Part shown: positions 1 through 64,000 of the stretch, in pieces
How the letters are laid out: each line of letters opens with the position of its first letter
How positions within the stretch are numbered: the first letter of the stretch is position 1
DNA from: Chloroflexia bacterium SDU3-3
GTDB lineage: Bacteria > Chloroflexota > Chloroflexia > Chloroflexales > Roseiflexaceae
Assembly (NCBI GenBank): GCA_009268125.1
Contig: WBOU01000019.1
Location: forward strand, 1 to 64,000
Reading direction: 5' to 3'
DNA: 64,000 bases
The notes under the pieces: generated by a model
Told to the model about the DNA's origin: nothing
Databases searched by the model: none
Seen by the model: the letters and a program-made list of their open reading frames with translations, nothing else
Program-made: the position numbers and the translations under genes

Positions 1-180
1 ACCACCATCCAAAAATGACCACTATCGACGAAGGCGCACCCAAGCCGAACGAATACCAACGCACCGTTTCGCTAAAACGGCCTCGGAACACCCGATAAAG
101 TGACACCATGTGAGGGCATCGCCCCCTGGGGGGGTTGCTAGGGGCAGGCCCCGAGCCGCCGCCCGCGCAGGGCATCCACC
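1..180 (+). repeat. Dispersed intergenic element, copy 1 (right part)
   Basis: This stretch is clearly related to 32326-32508: both run from an ACCACCATCCAAAAA segment through CGCCGTTTCG-like and GTGACACCATGTGAGG segments into a GGGC..GCCCC stem and then a GCCCGCRCAGGGCAT tail. No coding region is supported in 1-650. The copy is cut by the window edge on the left, and 47 bases separate it from the 21-bp tandem array on the right. Confidence 0.75.
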
Positions 181-226
181 CACCTCGCCACCACCACCGC
201 CAGCGCTGATAAGGAAAGCACAATCC

Positions 227-527
227 GGTCGAGGTTGATTCTGACCCGGTCGAGGTTGATTCTGACCCGGTCGAGGTTGACTCTGACCCGGTCGAGGTTG
301 ATTCTGACCCGGTCGAGGTTGACTCTGACCCGGTCGAGGTTGACTCTGACCCGGTCGAGGTTGATTCTGACCCGGTCGAGGTTGATTCTGACCCGGTCGA
401 GGTTGATTCTGACCCGGTCGAGGTTGATTCTGACCCGGTCGAGGTTGATTTTGACCCGGTCGAGGTTGACTCTGACCCGGTCGAGGTTGACTCTGACCCG
501 GTCGAGGTTGATTCTGACCTGGTCGAG
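227..527. repeat. 21-bp tandem array 1 (14 copies plus a partial)
   Basis: Units of exactly 21 bp start at 227 and every 21 bases to 500, followed by a 7-base partial copy. Each begins GGTCGAGG and ends CTGACCC. Copies are nearly identical; most variation is a single T/C position (GATTCT versus GACTCT). Unit junctions form the short dyad GACC-C-GGTC. There are no spacers, so it is not a CRISPR array. The array is open in several frames only because 21 is a multiple of 3; there is no ribosome binding site or codon bias to support translation. Confidence 0.95.
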
Positions 528-650
528 ACAGCGTATGCAGCAGCGCGGCGCGCTACATGTAATGGCGCTGTAATTCCTACCGCTTGCCCCTCAGGACGCC
601 ATAGCATACCATTTCCCTTGTCTTACTACCCCACCCGCAGGGAGGATGCT

Positions 651-3600
651 ATGGTTGCCCTTAACGTTGTCCAGCGCCTACGACATGGCAACGACCAGCG
701 CGCCCACCGACGCAAGCTGGCCGCCGAGATAGCCCAGAACGCGCTTCTTCAGCAGCTGCCAGCGCTGCTCGACATCCCCCTGCCGATCCTGGGAGTCGAC
801 GGCGCGCCCCGGCACCTTGACGACACCCTCGATCAGACCCCCTACGTGCTGCTGACCGGCGCGCTGGGCAGCGGGCGCGCCACCGCGCTGCAGCAGATCG
901 CCCAGCGGCTGCTGGCCGCCGAGGGCAGGCCTGCGCCGTGCCTGATCGTGCTGCCCAAGATCGACGACAGCCGCAGCGACCCGCACGCGCTGCTCTCGGA
1001 TGCGCTGGCCAGCTACAGCCCGCAGCCGCGCACCATCTCGCGCCGCCCGCCGCCCCAGCCGCCGCTGGCCGAGCGCATCGCCGGCAGCGCGCTGCTGCTG
1101 ATCGGCCTGGATGAGCTGACGCCGCAGCGCCAGGACGCGTGGCGCGCGGTGCTGCAGCTGGCCCCCGACCAGTGGCCAGAGACCATGGTGGTGGTCGCCG
1201 CCGACCGCGACGAGGAGCGCTGGCCGGGCTTCACCACGCTGATGGTGGCCCCACCGCAGGAGGGCGCGATCGAGCGCTGGATCGAGCTGCTGGTGCCAGT
1301 GGAGCGCCGCGCCGCCGTGACCGCCGCGCTGCGCCCCGGCGCGGCGCTGGCACCGCTGGCCACGCGCCTGTTCGAGGTGGCGCTGCTGGCGCTGGTGTCC
1401 GACATGGGCGCGCTGCCCACCAACCGCGCCGCGCTCTACGATGCCGCGCTCGATCGGCTATATGGCCTGAACCGCCAGCGCGAGAGCGCCCGCGAGTCGC
1501 TGGAGGCGCTGCAGCTGCTGGCCGCCTACGACGAGCGGCCCCAGAGCCTCCCGCCCGGCCTAGTCGAGCCGACCGGCTCGGGGCAGCTGCGCTTCAACCC
1601 GCCGCTGTTCCGCCGCTACCTGGCCGCCCGCCAGCTGGCCGCCGAGGGCCGCTACGACCTGATCCGGCTGCTGGCCCCCGCCGAGCAGCGCGAGATCGCG
1701 CGTTTCTGCGCGGCGATCGCGGTCGACCTGCCGCCGCTCTACCTGGCGCTGTGGGGCGATGGCAAGCCCAGCGCCGACCTGCTGCTGACCCTCGGCGTGT
1801 GCCTGCGCGAGCGGCCCGACACGCCGCCGCGCTGGGCCACCCGCGTGGCCGGGGCCATGGCGCTGCTGGCCCGCAACGGCAGGCCAGCCCAGCGCAGCCA
1901 GGCCATGGCGCTGCTGCGCCAGTGCCGGGCGGCCCTGGAGGCCACCTTCGCCACGCTGGCCCAGGCCGATGACGACTCGCAGCGCGTCATCCCGCGCATG
2001 ATCAGCCTGCTGCCCGACGAGATCGCCGTGCCATTCGCCGAGCGGCTGGCCTACGATGCCGCCACCGCCCCGCAGCTGGCCTGGGATGTGGCCGAGCTGC
2101 TGGTCTCGCAGTTCCCGACGCGCAATGTGCCGATGGCACCGCCCCTAGAGCCACCCGCCCGCACCCGCTGGACCTACGTGCAGTCGCTGCACAGCGCCGA
2201 GAGCCGCGCCGCCATGGCCTGCGTGCTGGGCGGCGAGGCCATCGGCGATCTGGCCAGCTTCGGGGTGGATGATGCGCGGCTGCTGCGCGTGGCGGCGGCC
2301 CTGATCGACGACCCGCAGATCCCGCCGGCCCACCGCGCCGCCGCGCTCAGCCTGCTGAGCGGCAACAGCCAGCCCACCGCGCTGACGGTGATCGAGCGGG
2401 CCTGCTACGATGAGGATGCCAGCGTGCGCCAGGCCGCCCTGGGCGAGCTGGCCTCGCGCGATGCCAGCCGGGGCCAGACCGCGCTGAGCCGCGCCGCGCT
2501 CGATCACGACGCCCCCGGCGACACGCGCATCGGCGCGGTCGAGCGCCTGGTGCTGCGCTTTGCAGAAGAGTCGCAGCCGCTGCTGGCCCGCTGCGCCCGC
2601 GATGTCACGCTGCCGATCTACGCCCAGCTGCTGAGCGTGGCGGCCCTGGGCGATGCGGCGCTTGGCCCGATCGCCGACATCGTGCGCGACCCCGCCACCG
2701 GCGCGCTGGTGCGCTCGCTGGCCTCCACCCGGCTGAGCAGCTCCGAGGAGACCAGCTACATCCCGCTGCTGCGCAGCATGCTGGCCGATGAGGCCACCCC
2801 CGCCGAGCTGGTCGAGGGCATCTGCGCGGGCCTGAGCGCCGCCGACCCCAGCCTGTACGCGCCCATCCTGCGCCAGCTCGACCGCGCCGAGGCCGATGTC
2901 GACCTGACGATCGCCATCGTCGATGTGCTTGGCCGCCTGAAGTGCGAGGAGGCCACCAGCGCCCTGGGCGATCTGGTGGGCGCTGGCGCGCTGGCGCGGC
3001 TTGAGCGCGCGGTGCCGCAGGCCCTGCACAGCATGCCCAGCGCCGAGGCCCTGGCCAACGAGGCGATGCCCGCGCCGCTGGCCACCGGCCTGGCCAAGGC
3101 CCTGGCCCGCGCCGCCACCCAGGCCGAGCAGCCCACGGTGGTGCGCGAGTTCCTGCACGAGGAGGCCGACCGCATCCGCGCCGCCGCCGCCGAGGCGCTG
3201 GCCGCCATCGGCAGCAACACCGCCCAGGCCGCCCTGATGGCCGCGCTGATCGATGACGCGGCGGGCAGCGCGAGCGACAGCGTGGTGAGCGCGCTCGCGC
3301 ACACCGGCATCAGCAGCGCCGAGGCGCTGGGCCACCTGATCGCCAGCGCCGAGGTGAGCGCGATGGTGCGCTGGATGGCCGTGCAGCACCTGCGCAGCCA
3401 CCCGATGGGCGAAAATGTGATGCTGCGCACGCTCGGCCAGAGCGGCATCGACAGCTTTACGCGCGGGGCTTTGGCCGAGGCCCTGGGCCAGCGCGGTGCG
3501 ATTGCGGCGCTGCCGCTGCTGCGCCAGCTGCTGGATGATACGACCGGCGACCTGCACCTGCGCTCGCAGGCGGTGGTGGGCCTGGGCATGCTGAACGAGC

Positions 3601-4529
3601 CTGCCACCGAGGTTGTGCTTATCCGCCTGCTCTCCGACCCGCGCGAGGATGTGGCGCTTCGCGGCCTGTCTGCCGAGCACCTGCCGCAGTCGCTTAGCGC
3701 CGAGGGCCGCCGCATCCTGCGCGAGGTACTGCGCCGCGAGCGCCAGCCCGAGCCGATCACCGCTGGCATCCTGATGGTGCTTGGCCGCGTGCAGGACAGC
3801 GAGTCGCTGCCGCTGCTGCTGCGCTACACCCAGGACGAGCGCGCCGATGTGGCCCGCGCCGCCCTCAAGGCCCTGGCCGAGCTGAATGACGGCAGTGTGG
3901 CCCCCGTGCTGGTGCGCGTGGCCCAGAACCCCGCCGCCGAGCGGGCCACCCGACTGCGCGCGATCGGCACGCTGATGCAGATCGGCGGCGAGGGCTACCG
4001 CCCGCTGCTGCGCAGCTACCTGGAAGAGGGGCCGCTGCCGCTGCGCCTGCAGGCGCTGGAGCACCTGATCAGCGCCGAGGCCAGCGCCACCGACCTGCTG
4101 GCGATCGCGCGGCACACCGTGCTGCCGATGCCGCTGCGGCTGCGCGCCCTGGCCGCCTGCGCGGCCTATGTCGAGACCTGCCCGGCCATGGAGCAGCTGG
4201 CCGCCGCCGAGGACGAGCTGCCCGAGCTGCGGGTGCGCGCCATCCGCGCCATCCGCGACCATAGCTACACCCCCGCCGTGCCAGCCCTGGTCGCCCTGGC
4301 CGCCGATGGTGCCGAGCCGATCCGTGTGGCCAGCATCCAGGCGCTGGGCGCTATCGGCGGCAGCGCGGCCTGCACCACCCTGGGCAACCTGGCCGAGGGC
4401 GCAAGCCAGAGCCACGCGATCCGCGCCTATGCCCGCGCCGCACTCTATGGCGCGATCACGCAGATGATCGCCACCAGCCGGGCGCAGCGGGTGCCCAATC
4501 GATTTGAGACCACAGCGGCTGCTGCCTAA
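651..4529 (+). CDS. Large HEAT-repeat protein with N-terminal NACHT/STAND-like NTPase domain
   Basis: A protein of about 1292 residues. Residues 63-240 look like a P-loop NTPase: a Walker A-like GALGSGRAT at 70-78 (Arg where Lys is usual) and a Walker B-like LLLIGLDEL further on. From about residue 400 to the end the sequence is a long series of HEAT/PBS-lyase-type helical repeats of roughly 30-35 residues, rich in ALxxLG and AARxAALxAL patterns, expected to form a superhelical protein-binding scaffold. The ATG at 651 was chosen because GGAGG lies at 641-645; a TTG at 618 is in frame but less likely. No signal peptide is seen, so it is probably cytoplasmic. It lies 77 bases before a response-regulator gene. 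NTPase-scaffold signalling is an inference; the partner is unknown. Confidence 0.85.
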   Translation: MVALNVVQRLRHGNDQRAHRRKLAAEIAQNALLQQLPALLDIPLPILGVDGAPRHLDDTLDQTPYVLLTGALGSGRATALQQIAQRLLAAEGRPAPCLIVLPKIDDSRSDPHALLSDALASYSPQPRTISRRPPPQPPLAERIAGSALLLIGLDELTPQRQDAWRAVLQLAPDQWPETMVVVAADRDEERWPGFTTLMVAPPQEGAIERWIELLVPVERRAAVTAALRPGAALAPLATRLFEVALLALVSDMGALPTNRAALYDAALDRLYGLNRQRESARESLEALQLLAAYDERPQSLPPGLVEPTGSGQLRFNPPLFRRYLAARQLAAEGRYDLIRLLAPAEQREIARFCAAIAVDLPPLYLALWGDGKPSADLLLTLGVCLRERPDTPPRWATRVAGAMALLARNGRPAQRSQAMALLRQCRAALEATFATLAQADDDSQRVIPRMISLLPDEIAVPFAERLAYDAATAPQLAWDVAELLVSQFPTRNVPMAPPLEPPARTRWTYVQSLHSAESRAAMACVLGGEAIGDLASFGVDDARLLRVAAALIDDPQIPPAHRAAALSLLSGNSQPTALTVIERACYDEDASVRQAALGELASRDASRGQTALSRAALDHDAPGDTRIGAVERLVLRFAEESQPLLARCARDVTLPIYAQLLSVAALGDAALGPIADIVRDPATGALVRSLASTRLSSSEETSYIPLLRSMLADEATPAELVEGICAGLSAADPSLYAPILRQLDRAEADVDLTIAIVDVLGRLKCEEATSALGDLVGAGALARLERAVPQALHSMPSAEALANEAMPAPLATGLAKALARAATQAEQPTVVREFLHEEADRIRAAAAEALAAIGSNTAQAALMAALIDDAAGSASDSVVSALAHTGISSAEALGHLIASAEVSAMVRWMAVQHLRSHPMGENVMLRTLGQSGIDSFTRGALAEALGQRGAIAALPLLRQLLDDTTGDLHLRSQAVVGLGMLNEPATEVVLIRLLSDPREDVALRGLSAEHLPQSLSAEGRRILREVLRRERQPEPITAGILMVLGRVQDSESLPLLLRYTQDERADVARAALKALAELNDGSVAPVLVRVAQNPAAERATRLRAIGTLMQIGGEGYRPLLRSYLEEGPLPLRLQALEHLISAEASATDLLAIARHTVLPMPLRLRALAACAAYVETCPAMEQLAAAEDELPELRVRAIRAIRDHSYTPAVPALVALAADGAEPIRVASIQALGAIGGSAACTTLGNLAEGASQSHAIRAYARAALYGAITQMIATSRAQRVPNRFETTAAAA

Positions 4530-4605
4530 CCAACGCTGCGCCACGGCGGGGGATGCCCTACAGCGTCATCTCGCACCGCACCAGGCGCACAGCGGAGAAC
4601 GCCAT

Positions 4606-5442
4606 ATGAATACCAAGATCCTGATCGTCGACGACGAACCTGCGATTGGCAAGCTGCTGACCTACCAGCTTCGCGGGTGCAACTACGCGGTGAGCTACGT
4701 TTCCGACGGCCTGAGCGCGCTTGAGCGGATCGAGCGCGAGCAGCCCGACCTGGTGCTGCTGGATGTGATGATGCCCACGCTGAGCGGCTGGGAGGTGTGC
4801 CGACAGATCCGCGCCTACTCCAGCATCCCAGTGATCATGCTCACGGCCAAAAGCTCGGATGCCGACATCATCACCGGGCTATCCTCAGGGGCGGATGACT
4901 ATATCTCCAAGCCCTTCAACATGGCGCATCTGCAAGCCCGGATCGAGGCCGTGCTGCGCCGCACCCAGGCTAGCCCGCGCCCGCGCACGGTAGGCACCAG
5001 CGGGCTCAAGCAGCGCCCCGCCCCGCCGCCTGAGCCCGCCGTTTCGCCACCGCCTGCGCCTGCCGCCCCGCCGCCGCCCAGCCTCGATCTCTCGGATCTG
5101 CCGCTGCCTGCGGCGGCTGCGCCCTCGCCCGCCGCCCAGGCCAGGCGCGTGGGCCTGCAGCTGCGCGATGCCCGGCTGGCCAAGGGTATCCCGCTCATCC
5201 AGGCCGCCCGCGACTGCAGCACGCGCTGGGAGTTTTTGCAGGCGATCGAGCAAGAGAACTTCGCCTATGTGCCCAAGCAGCAGCTGCGCTCGGCGCTGCA
5301 GCGCTACAGCCGCTACCTAGGCATCGATATCCAGCAGCACCTGCCACCCGCGCCGCCGCGCCGCCCGTGGAGCATGCTGCAGTACGCCACGCTGTTCACC
5401 TTCATCCTGCTGGTGATCGCCGTTGGGGTCTACTTTCTCTAG
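4606..5442 (+). CDS. Response regulator: receiver + RodZ-type HTH + C-terminal membrane helix
   Basis: 278 residues. The receiver domain (1-125) is complete: DDE at 9-11, phospho-acceptor Asp53 in LLDVM, and the conserved Lys102 in SKPF. A Pro/Ala-rich linker (about 125-175) leads to a RodZ/HTH_25-like domain (about 180-245: GLQLRDARLAKGI, FLQAIEQENF, YSRYLGI). A single hydrophobic helix closes the protein (about 257-277, FTFILLVIAVGVYFL). Start ATG 4606 has GGAGA at 4594-4598. Receiver domains are normally soluble, so a phospho-receiver anchored by a C-terminal tail is unusual; the HTH may bind protein (as RodZ does) rather than DNA. Its stop codon shares the CTAG at 5439-5442 with the convergent gene. 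Confidence 0.85.
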   Translation: MNTKILIVDDEPAIGKLLTYQLRGCNYAVSYVSDGLSALERIEREQPDLVLLDVMMPTLSGWEVCRQIRAYSSIPVIMLTAKSSDADIITGLSSGADDYISKPFNMAHLQARIEAVLRRTQASPRPRTVGTSGLKQRPAPPPEPAVSPPPAPAAPPPPSLDLSDLPLPAAAAPSPAAQARRVGLQLRDARLAKGIPLIQAARDCSTRWEFLQAIEQENFAYVPKQQLRSALQRYSRYLGIDIQQHLPPAPPRRPWSMLQYATLFTFILLVIAVGVYFL

Positions 5443-6368
5443 CGCAGCGCCAGCACGATCACCAGAATCACCAGGCCCACCAGCGCCGCCACCACCCAGG
5501 TGGGCGGCGCTTCGATCTCCATGGTGGCGGGCGCTGGCGGCGTTTGGCGCTGGCCCTCGCCGGTGTCCAGCGTGAAGGCGGCCTCGCCCGCTGCGGCGGC
5601 GGCGGCGAACACCTGCGGTGGCAGCGGCGACCCTGGGATGGGCATGTCGCGCGCCTCATCGAGGTAGGCCCTGGCCCAGGGGTAGCTAGGCTGCTGCGCC
5701 GCCTGGAAGAGATGGTAGGCCGCGCGCTGCATGTAGGCGGGGTGGCCCAGGCTCAGCTGGTAGAGCTGCTGCAGGTTTCGCGGGCCGAAGGCCACCCCCG
5801 TACCCTCAAGGTAGGCCTCGGTGAACAGCCGCACCTCGGCCTGCGCGAAGGCCCCCAGCCGCACCAGCGCGAAGCGCTCGCCCAGCGCGGGCGGCTCGGT
5901 CCCGAAGGCGCAGGCCAACAGCAGATGGCCGCCGCGCGCCAGCCGCGCCAGGCTGTCGAGCAGCTCGGCGCCCCAGGCAGTGGGAAGCGCCTGCTCGGCG
6001 TTGTCGAGGCACACCAGCACCGGCGCTGGCGTGCCGGCCAGGGCGCGCAGCAGCGCCGTCGGCGTCTCGCCGGGCTGGGCCAGCGCGCGGATGATCAGGC
6101 GGTAGACCTCGGCGGCGCTGGATGTGGCCGCGCCCGCCAGATCGAGCGAGATCGCGATCAGGTCGAGCTGCTCCAGATTCACCGCCGCCGACTGCGCCAC
6201 ATGGTGCAGCAGCGACGACTTCCCCACCCCGGCCACCCCCACTACCGCCACCGGCATGCGCTGCTCCATCGCGCCGAACAGCAGCGACAGCTCGCCCCAG
6301 CGCCCAGCAAAGAAGCGCGGGTCGCGGATGGCCCCCCGCTGGGTGAACGGATTATGCTGAGTTTCCAT
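5439..6368 (-). CDS. P-loop ATPase (ORC/AAA-like) with C-terminal membrane anchor
   Basis: 309 residues. After an N-terminal NPFTQRGAI..FFAGR segment typical of ATPases that recruit to a partner, there is a Walker A motif GVAGVGKSS and a Walker B-like LVCLDNAEQAL. The remainder is helical, and the last 20 residues form one transmembrane helix (VGLVILVIVLALR). The start ATG at 6368 opens a good reading frame; an upstream in-frame extension to 6491 would run into the divergent rpsB promoter and is rejected. It is tail-to-tail with the membrane-anchored response regulator, and both end in a C-terminal membrane helix, so they may work at the membrane together (inference). Substrate unknown. Confidence 0.8.
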   Translation of the reverse strand: METQHNPFTQRGAIRDPRFFAGRWGELSLLFGAMEQRMPVAVVGVAGVGKSSLLHHVAQSAAVNLEQLDLIAISLDLAGAATSSAAEVYRLIIRALAQPGETPTALLRALAGTPAPVLVCLDNAEQALPTAWGAELLDSLARLARGGHLLLACAFGTEPPALGERFALVRLGAFAQAEVRLFTEAYLEGTGVAFGPRNLQQLYQLSLGHPAYMQRAAYHLFQAAQQPSYPWARAYLDEARDMPIPGSPLPPQVFAAAAAAGEAAFTLDTGEGQRQTPPAPATMEIEAPPTWVVAALVGLVILVIVLALR

Positions 6369-6400
6369 AAAGATCTCGCTTTCTCGCCAATGTTGGTGGC

Positions 6401-6409
6401 AGCATAGCA
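6401..6409 (-). promoter_or_regulatory. Possible extended -10 promoter for the 6368 ATPase gene
   Basis: Reading the minus strand, TGCTATGCT (TG-n-TATGCT) lies about 33-40 bases upstream of the ATG at 6368. There is no clear -35 box. It is divergent to the rpsB promoter. Confidence 0.4.
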
Positions 6410-6455
6410 CATGCGTAGCCGCGGCACTGGCCGATCTGGCGCATGGGGAAGCGAT

Positions 6456-6484
6456 TTGCCGCACTCGCGCTTGTATGATATACT
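6456..6484 (+). promoter_or_regulatory. Housekeeping promoter of rpsB
   Basis: TTGCCG (6456-6461), a 17-base spacer and TATACT (6479-6484). It gives an untranslated leader of about 125 bases before the rpsB ATG at 6618, long enough for a ribosomal-protein feedback structure, although I cannot recognise a known one. Confidence 0.7.
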
Positions 6485-6617
6485 GCACCACATCGCGCCT
6501 TCAGTGCGAAACACACACACCGCTTGGTGCACTTGCCTATCTGCCGATCAGGCGATCGGTCGGGCCAGCATGCAAGAGCGGTGGCGGAATCAAGATACCT
6601 TAAGGAGTACCGTACCC

Positions 6618-7409
6618 ATGACCCAGGCAACGCAGCGGCTCATCCCCCTCAAGTCCCTGCTTGAGGCAGGCGCTCACTTCGGGCACCAGACGAAGCGCTG
6701 GAACCCCAAGATGAAGCCCTATATCTTCGCAGGGCGCAATGGCATCCACATCATCGACCTGCAGAAGACCACGGCTGGCCTGACCGACGCCTACCGCTTC
6801 GTCACCGAGACGGTGGCCGCTGGCGGCAAGATCCTGTTTGTCGGCACCAAGAAGCAGGCCCAGGATGTGATCGCCGAGGAGGCCGGGCGCGCTAGCCAGC
6901 TCTACATCACCCAGCGCTGGCTCGGCGGCACGCTCACCAACTTCAGCACCATGCGCAAGCGGCTCCGCTACCTCAACGACCTTGAGGCCCAGCGCGACCG
7001 CGGCGACTTCGCCAAGCTTACCAAGGCCGAGGGCCTGAAGCTTGAGCAGGAGATCGAGAAGCTGAACCGCGTGTTCGCTGGCCTCAAGACGATGGATCGC
7101 CTGCCCTCGGCCCTCTTCATCGTGGATCCCCACAAGGAAGATCTGGCGGTGAAGGAGGCGGTGAAGGTTGGTATTCCGATCGTCGCGATGGTGGACACCA
7201 ACTGCGATCCGGATCCGATCAACTATATCATCCCCTGCAACGACGACGCGATCCGCAGCATCCGCCTGATCACCGGCAAGATCGCCGACGCCGCCGTGGA
7301 GGGTTCCACCCGCCGCGAGACCTCGCAGGCCGATGCCATGCGCGGTGGCCAGTACGATGCGCAGCCGGTCGAGCAGGCCGAGGCCGCCGAGACCGAGGCC
7401 GCCGAGTAA
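6618..7409 (+). CDS. rpsB: 30S ribosomal protein S2
   Basis: 263 residues with the S2 landmarks from the N-terminus: [52 protein letters not shown] and the late [13 protein letters not shown] segment. S2 joins the 30S subunit late and is needed for S1 binding. ATG 6618 is preceded by AGGAG (6603-6607). The C-terminal tail is Ala/Glu-rich, as is common. It heads the usual rpsB-tsf-pyrH-frr order, with its own promoter and a hairpin terminator before tsf. Confidence 0.97.
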
Positions 7410-7441
7410 ACTGGCGCGACAACAGCGCTTCATACTCGTGA

Positions 7442-7490
7442 GGAAGATTGGAAGCGCGGCGCGGCTGTCGCTTCCTCTCTTCCCATTTTT
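7442..7490 (+). terminator. Hairpin terminator or attenuator between rpsB and tsf
   Basis: GGAAG (7442-7446) can pair with CTTCC (7479-7483), and inside it GGAAGCG (7450-7456) pairs with CGCTTCC (7469-7475). The two-step stem is followed by CATTTTT. It probably lowers tsf transcription relative to rpsB, or ends a fraction of transcripts. Confidence 0.65.
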
Positions 7491-7618
7491 ATGCAATCAA
7501 CTTTGAGCGATGCGCAGGGGTGAAACGCCGCCTGCGCGCGAGGGCGCCAGCGGCCCCGCCCACGGGCGCGGCGCGGCCACCTCGCCAGGCAGAGAGCCAC
7601 ACGTAAAGGAGCACTACC

Positions 7619-8149
7619 TTGGCAGAGATTACAGGACAGATGGTGAAGGAGCTGCGCGAGCGCACCGGTGCCGGCATCAAGGACTGCAAAGACATCCTGA
7701 CCCAGACCGAAGGCAATATGGACAAGGCCATCGCCATCCTGCGCGAGAAGGGCCTGAAGGTCAGCGAGAAGGTCGCCGACCGCGCCGCGAACGAGGGCCG
7801 CGTGGAGGTCTACATCCACCCCGGCAACCGCCTGGCCGCCCTGGTCGAGGTCGACTGCGAGACCGACTTTGTGGGCCGCAACGAGGACTTCATCAAGCTC
7901 TGCGGCGCGCTCGCCATGCAGATCGCCGCGATGAACCCGCGCTACATCCGCCCCGACGAGGTGCCCGCCGATGCGATCGAGGCCAGCGGCGAGAAGCCCG
8001 AGAAGTTCTACGAGAACTACGTGCTGCTCAACCAGCCCTTCGTCCGCGACCCCTCCAAGACCATCGAGGACCTTGTCAAAGACACCGTCGCGAAGGTTCG
8101 TGAGAACATCATCATCCGCCGCTTCGTCCGCTACGAGATCGGCGGCTAA
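7619..8149 (+). CDS. tsf: Translation elongation factor Ts (short form)
   Basis: 176 residues, shorter than the roughly 280 of E. coli because only one subdomain of the core is present, a form also known in other deep-branching bacteria. Key features are the N-terminal UBA-like VKELRERTGAGIKDCKD, the CETDFVGRNEDF element that contacts EF-Tu, and the C-terminal IIIRRFVRYEIG. The start is a TTG at 7619 with AAAGGAG at 7605-7611. EF-Ts exchanges GDP for GTP on EF-Tu. It is followed directly by a 32-bp perfect palindrome and pyrH. Confidence 0.95.
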   Translation: MAEITGQMVKELRERTGAGIKDCKDILTQTEGNMDKAIAILREKGLKVSEKVADRAANEGRVEVYIHPGNRLAALVEVDCETDFVGRNEDFIKLCGALAMQIAAMNPRYIRPDEVPADAIEASGEKPEKFYENYVLLNQPFVRDPSKTIEDLVKDTVAKVRENIIIRRFVRYEIGG

Positions 8150-8158
8150 GATGAAGGC

Positions 8159-8190
8159 AGCACAGAGCGCTCGCGCGAGCGCTCTGTGCT
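8159..8190. promoter_or_regulatory. 32-bp perfect palindrome between tsf and pyrH
   Basis: AGCACAGAGCGCTCGC is followed at once by its exact reverse complement, with no loop bases. It ends 16 bases before the pyrH ATG. The following CTTTCCTTCCC is pyrimidine-rich but not a T tract, so it may be a weak terminator, an RNA hairpin limiting pyrH translation, or a binding site for a dimeric protein. Confidence 0.75.
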
Positions 8191-8206
8191 TTCCTTCCCA
8201 ACAAGC

Positions 8207-8932
8207 ATGACACAACCCATCTACCGCCGGGTGCTGCTGAAGATGAGCGGCGAGGCCCTGGCCGGTGACAAGAGCAACACCCTCGACCAGTCGGTCCTCG
8301 ACTACTACGCCCAGGAAATCAAGTCTGTCCATCGCCACGGTGTTGAGGTGGCAGTCGTCCTCGGCGGGGGCAATATCTGGCGGGGCAACAAGGCCATCTC
8401 TCGCGGGATGGACGCCGCGCAGTCGCACTACATGGGCATGCTGGCCACCGTGATCAACGCGCTGGCCCTGCAGGACGCCCTAGAGCGCCACGGCGTGTTC
8501 ACGCGCGCGATGACCGCCATCAGCATGGATGAGGTTGCCGAGCCATACATCCGCCGCCGCGCCACCCGCCATCTCGAAAAGGGCCGCGTGATCATCCTGG
8601 CGGCGGGCACTGGCAACCCCTACTTCACCACCGACTCCGCCGCCGCCCTACGCGCGGCAGAGATGCACGCCGAGGTTATCCTGATGGCGAAAAACGGTGT
8701 CGACGGCATCTACAGCGCCGATCCCCGCCACGACCCCTCGGCCACCAAGTTTGGGCACATCACATACATGGAGGCGCTGAGCCGCGGCCTGACGGTGATG
8801 GACAGCACCGCTCTCACCTTCTGTATGGATAATAAGCTGCCGATCATCGTCTTTGACTCGATGCAGGTCGGTTCGATCGAGCGGATCGTGCTGGGCGAGC
8901 AGCTGGGGACGCTGGTCAGCAGCGGCGAATAG
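8207..8932 (+). CDS. pyrH: UMP kinase
   Basis: 241 residues of the amino-acid kinase fold: [12 protein letters not shown] near the N-terminus, [11 protein letters not shown], the [16 protein letters not shown] loop and [12 protein letters not shown]. It phosphorylates UMP to UDP in pyrimidine nucleotide synthesis. ATG 8207 is the best start by family length, but no Shine-Dalgarno sequence precedes it; the upstream region is the palindrome at 8159-8190 and an in-frame GTG at 8186 lies inside that palindrome. Translation may therefore depend on that structure (inference). Confidence 0.95.
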
Positions 8933-8986
8933 ATCATTGGCTTCCGCCGCAACAAGTTGTTGCGCGCACAACCCGGAGATAGGCGT

Positions 8987-9544
8987 ATGATCAGTGACAT
9001 CCAACGCGAAACCGAAGGCAAAATGAAAAAGACCGTCGAAGCGCTGCGCCACAGCCTGAGCAGCATTCGCACGGGCCGAGCGTCGCCGGCACTCGTTGAG
9101 GACCTGGAGGTCGAGGCCTATGGGTCGACGATGCCGCTGAATCAGCTCGCCGGGGTGAACATCCCCGAGGCTAAGATGATCATCATCCAGCCCTACGACG
9201 CCGGGACGCTCAAGGCCATCGAGAAGGCCATCCAGAACTCGGATCTGGGCCTGAACCCCTCGAACGACGGGCGGATCATCCGGCTGGTGCTGCCCGCGCT
9301 CACCCAAGAGCGCCGCAAGGAGCTGACCAAGCAGGTGAAGGCCCGCGTGGAGGAGAGCAAGGTGGCGCTGCGCAACATCCGCCGCGAGTCGCTGGAGGAT
9401 GTGAAGAAGCTGCTTGCCGACAAGCAGATCTCTGAGGATGAGCAGCGCCGCGGCCAGGAGAAGCTCCAGGAGCTAACCGACCGCTACACCCGCGAGCTGG
9501 ATGCTGTTGGCTCGGCCAAAGAGACCGAGGTCATGGAGGTCTAG
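8987..9544 (+). CDS. frr: Ribosome recycling factor
   Basis: 185 residues, exactly the usual family length. Recognised by the N-terminal [20 protein letters not shown], the [14 protein letters not shown] hinge region, and the C-terminal three-helix segment with VRNIRR-like and [15 protein letters not shown] sequences. It splits post-termination ribosomes together with EF-G. ATG 8987 has CGGAGA about eight bases upstream. It lies 54 bases after pyrH in the conserved translation block. Confidence 0.97.
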
Positions 9545-9615
9545 ATAGGAGCTAGGCATGGCGCTTGCGGTCGGTACGCCCGCCGCGAGCGCCGCCTATG
9601 TTCTGAGGTACAATC

Positions 9616-10335
9616 ATGTCGTCAGAAGCGAACGCGTATTCTCGCGTGCCGAAACATATTGCGATCATCATGGATGGCAATGGCCGCTGGGCCAAGCAGC
9701 GCGGGCTTCCCCGCCTGGCAGGCCACCGCGCCGGCACGGAAAATATCCGCCGGATTGTGACCGAGAGTGTGGAGCAGGGCGTCCGCTGCCTGACTCTCTA
9801 CGCCTTCTCGACCGAGAACTGGACACGCCCCTCCGCCGAGGTGGAGGGCCTGATGCTCATCCTGAGCGAGTTCATGGATCGCGAGCTGCAGAACCTGCAC
9901 CGCGAGGGCGCGCAGATCCGGCACTTGGGCAGCATGGAAAACGTGTCGCCCGCGCTGCAGCGCAAGATCCAGAACGCCTGCGATCTGACCCGCGACAACA
10001 CGCGGATCACGCTGGCGGTGGCCTTCAACTACGGCGGCCGGGCCGATATCACCCACGCGGTGCGCCGCCTGGTGGCCAGCGGCATCTCGGCGGATGAGAT
10101 CACCGAGGAGCAGATCGCGGCCCACCTCTCGACCCAGGGCATGCCCGACCCCGACTTGGTGATCCGCACCAGCGGCGAGCTTCGGCTCTCGAACTTTCTG
10201 ATCTGGCAGGCGGCCTATAGCGAATACTGGACCACGCCAGTCTACTGGCCAGAGTTCGGGCCGCTGCAACTGCGACAGGCGATCCAGGAATATGGACAAC
10301 GCGAACGCCGATTCGGCGGCCTCATCAAAAGCTAA
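9616..10335 (+). CDS. uppS: Isoprenyl (undecaprenyl) diphosphate synthase
   Basis: 239 residues of the cis-prenyltransferase family. The catalytic MDGNGRWA with the essential Asp, GHRAGTENIRR, LYAFSTENWTRP and FNYGGRADI are all present, as is a DLVIRTSGELRLSNFL segment. It makes the C55 lipid carrier for peptidoglycan and wall glycans. ATG 9616 has GAGG at 9605-9608. The last 44 bases overlap the start of cdsA, indicating translational coupling. Confidence 0.96.
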   Translation: MSSEANAYSRVPKHIAIIMDGNGRWAKQRGLPRLAGHRAGTENIRRIVTESVEQGVRCLTLYAFSTENWTRPSAEVEGLMLILSEFMDRELQNLHREGAQIRHLGSMENVSPALQRKIQNACDLTRDNTRITLAVAFNYGGRADITHAVRRLVASGISADEITEEQIAAHLSTQGMPDPDLVIRTSGELRLSNFLIWQAAYSEYWTTPVYWPEFGPLQLRQAIQEYGQRERRFGGLIKS

Positions 10336-11197
10336 CAAGCCAAGCTCGCTGCTGCCCCGCGTGGCCAGCGCCGCCGTGCTGCTGCCGGTGATCATCATCA
10401 TCGTGTGGTGGAACTACTGGGCGATGTCGCTGGTGCTGGGCGCGGTGGTGGTGCTGGCCCTGCTCGAGCTGTACGGCACCTACACCCACGGCGGCTATCG
10501 CCCGCACACCTGGGTCGGCATCGCGGGCGCGCTGGGCCTGGTGGCCAGCGTGGCGCTGCGCCCCATCCTAGGCGGCTTCGACCTGCTGGGCCTGGTGATC
10601 ACGCTGCTGATCGCAGGCAGCCTGACCGCCACGCTGTCGCGTAGCTCGGAGGAGCGTGGGCTGGCGAGCTGGGCGCTGACCGTGGCTGGCGCGATCTATG
10701 TGGGCTGGATGTATAGCTTCGTGCTCAGCCTGCGCCTGCTGGAGACGCCGCTCCGCCCCTCTTTCCTGGCGGGCCTGGGCCTGCCGTCCGGCGCGGCCTG
10801 GCTGTTTGGCGTGATGGCGATCACGTGGCTGCAGGATACCTTCGCCTACTTTGTGGGCAAGCGCTTTGGCAAGCACAAGATGGCCCCCGCCCTGTCGCCC
10901 AAGAAGACCTGGGAGGGCGCTGCTGGCGGGATGCTGGGCGCGTTCGCCGGAGCGCTGGCGGGCATCTACCTGTTCTGCCTGCCGCTCTCGCTGCCCCAGG
11001 CCGCGCTGCTGGCGCTGGTGGGCGGCGTGGTCGGCCCGGTGGGCGATCTGGCCGAGTCGCTGATGAAGCGCCAGGTGGGCCTGAAGGATGCGGGCAACAT
11101 CATCCCTGGCCACGGCGGCCTGCTCGACCGCTCCGACAGCCTGCTGTTTACCGCCCCCATCCTCTACTACATCATTCTACTGCTGCACTTCCACTAG
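10292..11197 (+). CDS. cdsA: Phosphatidate cytidylyltransferase
   Basis: 301 residues, very hydrophobic with about seven to eight membrane helices. The C-terminal family signature is intact: MKRQVGLKDAGNIIPGHGGLLDRSD. It converts phosphatidic acid and CTP to CDP-diacylglycerol, the branch point of phospholipid synthesis. The start overlaps uppS by 44 bases; no later in-frame Met before the first membrane helix is suitable. In many bacteria dxr follows cdsA; here it is missing and rseP follows after its own promoter. Confidence 0.94.
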   Translation: MDNANADSAASSKANKPSSLLPRVASAAVLLPVIIIIVWWNYWAMSLVLGAVVVLALLELYGTYTHGGYRPHTWVGIAGALGLVASVALRPILGGFDLLGLVITLLIAGSLTATLSRSSEERGLASWALTVAGAIYVGWMYSFVLSLRLLETPLRPSFLAGLGLPSGAAWLFGVMAITWLQDTFAYFVGKRFGKHKMAPALSPKKTWEGAAGGMLGAFAGALAGIYLFCLPLSLPQAALLALVGGVVGPVGDLAESLMKRQVGLKDAGNIIPGHGGLLDRSDSLLFTAPILYYIILLLHFH

Positions 11198-11242
11198 CGG
11201 CACCGCCCGCCAAACGTACAGCGGCTGAGCCTCGCTCATTCG

Positions 11243-11272
11243 TTGACAGCGGCCATGGCTTTGGGGTACACT
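11243..11272 (+). promoter_or_regulatory. Promoter of rseP
   Basis: A consensus TTGACA (11243-11248), an 18-base spacer and TACACT (11267-11272), giving a leader of about 75 bases before the TTG start of rseP. Confidence 0.65.
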
Positions 11273-11353
11273 ACCCGGCACAGATGCATGGCGGTCTCCC
11301 GCCGCACCATGTCATACCTGCGACCACCCCCATAACCATTAAAGGAGCGGGCA

Positions 11354-12472
11354 TTGGAAGGCTTTACAGGCGGTATTCTCACACTGATCATCTTTCTTGC
11401 GATGCTTGCGGTGCTGGTGCTGGTGCACGAGCTTGGGCACTTTCTCACCGCGCGCTGGCTGGGTATCGCGGTCGATGAGTTTGGCATTGGCTTCCCCCCT
11501 CGCGCCAAGGTGCTGTTCGAGCACAAGGGCGTGCAATATACATTGAACTGGCTACCTATCGGTGGATTTGTGCGCTTCGGCGGCGATGGCGAGTCGCTGT
11601 ATGGCGCTGGCGGCAGCCTGGCCGCAGCCGCGCCGTGGAAAAAGATCCTGGTGCTGCTGGCTGGCCCGCTGATGAACCTGCTGCTTACCTACCTGATCTA
11701 CTGCGGCCTGATGTTCGCCAACGGTGTGCCTCACCAGCTGGGTGGGATCACGCTGGATGGCGTGGTGGCGGGCACCCCGGCGGCTCGCGCTGGCTTTCAG
11801 GCGGGCGATAGCGTGATCGCTATGAACGGCCAGGAGATCGGTACCGACATCAATGTCATCCGATCGATCGCCGAGCAGAACACCGATACGCCGATCTCGG
11901 CGCTGGTGCTGCGCGATGGCGCAGAGCAGACGCTCACGGTCACCCCTGGCCAGTGGACCGACCCCGAGACCAAGAAAGTGTTTGAGAGCGGCTTTGGCTT
12001 CTCGTACAGCAGCCGCGTCGAGTATCTGCCGGTTAGCCCGTTTGGCGCACTGGTGGTAGGCGCACAGCAGACCGGCACCACGCTGCAGAGCTTTGTCGCA
12101 GCGATCGGCAAGCTGGTGGGTGGCCTGGTTGGGCATAACGAGCCGGTGCCGGGCGGCTTCACCGGGGTGGTGGGCATGGCGCGCGGCACGGGCGAGGTGA
12201 TCGAGAAGCACGGCGCGACCGGCTTCTGGGAGTGGATGGCGCTGATCAGCCTCAACCTCTTCCTGTTCAACCTGCTGCCCATCCCCGCGCTGGATGGCAG
12301 CCACATCCTGTTTTCGCTGGTGGAGCTGGCGCGGCGCGGCAAAAAGATCCCGCCTGAGAAAGAGGCGCTGGTACACGCGGTTGGCTTCGCGATGCTGATG
12401 GGCCTGATGGTCGTCGTCACCATCTCGGATGTGGCCAACTGGATTGGTGGCGGATCGGTGCTTGGGCAATAG
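11354..12472 (+). CDS. rseP: RIP metalloprotease (site-2 protease, RseP family)
   Basis: 372 residues. The first membrane helix carries the zinc-binding HELGHF (VHELGHF). A PDZ domain follows in the middle (VAGTPAARAGFQAGDSVIAMNG). The C-terminal LFNLLPIPALDGSHIL supplies the second metal-site motif. It cuts membrane-bound anti-sigma factors and signal-peptide remnants within the membrane. The start is TTG 11354 behind AAAGGAG. A GNRA-capped hairpin follows the stop codon. Confidence 0.93.
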   Translation: MEGFTGGILTLIIFLAMLAVLVLVHELGHFLTARWLGIAVDEFGIGFPPRAKVLFEHKGVQYTLNWLPIGGFVRFGGDGESLYGAGGSLAAAAPWKKILVLLAGPLMNLLLTYLIYCGLMFANGVPHQLGGITLDGVVAGTPAARAGFQAGDSVIAMNGQEIGTDINVIRSIAEQNTDTPISALVLRDGAEQTLTVTPGQWTDPETKKVFESGFGFSYSSRVEYLPVSPFGALVVGAQQTGTTLQSFVAAIGKLVGGLVGHNEPVPGGFTGVVGMARGTGEVIEKHGATGFWEWMALISLNLFLFNLLPIPALDGSHILFSLVELARRGKKIPPEKEALVHAVGFAMLMGLMVVVTISDVANWIGGGSVLGQ

Positions 12473-12492
12473 AGGGCATCGGTGACGCATTG

Positions 12493-12540
12493 GCGGCGAA
12501 CATGCGGGGCGAAAGCCTGCGGTTCGCCGCTTCTCTATTG
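12493..12540 (+). terminator. Hairpin after rseP
   Basis: GCGGCGAAC (12493-12501) pairs with GTTCGCCGC (12522-12530); the interior folds again as GGC-GAAA-GCC. TTCTCTATT follows. It is a plausible but T-poor terminator just before the Cas4-like pair. Confidence 0.5.
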
Positions 12541-12556
12541 ATCTAGGAGCTATGGC

Positions 12557-12799
12557 ATGCCTACCCCACGCCTGCCCATCATCCGTGCCAGCGAGATCGG
12601 CGAGTATGTCTACTGCGCCCGCAGCTGGTGGCTGCGCCGCGTGGAGGGCCTGGAGCCGGAGGGCCGCGAGCGGCGCGAGCGCGGCGCGCAGCTGCATCGC
12701 AGGCACGGCATGGCGGTGCAGGGCAGCCGAGCGCTGGCCCTAGTGGCCCTGCTGCTGGTGCTGGCGGGGCTTGGGCTGGTGCTGTTTGGCGCGCGCTAG
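12557..12799 (+). CDS. N-terminal half of a Cas4-like nuclease with membrane helix
   Basis: 80 residues. The N-terminus (ASEIGEYVYCARSWWLRRVEG, then RGAQLHRRHG) matches the opening of Cas4/Dna2-type PD-(D/E)XK nucleases: a YC cysteine (Cys20) that ligates the iron-sulfur cluster, then a G..LH helix. It ends with one hydrophobic helix (ALALVALLLVLAGLGLVLF). There is no catalytic core; that lies in the next reading frame segment, which is in the same frame and separated only by the TAG at 12797-12799 and three codons. AGGAG at 12545-12549 supports the ATG. It is either a natural split gene or a nonsense-interrupted one. Confidence 0.7.
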   Translation: MPTPRLPIIRASEIGEYVYCARSWWLRRVEGLEPEGRERRERGAQLHRRHGMAVQGSRALALVALLLVLAGLGLVLFGAR

Positions 12800-12808
12800 G
12801 TAGGGCAT

Positions 12809-13318
12809 ATGGGCATCTCTCTTGGGCTGGCGCTGCTGGTGCTGGCGGTGGCGTGCGCGATCTGGGCTAGCTCCATCCGTCGACGTACCGGCCTGCCGTG
12901 GGTGCCGGTGCGCTCGCAGGATGTGCTGGGCCGCGAGCTAGAGAAGCCGCTGTTCTCGCGCAGGCTGGGGCTCACCGGCAAGCCCGACTATCTGCTGGAG
13001 ATCGGCGGGGCGCTCATACCGGTGGAGGTCAAGCCCTCGCGCCGGTCGCCCACGCCCTACGACTCGGACCTGATGCAGCTGGCCAGCTACTGCCTGCTGA
13101 TCGAGGAGACCGAGGGCCAGCCGCCGCCCTATGGCCTGCTGCGCTACGCCCAGCGCACCTTCCGGCTCAACTATACCGAGCAGGTGCGCGAGGATGTGCT
13201 GGCCCTGATGGATGAGATGCGCGCGCTGCTGGATGTGGCCGACTGCGCGCGCAGCCACGACGAGTCGCAGCGCTGCCGCAGCTGTGGCTTCTACACGATC
13301 TGTGATGACGCGCTGTGA
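12809..13318 (+). CDS. C-terminal half of a Cas4-like PD-(D/E)XK nuclease with membrane helix
   Basis: 169 residues. An N-terminal membrane helix (3-20) precedes a complete RecB-type active site: Asp60 in GKPDYL, Glu73 and Lys75 in PVEVKPSR, and QLASY at 90-94. The C-terminus holds Cys146, Cys156, Cys159 and Cys165 (CRSCGFYTIC), the three-cysteine cluster arrangement of Cas4. The fourth, N-terminal cysteine is in the preceding 80-residue product. The membrane helices of both halves would be adjacent in a fused protein, forming a hairpin. An SD-like TAGGTAGGG overlaps the previous stop codon, so coupled translation is possible. No cas1 or cas2 and no CRISPR array are nearby, so a role outside CRISPR is more likely. 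Confidence 0.75.
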   Translation: MGISLGLALLVLAVACAIWASSIRRRTGLPWVPVRSQDVLGRELEKPLFSRRLGLTGKPDYLLEIGGALIPVEVKPSRRSPTPYDSDLMQLASYCLLIEETEGQPPPYGLLRYAQRTFRLNYTEQVREDVLALMDEMRALLDVADCARSHDESQRCRSCGFYTICDDAL

Positions 13319-13335
13319 GCAGAGAAGAGGACACT

Positions 13336-13608
13336 GTGAGCGATACGGCGACAGGTGAAAAGAAGCAGATCCGCCGATCCGAGGTGATCGAGCGGATCGA
13401 GGCGCGGCTGGCGGGCCAGCTGGCCCAGTCGGCGCTGGCCGGGTGGGCCTTCGATCGGTTCTACGCCGAGGAGCTGGGGAACGAGGTCTATGAGCCGGGG
13501 GCAGAGGGCGCGCTTGCCGATGCGCTCGACGCGCTGATGTTCTGCGACGACCCCGGCTTCGGCCTAGATACCAGCGAGCTAGCGGCGCTCATCCAGAATC
13601 TACGATGA
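13336..13608 (+). CDS. Small acidic protein of unknown function
   Basis: 90 residues from the GTG at 13336, which has AGAGG at 13326-13330; an alternative GTG at 13315 overlaps the previous stop codon and adds seven residues. The sequence is helical and acidic (VIERIEARLAGQLAQSALAGWAFDRFY, then a DALDALMFCDDPGF segment). No cysteine pairs, membrane helix or known motif are seen. It overlaps the next gene through ATGA (13605-13608), so the two are translationally coupled. I do not recognise the family. Confidence 0.7.
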   Translation: MSDTATGEKKQIRRSEVIERIEARLAGQLAQSALAGWAFDRFYAEELGNEVYEPGAEGALADALDALMFCDDPGFGLDTSELAALIQNLR

Positions 13609-13931
13609 AACTCAAGATCACCCAGCACCCCCGGATGCGCGATATCGCCGTCGGCGACGAGGTCTACTGCTACCCGCTGCAGCTGTTTGCGCGGGTGGTC
13701 GAGACCTTTCCGGCGGCTGTCTGCGTGCGCCTGGGCATCCTCTCCATCCACCGCCGCATGGATCTGATCTTCTCGCCCCAGCTCTGGTGTGCCGATGATA
13801 TCGAGAACCTGAGCGTGTGCCGCTACTGCGGCAGCCGCGAGCGCCTATGCCTTGAGACGCTCACCGGCATCCCCTTCCACGTGTGCGACCACTGCTTGCA
13901 CGAGCACGAGCTAGGCGCTACTCAGGATTGA
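13605..13931 (+). CDS. Small protein with C-terminal zinc ribbon
   Basis: 108 residues. The N-terminal half has a GDEVYCYPLQLFARVVE segment that looks like a small beta-barrel. The C-terminal half is a probable zinc ribbon: CRYCGSRERLC followed by VCDHC and a histidine. Start ATG 13605 overlaps the upstream stop codon. The last 14 bases overlap the end of the convergent GerMN gene. The function is unknown; together with the previous gene it may form an RNA- or protein-binding pair (inference). Confidence 0.75.
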   Translation: MKLKITQHPRMRDIAVGDEVYCYPLQLFARVVETFPAAVCVRLGILSIHRRMDLIFSPQLWCADDIENLSVCRYCGSRERLCLETLTGIPFHVCDHCLHEHELGATQD

Positions 13932-15423
13932 TCTGGGGCCTGCCAAAGCCACTGCGGTAGGCCTCGCCCCAGTAGTCTCCCAGCGATTTCCCCTCGACCA
14001 GAATCTGCACCCCGCGCACATCGGGCAGCGTGGTGAGCGACTGCACCAGGTTGCGCACCGCAGCCTCGCGGCTGTCGGCCCGGCTGAATGCCTCGCTGAG
14101 GTCGACGGTGATCACCCGTGTGGCGCGATCGAGCGCCAGCTGGCGCAGCGCTGTGCCCTGCGGTATGACGCGCTGGAGGGTGGGGCCGTAGCTGCCCGGG
14201 CCATCCAGCAGCGCCTGCACGGTGGCGCTGGCGGTGTCCTTGGTCTTGGGCACCACGCGCATCACTCGCACGTCGTGGCTGCCATCGGCTAGCGGGAAGT
14301 AGAGCGGTAGGAACTCGGACATGCTGGTGTCTTCGGCCAGACCATCGGGGTTGAGCGGGTTGAGCACCGGGCGGCTGGCTGGCTGGCCGCTGCTGGCACC
14401 GTTCACCTGCAACTGCACGCGCTGCACCCCCGCCAGCTGGGTGAGCGTGAGCACCAGGGCCTGCTGGGCACGCTCGCCCAGCCGCTGGTCGAGGTTGATG
14501 GTAGCGGTACCACCGGCCACCCCAGCGCTGATGAGATGTACCTCTGGCCCGACCAGCGCCACCAGGCCGGTGCGCGATCCGGCGATCAGCTCGCGCACGG
14601 CGGCCTCGGCCTCGCGCCCCTGGGCCACCGCCACCGTGCGCTGCACCGGGATGTAGAGTGTCCCCGACGCATCGCCGAAGTAGAGCGTGAGCTGCTGCTG
14701 GCTGGCTGCGGCCATGGTGGCGGTGGGGGTGCTCTGCGGCGTGCGGCTGGGCAGGGTAGCGCTGGGCGCGGCCGTCGGGGTGGCGCTGGGCGCGCTGGTG
14801 CTGCTGGGCGCTGCGGACGGGGCGGCGCTGGTGGCCTGCGTGGGCGCTGGCTCGGCGGGCTGGGTGGGCGGGAACATCACGTTGCCCATGGTGGGCTGGG
14901 CCGTGGCGGCCAGCGTGGGCGTGCTGGTAGGCAGCGTGGTGGGCAGCACCGTGGGCGTGGCCGGCAGCACCGTGACGCTGGCATGGGCTGTGCTATCGGT
15001 AGGAACCAGGGTGGCCAGCTGTGGGCTGGCGGTGGGCGCGGCGGATGCCTGGCCCTTGCCCCAGATCGCCCGCAGCCCCAGCGTGAGCGATATGACGCCG
15101 ATCAGCCCCAGCATCACCAGCATCAGGGTGTAGATCGCGCGGTCGCGCGGGGCCAGCGTGGCCAGCCAGCTGCGCATGCCGCCCTCGGCCTGGGCGGGCG
15201 GCTCGGCGGGGGGGGCGGGCACATCCTGCGTTGTGGGGAGCATGGAACCCGTGTATAATGGGCAGTGCACATGCCCGGCAGCAAGGCAGAAGCTCGCCTG
15301 ATTGACAGGAATATCGATCGGCTCGCCGCTCACATAGCAGCGATGTTCGGTGGTTGGTGAGGCGAAGCGAATCGCACGATTCTGCTTGAGGCCCAGGTAT
15401 GGGCAGTGGCCAGATGGTTCCAT
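13918..15423 (-). CDS. GerMN-domain membrane protein with Cys-rich N-terminal domain
   Basis: About 501 residues. Residues 1-58 hold a compact Cys/His pattern (HCPYLG, HRCY, FCL, HCPLY; Cys7, 29, 46, 54) that looks metal-binding. A membrane helix follows (about 93-116), then a long Ala/Pro/Thr/Ser-rich linker and two GerMN domains (LTLYFGDASGTLYIPVQR and FLPLYFPLADG segments, each with a later TINLDQ or TVDLSE strand). GerMN domains occur in spore-germination and cell-envelope lipoproteins. The start at 15423 was chosen because the cysteine motif begins immediately after it; upstream in-frame sequence shows no such constraint. The protein is probably anchored with the GerMN part outside. Confidence 0.8.
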   Translation of the reverse strand: MEPSGHCPYLGLKQNRAIRFASPTTEHRCYVSGEPIDIPVNQASFCLAAGHVHCPLYTGSMLPTTQDVPAPPAEPPAQAEGGMRSWLATLAPRDRAIYTLMLVMLGLIGVISLTLGLRAIWGKGQASAAPTASPQLATLVPTDSTAHASVTVLPATPTVLPTTLPTSTPTLAATAQPTMGNVMFPPTQPAEPAPTQATSAAPSAAPSSTSAPSATPTAAPSATLPSRTPQSTPTATMAAASQQQLTLYFGDASGTLYIPVQRTVAVAQGREAEAAVRELIAGSRTGLVALVGPEVHLISAGVAGGTATINLDQRLGERAQQALVLTLTQLAGVQRVQLQVNGASSGQPASRPVLNPLNPDGLAEDTSMSEFLPLYFPLADGSHDVRVMRVVPKTKDTASATVQALLDGPGSYGPTLQRVIPQGTALRQLALDRATRVITVDLSEAFSRADSREAAVRNLVQSLTTLPDVRGVQILVEGKSLGDYWGEAYRSGFGRPQINPE

Positions 15424-15637
15424 AACGTGTCGCCGCAGCTCCTTATGGCCCGGTGGTACGATGTTGCTACACATTATAACGGCAGGCCATGAGCGACCGG
15501 GATGGAGAACCATTACCGGACGTTAACAGCTCGTGCGCCGCCACTACCACGGTTTGTACGGCGCACCGCGCCCCGCATGGGCGGGATGCACAGGAAGCAC
15601 GCGCGGCGGTACGCTGCTAGCTAATGGCCAGAAGACT

Positions 15638-16372
15638 ATGAGAATTGTTATCGTCTCCGACATCCACTCCAACCTAGTAGCCCTTGAGACGGTGCTGAGC
15701 GCCGTGGGCAGCTTCGACCAGCTCTGGAACCTTGGCGACACCATTGGCTATGGGCCACGCCCCAACCAGTGCATGGAATCGATGCGCGCGCTGGCATCGG
15801 TGATGATCGCTGGCAACCATGATCTGGGCTGCATCGGCAAGGTTGACCTGACCGACTTCAACACCGATGCGAAGCTCGCCAACCTGTGGAACGGCGAGCA
15901 GCTGACCGCCGATAATCGCGCGGCGCTCGACATGCTGCCGCCCAGCACGGTGGTGGATGATCGCTTTATGGTGGCCCACGGCAGCCCGCGCGATCCGGTG
16001 TGGGAGTATATGCTCGCGCGCGATCAGGCGGCGGCCAACTTCGAGGTGTGCAGCCAGCAGGTCTGCTTTATCGGCCACTCGCATGTGCCGCTGATCTTCG
16101 TGAAGACCAGCGATGGCCAGTACAGCAACCCCATCCTGCCCACCGCAGGCGACACGCTGCAGCTTGAGGATGGCGTGCGCTACTTTATCAACCCCGGCAG
16201 CGTGGGCCAGCCGCGCAACCAAGATCCGCGCTCGGCCTACGCCATCCTCGATACCGATGCTGGCAGCGTGCGCTTCATGCGGATCGAGTACGATATCGCC
16301 AAGACCCAGCGGCAGATGCGCGAGGCCCAGCTGCCCACCGCGCTGGTCCGTCGGCTCGAGTTTGGGATGTGA
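15638..16372 (+). CDS. Metallophosphoesterase (YfcE-like)
   Basis: 244 residues with the calcineurin-like metal motifs in order: SDIHSN, GDTIGYGP, AGNHD, a VAHGS and GHSHVPL. These motifs bind two divalent metals and hydrolyse phosphoesters; members act on nucleotides or phosphoproteins, and the substrate here is unknown. ATG 15638 starts the conserved first beta strand (MRIVIVSDIH). It sits 10 bases upstream of rsmD and is probably co-transcribed with it. Confidence 0.9.
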   Translation: MRIVIVSDIHSNLVALETVLSAVGSFDQLWNLGDTIGYGPRPNQCMESMRALASVMIAGNHDLGCIGKVDLTDFNTDAKLANLWNGEQLTADNRAALDMLPPSTVVDDRFMVAHGSPRDPVWEYMLARDQAAANFEVCSQQVCFIGHSHVPLIFVKTSDGQYSNPILPTAGDTLQLEDGVRYFINPGSVGQPRNQDPRSAYAILDTDAGSVRFMRIEYDIAKTQRQMREAQLPTALVRRLEFGM

Positions 16373-16382
16373 GAGGGCTACT

Positions 16383-16976
16383 ATGCGAGTGATCACTGGT
16401 TCGGCCAAGGGCCACCACCTCAAGGCTCCCAAGGGGATGGGCACACGCCCCATGCTCGATCGGGTGAAGGAGGCGGTGTTCTCGGTGCTGGAGGGCTACG
16501 GCCCAATACGCGGCAATGTGCTGGATGTGTTTGCGGGCACTGGCTCGCTGGGCATCGAGTGCCTGTCGCGCGGGGCCGCGCACGCCGACTTCGTCGAGCG
16601 CAACCCCCACGTCTGCAAGATCATCGCCGAGAACCTGGAGCACACCCGCTTTACTGAGCGCGGCAAGGTGCACCAGATGCCGGTGATGCGCTATGTGACC
16701 ACCGCTAAGCCAGAATCGAAGTATGCTATAATCTTCATGGACCCGCCCTACGCAGATCCAGCGATAGAAGATACGATTCGTGCGGTGGCGACATCCGGCC
16801 TGCTTGACCCCGAGGGTCTGGTGATCGTTGGCCACTCGCCCCGCGTCGAACTTGCAGATCAGTATGAGCCACTGCGGCGGATCAAGTTCCGTCGGCTCGG
16901 CGACTCATGCTTTTCTATTTTCGAGCCAGATCCCTCCGGCGAGGCGGCGGAGACGCCCGCGCCCGAGGGGCACTAA
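16383..16976 (+). CDS. rsmD: 16S rRNA (guanine-966 N2)-methyltransferase
   Basis: 197 residues of the RsmD family: MRVITGSAKGHHLKAPKG at the N-terminus, the TRPMLDRVKEAVF helix, SAM-binding VLDVFAGTGSLGIECLSRGA, and catalytic MDPPYADP. It methylates 16S rRNA in the assembled 30S particle. ATG 16383 follows GAGAGGG. coaD comes 10 bases later, the usual rsmD-coaD pairing. Confidence 0.94.
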   Translation: MRVITGSAKGHHLKAPKGMGTRPMLDRVKEAVFSVLEGYGPIRGNVLDVFAGTGSLGIECLSRGAAHADFVERNPHVCKIIAENLEHTRFTERGKVHQMPVMRYVTTAKPESKYAIIFMDPPYADPAIEDTIRAVATSGLLDPEGLVIVGHSPRVELADQYEPLRRIKFRRLGDSCFSIFEPDPSGEAAETPAPEGH

Positions 16977-16986
16977 GGAGCATGGC

Positions 16987-17472
16987 GTGACGATCGCCGT
17001 CTACCCTGGAAGCTTTGACCCTGTCACCAACGGCCATCTTGACATAGCGGCGCGGGCCGCCCGCCTGTTCGACACCGTGATCATGGCGGCGTTCGACACG
17101 CCCAACAATAAGCGGCTGCTGTTCAGCACCGAGCAGCGGCTCGAGCTGCTGCGCGAGGCCACGCGCGACATGCCGAATGTGCGGGTCGACACCTACTCGC
17201 AGCTGACGGTTGACTACGCCCGCAGCGTGGGCGCCAGCGTGATCGTGCGCGGCCTGCGCGCCGTGAGCGACTTCGAGCACGAGTTCCAGCTGGCCCAGAT
17301 CAACCACACCCTGGCCCCCGACATCGAGCACATCACCTTCATGTCGGATCAGAAGTATACCTTCTTCAGCTCAAGCACTGTGCGCGAGCTGGCCTCGCTG
17401 AATGGCGATGTGACCTGGCTGGTGCCACCCCACGTGGTGCTGGCCCTCAAGCGCGCCTACGGCCATGAATAG
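16987..17472 (+). CDS. coaD: Phosphopantetheine adenylyltransferase
   Basis: 161 residues, the family length. Motifs: YPGSFDPVTNGHLDI (HxGH-like nucleotidyltransferase), RGLRAVSDFEHE, and FFSSSTVRELA near the C-terminus. It catalyses the fourth step of coenzyme A synthesis. The start is GTG 16987 with AAGGAG at 16975-16980. In frame sequence further upstream overlaps rsmD and shows no conservation. Confidence 0.95.
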   Translation: MTIAVYPGSFDPVTNGHLDIAARAARLFDTVIMAAFDTPNNKRLLFSTEQRLELLREATRDMPNVRVDTYSQLTVDYARSVGASVIVRGLRAVSDFEHEFQLAQINHTLAPDIEHITFMSDQKYTFFSSSTVRELASLNGDVTWLVPPHVVLALKRAYGHE

Positions 17473-17522
17473 CGCTGCACAGCGGCCCCGCGCCGTTCTG
17501 TGATGATGGGGGGTGATTCGCC

Positions 17523-17942
17523 ATCGAACTCGATGATCTCATCGACGAGCTAGAGGATATTCTTGCCGAGGGGCGGAGGGTTCCATTTAGCGGGCGTCTG
17601 CTGATCGATGAGGACCGCATCCTGGATGTGATCGACCGCATGCGTGTGGCGCTGCCCGAAGAGGTGAAGCAGGCGCGGCGGGTGATCAGCGAGCAAGAGC
17701 GGCTGCTGGCCGAGGCCCAGGCCAAGGTGCAGCAGGCCCTCGAAGAGCAGGGGCTGCTGGCCGCCGCCGAGGCCGAGCGCGCCCGCCTGATCGAGCAGGC
17801 CGAGCGCGATGCCATGAGCATCCGCGCAGGCGCCGACGAGTACGCCACCCAGGTGCTCAGCGAGCTGGAGCAGCGGCTCCAGAAGCTCACCGCCAGCGTG
17901 CAGAACGGCCTGGGCGAGCTGCGTCAGAACAGCACGCGCTAG
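17523..17942 (+). CDS. Coiled-coil protein downstream of coaD, non-canonical start
   Basis: The reading frame has protein-like content from codon 17523 (IELDDLIDELEDILAEGRR, then GRLLIDEDRILDVIDRMRVALPEE) and continues as a long coiled coil (QEQRLLAEAQAKVQQAL and onward) to 17942, about 140 residues. Yet there is no ATG, GTG or TTG in frame between the stop at 17514 and a GTG at 17628. A strong SD-like GGGGGTGA lies six bases before the ATC at 17523, so initiation on ATC is possible; a small frameshift that joins the ATG at 17503/17506 is the alternative. Starting at GTG 17628 would lose the conserved-looking N-terminus. Such proteins beside coaD are often named DivIVA-like or ATPase-B-like; the role is unknown. 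Confidence 0.65.
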   Translation: MELDDLIDELEDILAEGRRVPFSGRLLIDEDRILDVIDRMRVALPEEVKQARRVISEQERLLAEAQAKVQQALEEQGLLAAAEAERARLIEQAERDAMSIRAGADEYATQVLSELEQRLQKLTASVQNGLGELRQNSTR

Positions 17943-17976
17943 GCAGCGCCCGCTTCCCAACGCCCGCTCCTAACAT

Positions 17977-18005
17977 TTGACACTGCGCTACAACTCGCCT
18001 ATAAT
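17977..18005 (+). promoter_or_regulatory. Consensus sigma-70 promoter for the DUF177-rpmF operon
   Basis: A perfect TTGACA (17977-17982), a 17-base spacer and a perfect TATAAT (18000-18005). It is the best housekeeping promoter in the window and fits a ribosomal-protein operon. Confidence 0.88.
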
Positions 18006-18042
18006 GTGGCCTCTGTGAGCGCGGAGGAGCGCGCGCATTGCT

Positions 18043-18594
18043 ATGCACATAAACAAGCCATTAACCGACCTAAAGTTTAACGTCGCGCAGCTGCTGCGCG
18101 AGGACATCGGCGGTCGACGGAGCTATACCTTCCAAGAGGAGGCGCTGCTGCTCGACGAGGAGACCATGCTGCGGAAGATCGTGGGCGAGGTTCGCTTCAC
18201 CCGCACCGCAAGCGGCGTGCTGGCCGATGCCGATGTGCGCGGTGTGGTGGAGACGCAGTGCATCCGCTGCCTCACCGCCGTGCAGGTGCCGCTTGAGCTG
18301 GCCTTCCGAGATGAGTTTCACTCGATGGTCGAGGTCAACACCGGCAGCCCGCTGCCCAAGCCAGCCGAGGATGACCCGTTCTTCATCAACGAGAACCACC
18401 TGCTGGATCTGGGCGAGGCCATCCGCGAGTACGGCCTGATCGAGATGCCGATGCGCCCGCTCTGCCGCGAGGACTGTAAAGGGTTATGCCCGCAGTGCGG
18501 CGTGGATCGCAACACCACCCAGTGCAGCTGCAGCGATGACGATGGCGACGACCGACTAAGTGTACTACAACAACTTTTAGATAAAAACCGATAA
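18043..18594 (+). CDS. yceD: YceD/DUF177 family protein
   Basis: 183 residues. The middle ETQCIRCLTAVQVPLE and the C-terminal CREDCKGLCPQCGVDRN...CSC cluster are the DUF177 hallmarks; the cysteines probably bind zinc. DUF177 proteins are encoded just before rpmF and are needed for large-subunit rRNA accumulation in plants and bacteria. ATG 18043 follows GGAGGAG with a long spacer. rpmF starts 14 bases later. Confidence 0.92.
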   Translation: MHINKPLTDLKFNVAQLLREDIGGRRSYTFQEEALLLDEETMLRKIVGEVRFTRTASGVLADADVRGVVETQCIRCLTAVQVPLELAFRDEFHSMVEVNTGSPLPKPAEDDPFFINENHLLDLGEAIREYGLIEMPMRPLCREDCKGLCPQCGVDRNTTQCSCSDDDGDDRLSVLQQLLDKNR

Positions 18595-18608
18595 GGAGCT
18601 AGACGAGC

Positions 18609-18809
18609 ATGGGTGCTGTACCGAAGACAAAGGTTTCCCGCCACTACCGCGGCAACCGCCGCCGCCACCTCGCGCTGAGCGCGCCGACCCTGGTCCCCTG
18701 CTCGCAGTGCGGCCAGCTGCACCGCGCACACCACGTGTGCAAGAGCTGCGGCACCTACCGTGGCCGCCAGGTGATCGAGATCCGCAGCAAGGTTGCGGAT
18801 GACGAGTAG
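18609..18809 (+). CDS. rpmF: 50S ribosomal protein L32
   Basis: 66 residues: VPKTKVSRHYRGNRRRHLAL at the N-terminus, then a zinc ribbon with CSQCGQLHRAHHVCKSCGTYRGRQVI. The cysteine-rich (C+) form implies a zinc-loaded protein. It is followed by a strong intrinsic terminator, so the operon is DUF177-rpmF only; fabH is transcribed separately, and plsX, often found here, is absent. Confidence 0.97.
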   Translation: MGAVPKTKVSRHYRGNRRRHLALSAPTLVPCSQCGQLHRAHHVCKSCGTYRGRQVIEIRSKVADDE

Positions 18810-18828
18810 GCGAAACTGATTTCGTTCC

Positions 18829-18873
18829 GAGGGGTTATTGGCTTGTCGCCAGCGAGCCAATAACCCCTTCTTT
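18829..18873 (+). terminator. Intrinsic terminator after rpmF
   Basis: GGGGTTATTGGCT (18831-18843) and AGCCAATAACCCC (18855-18867) form a perfect 13-bp stem with an 11-base loop, followed by TTCTTTG. Confidence 0.85.
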
Positions 18874-18925
18874 GTAAACGCCAGCGGCCCCAGGCAGGGC
18901 CGATGTGCGGCACCCAGAGGGGCAC

Positions 18926-19918
18926 ATGTCACACTACGCAGCGATTACGGGATGGGGTATGGCCGTGCCCGAGCGTCGGCTGACCAACGCCGATCTCGAG
19001 CGCATGGTCGAGACGTCGGATGAGTGGATCACCACCCGCACGGGCATCCGCGAGCGCCGTATCGTGGGGCCAGGCGAGAGCACATCCACGCTCGCCACCG
19101 AGGCGGGCCGCCGCGCGCTGGCCAAGGCCGGCATCGAGCCCGGCCAGATCGACCTCGTCATCCTTTCCACCTGCACCCCCGACCGCCCATTCCCCGCCAC
19201 CGCATGCACGGTCCAGAACAACCTCGGCATCACCGGCGCGCCCGCCTTCGATCTGGCGGCGGCGTGCAGCGGCTTCGTGTATGGCCTGAATGTGGCCACT
19301 AGCATGGTGCGCGCGGGCGCGGCCAAGAACGTGCTGTTTATCGCCGCCGATGTCTTCACCAAGTACATCAACTGGAATGACCGCAACACCTGCGTGCTGT
19401 TTGGCGACGGCGCGGGCGCGGTGGTGCTGCAGGCCACCGATGAGTCGCTGGGCATGCTCTCCTGCGTGATGGGGGCCGACGGCGGCAGCGAGGACTTGAT
19501 GGCGGTGGATGCGGGCGGCTCGCGCCTGCCAGCCACGCCCGAGCTGCTGGAGCAGGGCCGCCAGTACGTGTACATGAACGGGCGCGAGATCTTCAAGCTG
19601 GCCGTGCGCGGCATGGGCGACTCGTCGACCGAGGCGATGGCGCGGGCGGGCGTGGCCACCGACCAGATCGAGCTGGTCATCCCCCACCAGGCCAACCTGC
19701 GGATCATCGACGCGGCGGCCAAGCGCTTGGGCGTGCCCATGGAGCGCGTGATGGTGAACATCGACCGCTACGGCAACACGTCGGCTGCCACCATCCCCAT
19801 AGCGCTGGTGGAGGCCGCCGAGCAGGGCCGCCTGCACGAGGGCGGCCACGTGCTGCTCACCGCGTTCGGCGGCGGGCTGACATGGGCCTCGGCGGTGGTG
19901 CGCTGGGGGCGGCCCTAG
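18926..19918 (+). CDS. fabH: 3-oxoacyl-ACP synthase III
   Basis: 330 residues with an intact Cys-His-Asn triad: Cys114 in DLAAACSGF, His in IPHQANLRI, Asn in RYGNTSAAT. It starts fatty-acid synthesis by condensing acetyl-CoA (or a branched acyl-CoA) with malonyl-ACP. ATG 18926 has AGAGG just upstream; a GTG at 18905 is in frame but lacks that support. fabD follows after 83 bases. Confidence 0.95.
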   Translation: MSHYAAITGWGMAVPERRLTNADLERMVETSDEWITTRTGIRERRIVGPGESTSTLATEAGRRALAKAGIEPGQIDLVILSTCTPDRPFPATACTVQNNLGITGAPAFDLAAACSGFVYGLNVATSMVRAGAAKNVLFIAADVFTKYINWNDRNTCVLFGDGAGAVVLQATDESLGMLSCVMGADGGSEDLMAVDAGGSRLPATPELLEQGRQYVYMNGREIFKLAVRGMGDSSTEAMARAGVATDQIELVIPHQANLRIIDAAAKRLGVPMERVMVNIDRYGNTSAATIPIALVEAAEQGRLHEGGHVLLTAFGGGLTWASAVVRWGRP

Positions 19919-20001
19919 GGCTTGGCGGGCGGCAGGGCGAGCTTGTGAGCAGCTTGTCACCTGGCTCCGCCTTTTTTTGTGGTAAAAGTGATAGAGAAGC
20001 T

Positions 20002-20943
20002 ATGACGACAGCGTTTGTTTTCCCGGGCCAGGGCGCGCAGGCTGTGGGCATGGGCCGCGATCTGGCCAGCGCCGAGGCGGCGCGCCAGGTGTTCGCCCTG
20101 GCCGATGCCACCCTGGGCCTCGCGATATCGCGGCTGTGCTTCGAGGGGCCGGAGCAGGATCTGACCGCCACCGAGAATGCCCAGCCCGCCCTGCTGACCA
20201 TGAGCGTGGCCGTGCTGGCCGCGCTGGCGGGCGGCCTCGACCGCATTCCGGCCTTTGTGGCCGAGCGCGCCCAGGCGCTGGCTGGGCACAGCCTGGGCGA
20301 GTACAGCGCGCTGGTGGCCGCCGGGGCGCTCGACTTCCCCAGCGCGCTGCGGCTGGTGCGGCGGCGCGGCGAGCTGATGGCCCAGGCCAGCGGCGGCGCG
20401 ATGGCCGCGATCATCGGCCTGGATGAGGGGCCCCTGGAGCAGATCTGCCAGGCCGCCAGCGCCGCCCACGGCGCGGTGGTGATCGCCAACTACAACTCGT
20501 CGGGCCAGCTGGTGATCAGCGGCACCGCCGAGGGCGTGGCCCAGGCCATGGCCGACGCCAAGGCCCAGGGGGCCAAGCGCGCGCTGCCGCTGAAGGTGAG
20601 CGGGGCCTTCCACTCGCCGCTGATGCAGGATGCCGCCGACGCGCTCGCGCCCGACCTGCGCGCGGCGGGGTTCCGCGATGCCGCCGTGCCGGTGTTCTCG
20701 AATGTGACCGCGCAGCCGCTGACATCGGCGGGCGATTTTGCCCCCGAGCTGATCGCCCAGATCACCTCGCCGGTGCGCTGGATCGCCTCGGCCCAGCAGA
20801 TGGCGGCGGGCGGCGTGACCCGATTTGTGGAGATCGGCGCGGGCAGCGTGCTGGCGGGCCTGCTGAAGCGGATCACGCCCGAGGCCACGCTGATCTCGGT
20901 GGGCGGCGCGCCGAGCGTTGAGGCATTTCTCGCAGCACAATGA
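20002..20943 (+). CDS. fabD: Malonyl-CoA:ACP transacylase
   Basis: 313 residues. FPGQGAQAVGMG at the N-terminus and the nucleophile Ser97 in GHSLGEYSAL are intact, as are the QLVISG and SGAFHSPLM segments (catalytic His). It loads malonyl groups onto ACP. ATG 20002 is preceded by AGAGAAG. The gene sits between fabH and a FabG-like gene, a standard fatty-acid cluster order. Confidence 0.95.
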   Translation: MTTAFVFPGQGAQAVGMGRDLASAEAARQVFALADATLGLAISRLCFEGPEQDLTATENAQPALLTMSVAVLAALAGGLDRIPAFVAERAQALAGHSLGEYSALVAAGALDFPSALRLVRRRGELMAQASGGAMAAIIGLDEGPLEQICQAASAAHGAVVIANYNSSGQLVISGTAEGVAQAMADAKAQGAKRALPLKVSGAFHSPLMQDAADALAPDLRAAGFRDAAVPVFSNVTAQPLTSAGDFAPELIAQITSPVRWIASAQQMAAGGVTRFVEIGAGSVLAGLLKRITPEATLISVGGAPSVEAFLAAQ

Positions 20944-21006
20944 ACCGCACCTCAATCTGACGGGCGGCGGCCTGGCCGCCCCCCGTCCTCTTTCTGAGCG
21001 AAGCCT

Positions 21007-21753
21007 ATGAACTTTCAAGGCCAGACAGCCCTCGTCACCGGCGGATCGGGTGGGATCGGGCGGAGTATCGTACGAATGCTGGCCGAGCGCGGCGCGCAGG
21101 TGCTGGCTGGCTACCACACCCACGGCGACCGCGCCGAGGAGCTGGTGGCGAGCTGCGCTGGCCTGGATGGCGGTGTGGCGGCCCACTATGTGGATGTGCG
21201 CTCGAAGGATTCGGCGGATGCCTTCGTGCAGGCCGGGATCGAGCGCTGGGGCAAGGTGGACATCCTGATCAACTGCGCGGGGTTTGTGGACTACGCGCCG
21301 CTGCTGGATGTGAGCACCAGCCAGTGGCGCGAGGTGATGGACACCAACCTGAACGGGGTGTACCGGCTGTGCAAGGCGGTGCTGCGCCCGATGATGAAGC
21401 AGCGCAGCGGTCGGGTGGTGAACGTGGCCGCGCTGCACGGTGCGGCGGGCGGCCCGCAGCAGGCCGACTACTCGGCGGCCACCGGGGCGATCCTGGGCTT
21501 CACCCGTGCGTTCGCCCGCGAGGCGGCGGCCTGGAACATCACGGCCAATGCGGTTGCCCCCGGCCTGATCGAGACGCCGCAGCTGGATGTGCTGCCCGAG
21601 GAGCGCCGCGCTTGGGGCGAGAAGGTGATCGCGCTGCGCCGCGTGGGCACGCCCGACGAGGCGGCGGCGGCGGTGGTGTTTCTGGCCTCGCCGCTGGCGT
21701 CGTACATCACTGGGCAGACGCTGTATGTGGATGGCGGCTGGCGCATGACCTAG
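21007..21753 (+). CDS. FabG-like short-chain dehydrogenase with a degraded active site
   Basis: 248 residues of the SDR fold. The nucleotide-binding TGGSGGIGRS (11-20), the NCAG (89-92) and the C-terminal SYITGQTLYVDGGW are intact. The catalytic residues are not: the Ser position reads Ala142 (NVAAL in place of the usual N-I-S-S), and the YxxxK motif reads YSAAT (Tyr155 kept, Thr159 in place of Lys). The codons GCG/GCC and ACC show this directly. It may bind NADPH without turnover or act structurally; a true FabG must then lie elsewhere. Position after fabH-fabD suggests descent from fabG. Confidence 0.85.
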   Translation: MNFQGQTALVTGGSGGIGRSIVRMLAERGAQVLAGYHTHGDRAEELVASCAGLDGGVAAHYVDVRSKDSADAFVQAGIERWGKVDILINCAGFVDYAPLLDVSTSQWREVMDTNLNGVYRLCKAVLRPMMKQRSGRVVNVAALHGAAGGPQQADYSAATGAILGFTRAFAREAAAWNITANAVAPGLIETPQLDVLPEERRAWGEKVIALRRVGTPDEAAAAVVFLASPLASYITGQTLYVDGGWRMT

Positions 21754-21768
21754 CGCCGCTGCTGCCGC

Positions 21769-21803
21769 GCCCCTTCCCCACGCGCTGGGGGAGGGGCTTT
21801 TTT
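21769..21803 (+). terminator. Intrinsic terminator after the SDR gene
   Basis: A 12-bp arm GCCCCTTCCCCA (21769-21780), a 5-base loop, and TGGGGGAGGGGC (21786-21797) with one G-T pair, followed by six T residues. Confidence 0.88.
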
Positions 21804-21825
21804 ATGCGGATGCCCCGTACCATGG

Positions 21826-22076
21826 TTACTTTCTTGGGCGTTGTTTGGTCGGGTCGAGCGGCTGCGGCTTCGATGATGAGGGTGGTGTTTGTTTGCTGGG
21901 TGGATGCCCTGTGCGGGCGGCACCAAGGGCTACGCGCCCTTGGAACCCCGCCAGGGGAGTGGCCCCTGGACGCCAATTTTGAGCGTTCCTATGCTGTTCG
22001 CTGGCTGCTGGTGTTCGTGCATATGGCCAGTTTGCACGAGCAGCACCTTCGCTGTATGGGCTAGGTGGGTAGGGTT
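21826..22076 (-). repeat. Dispersed intergenic element, copy 2
   Basis: On the minus strand the order of segments matches the copy at 49201-49425: a GCGAAGGTGC block, TGGCCATATGCACGAACACCAG, GGAACGCTCAAAATTGG, CCCCTGGCGGGG, the hairpin CCAAGGGC-GCGTA-GCCCTTGG, GGGCATCCACCCA, and then a GAAGCCGCAGCCGCTCGACC tail. It abuts tandem array 2. Confidence 0.85.
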
Positions 22077-22086
22077 TTAGCATTGA

Positions 22087-22296
22087 GGCCCGCGAGCGCA
22101 AGCCAGCGGCCCGCGAGCGCAAGCCAGCGGCCCGCGAGTGCAGGTCAGCGGCCCGCGAGTGTAAGCCAGCGGCCCGCGAGTGTAAGCCAGCGGCCCGCGA
22201 GTGTAAGCCAGCGGCCCGCGAATGTAAGCCAGCGGCCCGCGAGTGCAAGCCAGCGGCCCGCGAATGTAAGCCAGCGGCCCGCGATTGCAGCACAGC
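22087..22296. repeat. 21-bp tandem array 2 (10 copies)
   Basis: Ten head-to-tail 21-bp units start at 22087 and every 21 bases to 22276. Each begins GGCCCGCGA and ends AAGCCAGC, with changes concentrated at a few positions (GAGTGT, GAGCGC, GAATGT). Junctions form GCGG-C-CCGC. It has no spacers and no supported coding frame. The sequence is unrelated to the arrays at 227 and 40957 but the unit length is the same. Confidence 0.93.
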
Positions 22297-22497
22297 GGCC
22301 TGGCCCATCCGTCGAAGGTGCACGCATATGCCAGCTGGCCATAATCCTCACCGAAGCGGGAAGGCTGCGCCCAGCGCTGGCAGGCCGCTTTTTCCTGTCT
22401 TTTCCCGCTTCGCGCCCTCGCGGCTGCGGGGTGAAGCGGCCCTTTTCTTCCCTTGGTGTCTTGGAGCCTTGGTGGTAAAGAAGCTAGGCTGCCCAGC

Positions 22498-22526
22498 TTG
22501 ACAGGCTGGGCATGAGCGATTATAGT
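22498..22526 (+). promoter_or_regulatory. Promoter of the threonine operon leader
   Basis: TTGACA (22498-22503), a 17-base spacer and TATAGT (22521-22526). Predicted transcription starts near 22533, about 18 bases before the leader-peptide ATG. Confidence 0.8.
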
Positions 22527-22550
22527 AGCAAAAAATCTGAGAGCACCTAT

Positions 22551-22646
22551 ATGCTGTTCAACGCTCGCCACAACATGACTACCACCACCACTACCACCAC
22601 CCTAATGGTCGATACCATTGGGGCAGGCGATTTTGGGAGGGTGTAA
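22551..22646 (+). CDS. Threonine-rich attenuator leader peptide
   Basis: A 31-codon reading frame, too short for usual gene finding. It starts at ATG 22551 (GAGAG at 22539-22543 is a weak SD) or at the in-frame ATG 22575, and contains eight consecutive Thr codons (ACT/ACC, 22578-22601), then L-M-V-D-T-I, ending at TAA 22644-22646. A run of codons for the product of the downstream pathway is the hallmark of amino-acid attenuators such as thrL. The region overlapping its stop codon is the antiterminator arm. It lies directly before thrC. Confidence 0.85.
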   Translation: MLFNARHNMTTTTTTTTLMVDTIGAGDFGRV

Positions 22647-22708
22647 GAGTCATCCTGGTGATCAGCAGACGCTGTACCCCCTCCTGAAAAGGATGGGGGT
22701 TTTTGTTT
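22636..22708 (+). terminator. Threonine attenuator: antiterminator arm and intrinsic terminator
   Basis: Terminator: ACCCCCTCC (22676-22684) pairs with GGA-T-GGGGGT (22691-22700, one bulged T), loop TGAAAA, then TTTTTGTTT. Competing fold: GGAGGGTGT (22636-22644), which overlaps the end of the leader frame, can pair with the same 22676-22684 arm in eight of nine positions. A ribosome that reaches the stop codon covers 22636-22644 and lets the terminator form; a ribosome stalled at the Thr codons leaves it free to block the terminator. Confidence 0.82.
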
Positions 22709-22789
22709 GACCTTGAACGATATACGGTACCACGGCGCATGTATCAGCCGCCTGGGGGCGCACGGCCCGCCAAGGCTACGGAGGAAGCG

Positions 22790-23830
22790 ATGCTCATCGA
22801 ACACTACCGCGAGTTCCTGCCCGTCACCGACCAGACGCCCCGCCTGACCCTGCACGAGGGCGGCACCCCCCTGATCAACTCGCCCCGGCTGGCCGCCGCG
22901 CTGGGCGTGCGCGAGCTCCACATCAAGTTTGAGGGCATGAACCCCACCGGCTCGTTCAAAGATCGCGGCATGGTGATGGCGGTGGCCAAGGCGCTGGAGA
23001 GCGGCGCGAAGTCGATCATCTGCGCCTCGACCGGCAACACCTCGGCCTCGGCGGCGGCGTATGCGGCCCGCGCGGGCATCGAGGCGATCGTGGTGGTGCC
23101 TGCGGGCAAGATCGCGCTGGGCAAGCTGGCCCAGGCGCTGATGTACGGCGCGCGGCTGCTGGTGATCGAGGGCAACTTCGACCAGGCGCTGAACATTGTG
23201 CGCGACCTGGCCGACGAGTTCCCGACCACGCTGGTGAACTCAGTGAACCGCTTCCGCGTGGAGGGCCAGACGACGGGCGCATACGAGATCTGCGACGCGC
23301 TAGGCCGCGCCCCCGACGGGCTATGCCTGCCGGTGGGCAACGCGGGCAACATCACGGCCTACTGGCTGGGCTTCAAGCGCTACTTCGAGGCGGGCAAGGT
23401 GGGCAGCCGCCCCAAGATGCTGGGCTTCCAGGCCGCCGGTGCCGCGCCGATCGTGCTGGGCGCGCCGGTGGAGCACCCCGAGACGGTGGCGACGGCCATT
23501 CGGATCGGCAACCCGGCGAGCTGGCAGTACGCCGTGGCGGCCCGCGACGAGTCGGGCGGCCTGATCGACGCGGTGACGGACGAGGAGATCATGGCGGCCT
23601 GGCGCGACCTAGCGCGGCTGGAGGGCATCTTCTGCGAGCCGGCCTCGGCGGCGGGCATCGCCGGGCTGCGAAAGCTCATCCAGCAGGGCCGCGCCGAGCC
23701 GGATGCCTGCTACGCGGCGGTGGTGACGGGCCACGGCCTGAAAGACCCGAACTTGGCGGTCGAGCAGTTCGAGAAGCCTACGCCGGTGGCTGCGGAGATG
23801 GACAAGATCGTTCAGTGGCTGGGCTGGTAG
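22790..23830 (+). CDS. thrC: Threonine synthase
   Basis: 346 residues, a fold-type II PLP enzyme. The Schiff-base Lys57 lies in [10 protein letters not shown], the phosphate-binding glycine loop in LPVGNAGNI, and [12 protein letters not shown] and [10 protein letters not shown] are typical of the family. It converts O-phosphohomoserine to threonine. ATG 22790 has GGAGG at 22780-22784; the frame extends upstream to 22703 but that part lies inside the attenuator. It is the first structural gene after the leader and is followed by lysC after 32 bases. Confidence 0.95.
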
Positions 23831-23862
23831 CCGCACGTTGTACCACAGGAGACTGAAGAATC

Positions 23863-25263
23863 ATGTCGCTGCTTGTGATGAAATTTGGCGGCACCTCGGT
23901 GGGCAGCGCGGCGGCAATCGCGCAGCTGGTGTCGATAGCGGTGGATCAGCGGAAGACCTGGGATCAGGTGGGCGTGGTGGTCTCGGCCATGAGCGGCGTG
24001 ACCGACATGCTTATCGGCGGGGCCAAGGCGGCGGCGGCGGGCGATGATGCGCCGTACCAGGCCAACGCGGCCAAGATGCGCCAGAAGCACGCCGAGGCGC
24101 TGGCCGAGCTGGCGGGCGAGAGCGAGGACACCCGCGCGGTGCTGGCCACGATCAACGGCCTGATCGACGACTTCGAGCTGCTGTGCCGCAGCGTACACGT
24201 GCTGGGCGACCTGACGCCGCGCGCCCACGATGCGATCGCCAGCCTGGGCGAGCGCATGAGCGCGCGGCTGGTGGCCTGCGCCATGCGGGCCAGGGGCCTG
24301 GACTCGGAGTCGATCGACGCGACCGAGTTTGTGGTGACGAGCGACGAGTTCAGCAGCGCGGTGCCGCTGCACGTGCAGACACGGGCCTTGGCCGCCGTGC
24401 GCGTGCGCCCCGTGCTGGAGCGCGGCGCGGTGCCGGTGATGACGGGCTACATCGGCGCGACCGAGAGCGGCGTGACCACCACGCTGGGGCGCGGCGGGTC
24501 GGACTACTCGGGCGCGATCATCGGCTCGGCGCTGGACGCCGACGAGGTGGCGATCTACACCGACGTGGACGGCGTGATGACGACCGACCCGCGCCTGGCC
24601 AAGAACGCCCGCGTGCTGCCGGTGCTGTCGTTCTTGGAGATGAGCGAGCTGGCCTACTTCGGGGCCAAGGTGCTGCACCCCCGCACGGTGCGGCCCTGCG
24701 TCGAGCGCGGCATCCCGCTGCGCATCCGCAACACCTTCAACCCCGAGCACGAGGGCACGCTGCTGGTGCAGCAGGCCGAGGACGACGGGCGGGCCGTGCG
24801 CGCGGTGGCCGCGATCAAAGACCTGAGCATGGTCACGGTCGAGGGGCGCGGCATGATCGGTGTGCCGGGCGTGGCGGCCAAGACCTTCGGCTCGGTGGCG
24901 GCGGCGGGGGCCAACGTGCTGATGATCTCGCAGGCCTCCTCCGAGCAGTCGATCTGCTTTGTGGTGCCCGCCGCCTCGGCCAGCGCCACGGTGGCGGCCC
25001 TGGAGGATGGGCTGCGCCACGAGCTAGAGCGCCGCGATATCGACCGGATCTGGGCGCGCGAGGGCATTGTGATCGTGACGGCGGTGGGCGCGGGCATGCG
25101 CGAGCGCCCCGGCGTGGCCGCCCAGGTGCTCACCTCGCTCTCGTCGCAGGGCATCAACGTGATCGCGATCGCGCAGGGCTCCTCGGAGTGCGCCATCTCG
25201 GTGGTGGTGGGCGCGCAGGATGGCGACGCGGCGGTGCGGGCCATCCACGAGCTGGCGATCTAG
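23863..25263 (+). CDS. lysC: Aspartate kinase
   Basis: 466 residues. The catalytic domain has the N-terminal KFGGTSVGS, GYIGATESGVTTTLGRGGSDYSG and YTDVDGVMTTDPR motifs. The last 150 residues carry two ACT domains (MVTVEGRGMIGVPGVAAK, VIVTAVGAGMRERPGVA), where feedback inhibitors such as lysine or threonine bind. It makes aspartyl phosphate, the first step toward Lys, Thr and Met. It directly follows thrC and is therefore expected to be under the same threonine attenuator. Confidence 0.96.
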   Translation: MSLLVMKFGGTSVGSAAAIAQLVSIAVDQRKTWDQVGVVVSAMSGVTDMLIGGAKAAAAGDDAPYQANAAKMRQKHAEALAELAGESEDTRAVLATINGLIDDFELLCRSVHVLGDLTPRAHDAIASLGERMSARLVACAMRARGLDSESIDATEFVVTSDEFSSAVPLHVQTRALAAVRVRPVLERGAVPVMTGYIGATESGVTTTLGRGGSDYSGAIIGSALDADEVAIYTDVDGVMTTDPRLAKNARVLPVLSFLEMSELAYFGAKVLHPRTVRPCVERGIPLRIRNTFNPEHEGTLLVQQAEDDGRAVRAVAAIKDLSMVTVEGRGMIGVPGVAAKTFGSVAAAGANVLMISQASSEQSICFVVPAASASATVAALEDGLRHELERRDIDRIWAREGIVIVTAVGAGMRERPGVAAQVLTSLSSQGINVIAIAQGSSECAISVVVGAQDGDAAVRAIHELAI

Positions 25264-25269
25264 CGCCGC

Positions 25270-25306
25270 GCCGCCGGGCGGGCGACGGTCCGGCGGCACA
25301 CTTTTT
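25270..25306 (+). terminator. Probable terminator after lysC
   Basis: GCCGCCGG (25270-25277) and CCGGCGGC (25290-25297) form an 8-bp stem followed by ACACTTTTT. It may end the thrC-lysC transcript before the acetyltransferase gene. Confidence 0.6.
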
Positions 25307-25325
25307 ACAAAAGGAACCCCTTTCC

Positions 25326-25874
25326 ATGTTTCGACTGACGGTGGACTCCGACATCGAGCTGAGCCTGCCCGAGCACCACGACGCGCCGCAGCTCTTCGCG
25401 CTGATCGATAGCAACCGCGCGCGCCTGCGCCAGTGGCTGGCCTGGGTGGATGGCGTCACCTCGCCCGATAGCCTCTCGGGCTACATCAGCGGGGCCAGGG
25501 CGCAGTGGGCCGCCGAGGATGGCTACACCACGCTGGTGAGGTACCGCGGCGAGCTGGCCGGGTCGCTGGGCCAGCACAACCTGAACCACACCATCCGCGC
25601 GGTGGAGATGGGCTACTGGATGGGCGAGGCGTTTGGCGGCCAGGGCGTGATGACGCGGGCCAGCCGCGCGCTGATCGAGATCGCCTTCGGCAGGCAGGGC
25701 CTCAACCGCGTGGAGATCCGCGCCGCCACCGGCAACCGGCCTAGCCAGGCCGTGGCCGAGCGGCTGGGCTTCGTGCGCGAGGGCCAGATCCGCGATGGGC
25801 AGTGGCTGTACGACCACTACGTCGATATGTATGTCTACGGCATGCTGGCGCGCGACTGGGGCGCGGCGGCCTAG
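25326..25874 (+). CDS. RimJ/RimL-type GNAT acetyltransferase
   Basis: 182 residues. ELSLPEHHDAPQLFALIDSNR, LRQWLAWVDGVTSPD and MGYWMGEAFGGQGVMTRA (acetyl-CoA pyrophosphate loop) followed by NRVEIRAATGNRPSQAVAERLGF match ribosomal-protein N-acetyltransferases of the RimL/YdaF group. The natural substrate is unknown. ATG 25326 follows AAAAGG at a somewhat long distance. It lies between the thrC-lysC pair and asd but its connection to that pathway is only positional. Confidence 0.87.
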   Translation: MFRLTVDSDIELSLPEHHDAPQLFALIDSNRARLRQWLAWVDGVTSPDSLSGYISGARAQWAAEDGYTTLVRYRGELAGSLGQHNLNHTIRAVEMGYWMGEAFGGQGVMTRASRALIEIAFGRQGLNRVEIRAATGNRPSQAVAERLGFVREGQIRDGQWLYDHYVDMYVYGMLARDWGAAA

Positions 25875-25890
25875 GCTGCGAAAGAGACCC

Positions 25891-26781
25891 ATGATCTCAC
25901 ACACATTCTGGCAGGGCATCCTGGATGCCGATGGCGAGCCGCCTGCGGGCCGCAGCGCCGAGCAGCTGCTGCCCGAGCTGCTGGAGGCGCTGGCCTCGCC
26001 CGACCCGGATCTGCGCGACGAGCTGGCTTACCTGCTGCTGGACACCTGGGTGCATAGCGGCAGGCTCTCGCCCGAGGCAATGCGTGCGCTCACCGAGGAG
26101 CTGGCCGCGCGGCTGCTGGAGGGAATCGACAGCCCTGGCGACGACCGCGTGTTCCGCCGCACCTTCGCCGCGCTCGGCCTAGCCGAGCTGGTGGGCGAGG
26201 ACAACGAGCGCCCGTTCCTAGCTGAGGAGCGGCTGCGCGCGGTGTTCGGCGCGGCCCTGCGCTACCTAGCCGAGGAGCGCGACCTGCGCGGCTTTGTGCC
26301 GGGCAAGGGCTGGGCGCACGGCGTGGCCCACGTGGCCGACCTGCTGTGGCTGCTGGCCTACAGCCCGCACCTGGGCGCGGCGGATCGGGGCCGCATCCTG
26401 GGGGGCATCGCGGCGCGGCTGCAGGCCGAGGGCGAGCAGATCTTCCGCTACAGCGAGGAGAGCAGGCTGGCCACGGCGGCTATCGGTGCGCTGGGCCGGG
26501 GCCTGCCGGATGGCGTGGCCGAGGCCTGGCTCGACCAGCTGACCGTGGTGGGCGGCGAGCGCCTGAGCATGGCCTCGCGGCTGGACCCGGTGGGGCTGGC
26601 GCGCTACCACAACGTGCGCGGCTTCCTGATCAGCCTGCACTTCCAGCTGGAGCACCCGCCCGAGTCGGCATGGCCGGGCATGGCGGCCTACCTGCGCGCG
26701 CAGATCACCGCGCCGCCGCCCGCAGCCGTGGCGCTTGCGCCGCATGTGCTCGGCGCGCTGCGGGCCATGCGTGGCATATGA
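25891..26781 (+). CDS. DUF2785 family protein
   Basis: 296 residues, mainly helical. The block LRDELAYLLLDTWVHSGRLS, then RVFRRTFAALGLAELVGED and ERDLRGFVPGKGWAHGVAHVADLL, fits DUF2785, a family of unknown function seen in many bacteria. The start ATG at 25891 is 16 bases after the previous stop codon. It has no signal peptide or metal motif other than the HGVAHVAD histidines. The next gene, another acetyltransferase, begins 10 bases later, suggesting co-transcription. Confidence 0.85.
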   Translation: MISHTFWQGILDADGEPPAGRSAEQLLPELLEALASPDPDLRDELAYLLLDTWVHSGRLSPEAMRALTEELAARLLEGIDSPGDDRVFRRTFAALGLAELVGEDNERPFLAEERLRAVFGAALRYLAEERDLRGFVPGKGWAHGVAHVADLLWLLAYSPHLGAADRGRILGGIAARLQAEGEQIFRYSEESRLATAAIGALGRGLPDGVAEAWLDQLTVVGGERLSMASRLDPVGLARYHNVRGFLISLHFQLEHPPESAWPGMAAYLRAQITAPPPAAVALAPHVLGALRAMRGI

Positions 26782-26791
26782 GAGGAGAGCG

Positions 26792-27325
26792 ATGACCACA
26801 CCCTACACCATCCGCCTGGTGAATGAGGATGACGCGGCGGCCTTCCGCGAGCTGCGGCTGGAGGCGCTACGCACTGCCCCCACCGCCTTCGGGGCCGATG
26901 CCGAGAGCGCCGCCCAGATCCCGCTGGAGAGCTGGCGGCAGCGCATGCGCGAGCAGTCGGGCGGCGAGTACGAGGCCACGTTTGTGGCCGAGTCGGGCGG
27001 CGCGCTGGTCGGCATGTCGCGCTTCTTCCAGGAGACCGGGGCCAAGGAGCGCCACCAGGCCCATATCTACTCGGTCTATGTGCAGCCCGTCTTCCGGGGC
27101 CAGGGCGTGCTGGCCGCGCTGTTCCGCGCTGGGTTCGCCTGGGCGCATGGGCGCGGCCTGCGCATGCTGAAGCTGGGCGTGACCGCCACCAACGCGCCCG
27201 CCATCCGCGCCTATACCAAGCTGGGCTTCAGCGTCTATGGCGTCGACCCCGAGCTGCTGTGCTACCAGGGCACCTACTACGACGAGCTGCTGATGTACCG
27301 GCGGGTGATGCCGGACGACCAATAA
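26792..27325 (+). CDS. GNAT family N-acetyltransferase
   Basis: 177 residues: YTIRLVNEDDAAAFRELRLEAL at the N-terminus and the acetyl-CoA site IYSVYVQPVFRGQGVLAALF, then GVTATNAPAIRAYTKLGF. The overall fold is that of general GNAT enzymes that acetylate small molecules or protein N-termini. ATG 26792 has AGAGGAG just upstream. Substrate unknown. asd follows 26 bases downstream. Confidence 0.88.
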   Translation: MTTPYTIRLVNEDDAAAFRELRLEALRTAPTAFGADAESAAQIPLESWRQRMREQSGGEYEATFVAESGGALVGMSRFFQETGAKERHQAHIYSVYVQPVFRGQGVLAALFRAGFAWAHGRGLRMLKLGVTATNAPAIRAYTKLGFSVYGVDPELLCYQGTYYDELLMYRRVMPDDQ

Positions 27326-27351
27326 TCCTTTACACTGTAAGGAGAACTCCC

Positions 27352-28413
27352 ATGGCTCAGAAGAAGATCCCTGTCGCTATTCTCGGCGCGACGGGCGCGG
27401 TCGGCCAGCGCATGATCACGCTGCTGCAGGGCCACCCCTGGTTCGAGATCGCCGCGCTCACCGGCTCGGAGCGCACCATCGGGCGGCCCTACGGCGAGCT
27501 GGTGCACTGGGTGCTGGATGGTGAGCCGCCTGCGGATATGGCCAAGATGGTGGTGCAGCCCACCGAGCAGGTGGCCGATGTGGCCATCGCGCTCTCGGCG
27601 CTGCCCACCGACGCGGCCAAGCAGTACGAGCCGCTGTGGGCCGAGAAGGTCGCGGTCTGCTCGAACGCATCCTCGTACCGCATGGAGCAGGATGTGCCGC
27701 TGATCATCCCCGAGGTCAACCCCGACCACCTGAGCGTGCTTGAGCGCCAGCGCGCCGAGCGCGGCTGGAAGGGCTGCCTGATCACCAACCCCAACTGCTC
27801 GACCATCGGCATCGTGATGGCGCTGCGCCCGCTGCACGATGCCTTCGGCATCACCAAGCTGTTCGCCTCCACGCTCCAGGCGATCTCGGGCGCGGGCTAC
27901 CCCGGCGTGCCCTCGCTAGACATCCTGGGCAATGTGGTGCCCAACATCGCAAACGGCGGCGAGGAGGCCAAGATCGAGACCGAGCCGCTGAAGCTGCTGG
28001 GCACGGTCAGCGCCGATGCGCGGTTTGTGGATGCGCCGATCGGCGTGAGCGCCCAGGTGACGCGCGTGTCGGTGATCGACGGCCACACCGCGCTGCTCTC
28101 GATCGGCTTCGAGCGCAGGCCCAGCCCCGAGGAGGCCCTGCGCGTGCTGGAGCAGTACCAGGCCCCCGAGGCGGTGCGCGGGCTGCCCAGCTCGCCCGCC
28201 AAGGCTATCGTGGTGCGCTACGAGGGCGATAGGCCCCAGCCGCGCCGCGACGGCGGCGAGGGCAATGGCATGAGCGCGGTGGTTGGCCGCGTGCGCCCCT
28301 GCCCGCTGAACGACCTGCGCATGGTGGTGCTCTCGCACAACACTATCCGCGGCGCGGCGGGCGGCGCGCTGCTCAACGCCGAGCTTTTGGTCTCAACAGG
28401 TGTGGTATCCTAG
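27352..28413 (+). CDS. asd: Aspartate-semialdehyde dehydrogenase
   Basis: 353 residues, the length of the archaeal/fungal-type ASD. The nucleotide-binding GATGAVGQRM, the catalytic Cys149 in NPNCSTIG, and the GAGYPGVPSLDILGNV segment are visible. It reduces aspartyl phosphate, the product of the upstream kinase, to the branch-point semialdehyde. TAAGGAGAA precedes the ATG at 27352. Homoserine dehydrogenase and homoserine kinase are not in the window. Confidence 0.95.
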   Translation: MAQKKIPVAILGATGAVGQRMITLLQGHPWFEIAALTGSERTIGRPYGELVHWVLDGEPPADMAKMVVQPTEQVADVAIALSALPTDAAKQYEPLWAEKVAVCSNASSYRMEQDVPLIIPEVNPDHLSVLERQRAERGWKGCLITNPNCSTIGIVMALRPLHDAFGITKLFASTLQAISGAGYPGVPSLDILGNVVPNIANGGEEAKIETEPLKLLGTVSADARFVDAPIGVSAQVTRVSVIDGHTALLSIGFERRPSPEEALRVLEQYQAPEAVRGLPSSPAKAIVVRYEGDRPQPRRDGGEGNGMSAVVGRVRPCPLNDLRMVVLSHNTIRGAAGGALLNAELLVSTGVVS

Positions 28414-28536
28414 TCCGGTCGAGAAGATTCGCCAGCGGCCCGGCGAGGCGGTCTCGTCGGGCCAGATCCGCCCAGCGGCGCAGGCAGCGGCCCGCGCCCC
28501 GGCCCCCTAAGTAGAGGAAGTGGAGCGTAATCAGCT

Positions 28537-29631
28537 ATGGCACCCGAGACGATTTTCTTCACACGCGGCGTCCCGCCCACCGAGGCATTCCCCGTCAAAG
28601 AGCTCTCCGCCTGCTTCGATGCGGCGATCACATCCGACACATCGGTGGTGCTTCAGTACGGCCAGCAGCCCGGCTACCCCGCGCTACGCCACCAGCTCGC
28701 CGCGGAGTACGGCGTGGCCGAAAGCCAGCTGCTGATCGGCAACGGCTCGCTGCACCTCCAGGATCTGGTGTCCAGCTACCTGATCAAGACGCCCGGCACG
28801 GTGGTGTTCACCGAGCAGCCCAGCTACGACCGCGCCATCAGCACCTTCCGCCGCCGCGGCGGGCGCGTAGTCGGCATCCCGCTGGAGACTGACGGCATCA
28901 GCATCGAGCGGCTGGAGGCGGCGCTGAAGAAGGATGTGCCCGCGTTCATGTACCTGGTGCCCGACTTCCAGAACCCCGCCGGCGCGACGCTCTCGCTGGA
29001 GAAGCGCAAGCGCGTGCTGGAGCTGGCCAGCCAGTACAACTTCTGGGTGATCGAGGACATCCCCTACCGCAAGCTGCGCTACACCGGCGAGGACATCCCG
29101 ATGCTGCGCGAGATCGACCCGACGCACGTCATCACCATGTCGTCGTTCTCGAAGCTGCTCAGCCCCGGCATGCGCGTGGGCTTCCTGATCGCCCCCGCCG
29201 AGCTGGTGAGCGCCGTCACCAAGCTGGCCGAGGACACCATCCTCTCGCCGGTGCTGCCGACCCAGGCGGCGGTGGCCGAGTTCATCCGGCGCGGCTGGCT
29301 TCAGCCTAACATCGACAAGCTGAAGGAGCTGTACCGCCCGCGCTGGGCCGCCATGGCCGAGGCCGTGCGCAGCGAGCTTTCCGGCGCGACGCAGTACATC
29401 CCCGACGGTGGCTTCTTCGTTAGCGTGCTGCTGCCCGAGAGCGCCAACACCGATAACTTGATGGGCCGCGCCAAGGAGATCGGCCTGATCCTGACGCCCG
29501 GCGCGGCCTTCTACGCCGACTCGGACGACGGCTCGCCCATCCCCGGCGATCGCTTCGTGCGCCTGCCTTTCTGCGCCATCACCCCTGAGCAGATCCGCGA
29601 GGGTGTGCACCGCCTGGCCAGCCTGCTGTAG
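28537..29631 (+). CDS. PLP-dependent aminotransferase (MocR/LysN-like)
   Basis: 364 residues of fold-type I. YGQQPGYPALRHQLA, NGSLHLQDLV, YLVPDFQNPAGATLS and the PLP Lys206 in SSFSKLLSPGMRVGF match the 2-aminoadipate/valine-type aminotransferases. There is no N-terminal DNA-binding domain, so it is a plain enzyme. It lies 123 bases downstream of asd and may use an aspartate-family or aromatic amino acid. A strong terminator follows the stop codon. Confidence 0.88.
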   Translation: MAPETIFFTRGVPPTEAFPVKELSACFDAAITSDTSVVLQYGQQPGYPALRHQLAAEYGVAESQLLIGNGSLHLQDLVSSYLIKTPGTVVFTEQPSYDRAISTFRRRGGRVVGIPLETDGISIERLEAALKKDVPAFMYLVPDFQNPAGATLSLEKRKRVLELASQYNFWVIEDIPYRKLRYTGEDIPMLREIDPTHVITMSSFSKLLSPGMRVGFLIAPAELVSAVTKLAEDTILSPVLPTQAAVAEFIRRGWLQPNIDKLKELYRPRWAAMAEAVRSELSGATQYIPDGGFFVSVLLPESANTDNLMGRAKEIGLILTPGAAFYADSDDGSPIPGDRFVRLPFCAITPEQIREGVHRLASLL

Positions 29632-29641
29632 CATCGCTCTG

Positions 29642-29683
29642 ATCGCGCCTGCCGCCACATTCCGGCGGCGGGCGCGATTTTTG
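29642..29683 (+). terminator. Intrinsic terminator after the aminotransferase gene
   Basis: An uninterrupted 15-bp stem (29642-29656 with 29664-29678, one G-T pair), a 7-base loop and TTTTTG. It closes the aspartate-pathway gene block. Confidence 0.9.
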
Positions 29684-29754
29684 CTGCGTATTTGTGCCTC
29701 TGGCATCTTTCTGCGCAGATTCTTTCAGCACATATATGTAGACTGCATCAAGCT

Positions 29755-30696
29755 ATGAATGATGATCGATTACACGACTATTTTGTATGCGATACAGCTA
29801 TGGCTGGTCGGCTGTTTCGATGTTTCAGCAAAACAATTGAAGTAGATCAGCTTATCCCACTTCATGGCGGTATGAGCACAAGCAACTATTGTGCTGTTTC
29901 TGGCGATAAGAAATATCTGCTGAAGATCTACGCATCATATGCGGAAAGCATAGAACCAAGCGTCTACACGTTTTTGAAGCGCCACGAATGCACGCCAGAG
30001 TTTTTCTACTACGACGAATCGAGAAAGATCTGCCCGCACCCATATGCGATCATTGAATTTATTAACGGCGTAACTTTTGGCGAGTATGTGAGTATACATA
30101 AACGCTATGATGAAGAAAAAGTGCGTGATATTGCTCAAAAGATAGCGGCTATTCACAAAAATGTCTATCAGGAGAGCGGGGTTCTTGATAGCGCGCTGCG
30201 AATAAAGGCGAGTATGGGAGATACGAGAGCGCTGATCCGTAGGAGCTTAGCAGGCAAACCTGGGGATTATATCAGCAGTGGCTGTAGGCACGGCCTTGAG
30301 CAATATATGCTTCATAACGAGGATATATTCGGCAGGATTGATTGCGATTTTGTTCTGTGCCACGGCGATATGAGCAATGGAAATATCTTAATATCAGATG
30401 ACTGCGTCTATTTTATCGACTTTGAGTATGCGCTTGCAGAAAGTCGCTATCGTGATATTGGCAAGTTTTTTAGAAATAAAACACCAGATATTCAGCGATA
30501 TATTACCGATGCGACCTATGCAGCTTTTCAGGATGGCTACGCTGATGTAGGGTTCATGCTACCAGATGATTGGCTGCACCTTGCTAGAATAGCAGATATC
30601 CCCGTGATGCTCGGGCTTCTGAATCGCGAAGCCCCGCCGACTGACTGGGTCGATGATATCGAGCATGATATCTGCACAGCGATTCTTCATCGCTAG
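29755..30696 (+). CDS. Aminoglycoside phosphotransferase/choline-kinase-like protein, AT-rich
   Basis: 313 residues of the APH superfamily. HGGMSTSNYCAV and KYLLKIY form the N-lobe; CHGDMSNGNILI holds the catalytic Asp and metal-binding Asn; YFIDFEYA supplies the second metal Asp (DFE where DFG is more usual). It probably phosphorylates a small alcohol such as choline or an aminosugar. Codon use is rich in A/T (ATA, TTT, GAT runs), unlike the GC-rich neighbours, and the gene lies between a terminator and an unrelated gene, which suggests recent transfer. No clear SD precedes ATG 29755. Confidence 0.85.
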   Translation: MNDDRLHDYFVCDTAMAGRLFRCFSKTIEVDQLIPLHGGMSTSNYCAVSGDKKYLLKIYASYAESIEPSVYTFLKRHECTPEFFYYDESRKICPHPYAIIEFINGVTFGEYVSIHKRYDEEKVRDIAQKIAAIHKNVYQESGVLDSALRIKASMGDTRALIRRSLAGKPGDYISSGCRHGLEQYMLHNEDIFGRIDCDFVLCHGDMSNGNILISDDCVYFIDFEYALAESRYRDIGKFFRNKTPDIQRYITDATYAAFQDGYADVGFMLPDDWLHLARIADIPVMLGLLNREAPPTDWVDDIEHDICTAILHR

Positions 30697-30769
30697 CGAT
30701 CCCCGCCATCAGGATGCCAAAAGCCGCTACAATAGCCCCGAGCCGACCCAGAGAAGGAGCCACCCGCCC

Positions 30770-31864
30770 ATGCGCCACCTACGCATCGCCGCCCTGCTGA
30801 TCGCCGCCGTGATCGCCGCCCAGTTTATGGCGCTGCGCATCCCCCAGCGGCTGCACTTGCCCGCGCAGCAGGCCGTGCGCACCACCAACCCCAAGGTGGG
30901 CATCCACACGCGGCTGGCGGGCTACAGCTCCGAGGAGCTGACCGAGCGCACCTACCGCCAGGTGCGCGAGATGGGCGCGTCATGGGCGGTGGAGCTGTTC
31001 CCCTGGGCCTACGTGCAGCCGCGCTCGCGCTACGGCTACGACTGGCAGGGCGCGGACATGATCATCCAGCACGCCCGCCAGCAAGGGCTGGCGGTGGTGG
31101 CGCGGCTCGATATCGTGCCCGAGTGGGCTAGGCCGCACGGCACCACCGACCGCCACCTCGACCCCGACCGCTACGATGACTACGCCGCCTATGTCGAGGC
31201 CTTCCTGCGCCGCTACCGCCCGCTGGGCGTGCGCCACGTGATCATCTGGAACGAGCCGAATCTGGCCCAGGAGTGGGGCCAGCGCCCGCCCGACCCCGAG
31301 GCCTACGCCGCGCTGCTGCGCGCCGTCTACCCCCGCGCCCACGCCGCCGCCCCCGACGCTGTGGTGATCGCGGGCGCGCTCTCGCCGGGGCCAGATCTGG
31401 GCGGCGGCGATGTGCGGCTGGACGACCTGGCCTATATGGAGCGGGTCTACGCCGCCGGGGCCGCACCGTCTTTCGACATGTGGGCGGTGCACAGCTATGG
31501 CTCCACCAGCCCGCCCGAGGCCGCCCCCGCCGATGGCCAGGTCAACTTCCGCCGCACCGAGCTGGCCCGCGCCATCATGGTGGCGCACGGCGACGCCGCC
31601 AAGCAGGCGATTATCACCGAGGGCGGCTGGAACGACAACCCGCGCTGGTCGGCGGCGGTGCTGCCCTCGCAGCGGGTGCGCTGGACGGTGGAGGCCTACC
31701 GCATGGCCCAGGGCTGGGACTGGCTGGCGGCGGCCTGCCTGTGGCAGTTTGGCACGCCCTGGCGTACCTACACCTACCAGGATAGCTGGAACTTTACCGC
31801 CTACGACGGCACACCCAAGGCCATCTACTGGGCGGTGCGCGAAGCCTTTGTGCCCAAGGAGTAG
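30770..31864 (+). CDS. Secreted glycoside-hydrolase-like protein (TIM barrel, GH5/GH39-type)
   Basis: 364 residues. The N-terminus is a signal sequence or anchor (LRIAALLIAAVIAAQFMAL). The rest reads as a TIM-barrel glycosidase: ARLDIVPEWARPH, IIWNEPNLAQEW with the likely acid/base Glu, MWAVHSYG, and ITEGGWND with the likely nucleophile Glu. AGAAGGAG precedes ATG 30770. It is expected outside the membrane; the sugar substrate cannot be read from the sequence. Confidence 0.85.
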   Translation: MRHLRIAALLIAAVIAAQFMALRIPQRLHLPAQQAVRTTNPKVGIHTRLAGYSSEELTERTYRQVREMGASWAVELFPWAYVQPRSRYGYDWQGADMIIQHARQQGLAVVARLDIVPEWARPHGTTDRHLDPDRYDDYAAYVEAFLRRYRPLGVRHVIIWNEPNLAQEWGQRPPDPEAYAALLRAVYPRAHAAAPDAVVIAGALSPGPDLGGGDVRLDDLAYMERVYAAGAAPSFDMWAVHSYGSTSPPEAAPADGQVNFRRTELARAIMVAHGDAAKQAIITEGGWNDNPRWSAAVLPSQRVRWTVEAYRMAQGWDWLAAACLWQFGTPWRTYTYQDSWNFTAYDGTPKAIYWAVREAFVPKE

Positions 31865-31930
31865 CTGCATGAAGGCTCCCCCCAAAGGAACAAACGGCGC
31901 TAAAAAGTGAGAAGACCCAGCCCTCCGCCC

Positions 31931-32056
31931 GGCCCATGCGGCGAAGATGCCGCTACGGTTTTGATGGCCATGTGCACGAACGCCAGATGCCTGATTTTGG
32001 CATAGGAACGCTGCAAATTGGGGTTCCAAGGGGCAACGCCCTCACAGGGCGTCACT
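31931..32056 (+). repeat. Dispersed intergenic element, copy 3 (left part)
   Basis: CCCATGCGGCGAAGATGCCGC, GGCCATGTGCACGAACGCCAG, TGATTTTGGCATAGGAACGCTGC and CAAATTGGGGTTCCAAGGGGC are repeated almost base for base at 32161-32270. This copy ends early. The whole 31865-32834 stretch has no supported gene and is filled with such repeats. Confidence 0.85.
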
Positions 32057-32160
32057 ATTAGAAGCGGGACTTCGGGATGCGGCAGCGCGCCCCATCACGC
32101 GTGCCAGACCATGCATACCATAAACGATGCGCAAACCCATGATCGTGGTATACCAGCCCA

Positions 32161-32335
32161 CTCCGCCCATGCGGCGAAGGTGCCGCACATGTTTTGCTGG
32201 CCATATGCACGAACACCAGATGCCTGATTTTGGCATAGGAACGCTGCAAATTGGGGTTCCAAGGGGCAACGCCCCTGGCGGGGTTCCAAGGGCGCGGAGC
32301 CCTTGGTGCCGCCCGCACAGGGCAGGCACCACCAT
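32161..32335 (+). repeat. Dispersed intergenic element, copy 4 (full)
   Basis: The most complete copy. It runs from CCCATGCGGCGAAGG through the GGCCATATGCACGAACACCAG block to the hairpin CCAAGGGC (32286-32293), GCGGA, GCCCTTGG (32299-32306), and then GCCGCCCGCACAGGGCA. Confidence 0.88.
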
Positions 32336-32508
32336 CCAAAAACACCCACTATTCCACGAAGGCGCAATCTGGCTCAATCAACCGCAACGCGCCGTTTCGT
32401 CAACAACGCCTCAGAAAACCATACAAAGTGACACCATGTGAGGGGCAACGCCCCTGGCGGGGTCCAAGGGCGCGGAGCCCTTGGACCCCGCCCGCACAGG
32501 GCACCCCC
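32336..32508 (+). repeat. Dispersed element segment like 1-180
   Basis: A second element module continues directly from copy 4 with CATCCAAAAACACCC, GTGACACCATGTGAGG, and a longer hairpin GGTCCAAGGGC-GCGGA-GCCCTTGGACC. The same module opens the window (1-180); a short GACACCATGTGA remnant is at 44515. Confidence 0.8.
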
Positions 32509-32640
32509 CAGCAACCGCGAGGAACCATCATGATCGAGGCCGCAGCCGGTCGGGCCGATCGGAGCTGCGCGAGAAAGTGCGCCGATAGAGGCAGTCACCC
32601 AGCAACCGCGAGGAAACATCATGATCGAGGCCGCAGCCGG
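32509..32640 (+). repeat. 41-bp direct repeat, two copies
   Basis: A 41-base segment starting CAGCAACCGCGAGGAA and ending GCCGCAGCCGG occurs at 32509-32549 and 32600-32640 with a single change. Its GATCGAGGCCGCAGCCGG end recurs at 49400 and, inverted, near 21870. Confidence 0.85.
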
Positions 32641-32834
32641 GTCCGCCCGACCGCGTAACGCTCGAAGCATTGCCTACGATTGGGCGGACGGGAGCCGCCC
32701 GAGAAAGCGACATCATGTGAGGCTACCCCTGTCCAAAAGATCACATGCCACTCGGCCTTGGCGCGCATGTCCAGAACCCGCCGCTGGCGTATGCTTCCCC
32801 CAACGGAGCACAGCGAGCGTAAGGAGCAAAAGCG

Positions 32835-33293
32835 ATGGCGAGCTATCAGCGGGAGCAGGCGGGGCAGGCGTGGGTGCAGGAGCTGCTCGACCGCAGCGAG
32901 ATTACCGATCTGGTGTATCGGCTGGGGCTGTGGCTGGATGATCGGCAGTTCGAGCGGGCGGGCGAGATCTTCACCGAGGATGCCGAGGTCGAGTCGCCGG
33001 GCGGGGTGGCGCGCGGCCTCGCCCAGCTGGCCGAGCAGGCCCGCCGCAACCATATGGCCTTCGCGCAAACCCACCATGTCACCACCAACATCCTGATCGA
33101 CCTGCGCGGCGACCGCGCCGACATCCGGGCCAACCTGATCGCCACCATGGTGCACCGCGCCGAGAAGGGCTCGCCCTTCTACCAGCTCGGTGAGCGCTAC
33201 GAGTTCGTGGCGGCGCGCACCGATGTGGGCTGGCGCTTCTCTAGGGTCAAGTTCACGCCAGTGTGGACTTCGGGCGAGCGCGAGCTGAGGTAG
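32835..33293 (+). CDS. SnoaL-like (NTF2-fold) protein
   Basis: 152 residues. The opening helix ELLDRSEITDLVYRLGLWLDD, FERAGEIFTEDAEVESPGGVARG and the late GERYEFVAARTDVGWRFSRVKFTPVW strands match the SnoaL_4 branch of the NTF2-like cone fold. Members are small hydroxylases, cyclases or isomerases, or simply ligand binders; the function here is unknown. AAGGAG at 32820-32825 supports the ATG. It is convergent with the aminopeptidase gene. Confidence 0.85.
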   Translation: MASYQREQAGQAWVQELLDRSEITDLVYRLGLWLDDRQFERAGEIFTEDAEVESPGGVARGLAQLAEQARRNHMAFAQTHHVTTNILIDLRGDRADIRANLIATMVHRAEKGSPFYQLGERYEFVAARTDVGWRFSRVKFTPVWTSGERELR

Positions 33294-33301
33294 CATGCAC
33301 A

Positions 33302-33339
33302 ACGCCCCGCCTCGCCGAGCAGATCGGCGGGCGGGGCGT
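33302..33339. terminator. GC-rich hairpin between convergent genes
   Basis: ACGCCCCGCC (33302-33311) pairs with GGCGGGGCGT (33330-33339); inside, CGCCG pairs with CGGCG after a one-base bulge. There is no T tract on either strand, so it is a weak or factor-assisted terminator for both sides. Confidence 0.5.
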
Positions 33340-33360
33340 CGCTGTGCCTGGCGGGTGGGG

Positions 33361-34602
33361 CTAGACCTCGAAGGCCCACTCGCCCTGGCGCATCACCGGC
33401 TCGCGCGCGCCGTCGGCGGTGACGCCGTCGATATCGACCTCGCCGGAGCCGATCATGAAGTCGACGTGGATGGAGCTATCGTTGCCGCCCGCTGCGGTGT
33501 AGGCCTCGTTGTCCATGGTCGTGCCGCCCTCCATGGTGAAGCGGTAGGCCATGCCCAGCGCGATGTGGCTGGCGGCGTTCTCGTCGAACAGCGTGTTGTA
33601 GAAGATGCGCTTGGACTGCGCGATCGGCGAGTGCTCGGGCACTAGCGCCACCTCGCCGATGTGGGCCGCGCCCTCGTCCATCTGCACTAGGCGGCGCAGC
33701 AGCTCCTCGCCCTTGCGGGCCGAGACCTCGACCACGCGGCCCTCGCGGAATGTCACGCTGAAGTCCTCGATCAGCGAGCCGCCCACATCCAGCGGCTTGG
33801 TGGCGCGCACGGTGCCATCCACGCGCATGCGGTGCGGCATGGTGAACACCTCCTCGGTGGGCAGGTTGGCCACAAAGCGCACGCCGCGCTCGCTCTCCAT
33901 CGCCCCACTGATCCAGATGTGGTTGTCGGCCAGGCCGATCGTCAGGTCGGTGCCGGGGCCGGTGTAGTGCAGTGCGCTGTAGCGCTTGGCGTTCAGGTAG
34001 GCGCTGCGCGCGGCCAGGTGGTCGATGTGCTTGCGCCAGGCGTCCACCGGGTTGGCCTGGTCGATCCGGCAGATCGAGAAGATCGCCTCCCACATCTGCT
34101 CTTGCTGCTCGGCCTCGGGCGTGTCGGCGAAGACCTTGGCGGCCCAGCCCTTCGAGGGCGACGCCACGATCGACCAGTTCAGCGCGCTGCGGGTAATGCG
34201 GGCGCGCATGGGCTGCGAGTTGACCGCCGCCGTCTTCTGGGCCTGGGCGATCAGCTCCTGATCCTCGCCGCTCATCAGGCTGGGGTCTTCCGAGGCGATG
34301 CTGATCATGGCCGCCCCCGCGTCGATCAGCTCGACGATGCTGCGCACCTGCCAGCTGGGGTACTCGCCGAATGAGTCGCGGGCGGCGTAGCGGTAGCGGT
34401 TGAGCGTGATCTGCTCATCCGCCCAGAACACGTGCACATAGGGCGCGCCATTCTGGTAGGCGCTGCGGGCGATCTCCCGCACCAGGGGGGCCGCACCGAG
34501 ATCGCTGCGCACGATCAGGTGCTGGCCCGGCTGGAGATTTGCGCCGACCTGAACGGCTACATCGGCGTAGCGGCGGAGCTTCTGTGCAAAGGGTTCGGCC
34601 AT
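33361..34602 (-). CDS. M29 family aminopeptidase (AmpS/AmpT-like)
   Basis: 413 residues. It has the family's features: HLIVRSDLGAAPLVREIARSAY, the long central domain with GPGTDLTIGL, and the metal-binding C-terminal part (HIALGMAYRFTMEGG, SSIHVDFMIGSGEVDIDGV). M29 enzymes are cytosolic two-metal exopeptidases that release N-terminal amino acids. The start at 34602 has GAGGAG upstream on the minus strand. It follows der with a gap of 56 bases and is likely transcribed with it. Confidence 0.92.
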   Translation of the reverse strand: MAEPFAQKLRRYADVAVQVGANLQPGQHLIVRSDLGAAPLVREIARSAYQNGAPYVHVFWADEQITLNRYRYAARDSFGEYPSWQVRSIVELIDAGAAMISIASEDPSLMSGEDQELIAQAQKTAAVNSQPMRARITRSALNWSIVASPSKGWAAKVFADTPEAEQQEQMWEAIFSICRIDQANPVDAWRKHIDHLAARSAYLNAKRYSALHYTGPGTDLTIGLADNHIWISGAMESERGVRFVANLPTEEVFTMPHRMRVDGTVRATKPLDVGGSLIEDFSVTFREGRVVEVSARKGEELLRRLVQMDEGAAHIGEVALVPEHSPIAQSKRIFYNTLFDENAASHIALGMAYRFTMEGGTTMDNEAYTAAGGNDSSIHVDFMIGSGEVDIDGVTADGAREPVMRQGEWAFEV

Positions 34603-34658
34603 GATATGATCTCCTCGTGTATCTGCGCGGCTGGCGTAGGGCCATGCCTGGGGTGGCA

Positions 34659-36032
34659 TTAGGATTTCTTGCTTTTCTTCTTCTTGTCTTTCTCGGGCTC
34701 CTCGCGGCTGCGGAACACCACCTTGATCGGCGTGCCGGTGAAGCCGTAGGTCTCGCGGATGCGATTTTCGAGGTAGCGCCCGTAGCCCCAGTGCACCTGC
34801 TCGGCATCGTTGGCGAAGAACAGGAACACCGGCGGCTCGGTCTGCGGCTGAGTGGCGTAGAACAGCCGCAGGTGCGCGCCCTTGTGGATGGACGTAGGCT
34901 GGTGGTCGAACACCGCCTGGCGCAGCAGGTTGTTCAGCTCGGATGTCGAGATGCGGCGCTTGCGCTCGTGCTGGATCTCCAGCGCGGTGGGGATGATGCG
35001 GTCGACGCGCTGGCCCGACAGCGCCGAGATGAACAGCAGCGGCGCGTAGGGCATAAAGGCGAACTCCTCGCGCATGTGGCGGGTGAAGGTGTTGAAGGTC
35101 TCGTCGTCCTTCTCGATCTTATCCCACTTGTTGACGAGGATGGCCACACCCTTCATCTGCTCCAGTACCATGCCGGCCACGTGCTGATCCTGGGCGGTCA
35201 CGCCCTCGGATGCGTCGATCAGCAGCAGGGCCACGTCGGCGCGCTCGATCGCGCGCATGGCGCGCAGCACGCTATACTTCTCGATGCCGCGGTCGATCTT
35301 GCCGCGCCGCCGAATGCCTGCCGTGTCGATCAGCAGGATGCGCATGCCGTCGATCTCGATCAGCGTGTCGATGGTGTCGCGGGTGGTGCCGGGCACGTCG
35401 CTCACCACGCTGCGCTCGTGGCCCAGCAGCCGGTTCAGCAGCGAGGACTTGCCGACGTTGGGACGCCCGACCAGCGCGATCTTGATGTCGGCCTCGATCT
35501 CGTCCTCATCCAGCGGCGGCAGCGACTCGGTGAGCTTGTCGAGCACATCGCCGGTGCCCAGGCCGTGGTAGGCGCTCATGGCGATGGGGTCGCCCAGGTT
35601 GAGGGCGTAGAACTCCACGGCGTTCATGGCGCGCTCGGGGTTGTCGGCCTTGTTGGCGACCACCACGATCGGCTTGTAGGTGCTGCGCAGCACGTCGGCC
35701 ACCTCTTGGTCGGCGGTGGTCAGGCCCTCGTCGGAGTCGACGAGGAACAGGATGGCGTCGGCCTCCTGGATGGCCAGCTCGGCCTGGCGGCGCACGTGGC
35801 GGGCGATCTCGATGTAGGGGGTGCCCTCGGTCAGGTCGGCCTCTTCGAACAGCAGGCCGGCGGTGTCCACCACGGTGAAGTCGCGCCCGTTCCAGTTGGT
35901 GTCGCCGTAGAGGCGGTCGCGGGTGGTGCCGGGCAGATCTTCGACGATGGCGCGGCGCTCGCCGACCAGGCGGTTGAAGAAGGTGGATTTGCCGACGTTC
36001 GGTCGGCCAACAATAGCGACAATAGGCTTCAT
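34659..36032 (-). CDS. der: GTPase Der (EngA), ribosome assembly
   Basis: 457 residues with two tandem GTPase domains: GRPNVGKSTFFNRLVGE (about 8-24), DTAGL and NKAD in the first; GRPNVGKSSLLNRLLGHE, DTAGIRRRGK and NKWD in the second; then the C-terminal KH-like domain and a very basic tail (KKDKKKKSKK). Der is essential for 50S subunit maturation. The ATG at 36032 begins the first beta strand. It lies downstream of the DUF512 gene, separated by a strong minus-strand terminator. Confidence 0.97.
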   Translation of the reverse strand: MKPIVAIVGRPNVGKSTFFNRLVGERRAIVEDLPGTTRDRLYGDTNWNGRDFTVVDTAGLLFEEADLTEGTPYIEIARHVRRQAELAIQEADAILFLVDSDEGLTTADQEVADVLRSTYKPIVVVANKADNPERAMNAVEFYALNLGDPIAMSAYHGLGTGDVLDKLTESLPPLDEDEIEADIKIALVGRPNVGKSSLLNRLLGHERSVVSDVPGTTRDTIDTLIEIDGMRILLIDTAGIRRRGKIDRGIEKYSVLRAMRAIERADVALLLIDASEGVTAQDQHVAGMVLEQMKGVAILVNKWDKIEKDDETFNTFTRHMREEFAFMPYAPLLFISALSGQRVDRIIPTALEIQHERKRRISTSELNNLLRQAVFDHQPTSIHKGAHLRLFYATQPQTEPPVFLFFANDAEQVHWGYGRYLENRIRETYGFTGTPIKVVFRSREEPEKDKKKKSKKS

Positions 36033-36164
36033 ATGCTCGTAGCTCTACTCAAAGCGCAAAACAGTGATTTTTCGTGTGCTCAGCAGGATTTCTCTTCAAC
36101 CAGCAGGCGGGTTGCGCCCCGCGCTTGTTTTGCCCAGACCCTACCCGAACCCCATAGCCACTGT

Positions 36165-36222
36165 TCAACAAAAAAGAAAAGACGGCCATCGAGGGCATCC
36201 CCATGGGGATGCCCTCGATGGC
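36165..36222 (-). terminator. Intrinsic terminator after the DUF512 gene
   Basis: A 38-bp perfect palindrome (36185-36222) reads on the minus strand as a 19-bp inverted repeat, followed by CGTCTTTTCTTTTTT. It separates the DUF512 gene from der. Confidence 0.88.
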
Positions 36223-36229
36223 TAGGTGC

Positions 36230-37783
36230 CTAGACGGCCTTGGCCATGGCGCGCACGTAGCGCACCAGCTCATCCGGCTCGCCTGCGATCGCCACCGGCA
36301 CGCCCGACTCCTGGGTGATCTGGTCGAGCGTGTACTCATCCAGCGTGCGCTTGCCGGTGTGGTCGAACATCACGCGCGGCAGCAGGGCGCGCTGCGAGCC
36401 GCTCTCGCGCAGGGCGCTGGCCACATCTTGGCCGGTGAGCAGGCCCGAGACCGTGACCATCTCGCCGAAGAACTGGTTGACCACCGGCAGCAGCCGCACG
36501 CTCAGGTTCTCGATGGCGTTGAGCCGATCGACCACGCGCTGCAGGATGGGCGATATCAGGGTGCCGCAGGCCAGGGTCAGCTGGCTGGGCTTGGGCATGC
36601 GCGCGGGCAGCTTGCGCTGCTCTTTGGCCCAGCAGTCGAGGAAGTCGCGGGTCATACCCACGCCGTTCGAGTACTGCGGCATGTCGTCGTAGGCGTCGGC
36701 GGGCGGCATCTCGCGCCCGGCCAGGATGTAGAACTCGTCCGACGGGTAGACGAGGTTCAGCCCGTACTGGGCCTGGAACTGCCGCTGGTAGCCGCCGACC
36801 AGATCGATGATCTGGCCCGCCTCCTCGCGGGTGTAGCAGCGCATCGCCACGTCGGTGGAGACGATCTGGCGGGCGCAGTAGCCCAGCGTGTCGCCCACCG
36901 AGGGCGCCGCCGGGCTGCCCACCAGCGGGATGCTGGCGCTGGGCTTGCCCTGCTGCTTCTCGAAGGCCTCATCCCACAGCGGCTGCTTTTCCCAGTTGGT
37001 GTCGATCCACTCGGGCGTCTCGTGCACGTGGATGGCGGCGCGGATAGTCTGCGGGGCCTTGCCGGTGAAGCGGTACTTGGTGAGGCCCACTGGCACCACG
37101 GCGATCGACTGCACCACCGGGTGCATGGCGGCCAGCTCGCGGATGCTCTGGTGCAGCGCCGGGCCGTCGTTCACGCCGGGGGTGGAGACGATCTGGGTGT
37201 GGACGGCGACGCCCAGGTCGCCGAAGCGCCTGATCTGGTCGAGCACGTTGGGCACGTCGTGCTTGCCCAGCATGATCGCGCGCAGCGTCGGGTCGGTGGC
37301 GTGCACCGAGACATACATGGGGCTGAGGTGCTGCTCCTCGATGCGCTGCCAGTCTTCGTCCTTCAGGTTGGTCAGCGTCACGAAGTTGCCGTACAGGAAG
37401 CCCAGCCGGTAGTCGTCATCCTTCAGATACAGCGACTTGCGGAAGCCCTTGGGCATCTGGGTCAGGAAGCAGAACGGGCACTTGTTGTTGCAGGTGCGCA
37501 GCCGGTCGAACAGCGGCTCGACAAACTCGACGCCCAGCTCTTCGTCGGCGTCCTTCTCGATCTCGAAGGCCATGAGCTCGTCGCCGCGGCGCACCACCAG
37601 CTCGACATTCTCCTCGGCGATCAGGAAGCGGTAGTCGATCACGTCGCGCAGCTGCTTGCCATTGATCGAGACAAGGATGTCGCCTGGGGCGAGCTCAAGA
37701 TCCTCGGCGATGCTGTCTGGCTCAATCTCGGAGATCGTGCCGCCCGCGCCTGTGATATTTTTTAGATCTGGTTGGTATTCCAT
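36230..37783 (-). CDS. DUF512 radical-SAM-like protein with N-terminal PDZ
   Basis: 517 residues. An N-terminal PDZ-like segment (GGTISEIEPDSIAEDLELAPGDILVSING) is followed by a radical-SAM core with the cluster motif CNNKCPFCF and VSVHATDPTLRAIMLGKHD, then the C-terminal DUF512 region (EFYILAGREMPPADAYDDMPQ). These proteins often neighbour der; the reaction is unknown. The start at 37783 has GGAG on the minus strand, and the longer frame to 37873 is rejected because it runs into the promoter. Confidence 0.9.
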   Translation of the reverse strand: MEYQPDLKNITGAGGTISEIEPDSIAEDLELAPGDILVSINGKQLRDVIDYRFLIAEENVELVVRRGDELMAFEIEKDADEELGVEFVEPLFDRLRTCNNKCPFCFLTQMPKGFRKSLYLKDDDYRLGFLYGNFVTLTNLKDEDWQRIEEQHLSPMYVSVHATDPTLRAIMLGKHDVPNVLDQIRRFGDLGVAVHTQIVSTPGVNDGPALHQSIRELAAMHPVVQSIAVVPVGLTKYRFTGKAPQTIRAAIHVHETPEWIDTNWEKQPLWDEAFEKQQGKPSASIPLVGSPAAPSVGDTLGYCARQIVSTDVAMRCYTREEAGQIIDLVGGYQRQFQAQYGLNLVYPSDEFYILAGREMPPADAYDDMPQYSNGVGMTRDFLDCWAKEQRKLPARMPKPSQLTLACGTLISPILQRVVDRLNAIENLSVRLLPVVNQFFGEMVTVSGLLTGQDVASALRESGSQRALLPRVMFDHTGKRTLDEYTLDQITQESGVPVAIAGEPDELVRYVRAMAKAV

Positions 37784-38196
37784 GATCTCCAGTGGGAAAG
37801 CTGGCTGAGATGCGGTATCTCGCTGCCGCTTGGTTGGGGCCGCGCGCCGCGCGGGCCGATTGCATACAAACAAAAGCGGGCATTACCCCGCACGCTCTGG
37901 GTATTATACCATAGCGATGCGCTTTTCTGCCCCCGCGCTCCAGGCCCGCTGTGGAATTCTGTTAACCGGGTGGCGATCTGTCAACGCTCTTCGGCCCCGC
38001 GCGCCGCGCTGGCCTGGGCCGCTGTGGTGCGAAAGATCGGCCTTTTGTCCCTCGCTGCTGCGGCTGGGGTGCGCTATACTACGATGCCGAGCCGAAACTT
38101 ATGCCGCCAACCAAACGTCTACGCTATAAGCGCGCCGCCTGCGGCTCGGCTGGATGCGTATGCCCTGCGGCGGCTGCGTTGTAATAAGGAGTTATT
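37784..38196. other. Intergenic region with divergent control signals
   Basis: About 410 bases between the DUF512 gene (minus) and the secreted-protein gene (plus). Besides the minus-strand extended -10 at 37903-37911, possible plus-strand -10 boxes (TATACT 38075-38080, TATAAG 38125-38130) lack good -35 boxes. No gene or repeat is seen. Confidence 0.5.
37903..37911 (-). promoter_or_regulatory. Extended -10 promoter of the DUF512 gene
   Basis: On the minus strand TGGTATAAT (TG-n-TATAAT) lies 120 bases upstream of the start codon. The -35 box is not recognisable. Confidence 0.6.
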
Positions 38197-39105
38197 GTGG
38201 CAGCACGCCAGTTTCTCTGGGTGCCGCTCGCAATGGTGCTATGTTGGGGGTGGCTGATGTTGCCACACCGCGTGCTCAATGTCAGCGCAGCCATTGACAC
38301 GCGGCCTCGCGAGATCGCGAAGTCTGCGCCATCGCTTGCCGAGTACCCCATCCGCGCCGCCGAGCGCCAGGCCCCCTGCCTCTCCAACGAGGCCTTCATC
38401 CGCCCCGAGTTCCAGCGCCAGATGCGCGAGCTGCGCCCGGCTATCCTGGCCTCGGCGGCGCGGCACAACCGCCCAGCGATCTCGGGGATGAGCAACCACG
38501 AGTTTGCGGTGGCGATCGCGGCGGTGCTCTACAACGAGCATTTCGGCTGGTTCGAGGAGGAGGTGAAGCCCGCCCGCAGCTTCACGCCGCTCTACCAAGA
38601 CCTGCAGATCCAGGCCAACCACATCGGCGCGAACCTGAGCGTGTGGCCCGCCAACCTGCGGCCGTCGGTGGCCGAGGAGATCCTGCGCGGCCACGTGCCG
38701 GTGCCGCCGCCCACCAACGTGATCACGCGCTCGATCGTGGTGGCGGGCAGCCAGATCGACCCGGCGGCCTACCCCAGCAAGAGCGAGCTGTACCGCGCGA
38801 TCACCCGCGAGATCGCCGACCCGCACCTGGCGGTGGAGTATCTGGCCGCGAACCTGGAGCGCGGGGTGGACCGCGCCAGCTACGAGGGCGTGCCGCTGAC
38901 GTGGCGCACGCTGGCGGCCTGGCACAACCAGGGCATTGTTGCCCCCAGGGAGATCGCCGCCAACGCCACGGCCTTCGACTATGTGCGGCGGGCCTCGGCC
39001 TACCTGCCTGCGGCGCGCGACCTGATCGACCGCGAGCTTTCGTGCGCAAACTCGCGCTGCACGCTGGCCCAGCACCTGGCCGAGGTGGCCAGCAAGCTGC
39101 AGTAG
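38197..39105 (+). CDS. Secreted protein, possibly lysozyme-like
   Basis: 302 residues. An uncleaved or cleaved signal helix (FLWVPLAMVLCWGWLMLP) is followed by a helical exported domain. The stretch IAAVLYNEHFGWFEE, with QANHIGANLSVWPANLRPSVAEEI after it, resembles the Glu-containing helix and following SvG-type segment of lytic transglycosylases, and LAVEYLAANLERGV plus WRTLAAWHNQGIV could be the later helices of such a fold. That is a weak inference. The start is GTG 38197 with AAGGAG upstream. Two cysteines near the C-terminus (CANSRC) could form a disulfide. Confidence 0.75.
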   Translation: MAARQFLWVPLAMVLCWGWLMLPHRVLNVSAAIDTRPREIAKSAPSLAEYPIRAAERQAPCLSNEAFIRPEFQRQMRELRPAILASAARHNRPAISGMSNHEFAVAIAAVLYNEHFGWFEEEVKPARSFTPLYQDLQIQANHIGANLSVWPANLRPSVAEEILRGHVPVPPPTNVITRSIVVAGSQIDPAAYPSKSELYRAITREIADPHLAVEYLAANLERGVDRASYEGVPLTWRTLAAWHNQGIVAPREIAANATAFDYVRRASAYLPAARDLIDRELSCANSRCTLAQHLAEVASKLQ

Positions 39106-39118
39106 CGCAGCACCCTGA

Positions 39119-39250
39119 CCGAGGCAGGGCCTACGCACCGAAGATTCTTTACCACGAAGACGCGAAGGCTCGAAGGGGGAACCTTTTACCACCAAGACAC
39201 CAAGGGAAACGAAGATGGCTCGAAGGTCTCCTCATATTTTTTGAGTCGTC
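39119..39250. repeat. CACGAAGACACGAAGG-type repeats
   Basis: TACCACGAAGACGCGAAGG and CCACCAAGACACCAAGGG occur here; the same motif family (either strand) is at 22440-22480, 41450-41490, 42160-42232 and 48990-49055. Such motifs are widespread in intergenic DNA of many environmental bacteria; the role is unknown. Confidence 0.7.
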
Positions 39251-39312
39251 GAGTCTTTTTCTTCTAGGTGTTTGGCGCGTGATCGAGGCCGCATAGAATC
39301 TATCGACACGAG

Positions 39313-39340
39313 GGCGCTGGATACCCATCCAGCGCCTTTT
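39313..39340 (+). terminator. Intrinsic terminator
   Basis: GGCGCTGGAT (39313-39322) and ATCCAGCGCC (39327-39336) make a perfect 10-bp stem with a 4-base loop, followed by TTTT. It would end plus-strand transcription from the 38197 gene, just before the convergent kinase gene. Confidence 0.75.
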
Positions 39341-39352
39341 GTGCGCCCCGCG

Positions 39353-40825
39353 CTACCCGCCGATCAGCTGGCGGTAGAGCGCCTGCTGGCGCTCGATGGC
39401 GGCCTGGTAGATCGCGTGGGTCTGCGGGTCGGGCGCGTAGGTCGCGCCCTGGGCGGCGGGCAGATCGGCCATGTCGGCGATCGCGCCGATGGCGACCAGC
39501 GCCAGCAGCGCCGCGCCCCGGCTGGTGGCCTCGCCCTCGCCCGAGGCGGTGATCGGCAGGCCGATGGCGTCGGCGCAGATCTGCATCCACACGTCCGAGC
39601 GCAGCAGCGAGCCGCCGCTGGCCAGGATTGTGGGCGTGGCGTCGCTGGCCCCGCGCATGGCCCGCGCGATCAGAGCGAAGCGGTAGGCCACCGCCTCTAG
39701 CGCGGCGCGCCCGATGTCGAGCGGGGTGGTGGCCATGGTCATGCCGGTGATGGTGGCGCGGGCGTCGCCCGCCCAGCCGGGGCTGCGCTCGCCCGCGAAG
39801 AAGGGCAGGATGGTCAGCCCGTGGCTGTCGGGGGCCACGCTGGCCAGGGCGGCGTCGCCGGGGCCGGGCAGCTGGGTGGTGCGCTGCAGCCATGCGAAGA
39901 CATTGCCGCCCTCGCTGGTGGCGCCGCCCAGCAGCGCGCGGCGGGCATCCACGCGGTAGCACCACAGCCCGGCGGGCATCGCATCCACATGCTCGCGCAC
40001 CACGCGCATGGCCCCGGTGGTGCCCACGGTGAGCGCCATGGTGCGGCTGTCCACGCAGCCGCTGCCCAGGTTGGCCGCCGCGCCGTCGCCGATGGCGGGC
40101 AGCCAGGGCACCTGGGCCAGGGCGGGCCAGCGGCTGCGGAACGGCGCGGCCAGGCCCATCAGCGGCGCGCTGGCATCCACCACCTCGCCCAGCAGCTCGC
40201 GCGGCACGCCCAGCGCCCCCAGCAGCTCGGCATCCCAGCCCAGCGTGCGCCGATCCAGCAGGCCGCCCCACGAGGCGGCGCTGCTGCTCACGCGGCTGCG
40301 GCCAAACAGCCGCCGCTCGATCAGCTCGCCCAGGGTGGCCAGGGCGCGGGTGCGCCGCCACACGTCCGGCTGGGTGCGCTGCAGCCAGGCGATGCGGGCT
40401 GGCCAGTAGCTGGTGCGCAGCAGGCAGCCGGTGCGCTGGTGGGTATCGCGCTCGTCGAGCCGCTGGCGCAGCAGCGTGGCGTCGGCGGTGTTGCGGGTGT
40501 CGGCGTAGGTGATCAGGGGCGTGAGCGGCTGGCCCGCCGCATCGAGGGCGATGAAGTTGGACACGAAGGTGTCGATGGCTACCGCGCCGATCTGGCCTGC
40601 CAGCGGGCCAGCTTTGGCCAGGGCGGTGTCGATGCAGCGCGCCATCGCGTCCAGCAGCGCCTCCGGGTCGAATATGGCGGCGCCATCCGGCCCCGTGGTC
40701 ATCTCGGTCGGCTCTTTGGCGAAGATGGCGTCGAGCGGTCGGGCCTGCCGGTCGAACAGCAGGGCGCGGGTGGAGGATGTGCCGATGTCGATGGTGAGGA
40801 CGTAGGGGCCTTCGTTGGCGGTCAT
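39353..40825 (-). CDS. FGGY-family carbohydrate kinase (gluconokinase-like)
   Basis: 490 residues. VLTIDIGTSSTRALLFD (phosphate-1), AIDTFVSNFIALDAAGQPL, ITYADTRN, the ADP-site GDGAAANLGSG and the late LASGGSLLRSDVWMQICADAIGLPI are typical FGGY features. Closest in character to gluconate kinases; the exact sugar is uncertain. It phosphorylates a sugar or sugar acid on entry to central metabolism. No sugar transporter is adjacent. The frame is preceded by repeat DNA. Confidence 0.9.
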   Translation of the reverse strand: MTANEGPYVLTIDIGTSSTRALLFDRQARPLDAIFAKEPTEMTTGPDGAAIFDPEALLDAMARCIDTALAKAGPLAGQIGAVAIDTFVSNFIALDAAGQPLTPLITYADTRNTADATLLRQRLDERDTHQRTGCLLRTSYWPARIAWLQRTQPDVWRRTRALATLGELIERRLFGRSRVSSSAASWGGLLDRRTLGWDAELLGALGVPRELLGEVVDASAPLMGLAAPFRSRWPALAQVPWLPAIGDGAAANLGSGCVDSRTMALTVGTTGAMRVVREHVDAMPAGLWCYRVDARRALLGGATSEGGNVFAWLQRTTQLPGPGDAALASVAPDSHGLTILPFFAGERSPGWAGDARATITGMTMATTPLDIGRAALEAVAYRFALIARAMRGASDATPTILASGGSLLRSDVWMQICADAIGLPITASGEGEATSRGAALLALVAIGAIADMADLPAAQGATYAPDPQTHAIYQAAIERQQALYRQLIGG

Positions 40826-40956
40826 GGGGCATCTCCGTTGCTGCTATGCCTGCGCCCCTTGGCTCTGGCGCAGGTCTTGGCGGTGTGCCCTATTGTAGCG
40901 CGGGGACGGTGCATTTTGACGCGGGGCTGGTGCATTTTGGCGCTATCGGTGCGATG

Positions 40957-41227
40957 CAATCGGGTTCCTGGGTGGTGCAATCGGGTTCCTGGGTGGTGCA
41001 ATCAGGTTCCTGGGTGGTGCAATCGGGTTCCTGGGTGGTGCAATCGGGTTCCTGGGTGGTGCAATCGGGTTCCTGGGTGGTGCAATCGGGTTCCTGGGTG
41101 GTGCAATCGGGTTCCTGGGTGGTGCAATCGGGTTCCTGGGTGATGCAATCGGGTTCCTGGGTGATGCAATCGGGTTCCTGGGTGATGCAATCGGGTTCCT
41201 GGGTGGTGCAATCGGGTTCTGGTGATG
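40957..41227. repeat. 21-bp tandem array 3 (12 copies plus a partial)
   Basis: Units start at 40957 and every 21 bases; each begins CAATCGGGTTCC and ends GGGTGGTG. One copy has CAATCAGG and three near the end have GGGTGATG. It abuts a copy of the dispersed element at 41244. No spacers and no supported gene. Sequence unlike arrays 1 and 2, length the same. Confidence 0.95.
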
Positions 41228-41243
41228 ATGATGGTTTCTCTTG

Positions 41244-41430
41244 ATTGGTGGGTGCATGCCCTACGCGGGCGGCGACTAGGGGCCAGCCCCTAGTGACCCC
41301 GCCATGGGGCTGCGCCCCCTTGGAACCCCCAATTTGAGGCGTTCCTCTGCTGTTCCCTGGCCGCTGGTATTCGTGCATATGGCCAGCTTGCCGTCGCAGC
41401 ACCTTCGCCGCATGGGCCAGGTGGGGAGGG
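41244..41430 (-). repeat. Dispersed intergenic element, copy 5
   Basis: Minus-strand copy. The hairpin position has different bases from copy 4 but is still paired: CTAGGGG (41276-41282) with CCCCTAG (41287-41293). The GGTGGGTGCATGCCC and CATATGGCCAGC ends match the other copies. Confidence 0.85.
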
Positions 41431-41504
41431 TTGGCCCGCCGCTTTCTCCTGCGTTTTTTCTCCCCTTGGTGTCTTCGTGCCTTCGTGGTAAAACGGTTCT
41501 TTAT

Positions 41505-41690
41505 TGGTTGGTGGGTGCGTGCCCTATGCGGGCGGCGACTAGGGGCCAGCCCCTAGTGACCCCGCCATGGGGCATCGCCCCCTTGGAACCCCCAATTTGA
41601 GGTGTTCCAATGCTTTTCCCTGGCTGCTGGTGTTCGTGCATATGGCCATCAAGACGTTAGCAGCGCCTTCGCCGCATGGGCCAGGTGGGG
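41505..41690 (-). repeat. Dispersed intergenic element, copy 6
   Basis: Same hairpin allele as copy 5 and nearly identical overall. Its last part, from GTTCCAATGCTTTTCCC to the GGGCCAGGTGGG end (about 90 bases), is repeated without change in copy 7, so the duplication is recent. Confidence 0.85.
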
Positions 41691-41699
41691 ATGCATCGA

Positions 41700-41999
41700 C
41701 GATGATGAGGCATTGCGGTTATCGCCCCCGACCCGATGATTACAATGAGCCGCACCGGGTGTAGGGGCGGACCTGGTGTCCGCCCCATCGCGATGCGCCG
41801 CGTGCATCGAGGCCCGATCCGATGCTTATGGCGTGTTCCGATGCGCTCCGCGTTTTATCGTACGCATCGCACGGTATCCGATGATACCGATGAAACGCGG
41901 CGTGGGTGGACACGAGGCCCGCCCCTATGGCAATGATGACATCGCGCGCATGCCCGGCACGCCGTTTCATCCCGATACCCCACCCAAGAACGTGGCACC
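41700..41999. other. Intergenic stretch with a GTAGGGGCGG-type repeat
   Basis: About 300 bases without a supported gene. It contains TAGGGGCGGACCTGGTGTCCGCCCC, a motif also present as TAGGGGCGGGTCTCG near 44190, and its inverse near 41915. This motif family is common in intergenic DNA of environmental bacteria. Frames through it are poor in coding character. Confidence 0.55.
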
Positions 42000-42130
42000 T
42001 GTTGAGGGTGTAACCCCCTTCGATTTTCAAATGTTGAGCGTTCCAATGCTTTTCCCTGGCTGCTGGTGTTCGTGCATATGGCCATCAAGACGTTAGCAGC
42101 GCCTTCGCCGCATGGGCCAGGTGGGTAGGG
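42000..42130 (-). repeat. Dispersed intergenic element, copy 7 (left part only)
   Basis: Minus-strand copy lacking the hairpin half. It shares an identical block of about 90 bases with copy 6. The following 42160-42232 holds CCTTCGTGTCTTCGTGCC-type repeats. Confidence 0.8.
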
Positions 42131-42282
42131 CTGGCCCGCCGCTTTCTCCTGCGTTTTTTCTCCCCTTCGTGTCTTCGTGCCTTCGTGGTAAAACGGTCCC
42201 TTGGTGTCTTCGCGTCTTCGTGATAAAAAAAAGCGCCCCGCCGACCAGGGCGACCTGATCGGCGGGGCGAAGGGACGGCGGG

Positions 42283-42675
42283 CTAGAACAGCGAGAGCTG
42301 CTCGCCGCGCTCGCCGCGCTCGGGCAGCGGGGTGAAGCCGTGCTCGGCGGCCCACTGGGCGCTAGGGCCATCCCACTGGTGGCGGGCCATGCGCACGCGG
42401 CCCTGATCGTCGAAGCTCACGCCCTCGGCCTCCAGCAGCTCACGCTGGCGCAGCCCCCGCGTGCTGATCCCGCCCTCGCGGCTGACCACGCGCTGCCAGG
42501 GCACCTCGGCGGCGCGGGCCTCGGCCAGGCCGCCGAGCGCCGCGCCCACCTCGCGGGCATCCAGCCCGCCCACCACGGCGGCGATCTCGCCGTAGGTGGC
42601 CACCTGGCCATGCGGGATCTGCTGCACCGCCAGGTAGACCCGCTCATCCAGCTCGCTGGGGTGAAATGGCTGCAT
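42283..42675 (-). CDS. Alkyltransferase-like (ATL) protein with C-terminal clamp-binding motif
   Basis: 130 residues of the MGMT/Ogt DNA-binding fold: VYLAVQQIPHGQVATYGEIA and REVGAALGGL. The active-site Cys is replaced by Trp60 (VPWQRVV instead of PCHRV), which defines ATL proteins: they bind O6-alkylguanine without repairing it and recruit nucleotide excision repair. The protein ends with QLSLF (residues 126-130), which matches the consensus peptide that docks in the DNA polymerase III beta clamp. It follows the S41 protease gene by 12 bases on the minus strand. Confidence 0.88.
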   Translation of the reverse strand: MQPFHPSELDERVYLAVQQIPHGQVATYGEIAAVVGGLDAREVGAALGGLAEARAAEVPWQRVVSREGGISTRGLRQRELLEAEGVSFDDQGRVRMARHQWDGPSAQWAAEHGFTPLPERGERGEQLSLF

Positions 42676-42687
42676 GGTGCCTCGCTT

Positions 42688-43983
42688 CTACTTCTTGGCC
42701 TGCTCGCCCACCAGTTCCAGGGCGCGGTGCAGCTGCTTGTCGGTGGTCTCCTTCAGCTGCTCGGGGGTGAGCGTCGAGGCCTCGCTGGGCGAGAGCGGCA
42801 GCGCGCCCGCGTCGAGCGTCACGGTCTCGTCGGGGGCGATGCCCACGCCACGCACCTCCTGCCCCTTGGGCGTGAGCCACTGCGAGGTGCCCAGCAGGAT
42901 GCGCCCGCCATCGTTCAGGTCGTACTGGTTGAGCACGGTGGCGGTGCCGAAGGTCGGCTCGCCGATCACCTTGGCGCGGCCCTGGTCGCGCAGCGCGCCC
43001 GCCAGGATCTCGGCGGCGCTGGCGGTGTTGTTGTTCACCAGCACCACCATGGGCACATCCAGCGCCACCCCGCCGTCGTGGGTCTTGTAGGGGCTCTGCT
43101 TGCCGTCGCGATCTTCCTCCAGCAGCACCACGGTGTCGGCGGCCATGAACTGGCTGGCGATATCGACCAGCGAGGTGACGTAGCCGCCCGGGTTGTTGCG
43201 CAGGTCGAGCACCAGCGACTTCATGCCCTGCTGTTTGGCCTCCTCAAGCGCCTGCTTCATCTCGTCGCTGGATGGCGACGAGAACTGCGAGAGCTTGATC
43301 AGGGCCACGCCATCGGGCAGCATGCGCCAGGTGACGCTGGGCACCTTGATCTCGTCGCGCACCACATCGATATCGACCGCCGAGGTGCTGCCGGTGTGGA
43401 TGACGCTCAGCCGCACCGTGGTGCCGCGCGGCCCGCGCACCAGGGTGCGCAGCTCCTCCACCGTCACGCCGAACACGCTCTTGCCATCCACCTTCATGAT
43501 CAGGTCGCCTGGCTTGATGCCCGCGCTCTCGGCGGGCGAGCCTTCGATCGGCTGCACGATCAGGGGCTGGCCGTCCTTCACATCGATGTAGGCCCCAATG
43601 CCCTCGAAGCGGCCCTGGAGCGACTCCTGGTACTCCTGGGCCACCTCCTTGGGCAGGTAGCGGGTGTGGCCCTGGTCGCCCAGGCTGTCGAGCATGCCCT
43701 CGATCGCGCCGTCGGTCATCTTCTGCGGCACCAGCGCCTTGGTATCGACATAGTTGCTGGATGCGATCTGCCAGGCCTGCCAGAAGGTGGCGAACTCCTT
43801 GCACTCTTCCTGCGCCAGCGGGCAGCTGCCGTTGGACTGGAAGGGCAGCAGGCCGCGCCCCATCAGGAAGCTGCTGGCCACAAAGCCGCCAGCCAGGCCG
43901 ATCGCCAAGGTGAAGACCAGCAGCGGCAGCACGATGCAGCCAGAGATCTGGAAGCGCCGCTGTGGGAGGGGTGATTCTTGCAT
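42688..43983 (-). CDS. S41 C-terminal-processing-type peptidase, catalytic Lys replaced
   Basis: 431 residues. A membrane anchor (about 18-42) precedes a PDZ domain (about 125-205: GSPAESAGIKPGDLIMKVDG) and the S41 domain (LVLDLRNNPGGY, VVLVNNNTASAAEILAGAL). Ser322 in TASAAEI is the expected nucleophile. At the catalytic Lys position the sequence is GEPTFGTATV, with Thr347 in place of the Lys of FGKG. The codon ACC confirms it. Some Chloroflexi S41 proteins may share this; activity is uncertain. Start 43983 has AGGAAAG. Exported, probably envelope protein quality control. Confidence 0.88.
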   Translation of the reverse strand: MQESPLPQRRFQISGCIVLPLLVFTLAIGLAGGFVASSFLMGRGLLPFQSNGSCPLAQEECKEFATFWQAWQIASSNYVDTKALVPQKMTDGAIEGMLDSLGDQGHTRYLPKEVAQEYQESLQGRFEGIGAYIDVKDGQPLIVQPIEGSPAESAGIKPGDLIMKVDGKSVFGVTVEELRTLVRGPRGTTVRLSVIHTGSTSAVDIDVVRDEIKVPSVTWRMLPDGVALIKLSQFSSPSSDEMKQALEEAKQQGMKSLVLDLRNNPGGYVTSLVDIASQFMAADTVVLLEEDRDGKQSPYKTHDGGVALDVPMVVLVNNNTASAAEILAGALRDQGRAKVIGEPTFGTATVLNQYDLNDGGRILLGTSQWLTPKGQEVRGVGIAPDETVTLDAGALPLSPSEASTLTPEQLKETTDKQLHRALELVGEQAKK

Positions 43984-44284
43984 TGCGTTCTTTCCTATGC
44001 GCCATAGCGCTACCGACTGTCGATGTGGTTGCCAGTATACCATCAGGGCTTTAGCGCTGGATGAGAGAAGCGCAAGGAGCCGGGTTCTCTTCTGGGCGAT
44101 AGAAAGGCTAGCGCCGATGAGCCCCGAAGATGTTTACCACGAAGGCTCCAAAACAGGTGTCACTGCCAGCGATGCGACCATGGCCGTAGGGGCGGGTCTC
44201 GTGCCCGCCCATGGCGCATTGCGATGCACACGCCGTGGGCATCGGGCTGGGACGATGAGGGCAATGCGCTGCATCGACGAATCC

Positions 44285-44465
44285 TACCCACCCGGCCCAT
44301 GTGGCGAAGGTGCCGCTCGCGCCAGCTGGCCATATGCACGAACACCAGCTGCCAGCATTCGGTATCGGAACGCTGCAAATTGGGGGTTTTGAAGGGGGCA
44401 ACACCCTCTCGCGGGGTTCCGAGGGGCTGGCCCCTCGGCGCTGCCCGCGCAGGGCATGCACCCAC
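44285..44465 (+). repeat. Dispersed intergenic element, copy 8
   Basis: Full plus-strand copy. Its hairpin is a third allele: CCGAGGGG (44419-44426) pairs with CCCCTCGG (44431-44438), loop CTGG. Flanks GGCCATATGCACGAACACCAG and GCCCGCGCAGGGCATGCACCCACC agree with the other copies. The region 43984-44779 has no gene. Confidence 0.87.
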
Positions 44466-44637
44466 CAATCAAACACTACCGCCATCGTTTTATGGGGAAC
44501 ACGTCAAGAATCTGACACCATGTGATCGCGCGTCACCGCGCCAGGATGACCGGCATCGGCGATGGCGCACCAGCACATCCCACCTGCCAAAAGCGCCGCG
44601 CTGCGCGATCTACCTGCGTATTTGCCCCGCTAGGTTC

Positions 44638-44667
44638 TTGACATCCCTTCTGCTGCGGTGCTACCCT
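44638..44667 (+). promoter_or_regulatory. Possible promoter of the 44780 gene
   Basis: TTGACA (44638-44643), an 18-base spacer and TACCCT (44662-44667), a weak -10. About 110 bases upstream of the GTG start. Confidence 0.5.
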
Positions 44668-44779
44668 GTAGCCACTCGCAGCAGCCCAATGGAGCGCCAA
44701 TCGCATCGTATTCGCAGCCGATCTGGTGTGCGCTGCTGGGGCGCTTGATTTAGCTCGGCTCAGCCTAGAAGGAGCTACT

Positions 44780-46768
44780 GTGGCACCGAACGAACCGACG
44801 ATCGCCAGCATCTTGCGGGATCTCGCCAACGAGTATGACGCGGTGGTCCCCGCGAGCGAGATCTACGGGCGGGTGCTTGAGCGCCGCCCCACCAGCGCCA
44901 AGCGGCCAGAGTCTGTCATCCGCAACCAGCTGCGCACCGATGGCCCTAGCATGGGCTGGGTGTCGATCAGCCCGCAGGAGCTTATCCCGCTCCATGTGGT
45001 GCTGCAGGGCCTGCGCTTCCGCCTGACCCCCTCGGCTGCCGAGATCGCCGCCGGGGCCATCCAGGCGCTCTCGCTCTACCCCTTTATCGGGGCCGATGAG
45101 GCCACGCCGCTGCAGTTTGTGGATGCGGCCCAGCGCCCGATCGTAGGCGGCTTCTCCACGCTCGATCTCAACAAGTACCGCTACCTGCGGCCCGAGCCTG
45201 CGGCGCTGTCGCTGGGCGGCTGGATGCGCCAGGCGGGCGTGCAGGCCGGCGACAGCCTGCTGGCCACCGTGGCCAGCGTCACGCCGCGCGTGATCGTGCT
45301 GGAGCGCGAGCCTGCCGCCGCGTTCCGCCGTGCCGAGGCCGAGCGCCAGGACCGCGAGCTGGCCGACGCCCTGGTGGCGCTCACCGCGATCGGCAGCCGC
45401 GCGGCGCGCCAGCCCCACAACAGCGTGCTGGCGGTGTTCGCGCGGGCCGCGTGGCGCACCGGCTACCCCGGCAGCGCCTGGCAGCATGTGGTGCAGGCCG
45501 ACCGGCGGCTGCACCTGGCCCAGGGCGCGCTGATCGAGAACCTGAACACCACCACGATGTTTACCTTCCTGATGGACGAGGAGGGCCAGAGCAAGCTGGA
45601 GAGCAACCTGCTGCATGAGATCTTCGCCTTCCAGCACGAGCTGCTGGCCACGCGCCGCCAGGATGCCGCGCGCGGCCTGTGGGATGGCTTTAGCGCCCGC
45701 GCATCCTCGGCGCAGACGATCTTCGACCTAGAGCACCACGCCCAGCAGATCCTCTACGGCGGCAAGATCAACACGCTGGAGGACCACACCGCGACGATCG
45801 AGGAGAACCTGTCGGATCTAGAGTACGAGGCCGACCCGGCGGATGCCCAGGTGCTGCTTGGCGATATGCCGAGCCTGGGCTTCGGCCTGGGCGACTTCGA
45901 GCCAATCGATGACGTGCAGTCGTTTGTCGAGCAGAACCCCGAGGTGGCCGAGGCCACCCGCCGCCTGATGGCCTCGCTCACCCCCGACGAGCAGCGGCGG
46001 CTGGATGCGGCCCGCACCATGGAGGATGTGCAGCAGGTGCTTGGCCCCCACCTAGCCGACCTGCTGCGCACCGAGCCATCGCTGTTCGTGCCGCTGGTGG
46101 CCAAGGGCGATGGCTCGCTGGACACCAACGGGGCCAACATCCAGGCCAAGGGGGCACCGCTCGATCTGTCTGGCCTGCCCTCCCCCGACCTGATCGCGCC
46201 CGACCTGGCGTGGAGCGATGACGAGGACGGCGACGACTGGGACGAGGACGACGATGACGACGACTGGGACGAGGACGACGATGACGACGACTGGGATGAG
46301 GACATCGACATCTTTGTCGATAGCCGCCAAGCCCGCCGCGCCATGGCGCGCAGCAAGGCCCTGATGGCCCAGTTTGTCGACTACCAGGTGCGCCACCGCA
46401 AGTCGCGCCAGACATCCCAGTCGCGCGCGGATGACCTGTGGCTCTACGCCGATTTCCTGAGCCACTACTACGGGCACGCGCTGGATGCGGGCGGCTACGC
46501 CACGCTCGATGAGTTTCTGTTCTTCTTCTACCCGCGCAAGGTGATGAACAGCACCGAGCGCCACGTGCGCGAGATCTGCACCTCGGTCAAGCAGTTCTAC
46601 GCCTTTCTCAAAGCCGAGAAGATCATCGATGACGACGCCTTCGCCAGCGCGATCTGGCAGCGCCGCGATCAGGCGGCCCGCGTCATCCAGCTGTTCGATC
46701 AGGTGGACAGCGACGCCGAGCAGTTCGAGCGCATGTTCGCCCACCTGTTTGCACCATATACCGCCTAG
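44780..46768 (+). CDS. Large protein with HARE-HTH-like N-terminus and an acidic WDEDDDDDD repeat
   Basis: 662 residues. Residues 5-55 (TIASILRDLANEYDAVVPASEIYGRVLE, then SVIRNQLR) look like a winged HARE-HTH. The middle is helical with no motif I recognise. Around residue 480-515 a 9-residue unit, W-D-E followed by Asp residues (27 bp in the DNA, about 46230-46310), is repeated two to three times. The C-terminal part (LWLYADFLSHYYGHALDAGG, STERHVREICTSVKQFYAFLKAEKI) resembles the SAM-like N-terminal domain of tyrosine recombinases, without any catalytic domain. GTG 44780 has AGAAGGAG. Function unknown; DNA or chromatin-like association is an inference. Confidence 0.8.
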   Translation: MAPNEPTIASILRDLANEYDAVVPASEIYGRVLERRPTSAKRPESVIRNQLRTDGPSMGWVSISPQELIPLHVVLQGLRFRLTPSAAEIAAGAIQALSLYPFIGADEATPLQFVDAAQRPIVGGFSTLDLNKYRYLRPEPAALSLGGWMRQAGVQAGDSLLATVASVTPRVIVLEREPAAAFRRAEAERQDRELADALVALTAIGSRAARQPHNSVLAVFARAAWRTGYPGSAWQHVVQADRRLHLAQGALIENLNTTTMFTFLMDEEGQSKLESNLLHEIFAFQHELLATRRQDAARGLWDGFSARASSAQTIFDLEHHAQQILYGGKINTLEDHTATIEENLSDLEYEADPADAQVLLGDMPSLGFGLGDFEPIDDVQSFVEQNPEVAEATRRLMASLTPDEQRRLDAARTMEDVQQVLGPHLADLLRTEPSLFVPLVAKGDGSLDTNGANIQAKGAPLDLSGLPSPDLIAPDLAWSDDEDGDDWDEDDDDDDWDEDDDDDDWDEDIDIFVDSRQARRAMARSKALMAQFVDYQVRHRKSRQTSQSRADDLWLYADFLSHYYGHALDAGGYATLDEFLFFFYPRKVMNSTERHVREICTSVKQFYAFLKAEKIIDDDAFASAIWQRRDQAARVIQLFDQVDSDAEQFERMFAHLFAPYTA

Positions 46769-46843
46769 TACACCGGTGCTGTACACCTGTAGGATGCCGA
46801 CCCGCAGCAGCGCACTGCGGGCGGCTGGGAAGCCTGGCCGCTA

Positions 46844-47890
46844 ATGATCATCGACGCACATCTCGACATCGCCTACAACGCCCTCAACTTTGGCCGCGAC
46901 TACACCCTTTCTGCCGCCGAGACCCGCCGCCGCGAAGGCCCGCGCGATTTGGATATCGCCACCGTGGGCCTGCCCGACGCGCTGAAGGCTGGCCTAGGGC
47001 TGGTGTTCGGCACGCTGTTTGTCTCGCCTGCGGCGGATGCGCTGCACTCGCCGATCGTCTACCACACCCCCGAGGAGGCGCATCAGCAGGCCCTCGATCA
47101 GCTGGCCTACTACCACGGCCTGAGCGCCCGCCACGATGTGGTGATGGTGGAGCGCCAGGCCGACATGGCCGCGCTGCTGGCGGCCCGCGCGCGCGGCCAG
47201 CAGCTGCAGGGGGTGGTGGTGCTGATGGAGGGGGCCGACCCGGTGCTTGCGCCGAGCCAGGCGGCGGAGTGGCAGGCGCGGGGCGTGCGGATCATCGGCC
47301 CGGCCTGGAAGGCCACCCGCTACTGCGGCGGCACGGGGCAGCCGGGGCCGCTCACGCCGCTGGGCCGCGAGCTGATGGGCGAGCTGCGCGCCGCCGGGCT
47401 GACCCTGGATGTGAGCCACATGGCCGAGCAGAGCTTCTGGGATGCGATGGGCCTGTTCGACGGCCCGGTGATCGCCTCGCACTCGAACTGCCGCGCGCTG
47501 GTGCCCAACTCGCGCGCCGACCGCCACCTCTCCGACGAGATGATCCGCGAGCTGGTGGGGCGCGGCGCGGTGATCGGCACAGTGCTCTACAACCGCTTCC
47601 TAGTGGAGGGCTGGACCCAGGAGCAGGGCAAGCGGGCGGTGGGCCTGGATGCGGTGGTGGCCCATATCGACCACGTGTGCCAGATCGCGGGCGATGCGCT
47701 GCACGTGGGCATCGGCAGCGACTCCGACGGCGGGTTCGGCACCGAGGCCACCCCGCGCGAGATCGACACCATCGCCGACCTGCCGAAGATCGGCGAGGCG
47801 CTGCTGGCCAGGGGCTATAGCCAGGCCGATGTGGATGCCGTGATGGGCGGCAACTGGCAGCGCAAGCTGGGCGAGATTTTGCCTGCCTAG
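46844..47890 (+). CDS. M19 family dipeptidase
   Basis: 348 residues. Metal ligands of renal-dipeptidase-type M19 enzymes are visible: DAHLDIAYN at the N-terminus, a Glu in VVLMEGADPV, LDVSHM, and IASHSNCRAL; IGSDSDGGFG is the late Asp motif. The enzyme uses two zinc ions to cut dipeptides, including D-amino-acid dipeptides. ATG 46844. A strong terminator follows; arginase is convergent beyond it. Confidence 0.93.
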   Translation: MIIDAHLDIAYNALNFGRDYTLSAAETRRREGPRDLDIATVGLPDALKAGLGLVFGTLFVSPAADALHSPIVYHTPEEAHQQALDQLAYYHGLSARHDVVMVERQADMAALLAARARGQQLQGVVVLMEGADPVLAPSQAAEWQARGVRIIGPAWKATRYCGGTGQPGPLTPLGRELMGELRAAGLTLDVSHMAEQSFWDAMGLFDGPVIASHSNCRALVPNSRADRHLSDEMIRELVGRGAVIGTVLYNRFLVEGWTQEQGKRAVGLDAVVAHIDHVCQIAGDALHVGIGSDSDGGFGTEATPREIDTIADLPKIGEALLARGYSQADVDAVMGGNWQRKLGEILPA

Positions 47891-47902
47891 CCCGCCCGCC
47901 GC

Positions 47903-47934
47903 GACGCCAGGGGCTGCCCCTGGCGTCTTTTTTT
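47903..47934 (+). terminator. Intrinsic terminator after the dipeptidase gene
   Basis: GACGCCAGGGG (47903-47913) pairs with CCCCTGGCGTC (47917-47927), a 3-base loop, and a run of seven T residues. Confidence 0.92.
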
Positions 47935-47942
47935 GCCAAGCG

Positions 47943-48845
47943 CTAGTAGATGCGCTTGCCCAGCGCCGAGAGCGCCACCTGCACCGCCAGCTCGGCGGTG
48001 GCGTTGCGCTGGTCGAGGATGGGGTTTACCTCCACCAGATCCATGCTCAGCATGCGCCGCGAGTCGCTTACCACCTCCATGGCCAGGTGGGCCTCGCGGT
48101 AGCTGATGCCGCCCGGCACCGGCGTTCCCACGCCGGGGGCCGCGCTGGGGTCGATAGCGTCCATGTCGAAGCTCAGGTGGAACCCGGCGTTGCCCGTGCT
48201 GGCGTGCACGATCGCCTCCTCCATCACCGTGGCCATGCCGCGCCTATCGATGTCGTGCATGGTGAACACGTGGATGCCCGAGGCCTTCAGCGCCGCGCGC
48301 TCCTCGCGGTCGAGGTCGCGGATGCCCACCAGCGCCACCTCGCGGTCGCGCAGCACCGGCGTGCGCTGGCCGATGCCCAGCAGCGCGGGGTGGCCGCGCC
48401 CGGTCAGGGCGGCCACGCTCATGCCGTGGATGTTGCCGGATGGCGTGCTCTCGGGGGTGTTGAAGTCGCCGTGGGCGTCGACCCAGATCAGGCCCGCCCG
48501 CCGCCCGCCCCAGGTGGTGCCGCTCACCGAGCCGATCGCGAGGCTGTGGTCGCCGCCCAAGATCAGCGGGAACTGCTGGGCCGCCACCGCCTCGGCCACA
48601 CGCTGGGCCAGGGCCTGGTTCACGCCCACCAGCGGGTCGAGGTAGCGCAGCCGCTCATCCGCGTCGGGGATGGCGAACTGCTCGGCCAGAGGCACAGCGA
48701 TATTGCCGGTGTCCACCACGGTGTGCCCAAGCTCCTCGATCCGCTCCTTCAGCCCGGCGAGCCGGATGGCGCTCGGCCCCATGTCCACGCCTCGGCGGCC
48801 CGCGCCAAGATCGACCGGCACACCTATAATTGCGACGGTGCTCAT
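47943..48845 (-). CDS. rocF: Arginase
   Basis: 300 residues of the ureohydrolase family with the arginase signatures: GGDHSLAIG, DAHGDFNTPESTPSGNIHGM and SFDMDAIDPSAAPGVGTPVPGG, which bind two manganese ions. It cleaves arginine to ornithine and urea. The N-terminal IGVPVDLGAGRRGVDMGPSAIR separates it from agmatinases. The ATG at 48845 is the first in frame; no upstream gene is coupled. No other arginine gene is nearby. Confidence 0.94.
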   Translation of the reverse strand: MSTVAIIGVPVDLGAGRRGVDMGPSAIRLAGLKERIEELGHTVVDTGNIAVPLAEQFAIPDADERLRYLDPLVGVNQALAQRVAEAVAAQQFPLILGGDHSLAIGSVSGTTWGGRRAGLIWVDAHGDFNTPESTPSGNIHGMSVAALTGRGHPALLGIGQRTPVLRDREVALVGIRDLDREERAALKASGIHVFTMHDIDRRGMATVMEEAIVHASTGNAGFHLSFDMDAIDPSAAPGVGTPVPGGISYREAHLAMEVVSDSRRMLSMDLVEVNPILDQRNATAELAVQVALSALGKRIY

Positions 48846-49567
48846 ACGATCGCTCCATCCCTCTGTGATCGCCTCGACCTAATGACACAAAAACACGCCC
48901 CCTGGGTGCAAAGGGCGCGGGCCGGATGTGCGGCGGTCCTGGGCGATCAGCTGGCAGGCCTCCGGCGGCCCCGTCGCATTGTACCACGAAGCATTTTCAC
49001 CACCAAGGCACCAAGGGGCCGATTCACCACGAAGACGCGAGGGCACGAAGGGGAGAAATATCGGGGAAAATTGGACTGCCAGCGCTAGGCGTGGCCTTCC
49101 CGCTACGGTGGAGATTATGGCCAGCATGCCTTTGCGCGCGTCTTCGCCGGATGGGCTGGGCCAGAGGGCCGCAATCACCCATTCTCGCCACGGCCAAAAC
49201 CCCACCCACCTGGCCCATGCGGCGACGGTGCCGCTGATGTTTTGATGGCCATATGCACGAACACCTGCCGCTAGGGAGCAGCATAGGAACGCCTCAAATT
49301 GGCGTCCAGTGGCCACTCCCCTGGCGGGGTTCCAAGGGCGCGTAGCCCTTCGTGCCGCCCGCGCAGGGCATGTACCCACCAACGAAGAGAACCCTGCATC
49401 ATCGAGGCCGCAGCCGGTCGGCCCGCCACCGCCGCGCTCCCGCTGAGGAGCCAGCCCTGCGCGCCACCCCACTTATCCCGCACATCTGGGCCGGATTGTC
49501 CCTGTTCGTCCCCACCCGCGCCCGCTATCATGGGCGATGTTTTTTGCTTTGTTTGATAGAGGATGCT
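48846..49567. other. Intergenic region rich in dispersed repeats
   Basis: About 720 bases with no supported gene. It contains CACCAAGGCACCAAGGGG and CACGAAGACGCGAGGGCACG repeats at 48990-49055 and a full dispersed-element copy (next entry). Open frames here read through repeats and have no RBS. Confidence 0.7.
49201..49425 (+). repeat. Dispersed intergenic element, copy 9
   Basis: Plus-strand copy matching copy 2 closely: GGCCATATGCACGAACACC, CATAGGAACGCCTCAAATTGG, CCAAGGGC-GCGTA-GCCCTTCG (one mismatch in the stem), GGGCATGTACCCACC and then ATCGAGGCCGCAGCCGGTCGG. Confidence 0.87.
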
Positions 49568-50263
49568 ATGCGCACTATTGGCCTGATCGGCGGCATGAGC
49601 TGGGAGTCATCCGCCTCGTACTATCGCATTATCAACGAATCGGTCAAGCGCGCGCTCGGCGGGCTGCACTCGGCCCAGTGCCTTATGTACTCGGTCGACT
49701 TCGAGCAGGTGGCCGCGCTGCAGCGGCAGGATCGCTGGGATGAGGCGGGCGCGCTGCTGGCCGACGCCGCCCGCCGCCTGGAGCGCGGCGGGGCCGACAT
49801 GGTGCTGGTCTGCACCAACACCATGCACAAGGTCGCGCCCGCCGTGGAGGCCGCCGTGGCCATCCCCTTCATCCACATCGTCGAGCCGACCGCCCAGGCG
49901 ATCGCGCGGCATGGCATCCGCACCGTGGGGCTGCTGGGCACCCGCTTCACCATGGAGCACGATTTCTACCGCGGGCGGCTGGCCCAGCAGTATGGCATGG
50001 AGGTGCTGGTGCCCGCGCCCGAGGAGCGCGAGGCCATCCACCGCATTATCTTCGAGGAGCTGTGCCTGGGCCGTGTGCTGCCCGAGTCGCGCCAGATCTA
50101 CCGCGATGTGATGGCGCGGCTGGCTGAGGCGGGCGCGCAGGGCATCATCTTCGGCTGCACCGAGATCGGCCTGCTGGTGGGCCAGCCCGACAGCCCGGTG
50201 CCGGTGTTCGACACCACCGTGTTGCACGCCCAGGCTGCGGCGGAGCTGGCGCTGCGCCCCTAG
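49568..50263 (+). CDS. Aspartate/glutamate racemase family protein
   Basis: 231 residues. TIGLIGGMSWESSASYY at the N-terminus and the two catalytic cysteines in VLVCTNTMHK and IIFGCTEIGLL are those of PLP-independent amino-acid racemases (aspartate racemase type). It interconverts L- and D-aspartate or a related acid. ATG 49568 follows AGAGGATGCT; an ATG four bases earlier is out of frame. It stands alone between repeat DNA and a hairpin terminator. Confidence 0.93.
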   Translation: MRTIGLIGGMSWESSASYYRIINESVKRALGGLHSAQCLMYSVDFEQVAALQRQDRWDEAGALLADAARRLERGGADMVLVCTNTMHKVAPAVEAAVAIPFIHIVEPTAQAIARHGIRTVGLLGTRFTMEHDFYRGRLAQQYGMEVLVPAPEEREAIHRIIFEELCLGRVLPESRQIYRDVMARLAEAGAQGIIFGCTEIGLLVGQPDSPVPVFDTTVLHAQAAAELALRP

Positions 50264-50276
50264 CGCCATGCAGAAG

Positions 50277-50316
50277 GCCCCCGCCGCGCCCGCTCAAGAG
50301 CATGCGCGGCGGGGGC
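50277..50316. terminator. Bidirectional hairpin between racemase and tatA
   Basis: A perfect 13-bp stem: GCCCCCGCCGCGC (50277-50289) with its reverse complement at 50304-50316. It lies between two convergent genes; the T content after it is low. Confidence 0.6.
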
Positions 50317-50337
50317 TGTGTTTGCAGGCGGGTGGCG

Positions 50338-50535
50338 CTAGGCGTGGGCGGTGGGCGGCTCGCTGTCGGCGGCAGCCTTGCTCTCGCCTCTCGTGGTCTC
50401 GCCGCGCATGCTGGTGCGGAACTCGCGGATGCCCTGGCCAAGCGTGCGCCCCAGGCCAGCCAGCCTGCTCGGGCCGAACAGCACCAGCAGAATGGCCAGG
50501 ATGATCAGCAGCTCAGGAATTCCTAGCTCGCCCAT
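50338..50535 (-). CDS. tatA: Sec-independent translocase protein TatA
   Basis: 65 residues: a short N-terminus, a membrane helix (IPELLIILAILLVLFG) followed by the FGPSRLAGLGRTLGQGIREFR amphipathic helix typical of TatA/E, and a polar tail. It forms the pore-like oligomer that moves folded proteins across the membrane. No tatB or tatC neighbour is seen, so tatC is elsewhere. Confidence 0.92.
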   Translation of the reverse strand: MGELGIPELLIILAILLVLFGPSRLAGLGRTLGQGIREFRTSMRGETTRGESKAAADSEPPTAHA

Positions 50536-50808
50536 ATCCTCCCCCGATCACAGTGATGGCGGCGCGGCCTGCCGCGCCAGCGGCCGCTCGCCAGCCTCGC
50601 CGCAGCGAGGCGAGCAGCCCAGAGGTAGTATGCCACTCGCGCATAAGCTGGGAATGAGCGTGCGCTAAGCCCTTGCTAAATCTTCCGTTTGGTGCTTTTA
50701 TTAGGCAGCATTTATCCTGCGCTCACGCGGGGTTTACCTCTGGGCGGCATAGTTGCGGCGTGGGGCGCAGGCTGCGCCGCCATCTTTTGCATGTGCTTGG
50801 GGGAGCCT

Positions 50809-51393
50809 ATGCAAGTGTTCATCCACACGCACGAGCCGCAGTTTGTCGAAGAGGTGCTGTCGCTGGGGCTGGCTGGCGTGCGCTGGATCGCCACCGAGCG
50901 CTGGCTGCATCGCGTGGTGGCGGTGTCGCAGGTTGATGCGGTCATCCTGGATGCGCGGCTCGATGCGGCGGCCATGCGCTGCGCCCAGCTCGGCGCGATC
51001 TGCGCCGCGCCCATCGTGGCGGTGGCCGCCACCGACATGCTCGACGAGCACGTGGCGCTGCTGCGCGGCGGGGCCACCACGGTGCTGCGCCGCCCCTTCG
51101 CCGCCGATCTGCTGGCCCACCTGCAGCGCCGAGGCGCACGGCCCACCCTGGCCGACAACTGGCACCCGCAGTGGGCGCAGCTGGGCCACCACGACGCCCA
51201 GCTGCTAGCCATATTGCGCGCCCACCGGGGCCAGGTGGTGCCGCCCCAGTCCCTGCGCGCGGCCCTGCCCGCCTGCGGCAGCCTCGACCGCTCGATCGCC
51301 CACCTCAGCCAGGCGCTGCTGCAGATGAATAGCATGATCCAGATCGAGGTGCGGCGCGGCGGCTACCGCCTGGCCCGCCGCACGCTCAACTAA
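50809..51393 (+). CDS. Degenerate response regulator (pseudo-receiver with winged helix)
   Basis: 194 residues. The first half has the alternating strand/helix pattern of a receiver but the N-terminal acidic pair is lost (FIHTHEPQ where DDE is expected) and the conserved Lys is Arg (VLRRPF); Asp in VILDARLD occupies the phospho-site. The second half ([35 protein letters not shown]) is an OmpR-like winged helix. It may be regulated by partner binding, not phosphorylation. An in-frame ATG at 50791 is an alternative start. The OmpR-type regulator follows 19 bases on, then the kinase. Confidence 0.78.
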
Positions 51394-51412
51394 GCACGCG
51401 AGGAGCGCTGCC

Positions 51413-52093
51413 ATGGAATACCGTCTGTTGGTGGTAGAAGATGAGGACGAGATCGCCAGCTACCTGCGGCGCGGCCTCTCCTACGAGGGCTTCGCGGTGG
51501 ATGTGGCCGCCGAGGGCCACGCCGCCCTGGCCCTCGCCCGCGAGCAGATGCCCGACCTGGTAGTGCTCGACCTGATGCTGCCCGGCATCGATGGGCTGGA
51601 GGTGACGCGGCGGCTGCGGGCCGTCTCCGACGTGCCGATCATCATGCTCACCGCCCGCGACACCGTGGCCGACCGCGTGATCGGCCTGGAGAGCGGCGCG
51701 GATGACTACCTGCCCAAGCCCTTCGCCTTCGAGGAGCTGCTGGCCCGCATCCGCGCCCAGCTGCGCAAGCGCCAGGCCCAGCAGCAGCCCACTACGCTGC
51801 GCTACGGCCCGCTGGTGCTCAACAGCGCCGCCCACGAGGTGCGCGTGAACGGACAGCTGGTCGAGCTGACCGCCAAGGAGTTCGAGGTGCTCGACCTCTT
51901 TCTGCACCACCCCCAGCAGGTGCTCACCCGCGAGGTGATCTACGACCGCGTCTGGAACTACAACTTCGGCAACGACAGCAACGTGATCGAGGTGTATGTG
52001 CGGGCGCTGCGCCAGAAGCTGGAGGCCAAGGGCGCGCCGCGCCTCATCCAGACCATACGCGGCGTGGGCTATGTGCTGCGGGTGGACGAGTAG
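51413..52093 (+). CDS. OmpR/PhoB-family response regulator
   Basis: 226 residues. The receiver has VVEDEDE (DE pair), the phospho-Asp in [11 protein letters not shown], the Thr in LTAR, and the Lys in LPKPF. The winged helix has [17 protein letters not shown] and [16 protein letters not shown], then [10 protein letters not shown]. It is a canonical DNA-binding regulator, phosphorylated by the kinase encoded 3 bases downstream. Confidence 0.95.
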
Positions 52094-52096
52094 CCC

Positions 52097-53524
52097 ATGC
52101 GCGACCGCATGCGCTCGCTGCGCGCCCGGCTGGCCCTGGGCTACGCGGCCTTCTTCGGGCTGGTGCTGGCCCTGCTATGCATTGGCATCTTCTTCACCGT
52201 GCGCGCGGCCCTGCTCGCCGAGGTCTCGCGCCAGCTCGACACCAGCGCCCAGCTCATCCAGCACGACTTCGACGCCAGCAACACCGAGCTGAGCGACTAC
52301 TTTGACGACCCCGGCTTCATGCTGCGCTCGCACCTGCCCCAGCTTGAGCAGCTGGAGTCGCCCACGCTGCTGGTGCAGGCCACATCGGCGGATGGCGGCA
52401 CCGTGCTGCGCTCGCCCAGCCTCAGGCAGCTGGGCCTGCCGCTCTCGCCCCACACCCTGGCCCAGGCCGAGGAGGGCCAGCAGGTGCGCGAGGTGGTGAT
52501 GCTGGGCGACACCCGCATCATGCTGCTCACCCGCACGCTGATCGACGATGCCCAGCGGGTCGGCTTTCTGCAGATCGCCCAGCCGCTCAGCGATATCGAC
52601 CGCACGCTCACCCTGCTGCTGGCCACGCTCTCGATCACCAGCGCGATCGCGCTGGCCGCCGCCACGCGCGGCGGGGCTTGGCTGGCGCGGCAGGCCCTGG
52701 CCCCCGTCGAGCAGATCGCCCAGACCGCCGCCCAGATCGTGCGGGCCGAGGATCTGGCCGCGCGGCTGCCCGAGCCAGCGGTGCAGGACGAGATCGGCCA
52801 GCTGGCCCGCACCACCAACGAGATGCTGGCCCGCCTGGAGCGGCTGTTCACCGCACAGCAGCGCTTTGTGGCCGATGTCTCGCACGAGCTGCGCACGCCG
52901 CTCACCGCTATGCTGGGCAATATCGAGCTGCTGCGGCGCGGCGCTGGCCGCAGCCCCGAGGCGCTCGACCAGTCGCTGGCGGGCATCGAGCGCGAGGTGG
53001 CCCGCCTGGTGCGACTGACGCAGGATCTGCTGGTGCTGGCCCAGGCCGATACCGGGCTGGCCCTGCACACCACCACAGTGGCGCTCGATGAGCTGGTGCT
53101 GGAGGTGGTGCGCGAGGTGCACCCGCTGGCGGCGGGGGTGCGCATCCTGCCCGCCATCAGCGAGCAGGTGGCCATCCAGGGCGACCACGACCGCCTGAAG
53201 CAGGCCCTGATTAACCTAGTGGTGAATGCCATCCACCACACCCCATCTGGCGGCTGGGTCGAGGTGCGGCTTGAGCAGCGGGGCGATCAGGCCATCCTGG
53301 CGGTGGCCGACACTGGCAGCGGCATCGCGCAGGCCGATCTGGCGCAGATCTTCCAGCGCTTCTACCGCGCCGAGAAGGCCACCGGCGGCACTGGCCTGGG
53401 CCTGGCGATCGTGCGCCAGATCGTCGAGCGCCACGGCGGCACGATCAATGTGGACAGCACGCTGGGCCAGGGCAGCACCTTCACCATGGCTCTGCCAATG
53501 GTGCTGCCGCCTATGCCTGGGTGA
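52097..53524 (+). CDS. Sensor histidine kinase
   Basis: 475 residues. Two membrane helices (about 14-36 and 173-195) enclose an extracytoplasmic sensor domain; a HAMP linker follows. The H box is [14 protein letters not shown], the N box [14 protein letters not shown], the G1 box VADTGSGI and the G2 box [10 protein letters not shown]. It phosphorylates the upstream OmpR-type regulator. The signal is unknown. Only 3 bases separate it from that gene, so the three genes 50809-53524 form one operon. Confidence 0.95.
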
Positions 53525-53548
53525 TCTTGGGAATGTGACTGTCTACCC

Positions 53549-53630
53549 CGTGGAAACGCGGTCTTCTATCGTGGAGACGCAGTCGTCTACCGTGGAACCA
53601 TATGATTATTGTGGAAACGCGATACATAAC
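53549..53630. repeat. Decayed 21-bp tandem repeat (about four units)
   Basis: CGTGGAAACGCGG-, CGTGGAGACGCAG-, CGTGGAACCA- and TGTGGAAACGCGA- units start at 53549, 53570, 53591 and 53610; spacing is 21, 21 and 19 bases. Identity between units is low except for the CGTGGA core. The last unit runs into the hairpin at 53628. Confidence 0.6.
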
Positions 53631-53661
53631 GGCCAGCGGCACACACATGCCGCTGGCCGTT
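53628..53661. terminator. Hairpin between convergent kinase and stress-protein genes
   Basis: AACGGCCAGCGGC (53628-53640) and its reverse complement (53649-53661) form a perfect 13-bp stem with an 8-base loop. There is no T tract on either side. Confidence 0.6.
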
Positions 53662-53668
53662 CGCTGGG

Positions 53669-54160
53669 CTAGAGCTGGTCGGTCGGGCGGTAGTCCAGCC
53701 CCGCGCCGCCGCTCTGGTGGAAGATCTCGGCGATGGCATCGACCTGATCATCGGCCACATCCACCGCCACGATGCTGTTGCCCTCGCCGAGACGCTGGGC
53801 GTAGGCGCGGGCCTGGGCCTCGCTCAGGCCGCTGTGGGCCAGCACCTCCTCCAGCTGGGCCAGGGCCTCGGCGTGCCTGCGGTTGGCGTTGGCCGCCGTC
53901 ACCAGGGCGGCGGCGAAGGGGCCAGCCGCGATCAGCGGGCCGATGCCGATGATCGCCAGGCTGGCGAAGCCCAGCGCGGCCAGCGCCCCGGCCCCCACCG
54001 CTGTGCCCCCGGCCTCGGCGGCGCTCAGCTGCTGCCCCTCCTTTGCCGCAGGCATGATCACGTTGATCTCGCGCTCGGGGATGCCTTGGCCGATCAGGCG
54101 CTCGATCCCCTGTTCGGCCTGCTCGCGCCGCGCGAATACGCCCACGATCCGTGTTGTCAT
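53669..54160 (-). CDS. General stress protein 17M-like membrane protein
   Basis: 163 residues. The N-terminal IVGVFARREQAEQGIERLIGQGIPEREINVI fits the YflT/general-stress-17M domain. A Gly/Ala-rich hydrophobic region follows (about 75-110: GTAVGAGALAALGFASLAIIGIGPLIAAG). The C-terminal helix ends with the VAVDVADDQVDAIAEIFHQSG segment. GGGGGAG lies just upstream of the ATG. Such proteins are induced by heat, salt or ethanol; the mechanism is unknown. Confidence 0.82.
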   Translation of the reverse strand: MTTRIVGVFARREQAEQGIERLIGQGIPEREINVIMPAAKEGQQLSAAEAGGTAVGAGALAALGFASLAIIGIGPLIAAGPFAAALVTAANANRRHAEALAQLEEVLAHSGLSEAQARAYAQRLGEGNSIVAVDVADDQVDAIAEIFHQSGGAGLDYRPTDQL

Positions 54161-54243
54161 CAGCTCCCCCTTTCGTTTTGGTGCCCCACGCCCATGCCAT
54201 AGCACGACTATGCCACGTTCTGCGCGCCAGGGGAGCTGCCGCG

Positions 54244-55257
54244 CTAGATACTGATCGAGACGCGCTGCCCGCTGCGGGCCGACTCCATGGCCGCGAAGAC
54301 CATGGCCAGCGACTTGATGTTGTCGTGGCACTCGCCCATGGGCGTCGCGCCGGTATCGAGTGCGCGCAGGAAATCGGCCAGCGACCCCGCGATGCCGCCC
54401 GCCACCTCGGGCACGGCCAGGCTGCGCGGCCCGGTCTGGGCCACGAAGCCGCCGGGCTGCTCGACCACGTCGGCGCTGGGCGCGCCTGTGCCATCCCAGG
54501 TGGCGGTGCCCTTCGGCCCCACCGCGCGCCACTCGGCCTCCCAGGATGTGGGGCGACCCTCGGCACACCAGCTGCCGCGGTAGGTGTAGCGCAGCCCGCC
54601 GCTCATCTCGAAGATCGCGGTGGCGCTGGCGTCGCCGCTGTACCAGCTCCATGGCGGGTTGAACTCCTCGCAGTAGACCGCCACCGGGTCGGCGTCGCAC
54701 AGGTAGCGGGCGGCGTCGAAGGTGTGGATGGCCATGTCGAGGATGAGCGGGCTGGGCATGGCGTCGCGGAAGCCGCCGAAGTGCGCGCCGATGTAGAAGT
54801 CGGAGTTGAGGATGCCCAGCGGGCCGGTGTGCTGGTCGATCAGCTGGCGGAAGGCGTGCAGGCGGCCATCGTAGCGGCGGCTCTGGCTGACCATGTAGAG
54901 CTTGCCAGCGCGCTCGGCGGCGGCCACCATGGCGCGGGCCTGCTCCATGGATGTGGCCATGGGCTTCTCGCCCAGCACCGGCAGCCCGGCGGCCAGAGCG
55001 GCCAGGGTCACGTCGTGGTGGGCCTCGGGGATGGTCACATCCACCACAAAGTCGGGGCGCACCGCCGCGATGGCGCTGGCCAGATCGGTGTCGGCGTGCA
55101 GCGGCGGCAGCTCTAGCTTCTGGGCGGCCTTGGCGGCGGCCCCCGGCTGGATGTCGACCCAGCCGCCGATGCGCACGTCGGGGTGGGCGTGCAGGTTCTT
55201 CGCCCAGGCCTGGCCCATGCCGCCCGCGCCAACCAACAACGCTGTAAATGTTGACAT
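54244..55257 (-). CDS. Gfo/Idh/MocA family oxidoreductase
   Basis: 337 residues. An N-terminal Rossmann segment (TALLVGAGGMGQAWAKNL, GGWVDIQPGAAAKAA) binds NAD(P); the EKPMATSMEQA motif carries the usual catalytic Lys; a C-terminal alpha/beta domain (TFDAARYLCDADPVAVYCEEF) binds the sugar-like substrate. Candidates are myo-inositol or glucose-fructose-type dehydrogenases; the substrate is unknown. A longer frame from 55278 is possible; 55257 was chosen because it follows CGAGGACACT. Confidence 0.9.
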   Translation of the reverse strand: MSTFTALLVGAGGMGQAWAKNLHAHPDVRIGGWVDIQPGAAAKAAQKLELPPLHADTDLASAIAAVRPDFVVDVTIPEAHHDVTLAALAAGLPVLGEKPMATSMEQARAMVAAAERAGKLYMVSQSRRYDGRLHAFRQLIDQHTGPLGILNSDFYIGAHFGGFRDAMPSPLILDMAIHTFDAARYLCDADPVAVYCEEFNPPWSWYSGDASATAIFEMSGGLRYTYRGSWCAEGRPTSWEAEWRAVGPKGTATWDGTGAPSADVVEQPGGFVAQTGPRSLAVPEVAGGIAGSLADFLRALDTGATPMGECHDNIKSLAMVFAAMESARSGQRVSISI

Positions 55258-55368
55258 AGTGTCCTCGTATCTTTCCAAGAGCGCAGTGCTGCGTTGCGGC
55301 TATGATAGGCGCAAAATGGCCATGCGGCGAGGGCGAAAAGGCTGCCTGCGCATCGGCCATGCGGATGA

Positions 55369-57234
55369 TCAGCGCGGGAGCGGGCCGTGCCAGACGCGCA
55401 GCTCGCCCGCGCGCTCCCAGCGGGCGGCCTGCTCGGGCGTGGCCTGCTCGACCCACACGCCCGCGCCGCCCGCCGCCCGCCACGCGCCCAGCGGGGCCTC
55501 GCCGCCCTCGGCCTCCGCACGCCAGATCACCTGTGCGGCCCCCGCGTAGTCGTCCGGCTCGATCTGCTCGGTCCAGGGCACCACCAGCCACAGGCGCGGG
55601 CGGATGCGCTCGTAGCCGGGGCCTGGCTGCTCGCGCAGGTACACGGCCACGCGGTCGAGGTAGCCCGGCGCGAAGGGCAGCGCGTCGCGCCAGGCCCGCA
55701 GCGCGGCGGGGGATGGTGTGGTGTCGGCGTGGATGTAGAGGTCGAGCAGGCCGCTGGGGTTGGCGCGCAGGTAGGCCTCCAGCAGGGCGCGGTGCTCGGC
55801 GCGATCCTCCCAGCGCAGCGCCACATCCACGTGGTAGGCCAGCTGCTCGGCGGCGGGCGGGCTGCGGTGGGGCAGCGCTAGGGTGGCCGGTAGCGCGCCC
55901 TCGCGGCCCGCCAGCGTGCGGCGCGGCTCGGGGCAGCCCTCCACCGCATCGGGGTCGACCCCCGCGCCCAGCTTTACCTCGCGGCGCAGCTGGCGCATGG
56001 TGGCGTAGTCCATGCGGTCGGTGGCCAGCACGTAGTAGGGCGGCAGCGGCTGGTGGGCGATCTGGTAGCGCTGGGCGTCGCGGCGCACGGCGGTGCCCGG
56101 CAGCACCTGCAGTGTGAAGGCATCGTACTCGCCCAGCCGCTCGGCGGCGATAAAGTCGAGGGTCTGGCGGATGCCCTGGGCGTCATCCTCGGGCAGGCCG
56201 ACGATCACATCCAGCAGCACCTCGATGCCGTGATCGTAGAGGCGGCGGGTGCCTGCGGCCCACTTGGCCAGATCGGTGCGGCGGTGGGCGGCGCGCAGGG
56301 CATCCAGGTTGGCCGTCTGCAGGCCCACCTCGGCCACGCGCAGCCCGGCCTGGGCCAGCGCCGCCACGGCGTCCTCGCGCAGGTGCTCGCCGCGCAGCTC
56401 GGCGTAGAGCGCCAGCTGGCCGTCGGCGTTCAGGTCGGCCAGCGCGGCCATCAGCGGCTGGAACAGCGGCACCAGGTTCAGGTTGGCCTCGATGAAGTGC
56501 ACCTGGGCCGCGCCGCGCTCCTTGCCCCAGCGGATCTCGGCCAGCACGCGCTCCAGCGGGAAGTAGCGGCTGCCCAGCTTCGCGCCCATGTTGCGGCCAT
56601 ACAGGCAGAACGAGCAGGCGTAGGGGCACCAGCGCGAGATCTCGACCATCTGCATGCCGCCCGGCTCCAGCGGCAGGTAGCCCAGCAGGTAGGGCGAGGG
56701 CACCACCGACAGGTCATCGAGCGCGGGGCGCTCGGGCGTGTGCACCAGCTGGCCGCCCGCGCCGCGGAACGCCACCCCGGCCACGTGGTCGAGCGACAGG
56801 GCGGGCAGCCCGGCCAGGCGGGCGGCGAAGCGCTCGACCAGCGCGGCGAAGCTGGCCTCGCCCTCGCCAAACACCCACACATCCGCGCCGGGGTGGCCCA
56901 GCACCCATTCGTTCTCGCGCTGTACCTCTGGCCCGCCCACCACCACCACCAGGCCGGGCAGGCGCTGCTTGGCGCGGCGGGCCACATCCAGGCTGCGCTC
57001 GCTGTTCCAGGTGTAGAGCGACAGGCCCAGCACATCCGGCGCGCGCTCCACGATCGCATCCACCAGCAGCGCGTCGCCGGCCTCGTCGGCCAGGGCGCGG
57101 GGCAGGATGTCGATCTGGGCGCGATCCAGCAGGCCCATGGCGTGGGCGTAGGCCTTCAGGTAGCCCGCCGCCAGCGGCACGTTGGTGACGGCATTATTCG
57201 GCACGGGAAGCTGCACCAGCAGCACACGCAGCAT
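55369..57234 (-). CDS. Cobalamin-binding-domain radical SAM protein
   Basis: 621 residues. The N-terminal half (VLLVQLPVPNNAVTNVPLAAGYLKAYA, GLSLYTWN, VVVGGPEVQ, GEGEASF) has the fold of B12-binding radical-SAM proteins. The cluster motif CPYACSFCLYG is present, followed by a TIM-barrel core (AEVGLQTANLDAL, VIVGLPEDDAQGIRQTLDF). A 150-residue C-terminal domain has no recognised family. Such enzymes do methylations or rearrangements; product unknown. GGAGG precedes the ATG on the minus strand. Confidence 0.88.
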   Translation of the reverse strand: MLRVLLVQLPVPNNAVTNVPLAAGYLKAYAHAMGLLDRAQIDILPRALADEAGDALLVDAIVERAPDVLGLSLYTWNSERSLDVARRAKQRLPGLVVVVGGPEVQRENEWVLGHPGADVWVFGEGEASFAALVERFAARLAGLPALSLDHVAGVAFRGAGGQLVHTPERPALDDLSVVPSPYLLGYLPLEPGGMQMVEISRWCPYACSFCLYGRNMGAKLGSRYFPLERVLAEIRWGKERGAAQVHFIEANLNLVPLFQPLMAALADLNADGQLALYAELRGEHLREDAVAALAQAGLRVAEVGLQTANLDALRAAHRRTDLAKWAAGTRRLYDHGIEVLLDVIVGLPEDDAQGIRQTLDFIAAERLGEYDAFTLQVLPGTAVRRDAQRYQIAHQPLPPYYVLATDRMDYATMRQLRREVKLGAGVDPDAVEGCPEPRRTLAGREGALPATLALPHRSPPAAEQLAYHVDVALRWEDRAEHRALLEAYLRANPSGLLDLYIHADTTPSPAALRAWRDALPFAPGYLDRVAVYLREQPGPGYERIRPRLWLVVPWTEQIEPDDYAGAAQVIWRAEAEGGEAPLGAWRAAGGAGVWVEQATPEQAARWERAGELRVWHGPLPR

Positions 57235-57276
57235 AGAAACCTCCTTGCACGGGCATTATACCGCGCACCATCTTAT

Positions 57277-57305
57277 TTGACGCTTGCCCAAGAGCTTGGT
57301 ACAAT
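57277..57305 (+). promoter_or_regulatory. Promoter of ffh
   Basis: TTGACG (57277-57282), 17-base spacer, TACAAT (57300-57305). On the opposite strand a TATAAT (57255-57260) may be the -10 of the radical-SAM gene at 57234. Confidence 0.7.
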
Positions 57306-57317
57306 ACACCAACCGAA

Positions 57318-57337
57318 GCCAGCGCGCTGGCGCTTTT
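57318..57337 (+). promoter_or_regulatory. Hairpin with T tract at the 5' end of the ffh transcript
   Basis: The 14-bp palindrome GCCAGCGCGCTGGC (57318-57331) is followed by GC and six T residues, only about 20 bases after the predicted transcription start and 20 bases before the ffh ATG. It is shaped like a terminator, but too close to the start for ordinary termination. Confidence 0.6.
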
Positions 57338-57357
57338 TTGTGTTTGTGAGAACACGA

Positions 57358-58722
57358 ATGTTTGAAAGCCTTTCCGACCGTCTCCAGACGGTCTTCCAAA
57401 AACTAGGCGGCAAAGGCAAGCTGACCGAGGACGATGTCCGCGAGGCCATGAAGCAGGTGCGCATCGCCCTGCTTGAGGCCGACGTGAACCTCAAGACGGT
57501 CAAGGAATTTGTCAGCGCGGTGACCGAGAAGGCGATCGGCGAGGAGGTCACCAAAAGCCTCACCCCCGATCAGCAGGTCATCAAGATCGTCAACCAGGAG
57601 CTGGTCACGCTGCTGGGCACCGAGCACGTTCCCCTGACGGAGAGCAAGCCCGGCCCCACCGTGCTGATGCTGGTTGGCCTTCAGGGCGCTGGAAAGACCA
57701 CACTTGCCGCCAAGCTGGCGCTGTTTCTCCGCAAGAAGAACAAGCGCCCGCTGCTGGTTGCCGCCGACATCTACCGCCCAGCCGCGATCACGCAGCTGGA
57801 GTCGCTGGGCAAGCAGCTCAACATCCCGGTCTACTCGGAGGGAACCCAGGCCCGCCCGGCGGAGATCGCCGCGCACGCGCTTGAGAAAGCCAAGGCCGAG
57901 GGCTACAACCACGTGATCATCGACACCGCCGGTCGCCTTCAGATCGACGAGCCGCTGATGGTGGAGCTTCAGGAGATCGTGGATACCGTCCAACCGGCGG
58001 AGCGCCTGCTCGTGGTCGACGCCATGATCGGCCAGGAGGCCGTGCGCGTGGCCGATGAGTTCAACCGCCGCGTAGCGCTCTCGGGCGTGGTGATGACCAA
58101 GATCGACGGCGATGCCCGCGGTGGCGCGGCGCTCTCGGTCCGATCCGTCACCGGCGTGCCGATCAAGTTCCTCAGCACCGGCGAGAAGGTCGACACCAAC
58201 ACGCTGGAGCCGTTCCACCCCGACCGTCTGGCTTCCCGCATCCTCGGCATGGGCGATGTGCTCTCGCTTATCGAGCGCGCCGAGCAGGTGTACGACGAAG
58301 ACCAGGCGCGCAAGATGCAGAAGAAGCTGGTCAAAGGCTCCTTCGACTTTGAGGATTTCCTCAATTCAATGCAGCAGATGCGCAAGCTCGGGCCGCTTCA
58401 GGACATCCTGAAGATGATCCCGGGCATGGGGAAGCTTGGCAACATCGACGAGATGATCAGCGAGCGCGAGATGAAGCGGCTCGAAGCGATGATCTTCTCG
58501 ATGACCATGGAGGAGCGCCGCAACCCCGACATCATCAAGGGGCGGCGGCGAGAGCGGATCGCCAAGGGCAGCGGCACCCAGGTGCAGGATGTCATCGCGC
58601 TGGTCAAGCAGTTCAAAGAGATGCAGCGCATGATGAAGCAGATGGGGCAGGGCGGCAAAGGCGGCCGAGGTGGCCGGGGTGGCGGCATCGATCCGCGCGA
58701 TCTGATGCGGCGGCTTCGCTAG
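57358..58722 (+). CDS. ffh: Signal recognition particle protein Ffh
   Basis: 454 residues in the N-G-M order. N domain: [21 protein letters not shown] domain: GLQGAGKTT (P-loop), [30 protein letters not shown] domain: [24 protein letters not shown] and the methionine-rich [14 protein letters not shown], then a Gly/Arg tail. It delivers nascent membrane proteins to the translocase with 4.5S RNA and FtsY. The ATG at 57358 starts the first helix; the long frame further upstream is a shadow of the minus-strand gene. rpsP comes 118 bases downstream. Confidence 0.97.
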
Positions 58723-58840
58723 CACGCAGGGGCGCGAGGCAAGCTCCACGCGTACTGTCCGGCGTTATGGGGCAGCGCTGTCGCTTCTAGGTTATAGATT
58801 TATCCTTTTCACAACGCGTATTGCGGAGGAAACAAAAAGC

Positions 58841-59119
58841 ATGGTTCGCATTCGTCTACGCCGCCAGGGCAAGACCAAACAGCCGAGCTACCGTGTGGTG
58901 GTAGCCGATTCGCGCTCGCCTCGCGATGGCAAGTTCATCGAGGTGATCGGCCACTACAACCCGGTCCGCCAGCCCAAAGAGCTGGTGATCAAGGACGACC
59001 GCGCTCGCTACTGGCTGAGCGTCGGCGCGCAGCCCTCGGACACCGTCACCTATCTGCTGAAGAAGGTGAACGTGCTGGACGAGGCTGGCACCGTGGTGCC
59101 CGCTCCCGCCGAGGCCTAG
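58841..59119 (+). CDS. rpsP: 30S ribosomal protein S16
   Basis: 92 residues: [25 protein letters not shown] at the N-terminus and [10 protein letters not shown], then a Pro/Ala tail. It is a primary assembly protein of the 30S subunit. GCGGAGG lies 12 bases before the ATG. Neighbours ffh, khpA and rimM match the classic ffh-rpsP-khpA-rimM order. Confidence 0.97.
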
Positions 59120-59146
59120 CCCTCGCCGAAGCGCCGAGAGAAAAAG

Positions 59147-59203
59147 ATAGAGCGGAGTGTTGATCCTCGCCGAACCTCGGTGTGCGCAGCATTTCCGCTC
59201 TAT
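59147..59203. other. Long-loop inverted repeat between rpsP and khpA
   Basis: ATAGAGCGGA (59147-59156) and TCCGCTCTAT (59194-59203) are exact complements enclosing 37 bases that themselves hold a small CCGA-ACC-TCGG hairpin. It may be a processing or RNA-structure site between the two cistrons. Confidence 0.5.
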
Positions 59204-59276
59204 TCGTTCATCTCGATCTGGCGAGCGCGGCAGCGACGCCGCATTTGTGATCGATGTATAGCAGAGGTATACGCCG

Positions 59277-59504
59277 ATGAAAGCACTGCTCGAGTATATG
59301 GCGCAGAACCTGGTCGACACCCCCGAGCTTGTCCAGGTGAAGGAGCGCGCAGGCCGCTATACGATCACCTACGAGCTGAAGGTAGGGCCAGACGAGACTG
59401 GCAAAATTATTGGGCGCAACGGCCGTGTGGCCAAGGCGATCCGCGACATCATGAGCGTCGCGGCGGCCCGCCAGCACAAGCGCGTCCACGTCGATATTGA
59501 ATGA
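59277..59504 (+). CDS. khpA: KH-domain RNA-binding protein KhpA
   Basis: 75 residues with one type-II KH fold: YELKVGPDETGKIIGRNGRVAKAIRDIM holds the GRNG loop that grips RNA. KhpA works with KhpB in RNA binding and cell-size control. The ATG at 59277 is the only good start. rimM follows 54 bases on. Confidence 0.95.
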   Translation: MKALLEYMAQNLVDTPELVQVKERAGRYTITYELKVGPDETGKIIGRNGRVAKAIRDIMSVAAARQHKRVHVDIE

Positions 59505-59558
59505 TCATTGCTTGCTCTGCGGCGTTGCCCACTCTGGCGGCACGGGGCGGGGCATCGG

Positions 59559-60110
59559 ATGATCGCCATTGGTGTCATGACAGAGCATATTCCCACCCCC
59601 GAGGAAGTTCTCCTCGTTGGCGAGATCGTCGCGGCGTTCGGTATCCGCGGGCAGCTGAAAGTGCGCTCGCTTACCGACAACGTCGCGCATCTGCGCCGCA
59701 AGATCAAGACCGTCTACGTCGGCCCGAAGCTCAAGCCCTACCAGATCAAAGAGGTGTTTGAGCACAAGCCGGGCCTGCTGGTGTTTACGTTCGAGGGCAT
59801 CGCCACCCGCACCGATGCCGAGGGCCTGCGCGGCAGCGAGGTGTTCATCCTTGAGTCGCAGGCGGTGCCGCTGGCCAAGGATGAGTACTTCATCCACGAC
59901 CTCTACGGCATGCAGGTGCTGCTGGAGGGCGGCGAGCTGCTGGGCACCGTGCGCGAGGTGCTGCAGACTGGCGCAAACGATGTGCTGGTGGTGCAGCGCG
60001 AGCAGCAGCCCGAGGCGCTGATCCCGATCATCCACGAGGTGATCGTGGAGATGGACCCGGCGCAGAAGCGCATGGTCATCCGCCTGATCCCAGGCCTGCT
60101 GGGCGACTAG
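59559..60110 (+). CDS. rimM: 16S rRNA processing protein RimM
   Basis: 183 residues. LVGEIVAAFGIRGQLKVRSLTDN marks the N-terminal RimM domain and the C-terminal part (DEYFIHDLYGMQVLLEGGELLGTVREVLQTG, then EVIVEMDPAQKRMVIRLIPGL) is the PRC barrel. It helps 30S maturation through S19. ATG 59559 was taken; ATG 59577 is an alternative. trmD, which usually follows rimM, is absent, and a very strong terminator comes next. Confidence 0.94.
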   Translation: MIAIGVMTEHIPTPEEVLLVGEIVAAFGIRGQLKVRSLTDNVAHLRRKIKTVYVGPKLKPYQIKEVFEHKPGLLVFTFEGIATRTDAEGLRGSEVFILESQAVPLAKDEYFIHDLYGMQVLLEGGELLGTVREVLQTGANDVLVVQREQQPEALIPIIHEVIVEMDPAQKRMVIRLIPGLLGD

Positions 60111-60122
60111 CGCGTTAGCAGT

Positions 60123-60163
60123 ACAAAGCAGGGCCGCGCCCTATGGGCGCGGCCCTGCTTTGT
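60123..60163 (+). terminator. Strong intrinsic terminator after rimM
   Basis: A 19-bp perfect stem (60123-60141 with 60145-60163) with a 3-base loop. T content after the stem is modest (TGTT), but the stem is very stable. It ends the ffh-rpsP-khpA-rimM cluster. Confidence 0.85.
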
Positions 60164-60171
60164 TGCATAGG

Positions 60172-60200
60172 TTGCGCGCGCCCAGCGCCCATGCTACAAT
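60172..60200 (+). promoter_or_regulatory. Promoter of the PSD-like gene
   Basis: TTGCGC (60172-60177), a 17-base spacer and TACAAT (60195-60200). Confidence 0.6.
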
Positions 60201-60292
60201 CAGACTACCGATAGACATGACCCTGCTCCATCCGCACCACATGCATCCCTCGCCCAGATCTATCGCGTGGAGATGCGCAAGAAGGCATACCC

Positions 60293-60973
60293 ATGGCAGA
60301 GGAAACGGCAGTCACACCACCAAAAACAAGCCTGCCCGGCATCGACGCAGCAGCCACCCCGCTGATCGGCCTTGGCCTTGGCCTGACCGGAATCGCGCTG
60401 GGGCTGCGGCCCAAGCTGGCGGCCTACCCCCTGGCGCTGACCGCGCTGGCTGCCATCCTCTTTCGCGACCCGAGGCGCCGCACCCCGGTGGAGGATGCCG
60501 CGCTCTTCGCCCCTGCCGATGGCCTGGTGGTGGCAATCGACGAGCTGTACGAGCACCGCTTTCTGCACACCGACGCGCTGCGCCTGCGCATCCGGATCGC
60601 GCCGCTGGATGTGCCGGTGGTGCGCAGCCCAGCGGCGGGCACGCTGCGCTATGTGGAGCACACCCCCGGCGAGCCGCACGCGCTCTGGGAGCGCAGCGAG
60701 CCTGCCCAGGCCGAGCAGCTGCAGCTGGGGATCGAGGCCGAGTGGGGGCCGCTGCTGCTGATGCTGCAGGCCGGGCCGCTGACCCCCGAGATCGCCCACC
60801 AGCTTGAGCTAGGTGCACGCTTGGGCGCGGGCGCTCGCCTGGCCACCATGCGCTTTGGCGCAAATGTGGATCTGCTGCTCCCCGCCGATGTCATCCACGA
60901 TCTGCCTATCCTGGGCGCACGGCTGCGCGCCGGGGTCACGCGCATGGGCGCGTTTGGTGGCGCGCTGCGCTGA
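60293..60973 (+). CDS. Phosphatidylserine-decarboxylase-like protein lacking the pyruvoyl serine
   Basis: 226 residues. Two short hydrophobic segments (about 24-55) precede the conserved FRDPRRRTP and FAPADGLVVAIDE of PSD proenzymes, and RIAPLDVPVVRSPAAG. In PSD the chain is cut at a Gly-Ser bond in FGS, and the Ser becomes the catalytic pyruvoyl group. Here the matching segment is MRFGANVDLLLP, with Ala190 (GCA codon) in place of Ser, so self-processing and decarboxylation look impossible. AAGAAGG precedes ATG 60293. It could be a regulator or membrane-lipid binding protein (inference). Confidence 0.8.
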   Translation: MAEETAVTPPKTSLPGIDAAATPLIGLGLGLTGIALGLRPKLAAYPLALTALAAILFRDPRRRTPVEDAALFAPADGLVVAIDELYEHRFLHTDALRLRIRIAPLDVPVVRSPAAGTLRYVEHTPGEPHALWERSEPAQAEQLQLGIEAEWGPLLLMLQAGPLTPEIAHQLELGARLGAGARLATMRFGANVDLLLPADVIHDLPILGARLRAGVTRMGAFGGALR

Positions 60974-60988
60974 TCGTTCGCTCTCCCC

Positions 60989-61034
60989 AATGCGCGCCGC
61001 CCGTTCGCAAGAAGCGTGGCGGCGCGCATTTTTT
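60989..61034 (+). terminator. Intrinsic terminator after the PSD-like gene
   Basis: ATGCGCGCCGCC (60990-61001) and GGCGGCGCGCAT (61018-61029) form a 12-bp stem, followed by six T residues. Confidence 0.88.
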
Positions 61035-61131
61035 CTCTACCGGTCGGGAAAGACCTACCCCTGCTAATTTACGATCTGGCCTTGAACCCAAAAAACACTG
61101 ATGCACGTAGAGAATGATACGTGCTATAATG

Positions 61132-61140
61132 TTGTGAAAC
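61132..61140 (+). promoter_or_regulatory. Extended -10 promoter of citrate synthase
   Basis: TGCTATAAT (TG-n-TATAAT) at 61132-61140; no -35 consensus at 17 bases. It leaves a leader of about 75 bases. Confidence 0.65.
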
Positions 61141-61222
61141 TTGGTACAAGATCAGCTGCCCTAACGATAGACGATGGTGAGAGTACTCAGCGCTGAGGCT
61201 TGAGAGCTTGAAAGGGACTGCA

Positions 61223-62338
61223 ATGAGCAAAGGACTTGAGGGCGTCGTCGCAGCTTCGACGGCGATAAGCTTCATCGACGGACAGAACGGTCGCCTGTTT
61301 TACCGCGGTCTAGAGATCAACGAGCTTGCTGAGAACTCCACATTCGAGGAGACGACCGCCCTGCTCTGGTACGGCAAGCTGCCGACCAAGAGCCAGCTGG
61401 AGAGCTTCGAGCGCAAGTTCCGGGCAAACCGCCAGATCCCCAACGAGGTTCTGGCGATGATGATGGCTTTCCCCAAGCAGACCAGCGCCATGGAGGTGCT
61501 GCGCACCGCCGTCTCGGCGCTCTCGGCCCACGACCCGCTGGAAGAGGACAACTCGCTTGAGGCGAATGTCCAGAAGTCCATCCGCCTCACCGCCAGCATG
61601 CCCACCATTGTGGCGGCCTGGGATCGCATCCGCAACGGCCTCTGGCCCGTGCCGCCCAGCACCGAGCTGAGCCACGCCGCCAACTTCCTGTACATGCTCT
61701 CGGGCAAAGAGCCGGACCCCAAGGCCGCCGAGGTGCTCGATACCTGCCTCATCCTCCACGCCGACCACGGCCTGAACGCCTCGACCTTCGCCGCTCGCAT
61801 TACGGCATCCACCCTCTCCGATCTGCACTCGGCGATCGTGTCGGCGATCGGCACGCTCAAGGGGCCGCTGCACGGCGGCGCGAACGAGCAGGTGATGCGC
61901 ATGCTGCTGGAGATCGGCTCGGTCGACCGCGCCGACCAGTGGACGCGGGGCGCGCTGGCCGCCAAGAAGAAGATCATGGGCTTCGGCCACCGCGTCTACA
62001 AGGCCGATGACCCGCGCGCCATGTGGCTGCAGCGCCTCGCAGAGGAGCTGGCGCAGTCCTCGGGCAACACCAAGTGGTACGAGATCTCCGAGCGGGTGCG
62101 CGCGATCGTGCAGGACTCGAAGCCGCTGCCGGTGAACGTCGACTTCTACTCGGCCTCGGTCTACTACACGCTGGGCATTCCGATCGACCTGTTCACGCCG
62201 ATCTTCGCGATCAGCCGCACCTCGGGCTGGACCGCCCATGTGTACGAGCAGTACAGCGACAACCGCCTCATCCGCCCCGAGTCGGAGTACATCGGGCCGA
62301 TGAACGTGCCGTATCTGCCGATCAGCGACCGCAAGTAG
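61223..62338 (+). CDS. gltA: Citrate synthase
   Basis: 371 residues, the short Gram-positive/archaeal-type length. The active-site motifs are HGGANEQV (catalytic His), MGFGHRVYKADDPRA (catalytic His) and NVDFYSASVYY (catalytic Asp). It condenses oxaloacetate with acetyl-CoA to start the citric acid cycle. AAAGGGA precedes ATG 61223. It has its own promoter and terminator, so it is a single-gene unit. Confidence 0.95.
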   Translation: MSKGLEGVVAASTAISFIDGQNGRLFYRGLEINELAENSTFEETTALLWYGKLPTKSQLESFERKFRANRQIPNEVLAMMMAFPKQTSAMEVLRTAVSALSAHDPLEEDNSLEANVQKSIRLTASMPTIVAAWDRIRNGLWPVPPSTELSHAANFLYMLSGKEPDPKAAEVLDTCLILHADHGLNASTFAARITASTLSDLHSAIVSAIGTLKGPLHGGANEQVMRMLLEIGSVDRADQWTRGALAAKKKIMGFGHRVYKADDPRAMWLQRLAEELAQSSGNTKWYEISERVRAIVQDSKPLPVNVDFYSASVYYTLGIPIDLFTPIFAISRTSGWTAHVYEQYSDNRLIRPESEYIGPMNVPYLPISDRK

Positions 62339-62357
62339 CGCTGGCTTTCGTCCCTTG

Positions 62358-62392
62358 GCATGCTCAGGGCTTCGCCCTGGGCATGCTTTTTT
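62358..62392 (+). terminator. Intrinsic terminator after citrate synthase
   Basis: GCATGC-T-CAGGGC (62358-62370) and GCCCTG-G-GCATGC (62374-62386) form a 13-bp stem capped with TTC; six T residues follow. Confidence 0.92.
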
Positions 62393-62416
62393 GTGCGCCG
62401 CCGCCGCCACTTGGTT

Positions 62417-62422
62417 TATAAT
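62417..62422 (+). promoter_or_regulatory. -10 box of the glycosyltransferase gene
   Basis: TATAAT at 62417-62422, with a poor -35. A start of transcription near 62429 supports ATG 62456 as the gene start instead of 62435. Confidence 0.5.
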
Positions 62423-62455
62423 TGGACCACAAGTATGGGAAACAGAGCTACTGCT

Positions 62456-63409
62456 ATGAACGAACCGCTAGGCATCTCGCTGGTGTGCACCGTGCGCGAT
62501 GAGGCCGACAATATCGCCGCGCTGCTCGACTCGATGCTGGCGCAGAGCTGCCTTCCCGATGAGATCGTGGTGAACGACTGCGGCAGCCGCGACGCCACCG
62601 CTGAGATCGTGCAGGGCTATGTGGCGCGGCACCCGCGCGTGCGGCTGGTGCGCGGCGGCACCAACATCCCCTCGGGTCGCAACAACGCCATCCGCCACGC
62701 CCGCCACCCGGTGGTGGCCTGCACCGACGCAGGCCTCACGCTAGAGCGCGACTGGCTTGAGCAGATCGTGGCCCCCATCCTGGCCGATCAGGCCGATGTG
62801 GTGGGCGGCTTCTTCAAGCCCGCGCCCACCACGCTGTTCGAGACGGCGCTGGGCGCGACCAACTACCGCGATGCGGAAGAGGTCGATGCGGCGACCTTTC
62901 TGCCCTTCGGCCAGTCGGTGGCGTTCCGACGCCAGGCCTGGGAGCGCGTGGGCGGCTACCCCGAGTGGGCCAGCCACTGCGAGGATCTGCTGTTCGACTT
63001 CGCGCTCAAGCGCGAGGGCTTCCGCTTCGCGTTCGTGCCGCAGGCGCTGGTCCACTTCCGCCCGCGCGAGTCGATGCGGGCGTTTGCGCGCCAGTATTTC
63101 CTCTACGCGCGGGGCGATGGGCTGGCCAACCTATGGCCGCGCCGCTATGTGCTGCGCTATGGCGCGTACCTGGCCGGGCTGGCGCTGCTGGCGCTCGCGC
63201 CCCGGCGGCCCTGGCTGCTGGGGCTGCTGGGCCTGGGCGCGGCGGGCTACTGCCGCGCGCCCGCCCGCCGCCTGCTGCGCCGCGCGCCCGAGCTGGGGCC
63301 AGGGCAGCGCGCCGCAGCCCTGGCGCTTATCCCGTGCATCCGCGTGGTGGGCGATCTGGCCAAGATGGCGGGCTACCCCGTGGGCGTCTGGCGGCGGCTG
63401 CGTCGATAA
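62456..63409 (+). CDS. Family 2 glycosyltransferase
   Basis: 317 residues. The GT-A fold begins at LGISLVCTVRDEADNIAALLDSM, has the VNDCGSRDATAEIV strand (usually a VDDGS), the ACTDAGLTLERDWLEQ metal-binding region (DAG), and a late HCEDLLFDFAL with the catalytic Asp or Glu. Two hydrophobic helices near 235-265 suggest membrane association. It transfers a sugar to a lipid or glycan acceptor; donor unknown. Confidence 0.88.
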   Translation: MNEPLGISLVCTVRDEADNIAALLDSMLAQSCLPDEIVVNDCGSRDATAEIVQGYVARHPRVRLVRGGTNIPSGRNNAIRHARHPVVACTDAGLTLERDWLEQIVAPILADQADVVGGFFKPAPTTLFETALGATNYRDAEEVDAATFLPFGQSVAFRRQAWERVGGYPEWASHCEDLLFDFALKREGFRFAFVPQALVHFRPRESMRAFARQYFLYARGDGLANLWPRRYVLRYGAYLAGLALLALAPRRPWLLGLLGLGAAGYCRAPARRLLRRAPELGPGQRAAALALIPCIRVVGDLAKMAGYPVGVWRRLRR

Positions 63410-63567
63410 TTCTCCACGCAGAAAAGCGCAACACGCCGCATCGCTATGGGTTTTGCGGCTATACTTTGATAGGGCATCGTGTTTGGGTCGTGAAGATGGC
63501 CTGCGCGTGGCTTGGGCATCGTTGCCACATGCCCGTATGATTGTTCGGCGAAGAAAAGGTTCCTGCA

Positions 63568-64000
63568 ATGACACAGTTCAACATGGATGATCACCCGCAC
63601 CGACGCTACAACCCGCTCAGCCGCGAGTGGGTGCTTGTATCGCCGCATCGCACCAAGCGCCCCTGGCAGGGCCAGGTGGAGCCTCCTTCGCTGGAGGACC
63701 GCCCCTCCTATGATCCAAAGTGCTATCTCTGCCCTGGAAATGTGCGCCTGAATGGCGAGCTGACCCCGGCCTACGACAAGACCTTTGTCTTCACCAACGA
63801 TTTTGCCGCGCTGCTGCCCGACACGCCCGATGGCACGCTGGAGCAGGGCCTGCTGCGCGCCGAGAGCGAGCGTGGCACCGCTCGCGTGGTCTGCTTCTCG
63901 CCCCGCCACGACCTGACGCTGGCCGAGATCGATCTAGACACGCTGTCGGCGGTGGTGGATGTGTGGGCCGAGCAGTACCTGGAGCTGGGCGCGCGCCCGG
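63568..64000 (+). CDS. galT: Galactose-1-phosphate uridylyltransferase, 3' end cut by window
   Basis: The first 144 codons only; the frame is open at the window edge. [26 protein letters not shown] and the zinc-binding CYLCPGN are the GalT N-terminal motifs, followed by [14 protein letters not shown]. The His-Pro-His active site lies beyond the end of the window. It swaps UMP between UDP-glucose and galactose-1-phosphate in the Leloir pathway. AAAAGGT precedes ATG 63568. Confidence 0.93.

Follow-up and report, generated by a model that had tools for sequence, protein, structure and literature searches.

A predicted threonine-responsive transcription attenuator upstream of thrC-lysC in Roseiflexaceae, with similar leaders elsewhere in the Chloroflexota

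The threonine synthase gene thrC and the aspartate kinase gene lysC lie side by side in a 64,000-nucleotide stretch of DNA from Chloroflexia bacterium SDU3-3 (contig WBOU01000019.1, positions 1–64,000), here called the window. An earlier note, made from the letters of this DNA, had placed a threonine attenuator in front of the pair. The upstream region was compared across the 16 thrC loci of Roseiflexaceae for which upstream DNA exists, window included; they represent five genera. Below, numbers with f and g are the family and genus labels of the genome set compared, f1 being Roseiflexaceae, which belongs to the order Chloroflexales of the class Chloroflexia (phylum Chloroflexota). The features of the window are as follows.

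22498..22526, + strand: sigma-70-type promoter TTGACA-17-TATAGT; all 16 Roseiflexaceae loci retain a spacer of 17 bases
22551..22646, + strand: leader open reading frame of 31 amino acids, MLFNARHNMTTTTTTTTLMVDTIGAGDFGRV followed by a stop codon; counterparts in 15 relatives have 24–33 amino acids
22578..22601, + strand: putative sensor, eight consecutive Thr codons (leader codons 10–17), a run unique in the genome
22586..22598, + strand: arm 1, the part of the Thr-codon stretch predicted to pair with 22626–22643 in ribosome-free RNA, hiding arm 2
22600..22623, + strand: predicted 10-bp hairpin (22600–22609/22614–22623) within the leader frame, 3′ of the Thr run
22631..22645, + strand: arm 2, the 5′ side of the predicted antiterminator, TTTTGGGAGGG.GTA, which overlaps the leader stop codon and would pair with 22675–22689
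22676..22704, + strand: intrinsic terminator with arm 3 (22676–22685), arm 4 (22690–22700) and five T (22700–22704), conserved in 16 of 16 loci
22790..23830, + strand: thrC, threonine synthase (TIGR00260, 322.9 bits; cut-off 167.1)
23863..25263, + strand: lysC, aspartate kinase, the next gene after thrC (TIGR00657, 413.7 against a cut-off of 208.7)

Both enzymes had been named in the earlier note, and the model scores, each above its cut-off, agree with it. The two genes are adjacent in all 16 Roseiflexaceae loci. The window ThrC is 81% identical to that of Chloroflexi bacterium AL-N1 and 77% to that of Roseiflexus sp., and its other nearest relatives are likewise from Roseiflexaceae. An aspartate-semialdehyde dehydrogenase gene, asd (NF006416; 27259–28413), follows about 2 kb 3′ of lysC in the same direction. 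On the other side, a strong terminator-like hairpin (21769–21797; 12 pairs, then TTTTTT) stands just 3′ of a fabG-like gene and separates the upstream gene cluster from thrC-lysC, and a tandem array (22087–22300; 21-bp unit, 10.2 copies, 92% matches) lies in the interval that runs from the fatty-acid gene cluster to the thrC promoter. Elsewhere in this genome, the regions 5′ of hom and of the genes for class II synthetases contain no Thr leader.

The promoter, which runs from TTGACA at 22498 to the end of TATAGT at 22526, matches the consensus at 11 of 12 positions and is the sole such site within 2.2 kb, where 0.4 would be expected. It is followed by a 31-codon leader rich in codons for Thr, the product of the pathway. 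Runs of at least seven Thr codons occur at a single place in the 6,761,922-base genome; the reversed control pattern gave 33+24 matches. No strong Shine–Dalgarno sequence is evident before the leader ATG. The G-rich antiterminator stretch GGGAGGGTGTA occupies 22635–22645 and overlaps the leader stop codon (22644–22646), and the terminator lies 85 bases 5′ of thrC-lysC. The promoter, the leader with its eight Thr codons in a row, the antiterminator arm overlapping the stop codon (given as 22636–22644) and the terminator stem (given as 22676–22705) had all been described in the earlier note, whose coordinates prove right to within a few bases.

Folding of the leader RNA (22533–22712, 180 bases) gave a z-score of −3.75, and none of 200 shuffles was equally stable. 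In the ribosome-free predicted fold, 22586–22598 is paired with 22626–22643, the hairpin at 22600–22623 is present and the terminator is formed. The leader RNA is thus predicted to follow a 1:2/2:3/3:4 design, in which the Thr-codon stretch would pair with arm 2 in RNA free of ribosomes. As isolated hairpins, the antiterminator has a folding energy of −23.8 kcal/mol, compared with −17.4 kcal/mol for the terminator alone. Arms 2 and 3 are too invariant among the loci to yield a covariation signal. In genus g9, five of the eight pairs in the counterpart of the hairpin after the Thr run show compensatory changes, and the g9 structure has a covariation score greater than those of all 500 shuffles.

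The behaviour of this RNA was modelled with a ribosome footprint of −15 to +11 around the A site, a convention. When full-length RNA was folded at equilibrium with the ribosome in place, the terminator won in every state at each of the 16 loci. This calculation did not separate the states and was dropped in favour of the growing-RNA test described below. For the window RNA ending in the T run, stalling reduced the lead of the terminator from ~13 to 4–7 kcal/mol. As the antiterminator never beats the terminator at equilibrium in full-length RNA, the competition must be kinetic, with the antiterminator acting by forming first. The earlier proposal that the two structures compete accordingly stands, refined to a kinetic competition.

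In the growing-RNA test, the RNA was folded only as far as terminator arm 3, and the probability that arm 3 pairs upstream was calculated without a ribosome, with a stalled ribosome and with a ribosome at the stop codon. For the window, the probability of the antiterminator was 0.15 in free RNA, 0.87 with the ribosome on the Thr codons and 0.17 with the ribosome at the stop codon. Each locus was given a switch score, defined as the stalled probability minus the larger of the free and at-stop probabilities, and in the shuffled controls the stretch from the ribosome to arm 3 was randomised. The mean score of the 16 loci was 0.394, against 0.050 ± 0.038 for the shuffles, none of which (0 of 60) reached 0.394. 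The predicted switch is clear in 9 of the 16 loci, and there is little or none in seven (L005, L008–L011, L015 and L016). Constrained folding had been suggested beforehand as a check, and its outcome does not refute the attenuator: the growing RNA switches as predicted, and at full length a stall cuts the terminator lead to 4–7 kcal/mol. A terminator opposed by an antiterminator that ribosome position would free is hence found as a prediction, kinetic and not at equilibrium.

Taken together, we put a probability of roughly 0.92 on the window element being a ribosome-mediated transcription attenuator that would sense charged tRNA-Thr and control thrC-lysC. For leader translation, ribosome stalling, the efficiency of termination and the response to Thr, we infer the following course. 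Transcription would begin just after 22526, and the leader would be translated from 22551. With ample Thr-tRNA, the ribosome would get to the stop codon at 22644 and cover arm 2 (22635–22645), so that arm 3 would pair with arm 4 and transcription would end at 22700–22704. With scarce Thr-tRNA, the ribosome would stall within 22578–22601 and cover arm 1; arm 2, freed by the stall, would pair with arm 3 (22675–22689) before arm 4 is made, and the polymerase would read into thrC and lysC. If the leader were not translated, arms 1 and 2 would pair and the terminator would form, making the default state off.

Conservation among the Roseiflexaceae follows this arrangement closely. In all 16 loci a promoter (TTGACA-17-TATAGT, -TATTAT or -TACCAT) is followed by a leader of 24–33 codons, 7–12 of them for Thr, then by a G-rich stretch near the leader stop codon and a C-rich/G-rich terminator with a T run; in each, the short frame lies between promoter and terminator and 5′ of the biosynthetic genes. 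The leader peptides diverge except for Thr, as in MISKTTAIRTTTHTTSTTTVEECARGRVAV, MRAAFRTTTATTTTRTTTAGLDCRGRVFGR and MISHSCATTTTTILTHTTTRVSTW. Among the 10 Thr codons of genus g8, the third position varies in nine, and positions 1 and 2 vary in three and five, respectively; variation mostly at the third base is expected if the amino acid is what is selected. In all seven loci of genus g9 (L012–L018), the leader ATG lies 6–7 bases 3′ of the −10 box, which places the start of the message close to the start codon and probably makes the transcript leaderless. The parts, their conservation and the retention of Thr in frame are evident from the sequences compared, as is, at the level of prediction, the switch in the growing RNA.

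It could be argued that a short translated leader merely happens to precede an ordinary terminator and senses no amino acid, the Thr run being a low-complexity accident. Simple ACC-like repeats do arise readily, and a 21-bp tandem array lies nearby (22087–22300). However, the run is unique in the genome, Thr-rich leaders with differing codons and flanks recur in 16 of 16 loci, and other lineages also carry Thr-rich leaders before lysC, which together make an accident very improbable.

Elsewhere, genes of the aspartate pathway are controlled by lysine riboswitches or T-boxes. A leader RNA of this kind would bind a metabolite or uncharged tRNA directly and would need no translation, and the long, stable, structured 5′ leader of the window might be read in that way; one lysC of the Chloroflexota (L269) does have a SAM riboswitch in front of it. 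Rfam T-box and riboswitch models, however, gave no match in the window up to E = 10, and none in the Roseiflexaceae relatives scanned at gathering thresholds. Furthermore, the primary sequence of the leader diverges widely between Roseiflexaceae genera but its coding pattern is retained, so that direct ligand binding is judged as improbable as an accidental leader. Least probable of all is a C/A-rich repeat that acts only as RNA, as a regulatory protein binding site or structural arm with an incidental open frame: the Thr-codon stretch does pair with the G-rich arm in the predicted free fold, but all 16 loci have an open frame with a start codon that reads Thr and ends near arm 2, variation is greatest at the third base of the codons, and g9 start codons sit at approximately the transcript start. 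Ribosome-mediated attenuation in response to Thr is the reading carried forward here.

The element has a restricted distribution around thrC. Herpetosiphonaceae and a fourth family of Chloroflexales possess the same thrC type and lack the Thr leader, and the element is hence a trait of the family, not of thrC everywhere. The expectation that related thrC genes would carry a Thr leader with competing arms is borne out at every Roseiflexaceae locus with upstream DNA, and this check does not refute the attenuator. Chloroflexaceae have a distant thrC type whose upstream regions contain no Thr leader, and relatives of threonine synthase outside Roseiflexaceae have none upstream, the few matches looking like chance frames. 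In the thrC-lysC loci of Herpetosiphonaceae (L119, L121–L127), where the Thr leader frame is missing, a conserved terminator-like hairpin occurs a few bases 3′ of the −10 box of the thrC promoter; some other early-termination control of these genes is possible. A pattern search for Thr runs over the whole order was discarded as too unspecific.

The 16 loci served to build a covariance model (R1), whose strong matches among 400 Chloroflexota genomes were confined to Roseiflexaceae. The weak matches were mostly bare terminators, but two led to leaders of lysC. Outside the class Chloroflexia, a Thr-rich leader followed by an intrinsic terminator lies directly 5′ of aspartate kinase genes in five families (f13, f74, f76, f83 and f120). 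Loci of this type are L203, L216 and L225–L254 of f13, together with L268, L294, L297, L307, L310, L311, L323 and L324. L313 was rejected as a leader, the terminator being absent 3′ of it. Many further families of the phylum were sampled and gave no Thr-rich leader before lysC, and phage records gave no match. In family f58, the aspartate kinase gene of L269 is preceded by a SAM riboswitch (1290–1430; RF00162, 72.2 bits), another control of the same pathway.

Of 30 loci of family f13, 25 showed the Thr-rich leader and terminator before lysC in an automatic scan; at three of the remaining five, the upstream DNA is short or differs. The f13 leaders (L225–L254) contain conserved Met codons beside the Thr codons, for example in GTMTMTTTSG, and might respond to both amino acids, each of which the aspartate pathway produces. 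They also have an arm with complementarity to the terminator. The folding test gave a strong antiterminator, with a probability of 0.79 in the stalled state against 0.43 for shuffles, and a mean difference of 0.064 (shuffles −0.041 ± 0.036), which is no clean switch; attenuation is the presumed mechanism in this family. Roseiflexaceae genus g3 (G002, L263) has no near relative of the window thrC type and carries a Thr-rich leader and terminator before lysC, MRQPSGTTTTIATTTTPITRIGVQLRDG, as though the element had remained beside lysC.

The Thr-rich leaders before aspartate kinase genes of Chloroflexota outside Chloroflexia are apparently an unreported set of putative attenuators. More broadly, we lean towards the view that leader-peptide attenuation responsive to Thr, and in some lineages perhaps to Thr and Met, is a usual means of controlling the aspartate pathway across much of the phylum. 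In Roseiflexaceae it would act before thrC-lysC and in other lineages before lysC, often through leaderless leader genes, and it would have arisen or been kept independently of the proteobacterial thr attenuators. Together with the similar leaders of other Chloroflexota, the conserved Roseiflexaceae element indicates that this strategy either is more ancient than an origin in gamma-proteobacteria or evolved repeatedly, and that sequence-based Rfam models miss it. Such an attenuator would imply tight coupling of transcription and translation in these bacteria, and offers a self-contained reporter for that coupling.

Compared with the window, the Rfam model of the proteobacterial Thr leader (RF00506, Thr_leader) gave no match up to E = 10, and the element is therefore not assigned to that family and no common descent with the proteobacterial thr attenuators is claimed. 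The only Rfam match noted for the window was to RF00514 (His_leader), which scored 16 bits, below the gathering score of 49. One comparative survey, which covered 43 Rfam motifs and had five Chloroflexi genomes in its sample, proposed a possible gamma-proteobacterial origin of Rfam-type amino-acid attenuators, followed by very few horizontal transfers (PMC3766115), and a survey of Actinobacteria did not find a conserved Thr element (PMC1262725). The full-text literature searched yielded no report of a Thr attenuator in Chloroflexota, in line with the earlier note, which knew of none in the phylum; the 2010 survey by Lopatovskaya et al. lay outside that search.

The lysC leaders of other Chloroflexota resemble the window in having a Thr-rich short frame, an intrinsic terminator and a gene of the aspartate pathway, but differ in the first gene, in the Met codons often mixed in and in their unrelated sequence. 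In Streptomyces lividans, reannotation proposed a Thr-dependent leader peptide, thrL, before thrS, a weak candidate with a leaderless transcript, only two Thr codons and no clear terminator (PMC8079986). Like the window leader it would be a Thr-dependent leader outside the proteobacteria, and its leaderless transcript resembles what is proposed here for genus g9; it precedes an aminoacyl-tRNA synthetase gene, whereas the window leader precedes the biosynthetic genes thrC-lysC.

The closest parallels are the attenuators of Escherichia coli. E. coli thrL (RF00506) shares with the window element a Thr-rich leader peptide, an arm 2 at the leader stop codon, an antiterminator of arms 2 and 3 that opposes an intrinsic terminator, and Thr-pathway genes downstream. 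It differs in phylum, in its target genes (thrABC rather than thrC-lysC) and in its leader, where Thr and Ile alternate; in the window leader the Thr run is pure, and one Ile codon lies outside it. As a positive control, the full-length thrL RNA also favoured the terminator, by 12–24 kcal/mol, and the growing RNA gave antiterminator probabilities of 0.41 free, 0.74–0.75 with the ribosome stalled (for the majority of the Thr and Ile codons) and 0.08 at the stop codon. Under the same folding method, thrL therefore presents the same predicted picture as the window attenuator. The E. coli trp attenuator has the 1:2/2:3/3:4 design, and there too the codon-bearing stretch pairs with arm 2 in the absence of a ribosome, so that termination is the default; the window element would sense another amino acid and has an extra hairpin after the codon run, inside the leader frame. 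In anatomy and predicted behaviour, the window element would work as the E. coli thr and trp attenuators do. It is a well-supported case of a textbook type, notable for the phylum in which it occurs and for its spread, not for a new principle.
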